A stretch of 20,436 nt of DNA from a virus. The notes under the pieces were generated by a model. It had not been told where the DNA came from. It searched no databases and was given only the letters and a program-made list of their open reading frames with translations. A program made the translations under genes and the position numbers. Shown piece after piece: positions 1 through 20,436 of the stretch. Location: the IMG/VR virus record IMGVR_UViG_3300034061_000032, positions 1 to 20,436 of that record. One strand, written 5' to 3'. Position 1 is the first letter of the stretch, and every line of letters starts with the position of its first letter.

Positions 1-473
1 GTTCCACCAGCACCTCCCGGTGCAGTTGCGGCGTTAAACCTTGTACCGCCGCTACCTCCGGTCGCAGAAAGAAATGTTCCGAAGCTAGAAGACCCCCCTG
101 TAGCGCCTACAGCGCCGGGTGCTGTTCCACCACCCGCCCCACCGCCACCTACAACAACAGGGACAAGGCCAGTAGGAAAAGCAGTAATAATGTCTGCTCT
201 TGGGATTACAAGGTCTACATTCCCACCACCGGCACCGCCACCACCACCACCGCCAGCAGTGGCGGTAGCTCTACCCCCACCCCCTCCTCCTGCGGCAGTT
301 ATTGTTACGCGGATAGATTTAAGGTTTGCTGCTGCCGTGTAATTAAACGCGTTTGGTGTAGAAAGCGTGGCGGTATAGAGAAACGTATTCATACCACCGC
401 CCCCAGTAGCCGCTGTAGTCTGTACAGTGCTGTCGGGGAATTGAATACCCGTACTAATAAGCGTAGTTGGCAT
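1..473 (-). CDS. Glycine-rich tail fibre / adhesin-like protein, N-terminal part (runs off left edge)
   Basis: An open frame starts at the ATG at 473 (TAATG overlap with the stop of the S74 fibre gene) and continues without a stop to base 1, giving at least 157 residues. Near the N-terminus is IQFPDSTVQTTAA, a motif like the FxDGTxQTTAA stretches common in phage tail fibres. A hydrophobic beta-like segment (SIRVTITAAG) then leads into several polyglycine runs (GGGGGG, GGGGGGG, GGGGAGGG). Proteins of this type often sit at the fibre tip and contact the host; T4-like gp38 adhesins use comparable glycine-rich loops. Its place next to the S74 fibre gene supports a receptor-binding or fibre-tip role. 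The C-terminus is outside the window, so the final domain is unknown. Confidence 0.75.
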   Translation of the reverse strand, partial: MPTTLISTGIQFPDSTVQTTAATGGGGMNTFLYTATLSTPNAFNYTAAANLKSIRVTITAAGGGGGGRATATAGGGGGGGAGGGNVDLVIPRADIITAFPTGLVPVVVGGGGAGGGTAPGAVGATGGSSSFGTFLSATGGSGGTRFNAATAPGGAGG

Positions 474-2461
474 TATTTGATCTCCTTCTTAAGACTCGTA
501 AGCTCAGCACGAAGCTCTTTAATTGCCTCGACGACGAGAGGTAAAGCTCGTTCATATTGTATAGTCATGTACTGCTCGTCAATAGGGGCGGGCACCACAA
601 TCTCAGGCAGCACCTTCTTCATATCCTGCGCAGACACACCAACTTCCCGTTTAACTTTGTAGCCCAACGCCTGCGCCGTCTCACTAGGCTCGTAATAAAA
701 GCCTTCTAGTGAACATAGCTTGTCGAGCGCATTTTCAACCCGACCAAGCCTTGTTTTTAGCCGGTCGTCAGAAAAGTGGGCGACTATGTTGTTAGTGGCG
801 CGAATCTCTCCTGCTGTACCTGATGCTGCTGTACCAACCCCTATGGAGTTGAACTGAGAATTCTGCGTAGTACTGGTAAAGGTAGCCGCACTGCCCGTTG
901 TATTCTGGTTTAACGTCGGGAACGTGCAATTCGCAAGGTCGCCGGATGCAGGCGTACCCAACGCGGGCGTTACTAGTGCAGGGCTATTAGATAACACTAC
1001 TGACCCACTGCCTGTAGAAGACGTTACCCCAGTACCACCATTTGCGACAGGAAGTGTGCCATCTACATGCGTAGCTAAACCAATTTTGCCCCAGCTAGGA
1101 TCAGCACTAACACCGCCAGAAATAAGTGCATTACCCACCGCCACGTCAGCCAAACTAGCCAGCGTCGTAGAAGAGTTTGCATAAATCAGGTCGCCAGCGG
1201 TGAAAGAAGTCAGCCCCGTACCGCCGTATATCGCCGCAATCGTATTAGCGTTCCACGTACCCGCCGTTAACGTACCTACTCCAGTGACGCCTGTGTATGA
1301 GCCAGACAGTCGAGACGTACCTAAAGAGCCTGAAGTAATGTTATTTGCGTTCGTAGTATCCGTAGTAGCCGACGCCGCTAAACCTGAGACCGCTGCCGCC
1401 GAAATGGCAATCGCTGTGTCGGTGACTGTTGTTATCTGCCCCTGCGCATTAACCGCAAAGACTGGAACTTGAGATGCCGAACCGTACGTGGCGGCAGATA
1501 CGCCTGTGTTGGCAATATTAAATGTAAATGATGGGGATTCGTTTAACCCTGTCCCTGCCGTGTAGGTAATCGGCGCGGAAAACTGCTGGAAAATAATCGG
1601 CGTCGTACCAATAGTTATCGGAGGCGCAGTCTGCTGTACCCAAGCGGTGTTGATGTTCGCAGTACCGCCAGTCACTAAGAAAAAATCACCCTCGTCAATC
1701 TGGTCAACCCCAGTTCCGACGGTATCAAAATCTGTAGCGCGAGTCAGAATAAACGGCGCACCGGGCGATGAGTTGCCCGCCTGAGTTAACGTATAAACAC
1801 CATTCTCAGCGCCATTTGCTTGATCTTTGATTAGGATACGTGTGCCGTTATCCGCAGGCGAAGTAAACGTATAGCTGTCAACGGTCAAAGCTCCGTTAGC
1901 GTTTGCCGTAAGTGTGGCTCCTACTCCAGCCGTTCCGTTGTTGTATGTGACAGCAGGCAACGCTGCGGTAGTTGCATACCCAACCGCTTCGTGGAAGTGA
2001 ATGCCAGATGCAATGGCGTCAGCGTATTCCTTGTTAACAATGTCTGTGTTGGAGGTTGGGGTTGTAGTAATTGTCCCCGTGGTCAGTGCGATTGAGTTTG
2101 CTGTGATTGCGTCAAAGGCTTGCTGAACTGTGTACGTATTTGCCGTGTCCCGATATACAGAACGCTCTGACGGATACGTACAGAATACATTTTTAGTCCC
2201 AGACGCAAAGGGTATGAGCGACCCACTACTACTTGAAGACAATACCGTATCACGAGAGAGCGTCGTACCCGATGAGGTATACGTACCAATACCCACTTCC
2301 CAGTCGCCGGTTACCGGGTCGTTGATGGCGTAGTAAGTTGTATTTCCGTTACCTATTGCAGCAAAGGATTGAAACCCGAGAACCGCGCCACCGAGCGTCA
2401 GGGTACCGGTACCTACCGTAGTAGTTATTTCCTGAACTCTATCTTTAACTATAAGCGCCAT
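473..2461 (-). CDS. Tail fibre / spike protein with C-terminal peptidase S74 chaperone domain
   Basis: This 662-aa protein starts at the ATG at 2461. Residues 1-560 are rich in Thr, Ser, Gly and Ala with low-complexity fibre patterns (NGGTGVTSSTG, LVTPALGTPASGDLAN), typical of phage tail fibres. The last 99 residues (about 564-662) match the peptidase S74 / endosialidase intramolecular chaperone: the SDDRLK motif supplies the expected Ser (residue 564, codon at 770-772) and a Lys five residues later, followed by VGVSAQDMKKVLPE, the Tyr-rich MTIQYERALPLVVEAIKEL helix and a short coiled coil. In this family the domain drives trimer folding and then cuts itself off just before the Ser. The N-terminus probably attaches to the tail. 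Its stop overlaps the next gene's ATG (TAATG). The S74 call is strong; the receptor target cannot be told. Confidence 0.9.
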   Translation of the reverse strand: MALIVKDRVQEITTTVGTGTLTLGGAVLGFQSFAAIGNGNTTYYAINDPVTGDWEVGIGTYTSSGTTLSRDTVLSSSSSGSLIPFASGTKNVFCTYPSERSVYRDTANTYTVQQAFDAITANSIALTTGTITTTPTSNTDIVNKEYADAIASGIHFHEAVGYATTAALPAVTYNNGTAGVGATLTANANGALTVDSYTFTSPADNGTRILIKDQANGAENGVYTLTQAGNSSPGAPFILTRATDFDTVGTGVDQIDEGDFFLVTGGTANINTAWVQQTAPPITIGTTPIIFQQFSAPITYTAGTGLNESPSFTFNIANTGVSAATYGSASQVPVFAVNAQGQITTVTDTAIAISAAAVSGLAASATTDTTNANNITSGSLGTSRLSGSYTGVTGVGTLTAGTWNANTIAAIYGGTGLTSFTAGDLIYANSSTTLASLADVAVGNALISGGVSADPSWGKIGLATHVDGTLPVANGGTGVTSSTGSGSVVLSNSPALVTPALGTPASGDLANCTFPTLNQNTTGSAATFTSTTQNSQFNSIGVGTAASGTAGEIRATNNIVAHFSDDRLKTRLGRVENALDKLCSLEGFYYEPSETAQALGYKVKREVGVSAQDMKKVLPEIVVPAPIDEQYMTIQYERALPLVVEAIKELRAELTSLKKEIK

Positions 2462-2464
2462 TTT

Positions 2465-3385
2465 TTAACCCTGCGTACTTATAACTTGCCACGAGGCGGT
2501 CTGCTCATCGTATATTACCGTCCAACCGGGAGTTGAAGCTGTGTTTAATGCGGCCCAATTAATTGTTTGGTCGTTATCAATTGCTGCCCATACAGGGGTC
2601 TGGTTATTGTTTATATCCCCCCAGTTAGGTACCTGCGCGTCATTAATAAGCTCCCACAGATACCTTGCAACGATCTGATCTGCCGCTACAGCACCTTCAG
2701 TCACTACTGCAATAAACGCCGCAGACGCCAATACAACCGCAAGGGCGCTAGTACCCTCACTTATAGCCGCATTAAACGTGGAGGGAGCTACTAATACGCT
2801 ATCTAACCCCGCACTATTTTCTAAGACAAATACTGATATAGACGCCGTCGCACTAATAGAATCAAGCCCAGTGGCGCTGTCTACTACCGCCGCGTTGAGT
2901 ATGCCGTTTGCAAAAACCGTATCCAGCGCACTGCACAGCTCACTTACAGTCGCTGTATAAAGCAACCCACCAACTATGCTATCCGCAGCAGTCGCCGCTT
3001 CTGAAATAGTGACTGCAAAATCTACAATCGCGCTAACTATTTCGTCTGTAGTCGCCGCCTCAAGTACCGCAGTTTCAAAAACTGCTAACGCACTGACTGC
3101 ATCCGTCCCGCCTACGGCTTCTACAACCGAAGCTGCAATAGTAACTAGCGCGGAAACTACATCAGCAGCTCCCGCCCCCTCCGTAATAGTTACACCAAAA
3201 CTTGATGCAGCTACTAATACGCTATCTGACCCAACCGCATTCTCAATGGCATTTGGTGTGAAGTTTGCTTCTGCCGACACTACTTCTGCCGCAGCAACCG
3301 ACTCTACTATATCGCTATTAAATACAGCCCCCGCCGACCCGAGGGCAGCAAATGGCGCTGCTGCGTAGGGAGCGTCAGCAAACAC
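2465..3385 (-). CDS. Repeat-built virion protein (20-residue Ala/Val repeats plus 11-residue Trp repeats)
   Basis: The 306-aa product starts at GTG (3385); the frame contains no internal Met, so GTG is the only reasonable start, probably coupled to the stop at 3389. After a 20-residue leader, residues 21-241 consist of about eleven 20-residue units with the pattern xFxxxVxExxxAxDxVxAxx, for example VFETAVLEAATTDEIVSAIV and DFAVTISEAATAADSIVGGL. Residues 244-306 are five and a half 11-residue units each beginning with Trp, pattern WxxIxxxQTPx. The protein has a single Cys and almost no basic residues. It lies between tail genes and the S74 fibre, so a tail-fibre shaft or connector is likely. 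I do not recognise a named domain. The regular periods suggest a repeated beta or solenoid fold, which is inference. Confidence 0.8.
   Translation of the reverse strand: MFADAPYAAAPFAALGSAGAVFNSDIVESVAAAEVVSAEANFTPNAIENAVGSDSVLVAASSFGVTITEGAGAADVVSALVTIAASVVEAVGGTDAVSALAVFETAVLEAATTDEIVSAIVDFAVTISEAATAADSIVGGLLYTATVSELCSALDTVFANGILNAAVVDSATGLDSISATASISVFVLENSAGLDSVLVAPSTFNAAISEGTSALAVVLASAAFIAVVTEGAVAADQIVARYLWELINDAQVPNWGDINNNQTPVWAAIDNDQTINWAALNTASTPGWTVIYDEQTASWQVISTQG
2468..2656 (-). repeat. 33-bp coding repeats (11-aa Trp units)
   Basis: Six tryptophans are spaced exactly 11 residues apart: WELINDAQVPN, WGDINNNQTPV, WAAIDNDQTIN, WAALNTASTPG, WTVIYDEQTAS and a partial WQVISTQG at the C-terminus. 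The QTP core and the Ile/Leu at position 4 are kept. I recall comparable Trp-start repeats at the ends of other phage tail proteins. Confidence 0.85.
2663..3325 (-). repeat. Eleven 60-bp coding repeats (20-aa units)
   Basis: The in-frame period of 20 residues, with one extra residue in the array, is clear at protein level: an aromatic or hydrophobic residue at position 2, Glu/Asp near position 8, Asp/Glu near position 14, then VxxA. Units share only about a third of their residues, so the array is old and diverged rather than a fresh DNA duplication. Confidence 0.75.
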
Positions 3386-3388
3386 GGT

Positions 3389-3964
3389 TTACGCAGCGTC
3401 AAGACTAAATGTATAAGTCACGTTAAGCGTATCGCCCGCTACAACAACGCGGTCGCCCGGAGATTGAAAGTCTGATTCCGAGAACAAGACACCCGACGTA
3501 CCGCTAGACACCGTGCAAAGGAAAGCCCCGGCAACCGTACCGCCAGCACCAGAGATAGTGAATGAAGAAGGGGAAGCGGAGTTACTGATGACGGATGGGT
3601 CTGCGGTCGTTGCCGTACCAAACGTAACCGCCTTACGAGAGCCGGAATAATCGGTGAACTCTGTCCATGCCTTTGATGCAAGCGTGTCTGCCGCAGCAAA
3701 CGTGGTACCCGAGCCGGGGCCTGTGATAAGGCCGAGAAAGAAAGACGCCGAGTACGTTGACCCTTTGAAATACTGGGTGTTCATATTTTGCAGTCCCTCG
3801 TTCACCACAAGGTTATGCTCGGTTGTTTCCCACTTCAAGTTACCATCTTTATCTAGGCACTGTACGTGGAATACCCCACCTGCTCTCATACCATCTGAAA
3901 CGCCAGTACGTGCAGTTAGTGTCGAGCTTACGTTGTCTATACCTGCGGACTTTGCGATAAGCAT
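3389..3964 (-). CDS. Tail / fibre-associated virion protein
   Basis: The 191-aa product starts at ATG 3964 with an AGAGGTT Shine-Dalgarno site about 5 bases upstream. Residues 27-58 (GGVFHVQCLDKDGNLKWETTEHNLVVNEGLQNMN) resemble a conserved segment I recall from many phage proteins encoded next to tail fibres: a strand with a KDG turn, a Trp, then HNLVVNxGLQ. The rest is Ser/Thr/Gly-rich beta sequence (FFLGLITGPGSG, AWTEFTDYSG). No signal peptide or membrane segment is visible. The position between an upstream tail-type gene and the repeat protein supports a tail or fibre component. The family is recognised from memory; the biochemical role is unknown. Confidence 0.65.
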   Translation of the reverse strand: MLIAKSAGIDNVSSTLTARTGVSDGMRAGGVFHVQCLDKDGNLKWETTEHNLVVNEGLQNMNTQYFKGSTYSASFFLGLITGPGSGTTFAAADTLASKAWTEFTDYSGSRKAVTFGTATTADPSVISNSASPSSFTISGAGGTVAGAFLCTVSSGTSGVLFSESDFQSPGDRVVVAGDTLNVTYTFSLDAA

Positions 3965-3974
3965 AATAACCTCT

Positions 3975-4409
3975 TTAAGGAAAACGAATTAGTGCCGTCG
4001 TTGCCGTATTCGCGGGCATGGTGACGGTGTTGTTAGTTGAAGTAAAAGTCTTGTCTGAACCAAAGTCCAGTACTGCTACGGTCTTGTTACTGCGGGTGGT
4101 GTTGTAGATCAAAGCACCACGAGCCTCAAAGTTAGCACCGGGCCATGACACATCAGCAAAGTCCACATACACCGTACCAGCGTTGGGGCCCGTCGTATCT
4201 GTGCTAATAGTTACGCCCGTCATGGTCACGCCACCAGCTACATAACCTGTACCGGTTACTTCATTAGATGTGGTGTACACCGTGGTCAACTGACCAATAT
4301 CAGCAAATGCCGTATACAACGCCATCTTTAGCGTGTCGGTCGCCAAGTTCTGCCCTGCTTGGAGCATCTCTTGTTTGAAGCTGTTTGTCAGTCCCTGTTG
4401 AATCGCCAT
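3975..4409 (-). CDS. Conserved phage virion/tail protein
   Basis: The 144-aa product starts at ATG 4409, one base inside the stop of the adaptor gene (TAATG). It begins QGLTNSFKQEMLQAGQNLATDTLKMALYT, a pattern I recall from numerous short phage structural proteins, continues with GTGYVAGGVTMTG, and ends with ARGALIYNTTRSNKTVAVLDFGSDKTFTSTNN. The sequence is beta-rich with little charge and no Cys. Its place between the adaptor and fibre genes suggests a tail or neck component. No enzyme motif is seen and I know no tested function for the family. Confidence 0.65.
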   Translation of the reverse strand: MAIQQGLTNSFKQEMLQAGQNLATDTLKMALYTAFADIGQLTTVYTTSNEVTGTGYVAGGVTMTGVTISTDTTGPNAGTVYVDFADVSWPGANFEARGALIYNTTRSNKTVAVLDFGSDKTFTSTNNTVTMPANTATTALIRFP

Positions 4410-5128
4410 TACGGATTCACCTTAATCTTTGCCTGACCGTCGCGGTACGCATCGCCACGCTCCAGACCTGTACCCAGACGATTGAGTTGACCCATAGCCT
4501 CTTGGTACTTCTTTTCGTACTGAGCAACCATGTCGGCTTCGCCCTTTAAGAAGGTGTACGCCTCAACCAAAGTGCCATACAGCAGTACCGGCGAGTAGCT
4601 GTCACCAAGCCATGTACGACCATCAGCCGCAACAGTAATCGACTCTGGGTAATAGTAATAGTGCAGCTCTACGTTGTAGAGAGTATCCGGAGTCGGGCCA
4701 AGAATAAAACTCAGCTCATCCGAAATAACGCTGGACGCAACGGTCGGGCCAAATAGCGCGTAGTACTTTGGAATGCCCGTGGTAGTTGGGTTCGGGTACG
4801 CCGCACGGATGAAGTTAACATCCTTGTTCAACAGGTACTCATAGTTGCCGCTACCGTCAATCACCGCCATCGAGAAGACCGACAAGAAGTCAGTCGGGCA
4901 AGACAAGTATTGATTACCGCCAGTGGTAACCCCCGTGACGTTCTTGCGGAGTGCAGGAATCTGCACCGTGTTATAAACGCGCTCTTCAGCTTGCGTAATG
5001 AACAGGTTTATCTGATCTGTACCATCAGACGGGGTAACGCCAGTCCCTGCTACGTCCGTCCAAGTATTCGTTGGAAAGTCGTTTTGCAGGTAGTTCTTGA
5101 CCGCAATGAAAAGCTCGTTGTACGTCAT
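4409..5128 (-). CDS. Head-tail adaptor protein (SU10-type adaptor-like)
   Basis: The 239-aa product starts at ATG 5128. The N-terminal helix (MTYNELFIAVKNYLQN), followed by DQINLFITQAEERVYNTVQIPALRKNVTG, is the hallmark of the phage adaptor family named after phage SU10: a small helical domain that docks on the portal. Next come a beta region (YLSCPTDFLSVFSMAVID), a YYYYPESI segment and a C-terminal helix (LVEAYTFLKGEADMVAQYEKKYQEAMGQL). Adaptors of this type form a dodecameric ring under the portal and connect it to the tail. It lies downstream of the gp4-like protein, and its stop overlaps the next ATG (TAATG). The family call is from memory of the motif pattern. Confidence 0.75.
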   Translation of the reverse strand: MTYNELFIAVKNYLQNDFPTNTWTDVAGTGVTPSDGTDQINLFITQAEERVYNTVQIPALRKNVTGVTTGGNQYLSCPTDFLSVFSMAVIDGSGNYEYLLNKDVNFIRAAYPNPTTTGIPKYYALFGPTVASSVISDELSFILGPTPDTLYNVELHYYYYPESITVAADGRTWLGDSYSPVLLYGTLVEAYTFLKGEADMVAQYEKKYQEAMGQLNRLGTGLERGDAYRDGQAKIKVNP

Positions 5129-5130
5129 GA

Positions 5131-5325
5131 TTAACCCATCGGGCCTCTTGCCATTACACCCTTAGTCGCAGCACCCGTGCCACGAATCTTTATGCCGGTC
5201 GTCTTGGTCTCTTTGTAGTTACCTTTAGTAACGACGCCACCACCGATATTCATCTCGTTGGTGTACTCAGTGCCGGTCTGATTCTTGACTTCGGCTTTGT
5301 GCGGAGATGGTTTGATCTTTTCCAT
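5131..5325 (-). CDS. Small conserved basic phage protein
   Basis: The 64-aa product starts at ATG 5325, overlapping the stop of the 57-aa gene by one base (TAATG). It has no Cys and is rich in Lys, Thr and Gly. The C-terminal half contains KETKTTGIKIRGTGAATKG and ends ARGPMG; I recall this TxGIKIRGxGAATKGxMARGPM pattern as a recurrent tiny protein in aquatic phage genomes, usually beside adaptor genes. No domain or membrane segment is visible. Its function is unknown. Confidence 0.7.
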   Translation of the reverse strand: MEKIKPSPHKAEVKNQTGTEYTNEMNIGGGVVTKGNYKETKTTGIKIRGTGAATKGVMARGPMG

Positions 5326-5498
5326 TATCGGCCTCTTCCCGAAGACTTCTGGTTCATCGCACGGGCCATGTTACGGCCCATTTTCCGCATAGCTTCGCCA
5401 GTCACGCCGCCTTTAGCCATACCTTTGTGCATCCGCTCTACGTGCCCTTTGACGGCCTTATTAGCTTCCGTCTTGGCTACTTTCTTCATGCTGTCCAT
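5325..5498 (-). CDS. 57-aa basic protein (MDSMKKVAK...GRNMARAMNQ)
   Basis: This short gene reads from ATG 5498 to TAA 5325-5327. It has a clear AGGAG Shine-Dalgarno site (GTAGGAGTAGATATG), and its stop overlaps the next ATG as TAATG, both arguing that it is real. The product starts MDSMKKVAKTEANKAVKGHV, carries an MAKGGV motif (residues 27-32) and ends MGRNMARAMNQKSSGRGR. It has about 15 Lys/Arg in 57 residues and only two acidic residues. The GRNMARAxNQ ending is one I recall from small proteins of freshwater phages. The MAKGG motif links it to the Lys-Gly-Gly proteins at 6.9-9.3 kb. No function is known; a nucleic-acid-binding or virion-internal protein would fit the composition. Confidence 0.8.
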   Translation of the reverse strand: MDSMKKVAKTEANKAVKGHVERMHKGMAKGGVTGEAMRKMGRNMARAMNQKSSGRGR

Positions 5499-5506
5499 AT
5501 CTACTC

Positions 5507-5914
5507 CTACGAGATTGTTACACTGCCTATCTGTGCGGGGGACGTTAAAGCATTTGGTGTCAGCCCTGCATCGCTACCACTTGAGCCACCAACCGGTGCC
5601 CAGCCCCACTGAAAAACCCTACTACCGCCCGACGGGTCACCAAAGTCGGTATTCAACGTCAACTGCAAACCTGTATAGCCAGACTGCAAATAGCTGTTGT
5701 CCCGACGTGGCTCCCGCACTGCCTGTGGGTCTTGCACCGGATACATACCTAACTGCAACTGTGGCTGATCCGGTTCCCAACACGTAGGACATACCTTAAT
5801 CGTAACCTGCTTGGTCTTGATCGTCAGCTTTTTCAGCTCTTTTAACTTGTAGCGAAACCCGCAGCGGTCACATTCCGCAATCGAGTTTTTCGCACTAGAA
5901 AACCTATTGCCCAT
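5507..5914 (-). CDS. Small zinc-ribbon phage protein
   Basis: The 135-aa product starts at ATG 5914, one base into the stop of the gp4-like gene (TAATG). The N-terminal half holds two CxxC knuckles, C15-D-R-C18 and C42-P-T-C45, 23 residues apart, separated by KLKELKKLTIKTKQVTIK, the classic layout of a four-Cys zinc ribbon. The segment PDQPQLQLGMYPVQDPQAVREPRRDN follows, and the C-terminal third is Gly/Ser-rich (FQWGWAPVGGSSG). I recall close relatives starting MGNRxS..AKNSIAxC in freshwater phages. It sits between the two adaptor-type genes, so a neck component or a factor made alongside the neck is plausible. Zinc binding is inferred from the Cys spacing. Confidence 0.75.
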   Translation of the reverse strand: MGNRFSSAKNSIAECDRCGFRYKLKELKKLTIKTKQVTIKVCPTCWEPDQPQLQLGMYPVQDPQAVREPRRDNSYLQSGYTGLQLTLNTDFGDPSGGSRVFQWGWAPVGGSSGSDAGLTPNALTSPAQIGSVTIS

Positions 5915-6654
5915 TAGAAGAACATTTCACGTGGAACAAGTCGATCAGCCGCCTTCTCACGGTCTTCGCCCGCCGCCAAGTCCCAAGCCTCGTCGTACAT
6001 CATCTTCAACGCTTGAATACGTCCCGGGTCAACTTCTGGCTTCTTAACTGCCAACATATATGCCAATCCTGCTACCAAGCAGTTCTGGAAGCGGAACGGG
6101 ATGTCGATCACGTTCGTGCCGGTACCGGCATCGTAAATACGCTTCAACCGCCAGTAGTAGAACACATAGTACGGGTTCAAAGTCGTTCCCTGATCCGGCG
6201 CAGGCCACACATTAATCTGTGGATTTTTTGGGATCGCTACGTTCGACCCGACTTGCTGCCCCGACTGACGGTTAATCCAGACCTGAATCGGACGCCCCTG
6301 TGCCAGCTTGTTTGGGATAGTCGAGTAGGTCGAGACCGAGATACGGGTGATGTTCAAATCCGTCTGGTTAGGGCCCTGTCCGGAATCAGTGCGAATAACA
6401 TGTTCAACCAGATCAACGGTATCAATAGGTAGATCATAGGTAGTCACTCCCTGCGCCAAGTTGATCGAGCCCTGCTCAATAGTCCACAGGTTAATGCCCC
6501 GGTTAGCCCACTCGCCAATCAGGAAGTTCAGACTACGCCGTGCGGTACGAAAATCATAGCCCGTGCGCAACTCTAAGCCACAACGCTCAAACGCCTCTTC
6601 GAATATTTCGTTGAGGTCAGGGTTGAACGCTGTTGTGTTGGTTGTAAAGGCCAT
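5914..6654 (-). CDS. gp4-like head-tail adaptor / tail accessory protein
   Basis: The 246-aa product starts at ATG 6654, overlapping the preceding stop (TAATG). The N-terminus has LNEIFEEAFERCGLELRTGYDFRTARRSLNFLIGEWANRGINLWTIEQG, a helical pattern typical of P22 gp4-like and T7 tail-tubular-A-like connectors. It is followed by TYDLPIDTVDLVEHVIRTD, a beta core with PQINVWPAPDQG, and a C-terminal helical part (FRFQNCLVAGLAYMLAVKKPEV, MMYDEAWDLAAGEDRE). These proteins bind below the portal ring, close the head after packaging and extend the tail. Having both this and the SU10-type adaptor nearby indicates a two-ring neck. The family is inferred from motif pattern and position. Confidence 0.72.
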   Translation of the reverse strand: MAFTTNTTAFNPDLNEIFEEAFERCGLELRTGYDFRTARRSLNFLIGEWANRGINLWTIEQGSINLAQGVTTYDLPIDTVDLVEHVIRTDSGQGPNQTDLNITRISVSTYSTIPNKLAQGRPIQVWINRQSGQQVGSNVAIPKNPQINVWPAPDQGTTLNPYYVFYYWRLKRIYDAGTGTNVIDIPFRFQNCLVAGLAYMLAVKKPEVDPGRIQALKMMYDEAWDLAAGEDREKAADRLVPREMFF

Positions 6655-6887
6655 TACCTAAACCCCGCTGTTTTCTTTGCGATGCTCTTGGGTTGTGCTA
6701 CGAACTGCTTTCCCGCTTTCTTCCCCGCCCGCTTTGCCTTGGTCGTTGCTGCGTACTCCGCTGGGCTTAACGCCTTGATCGCTTTTTCTGGCAGGTACCT
6801 TTCGCCAGTCTTTGAGGATGGCTTGCCACTCTTTGTGCGCCATTTCTGATCCCCCCAGTTTTTAAGCGATTGTTGCGGGGCTTTCAT
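6654..6887 (-). CDS. Small basic protein, C-terminal half of a DUF5872-like pair
   Basis: The frame is open further upstream, but the likely start is ATG 6887: it lies two bases after the TAG of the preceding gene (TAGTATG), making a stop-restart junction and a 77-aa product. The sequence (KNWGDQKWRTKSGKPS, TGERYLPEKAIKALSP, AATTKAKRAGKKAGKQF, PKSIAKKTAGFR) matches what I recall as the second half of DUF5872-type proteins of phages and large algal viruses, where it follows the GQWSARKAQL part in one chain. Here that first half is the preceding gene, in another frame. It is very basic with no Cys. Function is unknown; nucleic-acid binding is plausible. An alternative start at 6977 would make 107 aa overlapping the upstream gene. 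Confidence 0.75.
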   Translation of the reverse strand: MKAPQQSLKNWGDQKWRTKSGKPSSKTGERYLPEKAIKALSPAEYAATTKAKRAGKKAGKQFVAQPKSIAKKTAGFR

Positions 6888-6888
6888 A

Positions 6889-7164
6889 CTAGTCCTTGTA
6901 CCCGCCGCCAGCGGCTTTGTACTTCTTCGCCACCAACTGCGCTTTACGTGCTGACCATTGACCTGCACCCGTGCCATGCGTGGCTGCGGCTTTCACTTGG
7001 CTCACGATCTTCTTACGTAGACCGGGCTTGGTGTAATTACCAGCAGCATTAACCTTCCCGCCTTCTTTGTACTGCGTAAAGTCGGTGTCATCCCGGCGCT
7101 TTTTCTTCTTTGCACCGGGCATCTTGGAAGGGTTAATTGCACCCATGCCGCGAGAGGCCATCAT
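6889..7164 (-). CDS. DUF5872-like small basic protein (N-terminal half)
   Basis: The product is 91 aa from ATG 7164 (90 from the adjacent ATG 7161); TAATG overlaps the upstream stop, and AAGGGCGGG in the preceding gene's last codons could serve as Shine-Dalgarno. Recognisable stretches are NYTKPGLRKKIVSQVKAAATHG, then GAGQWSARKAQLVAKKYKAAGGGYK, the signature I associate with DUF5872. Residues 14-24 are a Lys/Arg patch (KMPGAKKKKRR), and EGGKVNAAG resembles the GGKVSSAS start of the C-terminal tag in neighbouring proteins. In relatives I recall, the chain continues into the QKSLxxWxxQKWRT region; here a TAG stops it and the next gene restarts two bases later. The role is unknown. Confidence 0.78.
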   Translation of the reverse strand: MMASRGMGAINPSKMPGAKKKKRRDDTDFTQYKEGGKVNAAGNYTKPGLRKKIVSQVKAAATHGTGAGQWSARKAQLVAKKYKAAGGGYKD

Positions 7165-7640
7165 TAGCAGTACCCGCCCTTACGCATACCTTTGGCACCA
7201 GCCATGACAATCTGCTTGCCCTTGGTTTTGCCTTTAACAGCAACACCATCTTTGCTAGGAGCAGCGGTTTTAACAGTGCCCATCTTCGATGCAGCCATAC
7301 CGCCTTTTGCCATCTTGCCCTTACCATCAGCAGCAAAAGCTGGCACTTTCTGACCATCCTTCATGACCATCGGCATACCGCCGGAAGCGTAGCCGCCCTT
7401 TGCCATCTTCTTCATGCCAGCTTCTTTCATCTCGTGCTTGATCATGGACTTAGGAGCACCCTTCTTCTTCATGAAGCCGATCTCCTTCTTGACCATTGCT
7501 TTTGACTCTTTCATCTCACCGCCTCCTGATTTAGTGAACTCTTGTCCCACGGTTACAGGGACGCCGACCTTCTTTGCGAACTTCGGGTTATTCGCCACTG
7601 CTTGCATGAATCTTTCCTGTTTGGCAGATTTAGCTGGCAT
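7164..7640 (-). CDS. Lys/Gly/Met-rich protein with MKESKAM...KKKGAPKSM motif and C-terminal Cys
   Basis: The ATG at 7640 overlaps the upstream TAA (TAATG) and has AAAGGAAGGAT before it, so I prefer it to the in-frame TTG at 7646; the product is 158 aa. The N-terminus PAKSAKQERFMQAVANNP, then KVGVPVTVGQEF, MKESKAMVKKEIGFMKKKG and APKSMIKHEMKEAG are motifs I recall from freshwater phage proteins. The second half carries MAKGGYASGGM, MAKGGMAAS, a KGKTKGKQIVMAGAKG segment and the ending MRKGGYC. The only Cys is the last residue. The KGKTKG segment may be a distant copy of the RGKTRGR tag of the three upstream genes. Highly basic and probably largely disordered. Function unknown. Confidence 0.75.
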   Translation of the reverse strand: MPAKSAKQERFMQAVANNPKFAKKVGVPVTVGQEFTKSGGGEMKESKAMVKKEIGFMKKKGAPKSMIKHEMKEAGMKKMAKGGYASGGMPMVMKDGQKVPAFAADGKGKMAKGGMAASKMGTVKTAAPSKDGVAVKGKTKGKQIVMAGAKGMRKGGYC

Positions 7641-8158
7641 TAGCAAATCCTTCCTTTGGTCTTACCACGCTGAGCAATACCATCTGCACGGCTGGAAGCA
7701 GAAGACACCTTGCCGCCTTTACGGAACGCTCTTCCGCCTTCGCCTTCCCAAGCTGCTTCTTCTGTGCTGATACTACGCACTGGAGACCTCATGCTGCGCT
7801 CTTCTTTGCCTTTAGCAAGTGCACGTTCTTTACGCTCTTGCTCAGACCGCTTCATCCCGCTAAGTGCTGCTGCCGCACCAAGAGCTACACCGGTACTAGC
7901 AAGGCCAGCTGTTACGCCACGAGAACGCTTATCGCTGTCTTCTTTTTCTTTGTCAGACTTAACTTTGGCGGAGGACTCTTCGCGTGAAAGCCGCTTGCTC
8001 TCGGCTTCGGACTCATCCGGGCCTTTAGCTTTTTCTTTCATCTTGGTGTTGTACTTCTCACCGTTCCACTCAAAAGTCTTCTTACCCTCTTTGCGAGCTT
8101 CGGCAAAGGCTTCTTTAAAAGTAGAGCCCTTGTCGTCGTAGTGTAGTTTCTCTTTCAT
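7640..8158 (-). CDS. Basic protein with FxWNGExYxTK N-terminal motif, hydrophobic segment and C-terminal tag
   Basis: The start is ATG 8158 (TAATG with the upstream stop; GGGAGAA before it), giving 172 aa; an in-frame TTG two codons earlier is less likely. Residues 12-38 (STFKEAFAEARKEGKKTFEW then NGEKYNTK) are a small motif found, as I recall, in many unrelated phage proteins. A charged Lys/Glu/Ser linker follows, then a Gly/Ala-rich hydrophobic stretch at 81-101 (GVTAGLASTGVALGAAAALSG) that could cross or insert into a membrane. The last 25 residues form the shared tag (GGKVSSASSRADGIAQ, RGKTKGRIC), with the only Cys at the end. The modular build of a recurring head and a shared tail around a variable middle is notable. 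Function unknown. Confidence 0.75.
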   Translation of the reverse strand: MKEKLHYDDKGSTFKEAFAEARKEGKKTFEWNGEKYNTKMKEKAKGPDESEAESKRLSREESSAKVKSDKEKEDSDKRSRGVTAGLASTGVALGAAAALSGMKRSEQERKERALAKGKEERSMRSPVRSISTEEAAWEGEGGRAFRKGGKVSSASSRADGIAQRGKTKGRIC

Positions 8159-8499
8159 TAGCAAATTCTCCCACGTGTTTTGCCGCGCTGGGCAATGCCA
8201 TCAGCACGAGCCGACGCTGAACTAACTTTGCCGCCAGCTTTCATGCCGCTTTCCTTGGATTTTTTTAAACTTTCAAGTGCAGCTTTGCCAGCTGATTCCG
8301 CAGCACTCTTTTCTTTTTCTTTTACAGGCGGCTTTGAAGGCGCCATCTTTAAACCAATCCCGAGTAATGCCTCACGAATGCTTTTGCGCGGGGCTTCATT
8401 CTCCGCGCGCTCTTTCTTTAACTGTTTCTCGTACTCCTCGTATTCTTTCTTTACGAGTGCATCTCTACGAGCGTTTTCAATTTCGTTTTCCATAGGCAT
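8158..8499 (-). CDS. Small basic coiled-coil protein with the shared C-terminal tag
   Basis: The 113-aa product starts at ATG 8499 (TAATG with the upstream stop; GCGGGAGGG just before). The N-terminal 45 residues (NEIENARRDALVKKEYEEYE, KQLKKERAENEAPRKSIREA) look like a charged coiled coil; then comes ALLGIGLKMAPSKPPVKEKE and a Lys/Ser/Ala linker. The last 25 residues are the tag GGKVSSASARADGIAQ plus RGKTRGRIC, differing from its two neighbours at only a few positions. The terminal Cys is the only one. No enzyme motif is visible. The neighbours share nothing but the tag, so it is probably a transplanted module for a common partner or location; this is inference. Confidence 0.75.
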   Translation of the reverse strand: MPMENEIENARRDALVKKEYEEYEKQLKKERAENEAPRKSIREALLGIGLKMAPSKPPVKEKEKSAAESAGKAALESLKKSKESGMKAGGKVSSASARADGIAQRGKTRGRIC

Positions 8500-9260
8500 T
8501 ACAGAACCCTCCCGCGAGTCTTGCCGCGCTGTGCGATACCATCAGCACGCTTGGACGCTGAACTTACCGAGCCGCCAGATGCGTACTTCTTGACTGCGCC
8601 GCCTTTTCTCATGCCCTCGGCTTCGCGCTTACGCCGCGCTTCGACTTCCCGTGCAGCATCAGCCATACGTTGCTGTGGAGTACGCACCACGCTTTTACCA
8701 GCCGAATCAATAGAGCCCTTGATACGCTCGCCAAGAGTCTGTGTGCCTTTAGCTTCCCCCGGTTTAATCATGCCTAAGGTCTCACCAACGGATTGAGTAC
8801 CCTTTACCCCCGAGCTAGACACGGTAGGTTTCTTAGGCGGAGGGGTGTAGTAAGTAGAAGGCGTAGTGTTAGAAGATTCACTAGCAGTAGACGCTTTCTT
8901 AGCCGGGGTTGTAGCTGCTGTAGGCTTCTTAACCGCAGGCTTTGGCTTTGGCTTTGGCGTAGGGTAGTTATCACTACGCATTACTGCTTCATCGGCGTCT
9001 TCAGGGATAAGTTCAGGACGGCCTTTCGACACGGCTTCCGCACGTTTTCTTGCGGCTTCGTCTACTTTTTTCTCGTCCCCAAGCGTGCTTCTATTCTTCC
9101 CAGAATAATCGCTCTTATCAGTCGGGACACTGCCTTTTTCGTCCTTATCCTCCCCACCCTCGCCCTTCAGCTTCTTATATAGGGCATAGCCGAGCATACC
9201 CGCGCCTATGGTGTTCAGGATGTCGCCGCCACTGGCAAACTTTCTGGTTTTCTTTTTCAC
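8499..9260 (-). CDS. Lys/Pro-rich protein with N-terminal hydrophobic segment and the shared C-terminal tag
   Basis: The 253-aa product starts at GTG 9260, overlapping the upstream TGA (GTGA), with GGAGAG a few bases upstream. Residues 1-12 (MKKKTRKFASGG) are basic, then DILNTIGAGMLGYALYKKLKG gives a short Gly-rich hydrophobic helix (14-31, GxGxxG spacing). The middle is low-complexity: KPKPKPAVKKP, Ser/Thr/Pro runs, and a Lys/Arg/Glu helix near the end (MADAAREVEARRKREAEGMRK). The last 25 residues are the tag GGSVSSASKRADGIAQ plus RGKTRGRVL, here ending in Leu rather than Cys. KKYASGG just before the tag echoes RKFASGG at the N-terminus. Probably mostly disordered; membrane association is possible. 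Function unknown. Confidence 0.75.
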   Translation of the reverse strand: MKKKTRKFASGGDILNTIGAGMLGYALYKKLKGEGGEDKDEKGSVPTDKSDYSGKNRSTLGDEKKVDEAARKRAEAVSKGRPELIPEDADEAVMRSDNYPTPKPKPKPAVKKPTAATTPAKKASTASESSNTTPSTYYTPPPKKPTVSSSGVKGTQSVGETLGMIKPGEAKGTQTLGERIKGSIDSAGKSVVRTPQQRMADAAREVEARRKREAEGMRKGGAVKKYASGGSVSSASKRADGIAQRGKTRGRVL

Positions 9261-9544
9261 AGTACTCTCCGGTGGGACTCAATTAGCTGGTCTATCTTGG
9301 TCTCCAGCCGATTGAACCGCTGATCTATGTGATCCGTTACTCGCTCTACTTCCGCCTTAGTTGCGGTTTCCCGTGCGATTTCCTCACGGGTCTTGTTAAT
9401 CAGGATGGTGACTCTTGCAAGCTCATCCCCTTGTTCCTTCATCCGTTCCTTGTACTGCTTGTGTACCACAGCAGTTAAACCCATTACGATAGTAATAAGC
9501 AGGTTCCAGATTGCCAACAAAATGGCGACGACAAAGCCATCCAT
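9257..9544 (-). CDS. Membrane-anchored coiled-coil protein (holin- or spanin-like candidate)
   Basis: The 95-aa product starts at ATG 9544, two bases after the preceding TGA, with GGAAG upstream. Residues 4-27 (FVVAILLAIWNLLITIVMGL then TAVV) make one clear transmembrane helix. Residues 28-95 are a charged helix with heptad-like spacing (RVTILINKTREEIARETATK, AEVERVTDHIDQRFNRLETK), so a coiled coil. One N-terminal transmembrane segment plus a coiled coil is the build of inner-membrane spanins (Rz-like) and of some small holin-like proteins, so a lysis role is possible. No endolysin or outer-membrane spanin is visible beside it, so this stays a candidate. A virion or membrane-tether role is the alternative. 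Confidence 0.7.
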   Translation of the reverse strand: MDGFVVAILLAIWNLLITIVMGLTAVVHKQYKERMKEQGDELARVTILINKTREEIARETATKAEVERVTDHIDQRFNRLETKIDQLIESHRRVL

Positions 9545-9545
9545 G

Positions 9546-9800
9546 TCAGCACTTCCATGCTCTAAGTGATTTATTAATACGGCTATTCGGGTCGTTCGCG
9601 GTCTTAGCTGAAGTCAGCTTTTTCTTCATGCCTGACATACGGGCACAGAATGACTTCTTCCTAGCCCCGCCTTCCGGCTGGGGGGCTTTTAGACCGGGCT
9701 TCCCCGGATTGGCTGCGTTATACGAAGCACGTCCTTTGGCGTTTAAGCCGCCCTTCTCGGACTTACCTTCCTTGCGCTGCCATGCTGGAGTCTTAGCCAT
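9546..9800 (-). CDS. DUF6321-like small basic protein
   Basis: The 84-aa product starts at ATG 9800, overlapping the end of the preceding gene by 8 bases. Almost the whole chain is a pattern I recall as DUF6321 from aquatic phages and large viruses: PAWQRKEGKSEKGGLNAKG, RASYNAANPGKPGLKAPQPE, GGARKKSFCARMSGMKKKL, TSAKTANDPNSRINKSLRAW, ending KC. It is strongly basic, with two Cys, one the last residue. Conservation along the full length argues for a specific fold or binding surface. I know no established function. The domain name is from memory and would need a profile search to confirm. Confidence 0.8.
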   Translation of the reverse strand: MAKTPAWQRKEGKSEKGGLNAKGRASYNAANPGKPGLKAPQPEGGARKKSFCARMSGMKKKLTSAKTANDPNSRINKSLRAWKC

Positions 9801-10284
9801 AGAACACCGTCGCAGTTACCGATGAGCCACAACCCACAAAGATACCGTTAGGGCAGTAGATACCTTCGCCGGGGATCAGTACAGGTAGGCCAATCGTATT
9901 AAAAGTATCAATTTCTAGCGCAATACTGCTATACATCGTGACGTTACCGCTTGTGGTCGTAGTCGGCGCATCTGCACAAGTAAACGTGTTTGCACCCGTC
10001 TTTGTGATTGTGTACGCACCGTCCCGTCCCGCGCCAGACGTAAAGTCTAGAAATACCCGATCTCCAGTCTCAAGGCCGTGATCTGTAATGGTCACAGTAA
10101 TCGTGGCACTCGGGCTTGTACGGCTGTATGTCCCAGACTTCTGCTCTGTTGGGTCACATATACAGGTAGTCCTTAAAGACGCGGTTGCACTTGTCACCGT
10201 GATCGACTTCAGCCGTACGGGAATCTGCGTTACCAACAGTCCAGTACCTGCTGCACGGGCGGACTTAACGTCTGTTTGCATCAT
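9793..10284 (-). CDS. Beta-rich virion-type protein, paralogue of the preceding gene
   Basis: The 163-aa product starts at ATG 10284 (ATGATG, so 10281 is an equal alternative). It aligns along its whole length with the product of 10289-10777: both have xxQxDVKS near the N-terminus, TITVTITDHGLETGDRVFLD then FTSG, NTFTCADAPTTTTSGNVTMY, LIPGEGI, and end TVFYG. The HGLxxGDxVxLxFTSG...NTFTV core resembles a small beta-barrel insert (FCCH-like) that turns up in many phage tail and capsid-surface proteins. It has several Cys but no CxxC pairing. Lying just downstream of the capsid gene, it may be a capsid decoration or head-fibre protein. No enzyme function is seen. Confidence 0.68.
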   Translation of the reverse strand: MMQTDVKSARAAGTGLLVTQIPVRLKSITVTSATASLRTTCICDPTEQKSGTYSRTSPSATITVTITDHGLETGDRVFLDFTSGAGRDGAYTITKTGANTFTCADAPTTTTSGNVTMYSSIALEIDTFNTIGLPVLIPGEGIYCPNGIFVGCGSSVTATVFYG

Positions 10285-10288
10285 GGCG

Positions 10289-10777
10289 CTACCCGTAAAA
10301 AATAGTCATCGTTACCGTGGTAGACGGCAACAAGCAAAACAGACCGCCTTGCGCAAGAACGCCTTCGCCCGGAATCAACGTGTAAAACGCCGTACCCGAA
10401 GAACAATCCAACTCGACAAGCACCTTCGGGTACATCGTCACGTTACCGCTGGTGGTCAAACTCGCTGTGGTTACAGTAAACGTGTTCGTTGTTACGTTTG
10501 ATACTTCGTACGAATCGTCTACCGCTGTACCACTAGTGAAGTTAAGACCCACCGTATCGCCATTGGAAAGCCCATGATTAGCGATGGTAACTGTGCAAGT
10601 CGTTGACCCCGGAATGTCGTACGTACCCGACAGCGCCCCAACAGTATCAACCACGCATGAGTTAAACGTCGTCGAAGTTGAGGGCGAAATAACTATGCCC
10701 TTCAACCGGGTACGATCCGCGTACGCAAGCGAAGAGCTTGTCGCGTGGAATGACTTTACGTCGTATTGCATCGCCAT
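10289..10777 (-). CDS. Beta-rich virion-type protein, first of a tandem pair
   Basis: The 162-aa product starts at ATG 10777 with TGAGGAG upstream. It contains TCTVTIANHGLSNGDTVGLN then FTSG, NTFTVTTASLTTSGNVTMY, FYTLIPGEGV and the ending MTIFYG, and matches the next gene's product over its full length with no large insertion. The two genes are four bases apart and are probably a diverged tandem duplication. The conserved ends and variable N-terminal third suggest a common assembly interface with different outer surfaces. Capsid decoration or a virion accessory role is my inference from the position after the capsid gene and the beta-rich, low-charge composition. Confidence 0.68.
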   Translation of the reverse strand: MAMQYDVKSFHATSSSLAYADRTRLKGIVISPSTSTTFNSCVVDTVGALSGTYDIPGSTTCTVTIANHGLSNGDTVGLNFTSGTAVDDSYEVSNVTTNTFTVTTASLTTSGNVTMYPKVLVELDCSSGTAFYTLIPGEGVLAQGGLFCLLPSTTVTMTIFYG

Positions 10778-10791
10778 AACAGGCTCCTCAA

Positions 10792-11250
10792 TTAGACGTT
10801 CTGCTGGCCTACCAGCGGATCAGCAACGAAGTAGGTGATGTAACCAGCGACGGTACCTGCGCCCGAAGTATTATCGGTAACAGTCACGTACGACAGTTCA
10901 GTCGATGGTGCAAAAGTCAAACCAGAAGTGATAACGCCCAATGCCGAAACAGCCAAGCCAGAGGCAAAGAAGTTGTTGTCAGCAGTGCCGGAGTTATAGC
11001 CGGTCGCGCCAAGGTCACAAGTACCTGTGCCAGCGTCAGTAATCACTACGGACAGAATAACTGCGCCAGCCGGGAGAACCAGAGCAGGAGCGCCAGAAGC
11101 CGAAGAAATAGCGACGTTAGTGCCAGCGGTAGCTGGGGAAGCATCAGCGATGTAGAACTCAGCAGCCATTACGCCGGAGCCACAGTACGCGGTGCGAGTC
11201 TGATCGCCGCCGCCCGAACGCCAAATACTTTGGGTGGTAGATAGTGCCAT
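10792..11250 (-). CDS. Beta-rich virion-type protein downstream of the capsid gene
   Basis: I choose ATG 11250 (152 aa) rather than an in-frame GTG at 11265 because a GAGGA site lies 8 bases upstream of that ATG. The product starts MALSTTQSIWRSGGGDQTRT and is otherwise Ala/Gly/Thr/Val-rich: AEFYIADASPATAGT, ALVLPAGAVILSVVITDAG, LSYVTVTDNTSGAGTVAGY, ITYFVADPL. There are few charged residues and no hydrophobic segment long enough for a membrane anchor. The pattern of alternating strands with a PAGAVI turn is common in phage head decoration and fibre proteins. It is the first gene after the capsid terminator. Function is inferred from composition and place only. Confidence 0.65.
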   Translation of the reverse strand: MALSTTQSIWRSGGGDQTRTAYCGSGVMAAEFYIADASPATAGTNVAISSASGAPALVLPAGAVILSVVITDAGTGTCDLGATGYNSGTADNNFFASGLAVSALGVITSGLTFAPSTELSYVTVTDNTSGAGTVAGYITYFVADPLVGQQNV

Positions 11251-11362
11251 TTGAGTTGTCCTCACATGCGAGTTAAGCGCAAACGATCTGCATGTCGTCA
11301 GGCGGGGGGCCTGTTCGTAAGCGCCGGGAATTCCCCCGGATTTACTGCATTTATATACCTAA

Positions 11363-11388
11363 AAAGGGGGGCCGTAAAGCCCCCCTTT
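11363..11388 (-). terminator. Intrinsic terminator after the major capsid gene
   Basis: A perfect 10-bp stem (AAAGGGGGGC with GCCCCCCTTT) surrounds a 6-base loop and lies 3 bases past the capsid stop codon. On the minus strand the stem runs into TTTTT then AGG, the normal layout of a Rho-independent terminator. The plus strand gives GCCCCCCTTTCTATT, so it may work weakly in the other direction too. It would let the capsid message be made in excess over the downstream genes. Confidence 0.85.
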
Positions 11389-11391
11389 CTA

Positions 11392-12300
11392 TTACGCGCC
11401 TTGCGAGCCGTACATGCCCAGCGGGTCAGACCAGCCGAACGAATAACGCTCACGAGCCTTGTAACGGACGTTGCCGGTATCAAAGTCACCGTCCATCGAG
11501 TTAGCCAGCGGGCTACGAACAAAGTGCTTCATGCCGTTTGGAACGTCAGTGGTCAGGAACCATGCGTTTGTGTCGGTCAAGAAGTGGTTGATCGTATAGC
11601 CTTCTGGGATCGAACCATTGTTCTTCAGAGCGTTGATGTCGTTGTCGTTAGTGCCGACGCGGAGTTCGGTTTCCAACAGACGAGTAGCAACGAACTGGAG
11701 AGCAGGAGGAACAATCAGCTTCTTCGGCTTAGCAGCGATCAGCAGACCACGTTCGTCAGTCCACGCAGCGATTTGAATCACAGCGTTTTCCAGCGAAGTT
11801 TCGTTCAAGTCAGCAGCAGTAGCTGGGATGTTCGAGTTGGTGCCACCGGAGACGAGTGGGTGGTTAGCGTTGAACAGGGAGACATTGTCACCGCCCGGAT
11901 AGGACGACGAGAAGCCGTTGTTCAGGACGTTAGCCGCCTTAACTTGCTTGGTGTAAGCCATAGCACGAGCCAGAGCCTTGGTATAACGAGCCGACAGGCT
12001 GTCATACAGGTTATCTTCGATGGCCTCTTCGGTCAGCGAGAAACCCAGAGCAATGGTTTCGTGGTTGTAGCGAGCAGTCCATGCTTCTTGTGCATTGTCG
12101 TACGCGATTGCAGAACCTTCGTTCTTAACCGGTGCGGCACTAAAGCCAGACAGCTTGGTTTCTTCTTCAAACGAACGCTCGGAAGTCTCGGTTTCGTAGA
12201 TTTCCTTGTGCTCTTCGCCGTAGCGGGCATACTCCAGACCGAACAGGGCGTTCAGGCCGGGGAGCAGCTCTTTCAGTAGTTGTGCGCGTGAAATAGCCAT
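11392..12300 (-). CDS. Major capsid protein (Mu gpT-like, HK97 fold)
   Basis: The 302-aa product starts at ATG 12300 behind an AAGGAGC Shine-Dalgarno site. The sequence follows the Mu gpT-type major head subunit family: N-terminal helix MAISRAQLLKELLPGLNALF, a glutamate-rich arm (EEHKEIYETETSERSFEEET), GFSLTEEAIEDNLYDSLSAR (the family's alpha/loop region), ALARAMAYTKQVKAANVLNN, FNANHPLVSGG, then PKKLIVPPALQFVATRLLET and the C-terminal ARERYSFGWSDPLGMYGSQG. The latter half matches the family signature RxxYSFGWxDPxxxYGSxG. It should form the icosahedral shell. It follows the scaffold-like and 217-aa genes and is followed directly by a strong terminator. No maturation protease gene is visible nearby. 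Confidence 0.9.
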   Translation of the reverse strand: MAISRAQLLKELLPGLNALFGLEYARYGEEHKEIYETETSERSFEEETKLSGFSAAPVKNEGSAIAYDNAQEAWTARYNHETIALGFSLTEEAIEDNLYDSLSARYTKALARAMAYTKQVKAANVLNNGFSSSYPGGDNVSLFNANHPLVSGGTNSNIPATAADLNETSLENAVIQIAAWTDERGLLIAAKPKKLIVPPALQFVATRLLETELRVGTNDNDINALKNNGSIPEGYTINHFLTDTNAWFLTTDVPNGMKHFVRSPLANSMDGDFDTGNVRYKARERYSFGWSDPLGMYGSQGA

Positions 12301-12312
12301 GATTTAAGCTCC

Positions 12313-12966
12313 TTATGCTACGCCAGTGGCGTTGTTGTACGAATGATAGCCAAAGTTAAACTTGACAATCAGTTCGGTGTAACCGTTTGCAGTTGCAGTG
12401 TCAGGAACACCGTCAACTACTCGCAGTGGCAGAGAAGTGCTTACCGCATTGGCAAACACACCAGTCTTTGAATTACCAGAAAGGGTATTAGGCGAGTTCA
12501 GAATCAGAGTGGCGTTATTGCCCACAACGACTTGAGACACGGCGCTAATAACCAGACCAGTGGTATTAATGGTGTTGCCAACCGAAACAGCTTTGTAAAG
12601 CTGGTCGGGATCATCCGCAACGTACGCATACGCATCTGGCACGCCAGACGCAAAACCGGGCCAAAACTGGCTGAAGGTCTTTTGCTTGGTCACAGGGTTA
12701 GTGTAGGTGCAACCGAGGAACACGCCAACAACGCCAGCGACTGGCGAAGTATCGGTATCCAGAGTCGAGATGATGATTGTGCTATTTGCTTGGCTCAACT
12801 GAACCACATCACCGTAGTAAATAGGGGTGTTGTAGTTAATCGAACCGCCACCGTTACCGGGGGTAGCAGTAATAGGCAACTGACGAGTTGCGCCTGCGAA
12901 GACCTGACCACCAATCAGATTGATTGGCTGTAGGCCGTAAGGGGCACTTACAGTAGGATAAGCCAT
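12313..12966 (-). CDS. Virion-type protein upstream of the capsid gene
   Basis: The 217-aa product starts at ATG 12966 behind GGAGCTTAATT, nearly the same leader as the capsid gene's AAGGAGCTTAAATC. The sequence YGLQPINLIGGQVFAGATRQ is one I recall from phage genes adjacent to capsid genes. The rest is beta-type (IYYGDVVQLSQANSTIIIST, VAGVVGVFLGCTYTNPVTKQ, TFSQFWPGFASG, YVADDPDQLYKAVSVGN) and ends LIVKFNFGYHSYNNATGVA. It has one Cys and no membrane segment. The matching leader suggests it is made at high level with the capsid, so a head decoration or minor capsid protein is likely. I cannot assign it to a characterised family. Confidence 0.65.
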   Translation of the reverse strand: MAYPTVSAPYGLQPINLIGGQVFAGATRQLPITATPGNGGGSINYNTPIYYGDVVQLSQANSTIIISTLDTDTSPVAGVVGVFLGCTYTNPVTKQKTFSQFWPGFASGVPDAYAYVADDPDQLYKAVSVGNTINTTGLVISAVSQVVVGNNATLILNSPNTLSGNSKTGVFANAVSTSLPLRVVDGVPDTATANGYTELIVKFNFGYHSYNNATGVA

Positions 12967-12992
12967 AATTAAGCTCCAAAAATTTTAAAAGG

Positions 12993-13439
12993 TTAGCCTT
13001 TACCAAACGATGTCGAGGATTTCTTCTCAGAGAAAAGAGGCATCCGCGAATCGCTTTCCCGCATAAAGCTGTTGTCAATTGCAGTCGTTTGCGCTTGAGT
13101 TTGGTTCGCATAATATTCATTACGCTGTGCTACAAACTCTTGCGGCGTCTTGCAAAGCACCAGCCCACCAATCTCAATATTGTCCTTAAAGCGACTATTT
13201 GGATCGATTAGCAGTTGAAACTTTGGTTGCTCAGACACTTTCACAGGCTCCCAACCCTCACGCAACTTCGCTGAGAGGTTACGGGGATCGGCCTTGTCCA
13301 TAGTCGAGACACGAATCCACCTGTACGCAAAACCGGGCTGTTTATCAGGTTCCGGCAGTAATTCCGCAGGTGCCCACTGCTTGGGGCGTTCCTGTTGCGT
13401 ACGGTTTTCCAATTCTCTAGTAAGACGATTTTCGCTCAT
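12993..13439 (-). CDS. Conserved phage protein between scaffold and capsid
   Basis: The 148-aa product starts at ATG 13439 behind GGGAGCTGATC. The first part is polar (MSENRLTRELENRTQQERPK), then WAPAELLPEPDKQPGFAYRW and IRVSTMDKADPRNLSAKLRE, GWEPVKVSEQPKF, IEIGGLVLCKTPQEFVAQRN. The WxPAxxLPxPxxxxGFxYRWIRxxxxxxxDxxNxxxKxREGWEPV pattern is, as I recall, widespread in marine and freshwater phages at this same spot between scaffold and capsid genes, and remains unassigned. The C-terminus is polar and probably disordered. Its constant position points to head assembly. One Cys, no membrane segment. Confidence 0.7.
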   Translation of the reverse strand: MSENRLTRELENRTQQERPKQWAPAELLPEPDKQPGFAYRWIRVSTMDKADPRNLSAKLREGWEPVKVSEQPKFQLLIDPNSRFKDNIEIGGLVLCKTPQEFVAQRNEYYANQTQAQTTAIDNSFMRESDSRMPLFSEKKSSTSFGKG

Positions 13440-13441
13440 GA

Positions 13442-14389
13442 TCAGCTCCCTTGTAATTTAAGGACTTCTCGGGCGTATTGCTCCGGAGTCAGTTTGAACT
13501 TCTTAGCTAACGCTGCTTGTGTCTTCGTTAGCCGAACCTGCTTCGGAGCCGTACTCCGCTTAGCTGATGCTACAACGGTGCTCGGCTTACTTTTAGGTTG
13601 AGGCTTCTGTGGCTCAACTTCTTCATTAAAGGCTTCTGGGAACCGCCTGCGCATCGTTTCGTCGATGCGTTTGTAGTAATCGTCAGTACCGAGATATTCT
13701 GCGCCGTACTCACGATACAACTTCTTGTGCAGTCCCATCGCTGCGTCCGTCATCTCCTCGTCCTTATTGAACCAATTAGAGTTACGGCGCTGCCAATCTG
13801 CGAATTTCGGGTCGGCTGGCTTTTGTTCCTGCCGAATTTGCGGGAGTTGTACCTCAGTTTCGGGCTCTTGTAAAGTGGGTTTAAAGTTTCTTGTGCGATC
13901 CAACTTCAAGGACGCATCCACTAGAGCCGCCTGTGCCTCAACTAACTTCTCAGCGTCACCTGAGTCGTAAGCCTCCCGGTAGTTCCTTTTTGCAACCTCT
14001 ACATCGGTTTCAGCTGCCGCTTTGACCGTTGCGATGTACTCCTGTTCACCAGAGGAAAGGGTCTCTTTAAGACGTTTATTTTCCTCAAGGATGCTTTGAG
14101 CTATCCGTAGAGCTTCTTCTTGCTCACGGAACGCAGCTTCCTTCTCCCGACGCTCATCATGCCAAGCCTTTTTATACTGCTTAAACTTGACAATTACTTC
14201 TTCAGGGTACTCGCCGCCTTCTTCTGGGGCTTCCAGTGAGTTAACTATATCTTTAGGGAGGGGTTCCTTACCACGGTCTTCTTCGGGCGTATCGTCTTCA
14301 ATCTCGACGACAAACTCATCATCCTCGCCCTCAACTTCTGCCGTAGTTTCCTCGGTCTCATCGGGGAACTTGTACTCGTTCTTGTCCAT
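13442..14389 (-). CDS. Acidic coiled-coil protein, probable capsid scaffold
   Basis: The 315-aa product starts at ATG 14389 behind a strong AAGGAGGATAT Shine-Dalgarno site. The N-terminal 45 residues are very acidic (TEETTAEVEGEDDEFVVEIE, DDTPEEDRGKEP). Residues 65-160 are a long charged helix (VKFKQYKKAWHDERREKEAA, FREQEEALRIAQSILEENKR, LKETLSSGEQEYIATVKAAA). The region around 190-240 contains DPKFADWQRRNSNWFNKDEEMTDAAMGLHK, and the C-terminus is basic (KRSTAPKQVRLTKTQAALAK, KFKLTPEQYAREVLKLQ). An acidic N-terminus, central coiled coil and basic capsid-binding C-terminus are typical of phage scaffolding proteins, and the gene sits upstream of the capsid. No protease motif is apparent. Confidence 0.75.
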   Translation of the reverse strand: MDKNEYKFPDETEETTAEVEGEDDEFVVEIEDDTPEEDRGKEPLPKDIVNSLEAPEEGGEYPEEVIVKFKQYKKAWHDERREKEAAFREQEEALRIAQSILEENKRLKETLSSGEQEYIATVKAAAETDVEVAKRNYREAYDSGDAEKLVEAQAALVDASLKLDRTRNFKPTLQEPETEVQLPQIRQEQKPADPKFADWQRRNSNWFNKDEEMTDAAMGLHKKLYREYGAEYLGTDDYYKRIDETMRRRFPEAFNEEVEPQKPQPKSKPSTVVASAKRSTAPKQVRLTKTQAALAKKFKLTPEQYAREVLKLQGS

Positions 14390-14398
14390 ATATCCTCC

Positions 14399-14800
14399 TT
14401 ATGCTCGTGAAATACCGCGTGGGTCATCCACAACGCCCTCGATTGAGTCATCGTTGATCAGGCGGAACTCCCGACCATGAATCTTCAAACGGGTGCCGCT
14501 GTTCGGGCGTGCGAGGACAAAGTCGCCCTCTTTACACCACGGCCCACTAGGGAATCGGCTTGCGTCTTTGTAGCAATCTGGCCCCATCTTCACGACAAAA
14601 AAGACCGTGCTAAGGACTTCCTCATAGTGCATGGTTGAGTCTGCCTTAATAATCCCGCTATCGTATTTAGCTTCGATCTCAGGGATTGCTACCAAAATGT
14701 GGTAGCCAGAAGGTTGTGGCAGTTGTGTAGCCTTCTCTTCTGCTGTTTCCGGCAGTGTTGATACTTCACCGCTTTCTGTAGCGATGGCTAGTTCAGTCAT
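14399..14800 (-). CDS. Phage GroES-like co-chaperonin
   Basis: The frame opens with ATG at 14806 and 14800; GGAG lies about 7 bases before 14800, so I choose that one (133 aa), and 14806 adds two residues. After a 30-residue polar N-terminus the sequence follows the GroES (Cpn10) pattern: GYHILVAIPEIEAKYDSGII aligns with PLHDRVIVKRxExExKSAGGIV, with a mobile loop (KYDSGIIKADSTMHYEE) whose SGII resembles the GroEL-binding GGIV. It continues STVFFVVKMGPDCYKD, WCKEGDFVLARPNSGTRLKI and REFRLINDDSIEGVVDDP, equivalent to the GroES ending with its ESDILAIV motif. Such proteins work with host GroEL to fold the capsid, as T4 gp31 does. Position beside the scaffold and capsid genes supports this. No GroEL gene is in the window. 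Confidence 0.75.
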   Translation of the reverse strand: MTELAIATESGEVSTLPETAEEKATQLPQPSGYHILVAIPEIEAKYDSGIIKADSTMHYEEVLSTVFFVVKMGPDCYKDASRFPSGPWCKEGDFVLARPNSGTRLKIHGREFRLINDDSIEGVVDDPRGISRA

Positions 14801-14981
14801 CTTCATGCTCCATTCTTTTTGCGAGGTCTAAAAGGTACGTCTCAACTGCGGTGAGACCTCGGATTTCACCGCAGATAAATTGATACTCATCAAAGGACTT
14901 AGCCGCTTTGTTGGCTAACGCGTCGGAAAGTTGTGCCCGACGCTCCCTTAGTTCTTTAATCGCCGCTTCTATTGCGTTCAT
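14793..14981 (-). CDS. Small helical phage protein
   Basis: The 62-aa product starts at ATG 14981 inside the end of the portal gene (26-base overlap) with GGGAGAG upstream. The sequence (MNAIEAAIKELRERRAQLSD, ALANKAAKSFDEYQFICGEI, RGLTAVETYLLDLAKRMEHE, ending DD) is helical with heptad-like spacing. Proteins of this length with the FxxYQFICGEIRGLxxAExYL pattern are, as I recall, frequent next to portal genes of phages of several hosts. One Cys, no membrane segment. The overlaps at both ends indicate translational coupling with portal and co-chaperonin. The role is unknown. Confidence 0.75.
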   Translation of the reverse strand: MNAIEAAIKELRERRAQLSDALANKAAKSFDEYQFICGEIRGLTAVETYLLDLAKRMEHEDD

Positions 14982-17412
14982 TTACTCTCCCTTTCTGCTG
15001 CATTCGTTGCTTACCTAGGTCTAAAGCTGCTCTAAAGCCCTCGGACTCCTGCTGCTTGTTAACCCGCATACGATCAGACTCAACCTTGATTGCCATATTT
15101 GCCCCAGCGATCTCCTTCTGAGCATTAATCCGCTCAAGCTCGATCTGCAACTGCTTATCCCGCGCGGCTGCGTCCGCTTGGTCTTTAGCAATCTTGCGCT
15201 GAACTTCTGCCTGCTTGATCTGCAACTCCTGCATCTGCATTTGGATAATTGGGTCTTGCATCTGCTGTTGAGCCTGCTGTTGTTGGGCTTCAGCCATGTG
15301 CTGCTGTACAAGCTGTTGTGTAGCTTGGGCTGCGGCTTGGGAGATGCGTACCTCCATATCCTTTGGAATCTCGATGTCCTCGTTCTCTTCGTAGTTCGGA
15401 AGAGTAATGCCCATCGTTGCTTCCATCTGCTTGCGATACTCGTAGCCCACGTGCTCATTAATATGCGCCATCATTGCGGCTTGAATCATCTGAGCCTGTG
15501 GGTTCTGACCAACTAGCTGCTGTACTTTCGGGTCTTGCATCGCGCCCATGTGAACAGCGATATGCGCTTGATGATCCTGATACAGAAACGCTTTGACAGG
15601 CTTACCCATCAAGACGTTCTGGTTCTCTGTAATCGGATCACGCGGACGCGTGTCATCCTCTGTAGGTACTAACTTGGTGTAGTTCTTAATGCCCAACACA
15701 TCCAGCATCTGTCTGTGCAGTAGTGGCATGTCATATAGTTGTGGTGCTGTTTGTGCCAGCTGTAGTACCGCTTGGTACTGCACAACCTTCTGACTCATCG
15801 TTGCAGCGTTCGGATCACTGACCGGAATCACATCCACCTGATCATAATCACTCTGCTTGATGCGACGATCCCCATCAACCGGCTCGTAGTCATAGTCCGG
15901 CGGCGTGAAATCACGAATGATCTCTTTTAACAGGCGGAACTCCTCGTGCATCGAGTAGTGAATCCGTGCCTGCACCGCCGACATGATCTTTAGGGTTCTT
16001 TCTAGAATCGCTAGTGTCGTGCCTACGGGTGCTTGCGCACTCATATCACTCACTTGCAACTCGGCTGCATTAGCGAACCTGCGGCCTTCTTCGATGATCT
16101 GATTCATCAATCCAGCCAAAACTTGACTCGGCTCTTTGTATGGCAGCGGCAAAATGTTGTCGCGTATCGCACCGCTCGGTACATCTACGTCTCTAAATTC
16201 GCCCGGAGAGATCGGTGTATCGTCGCCTTTGACACGCATACCACGTGTTTTCAAGCCACCCGGCAGGTTAGACAGAGTGCCTGCATCAACAAGCTGACGG
16301 AGAATAGACGTGCCACTCTTCGCATACGCTCCGATCAAGTGGATAAATCCGAAGCAATAGAAACCGAAGCCGGGGATGTAGCCATAGTGAACAAAGTGAG
16401 CCCGCTTGTTTCTTAGCTTGTCGGTGGGTTTCCAGTTGCGACGAATCGCCAAAACTTCTTGTGACGACTTATCTATGGTTACAATGTATGGCAACTTAAT
16501 GCCGTTCTCATCTTCATAGCCGGGCAAGTCAAGATCAACCTGCATCTCAAGTAGGCGATAGCGGCTGTCGGTCGTGATCCTAAAGCCCATCTTCTCAGCG
16601 ATCTTCTTCTCAATTTCGCCGTATGTATCGATTGGGTCGCCAAGATCAACATCACGATAGAAGCCGTCAACTTGCAGCTTTCTAACCTCGTTCTCGGTCT
16701 TGCGCATCACGTGAGTTACACGCTCTGCTGTTCTTAGACTTGACGTACCGTACGGCACAACAACATCTTCAGCAGGAACGTAGATCGATGTCTGCCGTCC
16801 GAGGGACGGGTCGTAGTACACTTTCTTAAACGCATTACCTGAGAGCCCCAAGCCCCATAACATGCGTTCATGTTCAGGCCGGTATTCAGGCATCTCTTCG
16901 GTAAGTCGGTAGTTCATGTCGTCTCTGACGCGCTCAGAAGCCTCTTTCTTTTCAGTAGTCTCTTTACCGATAATTTTCGTCTTAACCGGCCCAGCAGCCG
17001 GGAAAGTTTCCATGATCGTCTCCGACTGGAATTTGACGAGTGCTTCTGAGAGAAGAGGGTGTGTAACTCCACAAGCACCCGCCCAAGGTTCTGTCCGTTC
17101 TTCAAGCTTCATCCCCAAAAGGTCAAGGCCATCAACGTACGTCTGTATCCAGTCTTTACGGCTGGATAGGTCTTCCTCGTACTCCTCAATCAACTCACTG
17201 GCAAGTGAAGACAGCACGGACTCTGGCAGGTTTTCTGCCAAGTTCATCTCAAACTCGTCTTCTGGGGCTTCTTCTGGGTCGATCTCAATCTCTAGCCCAT
17301 CAGTGCGCAACGTCACTTCTTCAGGGTCTTCAATCTCAATTTCTAAATCAGGCTCCATCTCTGCCTGCTCTAAACCCATAGGGGCCGCGTATAAACCCTT
17401 CTCGATACTCAT
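14956..17412 (-). CDS. Portal protein
   Basis: The 818-aa product starts at ATG 17412 behind AAGGATAGATC. After a very acidic N-terminal 60 residues comes the portal region: LIEEYEEDLSSRKDWIQTYV, DGLDLLGMKLEERTEPWAGA, CGVTHPLLSEALVKFQSETI, METFPAAGPVKTKIIG. Later come a wing and stem section (ERMLWGLGLSGNAFKKVYYD, PSLGRQTSIYVPAEDVVVPY) and EEGRRFANAAELQVSDMSAQ, APVGTTLAILERTLKIMSAV. From about residue 697 the chain is Gln/Ala-rich coiled coil (QHMAEAQQQQAQQQMQDPII), resembling the C-terminal barrel of podovirus portals. Twelve copies should form the channel for DNA entry and exit. The place right after the large terminase is standard. Length is at the upper end for portals, explained by the acidic head and Gln-rich tail. 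Confidence 0.9.
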   Translation of the reverse strand: MSIEKGLYAAPMGLEQAEMEPDLEIEIEDPEEVTLRTDGLEIEIDPEEAPEDEFEMNLAENLPESVLSSLASELIEEYEEDLSSRKDWIQTYVDGLDLLGMKLEERTEPWAGACGVTHPLLSEALVKFQSETIMETFPAAGPVKTKIIGKETTEKKEASERVRDDMNYRLTEEMPEYRPEHERMLWGLGLSGNAFKKVYYDPSLGRQTSIYVPAEDVVVPYGTSSLRTAERVTHVMRKTENEVRKLQVDGFYRDVDLGDPIDTYGEIEKKIAEKMGFRITTDSRYRLLEMQVDLDLPGYEDENGIKLPYIVTIDKSSQEVLAIRRNWKPTDKLRNKRAHFVHYGYIPGFGFYCFGFIHLIGAYAKSGTSILRQLVDAGTLSNLPGGLKTRGMRVKGDDTPISPGEFRDVDVPSGAIRDNILPLPYKEPSQVLAGLMNQIIEEGRRFANAAELQVSDMSAQAPVGTTLAILERTLKIMSAVQARIHYSMHEEFRLLKEIIRDFTPPDYDYEPVDGDRRIKQSDYDQVDVIPVSDPNAATMSQKVVQYQAVLQLAQTAPQLYDMPLLHRQMLDVLGIKNYTKLVPTEDDTRPRDPITENQNVLMGKPVKAFLYQDHQAHIAVHMGAMQDPKVQQLVGQNPQAQMIQAAMMAHINEHVGYEYRKQMEATMGITLPNYEENEDIEIPKDMEVRISQAAAQATQQLVQQHMAEAQQQQAQQQMQDPIIQMQMQELQIKQAEVQRKIAKDQADAAARDKQLQIELERINAQKEIAGANMAIKVESDRMRVNKQQESEGFRAALDLGKQRMQQKGRVNERNRSGD

Positions 17413-17421
17413 GATCTATCC

Positions 17422-18996
17422 TTAATAGTAAGCGCGGTTGCGCTTCGACTTGAACAGCTGAATTTCTTCAGGTTCGTCGTTATGTAGTCTAATGAACCCA
17501 CCTTGCCGGAAACGTAGTAGAGCCAGCGTAGTCGAGTCAACCAAGTCATCATTAATGCCTGATGGGAAGTCGTTGCATTCTTCGATCACCTCCATCGCCC
17601 ATCGCCTCTGAGGTGCCCACACAATACCGCTATGAAACAGTGAAGAGACTGCGTTTACGCGGGAAATCTTGTCTTGTCCTTTGCCCGGTGTGAACTCTTG
17701 TACTGGCACACCCATACGCCGCATCTCTTGGTACAACACGGAGCCAGAAGACTTCTTTTCAACAATGAACGAGTCTGGCTCCCATTCCCGATACTCTTCC
17801 AACACCAACTCTTTTAGATCGGGGTACTCCATACGCCTCTTGATTGAGTTCAAGAGAATGATGTTGTAGTTATTGACTTCCTCGTTGTAGAACACGCCCC
17901 ACGTTGTTAAGGCGTTGAAGTCAGACCGGTTGTTTGCTTCTTGTGCCGCATCAAGCGACATAATTACGAATTCGCACTGTGGTGGGTCATCCTTCTCCCA
18001 CATCTGCCACCACTCACGCTTTATAAGCGCTCCCTCTTCTGACGTCGGTTGCTGCATGTACTGTGCATTCCAGTAGCGAATATCCAGTGATGCCTTTTTC
18101 GCCAGCAACTCTTCAACCGGCCAGAATTCAGGCCAGAGAGCTTGATCGTTTTCGTCGATTGCCGGGAACTCCACCACTTCCCAGCGATCCACATCCTCGC
18201 TGCGCTCCATTTGCGTGATAATTTGTCCAGTGAGATCAAGTTTGCTCCATCTGGTCATCACTACGATAATCGCCCCACCCGGCATAAGACGCTGGATTGG
18301 CCCTGACTGGAACCACTCCCATGCAGGTAGAAACACCTCTGGTCGTCCCAGTTTTGCCTCTTGCTCAGAGTGGGGGTCGTCAATAATAAATAGATCAGCA
18401 CCCCGCCCAGCCAGAGCACCACCCACCCCAATGGCGAAATACTCTCCTCCGAAGTTCGTTCCCCATCTTGACGCACTCTTTGAGTCCGCCTGTAGTTCAA
18501 TCTGCGGAAAAACGTCATGGTATGTCTCCGATCCGACAAGATTTCGCACCCTACGACCGAACTGCACCGCCAAATCAGCCGTGTGAGAGGCCATAATGAC
18601 CTTCTTTTGGGGATATTTACCCAAAAACCATGCGGGAGCGAGGTAAGAAATGAGTTCAGACTTGCCGTGACGGGGGGCGATGTTCACAATCACCCGTTTT
18701 TTGTGTCCAGCGGCAATATCTTCGAAGATTTTTGCCAGTCTATAGTGGTGTGGGCCCACTTTATAGCCCGGATAGACGTGTTTTACGAAGTCAAGGAAGC
18801 TTTCTTTGCTGATTTCGCGGGTTACTTCCTCTTTGTACTTCTTTAAAAGCTCAGCAGTACGGCGTTTTTGCTTCTCCGGCATCGTTGGAAGCTTCGCCCG
18901 GAGCTTATTTATGTCACTCGGTGACAGTCTTAGTGCGTCAAGAGCCAAGTCCCGCCCCCGTTTCGCGTACTTCGACGTCGATAACCTGATCTTCAA
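17422..18996 (-). CDS. terL: Terminase large subunit (packaging ATPase and nuclease)
   Basis: The 524-aa frame begins at TTG 18996, overlapping the small subunit gene by 59 bases; the first in-frame ATG is at 18882 (residue 39), but neither has a clear Shine-Dalgarno, so the start is uncertain. The ATPase domain has a Walker A-type APRHGKS at 107-113, Walker B LFIIDDP at 202-208 and a TRW motif III at 248-250. The nuclease domain shows its RNase H-like acidic residues: D349 in IMSLDAAQ, E413 in FIVEKKSSG, and D484/D487 in INDDLVDSTTLALL. It pumps genomic DNA into the prohead through the portal and cuts it. Order terS-terL-portal is canonical. All catalytic residues appear intact. Confidence 0.93.
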   Translation of the reverse strand: MKIRLSTSKYAKRGRDLALDALRLSPSDINKLRAKLPTMPEKQKRRTAELLKKYKEEVTREISKESFLDFVKHVYPGYKVGPHHYRLAKIFEDIAAGHKKRVIVNIAPRHGKSELISYLAPAWFLGKYPQKKVIMASHTADLAVQFGRRVRNLVGSETYHDVFPQIELQADSKSASRWGTNFGGEYFAIGVGGALAGRGADLFIIDDPHSEQEAKLGRPEVFLPAWEWFQSGPIQRLMPGGAIIVVMTRWSKLDLTGQIITQMERSEDVDRWEVVEFPAIDENDQALWPEFWPVEELLAKKASLDIRYWNAQYMQQPTSEEGALIKREWWQMWEKDDPPQCEFVIMSLDAAQEANNRSDFNALTTWGVFYNEEVNNYNIILLNSIKRRMEYPDLKELVLEEYREWEPDSFIVEKKSSGSVLYQEMRRMGVPVQEFTPGKGQDKISRVNAVSSLFHSGIVWAPQRRWAMEVIEECNDFPSGINDDLVDSTTLALLRFRQGGFIRLHNDEPEEIQLFKSKRNRAYY

Positions 18997-19501
18997 GCAT
19001 ATTTAGGGTCTCAATCAGCTCTCTTTCTACTTCTTCTAAGCTCTGAACCTTGTGGGTGACTTCAGAACGCTTCTTAAATGCGTCCACACCATCGACTTCG
19101 CCAAGGCTCTTTAGAGCTGCGATCCGCGCCTTGGGGTCTTTGGCGTTTTCGATCTCAGCAACCAACTTATTAACTACATATAGTTTCAGATCGGATAGTT
19201 CTTCAACGATCATGCAGTTGCTTTGAGCCACCATGCCTGCAAGGTAAGCCATGACTTCATTAGGGTACTTAGCGAACTCCGGCCTGTGGGCAGGGTTGTG
19301 GATCATCTGGTGTGCGATTTGTCTTGCCTGATCCATATGCTCGGCGGAGGGCTCGATTGGCTTGTTATTTAGGTCAGCAACTAACTTAATAGTACGCGCC
19401 CGCATATCTAGCTCTTCTTGCGGGGTGAGGTCGGGCATCGCCTCAAGTGCTGAGGCTGGGAGAGGAATGTCATCCTCGATGTTTGGGATAAGGGTATTCA
19501 T
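18938..19501 (-). CDS. Probable terminase small subunit
   Basis: The 187-aa product starts at ATG 19501 with only a weak GAAAG site, about 27 bases after the predicted transcription start. It is mostly helical: MDQARQIAHQMIHNPAHRPE, FAKYPNEVMAYLAGMVAQSN, CMIVEELSDLKLYVVNKLVA, then AALKSLGEVDGVDAFKKRSE. The LGEVDGVDAFKKRSEVT stretch and the following EEVERELIETL helix are a pattern I recall from small terminase (DNA maturase A type) proteins of T7-like and aquatic phages. These bind the packaging site and regulate the large subunit. Being the first gene of the operon directly before terL, with a 59-base overlap, supports the call. No classical helix-turn-helix is obvious. Confidence 0.72.
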   Translation of the reverse strand: MNTLIPNIEDDIPLPASALEAMPDLTPQEELDMRARTIKLVADLNNKPIEPSAEHMDQARQIAHQMIHNPAHRPEFAKYPNEVMAYLAGMVAQSNCMIVEELSDLKLYVVNKLVAEIENAKDPKARIAALKSLGEVDGVDAFKKRSEVTHKVQSLEEVERELIETLNMLEDQVIDVEVRETGAGLGS

Positions 19502-19534
19502 ATTGGCTTTCTGTGGCCTAACAGAATTCTCTGG

Positions 19535-19562
19535 AATATAGCAGGTGTTGGAAGAATGTAAA
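19535..19562 (-). promoter_or_regulatory. Sigma70-type promoter for the structural operon
   Basis: On the minus strand TTTACA (19557-19562) and TATATT (19535-19540) are 16 bases apart, one mismatch each from the -35 and -10 consensus. Transcription would start around 19528, giving a leader of roughly 27 bases before the small terminase ATG. No other good candidate was seen in this gap on the minus strand. Confidence 0.6.
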
Positions 19563-19564
19563 GG

Positions 19565-19581
19565 GTTGTTAAATTAGCAAC
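19565..19581. promoter_or_regulatory. 17-bp imperfect palindrome, candidate operator
   Basis: GTTGTTAAATTAGCAAC pairs at seven of eight positions around its centre (GTTG/CAAC arms and a TAA/TTA core). It ends 2 bases from the -35 element of the minus promoter, where an activator or repressor dimer could act. The size and symmetry suit a phage regulator, but none is visible in the window. Confidence 0.4.
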
Positions 19582-19699
19582 TGAGTTTTAGAAAATTTTT
19601 GTGAAATATTTTTTGTTTAGGCGAAAGAAAAGTCGGTAGGGGGGTTCCGAGTTTTTGAAAAGTGTTGTGTTGTTGGTGCATTTCCTAGTGTATACGGCG

Positions 19700-19715
19700 G
19701 CGATGGAACCATCGC
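19700..19715. promoter_or_regulatory. Perfect 7-bp inverted repeat in the divergent region
   Basis: GCGATGG, two As, then CCATCGC form a perfect inverted repeat midway between the two divergent promoters. It is GC-rich in a mixed-composition gap. It could be an operator half-site pair or a small hairpin. No function can be shown from sequence alone. Confidence 0.35.
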
Positions 19716-19723
19716 GCATATCT

Positions 19724-19745
19724 GGGGGGTGGGGTAGGGGTGGGG
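19724..19745 (+). other. Predicted G-quadruplex motif
   Basis: Four plus-strand G-runs of 6, 4, 4 and 4 bases are separated by loops of T, TA and T, which meets the strict definition of a stable four-tetrad quadruplex. It ends 15 bases before the -35 of the plus promoter. A further G6 lies at about 19638-19643. The minus strand is correspondingly C-rich and could form an i-motif. Confidence 0.7.
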
Positions 19746-19760
19746 TCGCGCGGAATTAAC

Positions 19761-19788
19761 TTGACATATACCACCCATCATGTAGAAT
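19761..19788 (+). promoter_or_regulatory. Strong sigma70-type promoter for the rightward genes
   Basis: A perfect TTGACA (19761-19766) is followed after 16 bases by TAGAAT (19783-19788), one mismatch from TATAAT. Transcription would start near 19795, about 47 bases before the ATG at 19842. This is close to the host consensus, as expected of an early phage promoter recognised by host polymerase. Confidence 0.8.
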
Positions 19789-19841
19789 TCAATTACCGGA
19801 TGAAATTAGTGCCGGTTCATTTGATAGAAAGGGAAGACACA

Positions 19842-20315
19842 ATGTCTACCATCCAAACCCCAGTCGATATCATCGACGCAGCATTAGAGTCTATGGCAGC
19901 TGACATTCGCTACGCGAAAGAGCGCCGTGCAGTACTGAAGAGCGGCAAGTGCCGTACGTTGGTGACTAGATTGATTCAGCCACTGATTTACGCAGTGGGC
20001 GAGGCAGGTGAGATCGTAGTTCATGTATTCGCTGGCAAGCCTAGCATCTCAGTGCGGATGTATAACCTTGACAGTATGAAGCAGCGTGAGCTTGTGTGGG
20101 CGATCGAGCATTTGAGTAATGAGACTGACAAGCTCGAAGGCACTTTTCAGACGCAAGACTATGCCGAGGCGATTAACCGTGACTTCAGGTTCTACACTGA
20201 CAAGTGGGACGCGCTGATCACAGCCTACGTCAAGTCCGACAGTCCTACCTGTCGCAAAGTAGTAATCAGTACAGAGACGGTCGAGAAGCACAAGTATCAA
20301 ATCGTCTGTGACTAA
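19842..20315 (+). CDS. Hypothetical phage protein, possibly early
   Basis: The frame is open from further upstream, but that part overlaps the promoter, so I choose ATG 19842, preceded by AAAGGGAAG; the product is 157 aa. I do not recognise it. It starts with a helical stretch (MSTIQTPVDIIDAALESMAA, DIRYAKERRAVLKSG), then a beta part (EIVVHVFAGKPSISVRMYNL), a helical charged middle (KQRELVWAIEHLSNETDKLE) and an end rich in Lys/Thr/Val (CRKVVISTETVEKHKYQIVC, then D). Three Cys (36, 141 and 156) have no metal-site spacing. There is no signal peptide, membrane segment or obvious helix-turn-helix. It lies on its own strong promoter, opposite to the structural genes, so an early or regulatory role is likely by position. 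Confidence 0.8.
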   Translation: MSTIQTPVDIIDAALESMAADIRYAKERRAVLKSGKCRTLVTRLIQPLIYAVGEAGEIVVHVFAGKPSISVRMYNLDSMKQRELVWAIEHLSNETDKLEGTFQTQDYAEAINRDFRFYTDKWDALITAYVKSDSPTCRKVVISTETVEKHKYQIVCD

Positions 20316-20320
20316 ACCAT

Positions 20321-20344
20321 ATGGGGTGGCGCGAGCCACCCCAT
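20321..20344 (+). terminator. Hairpin after the 157-aa gene
   Basis: A perfect 10-bp stem (ATGGGGTGGC with GCCACCCCAT) closes a GCGA tetraloop of the stable GNRA type, 5 bases after the stop codon. What follows is TTACGA, not a U-run, so it is a weak terminator at best; it may stabilise the 3' end of the upstream message or reduce read-through into the next gene 19 bases downstream. Confidence 0.55.
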
Positions 20345-20363
20345 TTACGAAAGGGTATCAACT

Positions 20364-20436
20364 ATGAGACTTGTATACGAAGAGAGCGGTGATGTGGAAG
20401 TGCAGCACGGTGATGTGGTTCATGTGCGTGGCACAC
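20364..20436 (+). CDS. N-terminal fragment of a second rightward gene
   Basis: ATG 20364 is preceded by GAAAGGG about 8 bases upstream and is open to the window edge, giving 24 residues that begin MRLVYEESGDVEVQHGDVV and continue HVRGT. The fragment looks like two short beta strands with a GD-rich turn. It is too short to assign. It is probably co-transcribed with the 157-aa gene past the hairpin. Confidence 0.6.
   Translation, partial: MRLVYEESGDVEVQHGDVVHVRGT

Follow-up and report, generated by a model that had tools for sequence, protein, structure and literature searches.

Three neighbouring minus-strand genes in a virus record encode otherwise unrelated proteins that end in the same peptide, and the same tag terminates proteins of changing sequence at a single late locus in hundreds of related phages. 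By analogy with the T4 capsid-targeting sequence (CTS) and with encapsulin targeting peptides, we put the probability at roughly one half that the tag works as these do, as a C-terminal capsid-loading address on turnover-prone virion cargo. Capsid loading is favoured because a constant terminal peptide on changing bodies, encoded at one late locus beside the capsid gene, is what a targeting signal would look like, with precedents in T4, P1 and encapsulins.

The DNA analysed, hereafter the window, is the whole of the 20,436-base IMG/VR virus record IMGVR_UViG_3300034061_000032. Its genes, nearly all on the minus strand, form a late structural module of the short-tailed SU10/Pam1 phage type and include those for TerL, a portal, GroES, a scaffold-like protein, the major capsid protein (MCP; 11392..12300, minus strand; HK97-type, PF25209/Mu gpT-like), an SU10-type adaptor and tail proteins. 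A PHROGs and Pfam scan identified no prohead protease gene among the window ORFs of this incomplete genome, and Rfam gave no match in the window. The closest cultured relatives by TerL (41-54% identity) are Phage DSL-LC04, Pelagibacter phages HTVC027P and HTVC023P, 023Pt_psg01 and Planktothrix phage Pag-Yong1. Gene order is common to the window and the tag loci, and nearly all tagged genes lie between a DUF6321 gene (9546..9800, minus strand; PF19846) and the adaptor gene (5914..6654, minus strand; PF24175), which by synteny form the upstream and downstream borders of the tagged island.

Several features of this neighbourhood were recorded in passing. DUF6321 is present in 546 phage records; it stands alone in the window, whereas a cyanomyovirus protein labelled "structural protein" (S-B43 QDH50481.1) has it as C-terminal module, and in one locus it (L123:1374-1727) has a RADG-type tag appended. 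Downstream of the capsid and decoration-like genes, two adjacent, paralogous-looking proteins of 162 and 163 aa (10289-10777 and 9793-10284, minus strand) both end in T.T.FYG. In some relatives, ORFs that by eye look like homing endonucleases (GIY-YIG/HNH-like) are inserted directly behind the capsid gene, at L243:11023-11730, L251:1473-2054 and L233:10964-11824.

The earlier note had described three consecutive proteins with a common C-terminal tag, and we found all three as described. ORFs 9260-8499, 8499-8158 and 8158-7640, whose starts were assigned mechanically, end in GGxVSSASxRADGIAQRGKT[RK]GR[VI][LC], and a tag HMM matches each of them with 52-54 bits (E about 1e-13 to 1e-14). Within the record, the tag written as a degenerate DNA pattern matched three times, solely at the three tag sites, and its reversed control gave 0 matches; the shared ending is therefore not due to chance. 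Protein 1 (8499..9260, minus strand; 253 aa, GTG start; tag HMM 52.4 bits) has a short hydrophobic N-terminal stretch, a Pro/Lys/Thr-rich body predicted to be disordered, and then the tag, GGSVSSASKRADGIAQRGKTRGRVL (8502..8576, minus strand). In protein 2 (8158..8499, minus strand; 113 aa) a charged, predicted helical body precedes the tag GGKVSSASARADGIAQRGKTRGRIC (8161..8235, minus strand). Protein 3 (7640..8158, minus strand; 172 aa) combines an N-terminal FxxAFxxARxxGxxxFxWNGxxY module, a disordered middle and the tag GGKVSSASSRADGIAQRGKTKGRIC (7643..7717, minus strand). All three tags were placed from the sequence and the tag HMM.

AF2 models gave protein 2, with a 54-row alignment, confident body helices at residues 2-46 and 62-82, and a low-confidence short helix over SARADGIAQRG in its tag (pLDDT about 55-60). 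For protein 3 alone, residues 12-40 formed a helix and a beta-hairpin at pLDDT about 80-88, with the rest below 60. The tag alone yielded no confident AF2 fold. These models suggest that it is best viewed as a linear peptide, which may fold on a partner. Crass-like, Rhizobium T7-like and uvMED phages, and microviruses too, have the module seen at residues 12-40 of protein 3 (FxxAFxxARxxGxxxFxWNGxxYxT), placed N-terminally, internally or C-terminally. Its crAss-like carrier in cr107_1 is located at a similar place to gp45, a verified cargo protein of crAss001; a relationship of the module to gp45 was dropped when BLAST found no similarity.

A fourth member of the island (7164..7640, minus strand; 158 aa, or from a TTG start at 7646) carries a degenerate, extended tag, APSKDGVAVKGKTKGKQIVMAGAKGMRKGGYC, in which the region at 7215..7286 (minus strand) gives a profile match to SKDGVAVKGKTKGK and its surroundings (15.3 bits, E 0.05). 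Homologues elsewhere have canonical copies, such as GGSASSRADGIAQRGKTKGKMLNKGGMAC. It is the most constant protein of the island, matched in 102 of the 119 tag loci listed, with the match spanning 60% or more of its length in 84. Its N-terminal module reads SKxQxxFMxAVAxNPxFAKKxGVPxSVG; the N-terminal 38 aa are 63% identical to phiKZ PHIKZ165.1, and the module also begins proteins annotated as structural in the jumbo phages 121Q and CBB. In the main text of PMC5259590 we found no mass-spectrometric evidence that would support the CBB protein.

To survey the tag we scanned IMG/VR with a degenerate DNA pattern for the tag core that left its position free, and obtained at least 119 tagged loci; every genome with the canonical tag is metagenomic. 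These scans started from RADG plus Ile, so divergent tags are under-sampled. A search for C-terminal position, proposed in the earlier note, found 197 of 197 regular-expression matches, among the matches listed from these loci, to lie 3-15 residues from the stop. Applied to 27,623 mechanical ORFs, a profile of 150 tags gave 339 matches at E<1e-6, all of them C-terminal and at most 15 residues from the stop codon, and 371 of 374 matches were C-terminal at E<1e-4. The motif is thus not scattered at random inside proteins. Because the first set of loci had been chosen by the tag, we also picked loci by MCP alone. Among these 33 MCP-to-adaptor islands (32 relatives and the window), 31 contain one to three tagged ORFs (E<1e-3), the remaining two hold degenerate copies detected by eye, and no tagged ORF was found outside the island on the 33 loci at the same profile threshold. 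Long IMG/VR records of 40-87 kb told the same story, with tag matches in 20 of 21, in one stretch of a few kb plus a few weak outliers.

Outside IMG/VR, a scan of 84,980 species genomes with the DNA pattern gave a single match, on a contig of 5.9 kb that had been binned with a gammaproteobacterial MAG, and tblastn of INPHARED with 27- and 32-aa tags found no match. Canonical tags seem absent from the cultured phages searched, which yielded one diverged copy, in Planktothrix phage Pag-Yong1. Its protein UMO75986.1 is encoded between minor capsid and adaptor genes, ends in GGMIGRDGCAKRGRTKGRFI and matches the tag profile with E 3.6e-5 in a genome search. It differs from the tagged proteins described here in being a single diverged copy with a 308-aa body that has no relatives beyond near-identical phages. 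The tag matched no PHROG, and the open papers searched, like Pfam, PHROGs, NCBIfam, PADLOC and PDB, contained no earlier description of it.

Across the collection, the tag consensus is KKGGxVSSASxRADG[IC]AxRGKT[RK]G[KR][MI][CV], a C-terminal peptide of about 20 residues. About 11 internal residues of the core, RADGxAxxGKTxG, are near-invariant, a constancy partly fixed by the search pattern; extended tags continue for 10-15 further residues, and 35% of tags end in Cys. We considered whether the tag could be a degradation or timing signal for a host ClpXP-like protease, since it is C-terminal and basic and its last residue is hydrophobic or Cys. The C-terminal signal of MuA, basic with a hydrophobic C-terminus, is similar in spirit. 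For known C-terminal degrons a few residues suffice, however, and such a signal would account neither for the near-invariant internal positions nor for the extension beyond the core, so we consider a degron very unlikely. Nucleic-acid binding had also been suggested in the earlier note. The basic character of the tag is real, but charge does not explain why D, G, A and T are invariant, and the pure form of that proposal is therefore less likely.

Other terminal motifs were encountered during these searches. A small protein near the g64 locus (L099:8345-8533, L260:5772-5960 and L118:13505-13729) has the motif at the opposite end, the N-terminus, as MAFT[KR]SADG[IV]AxKGKTxGKN. A second C-terminal motif, RGTGAATKGxMxRGPM[AG], occurs at 5158-5184 in the protein encoded at 5131-5325 (minus strand), which is alone between a zinc-ribbon-like gene (5507-5914) and a second adaptor-like gene (4409-5128); all 164 matches to this motif in the fetched loci are 7-8 residues from the stop, and Pelagibacter phage HTVC023P has RGVGAAIRGHKFIGVK at a C-terminus. 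In Phage DSL-LC04, neighbouring genes between GroES and portal (L124:7313-7657 and L124:7667-7918) encode proteins with the tails GYAKGGLVTSKGQGRVIRSKKTRIC and GMKSGGSVQGPFMEVLRKDAKKKTKIY, which are different but alike and are possibly another tag of the same kind.

The proteins that carry the tag have little else in common. No genome contained a homologous pair of bodies, and the three in the window are not homologous to one another; the earlier note, too, had called them otherwise unrelated. After removal of the tag, 196 bodies among the matches listed fell into 101 clusters (masked BLAST, E<1e-3), which is an upper estimate of the number of independent families because disordered proteins diverge past detection and some bodies share short modules. 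At E<1e-3, about 300 fetched loci contained no match to the bodies of proteins 1 and 2; the body of protein 3 matched in 19 of them, the best matches being confined to its N-terminal ~60 residues. Core head proteins of the tagged phages, in contrast, are 44-88% identical, with medians of 88% for MCP (48 tagged loci), 62% for portal and 44% for scaffold. A sibling of the window, locus L101, illustrates the pattern: TerL is 95%, MCP 93% and adaptor 91% identical, and most core proteins fall within 80-95%, yet one unrelated Pro/Gly-rich body with the same tag replaces proteins 2 and 3, the counterpart of protein 1 is only 31% identical, and the fourth member 47%. The census across related phages thus lends strong support to the earlier proposal that a tag kept while bodies diverge marks a common address.

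The bodies are basic, 87% are predicted to be disordered by charge-hydropathy, and they contain 44 cysteines in 39,853 residues. No recognised function was found for them in Pfam, PHROGs, PADLOC, PDB or NCBIfam. Searches with 108 tagged proteins returned DUF6321, once, from Pfam; matches only through the fourth-member and DUF6321 modules from PHROGs; nothing from PADLOC; weak TonB/ATPase matches alone from NCBIfam; and no credible match from PDB. Small, Cys-poor, mostly unfolded bodies would suit passage through the portal. They could instead serve as scaffold-like or assembly factors and not as injected cargo. On a related explanation, the tag would be a peptide that docks its carriers in the neck or head interior, at the portal, the adaptor or the DNA surface, for a structural role; the carriers would be minor structural or DNA-condensing products that are never delivered. 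The tagged locus adjoins the adaptor gene, bodies and tags each have a median net charge of +5, and a cyanophage structural protein includes neighbours such as DUF6321 as modules, all of which would agree with such a role. Structural docking should nevertheless constrain the bodies, and siblings swap them wholesale; we therefore regard it as unlikely, though less so than the other alternatives discussed here.

Codon choice shows at which level the tag is maintained. Codons for the same tag residue differ in 56% of cases within genomes and 60% between genomes, against 64% expected if they were independent. Synonymous codons in the tag are thus almost randomised, which shows that selection at the protein level maintains the tag; the same divergence rules out recent duplication or gene conversion as the source of the shared ending. 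The last Gly codon is the exception: 67% of tags have GGA or GGG there, but only 12% and 4% have either codon at the two remaining Gly positions. The next ATG overlaps the stop or begins within 15 nt in 175 of 187 tags. At the three window junctions the ATG overlaps TAA and a Shine-Dalgarno sequence lies eight bases before it: GGGAGG (8508..8513, minus strand) within the Gly-Arg codons of tag 1, for protein 2; GGGAGA (8167..8172, minus strand) in tag 2, for protein 3; and GGAAGG (7649..7654, minus strand) in tag 3, for the fourth member. As read from the DNA, the final Gly-Lys/Arg codons of the tag double as the Shine-Dalgarno sequence of the next gene. Because the 3' end of a tag gene holds this ribosome-binding site (RBS), body, tag and RBS would form an exchangeable unit.

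The codon bias and the close or overlapping ATG raise the question of whether the DNA, and not the peptide, is the selected element, so that the tag would be an incidental by-product of gene-start overlap in a translational-coupling or recombination element. This explanation covers only the last four codons, whereas the RADGIAQRGKT core is written in near-random synonymous codons. We found no nucleotide conservation beyond the needs of the peptide such as an autonomous DNA-level element should have, the bias being limited to the last Gly-Lys/Arg codons. By these codon data the by-product reading is largely refuted for the core, and we hold it to be the least probable of the alternatives.

Several known systems bear on the capsid-loading proposal. 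In T4, an N-terminal CTS brings small basic internal proteins into the prohead; these proteins vary between relatives, and IPI blocks a host restriction enzyme (PMC9026906). The CTS of IPI, IPII, IPIII and Alt resembles the tag as a short terminal peptide on several small basic proteins, and among T4 relatives the bodies, like the tagged ones, show little conservation whereas the head genes do (PMC9026906). As in T4, one short peptide is found on several divergent proteins of one phage. The T4 CTS is N-terminal, however, and the tag C-terminal in all 339 strong matches; moreover, the CTS comprises 10-19 residues, is cleaved by the prohead protease gp21 and has no noticed sequence likeness to the tag, and T4 has only a few such proteins. 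Phage P1 offers a further parallel, because the first 30 residues of DarB suffice to send a reporter into the capsid (PMC9024508). DarB thus has a terminal capsid-targeting peptide, as proposed for the tag, on an anti-restriction cargo (PMC9024508), but its signal is N-terminal and the Dar proteins have no common consensus. Several inner-body and ejection proteins of phiKZ and SPN3US likewise carry propeptides inferred to target the head (PMC5694885), although these are N-terminal, longer and protease-processed and belong to jumbo myoviruses. It counts against capsid loading that the known phage targeting sequences are N-terminal and often removed by a protease.

The targeting peptides of family 1 encapsulins are, as an analogy, a closer positional precedent than the T4 CTS. 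They are short conserved C-termini on different cargo and are recognised by an HK97-fold shell (PMC8346489). Similarly, the tag is a short conserved C-terminal peptide behind a linker that is predicted to be disordered and flexible. Encapsulins differ in being bacterial compartments with the consensus SDGSLGIGSLKRS, folded-enzyme cargo and experimentally shown binding (PMC8346489). The column frequencies of the tag do not correspond to SDGSLGIGSLKRS or a TVGSL-like motif, and the MCP is a phage capsid protein encoded beside portal and terminase genes rather than a family 1 encapsulin shell. Because features of position or sequence are lacking in each case, the tag belongs to neither the CTS nor the encapsulin family.

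The capsid-loading model can be set out as follows. The tag would be a linear sorting signal, and each tagged protein would consist of a small, basic, mostly unstructured body, a Gly-rich hinge and the common peptide. Made in the late head operon, between the capsid and adaptor genes, these proteins would be recognised through the peptide by one constant partner in the assembling procapsid, and virions would carry the varied cargo and probably deliver it together with the DNA. Bodies would be free to turn over because only the tag must be kept, and the set of bodies could be a host-takeover or anti-defence locus. Virion location, a receptor, ejection and an anti-host role are what we infer for the tagged proteins. 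A specific address of the kinds first suggested, namely capsid loading or scaffold or portal binding, fits the locus, its neighbours and the precedent of the T4 internal proteins.

As receptor, the MCP is our first candidate, since no other large protein of the tagged phages comes near it in conservation; this is a correlation only. The small, conserved products of g91 (6889-7164) and g107 (6654-6977), which neighbour the island genes, had been considered because cultured relatives lacking the tag have no match to them; both were excluded because L101 keeps its tags and has no match to either. The tag might also recruit its carriers to another phage-made intracellular machine, such as a GroES partner complex or membrane lysis proteins, instead of to virions. 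GroES and a membrane coiled-coil (spanin/holin-like) gene do lie in the same module, but cultured relatives without the tag also have GroES, and correlation tests singled out neither gene, which leaves this destination improbable, if slightly less so than a degron. An extended form of the capsid-loading reading, which we advance tentatively and with less confidence than the address itself, is that in a widespread group of phages a dedicated C-terminal capsid-shipping peptide with an embedded RBS acts as a plug-in socket, to which roughly a hundred or more unrelated disordered proteins can be attached, to be swapped between phages and injected into hosts.

If the tag is a capsid address, virion cargo would be predictable from sequence alone for every protein that carries it, and hundreds of unannotated small phage proteins would become candidate injected host-takeover or anti-defence factors. 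The tag would then also provide a C-terminal loading peptide for reporters. Were the plug-in socket reading true, the system would be a C-terminal counterpart of the T4 internal proteins on a much larger scale, with a portable cargo-loading tag. Even with another receptor, the tag marks a large set of unrelated orphan proteins as one functional class. If the address is real, the arrangement of a terminal signal and a freely changing body, known from T4 and P1, would have arisen separately, and at the C-terminus, in SU10/Pam1-like podoviruses.
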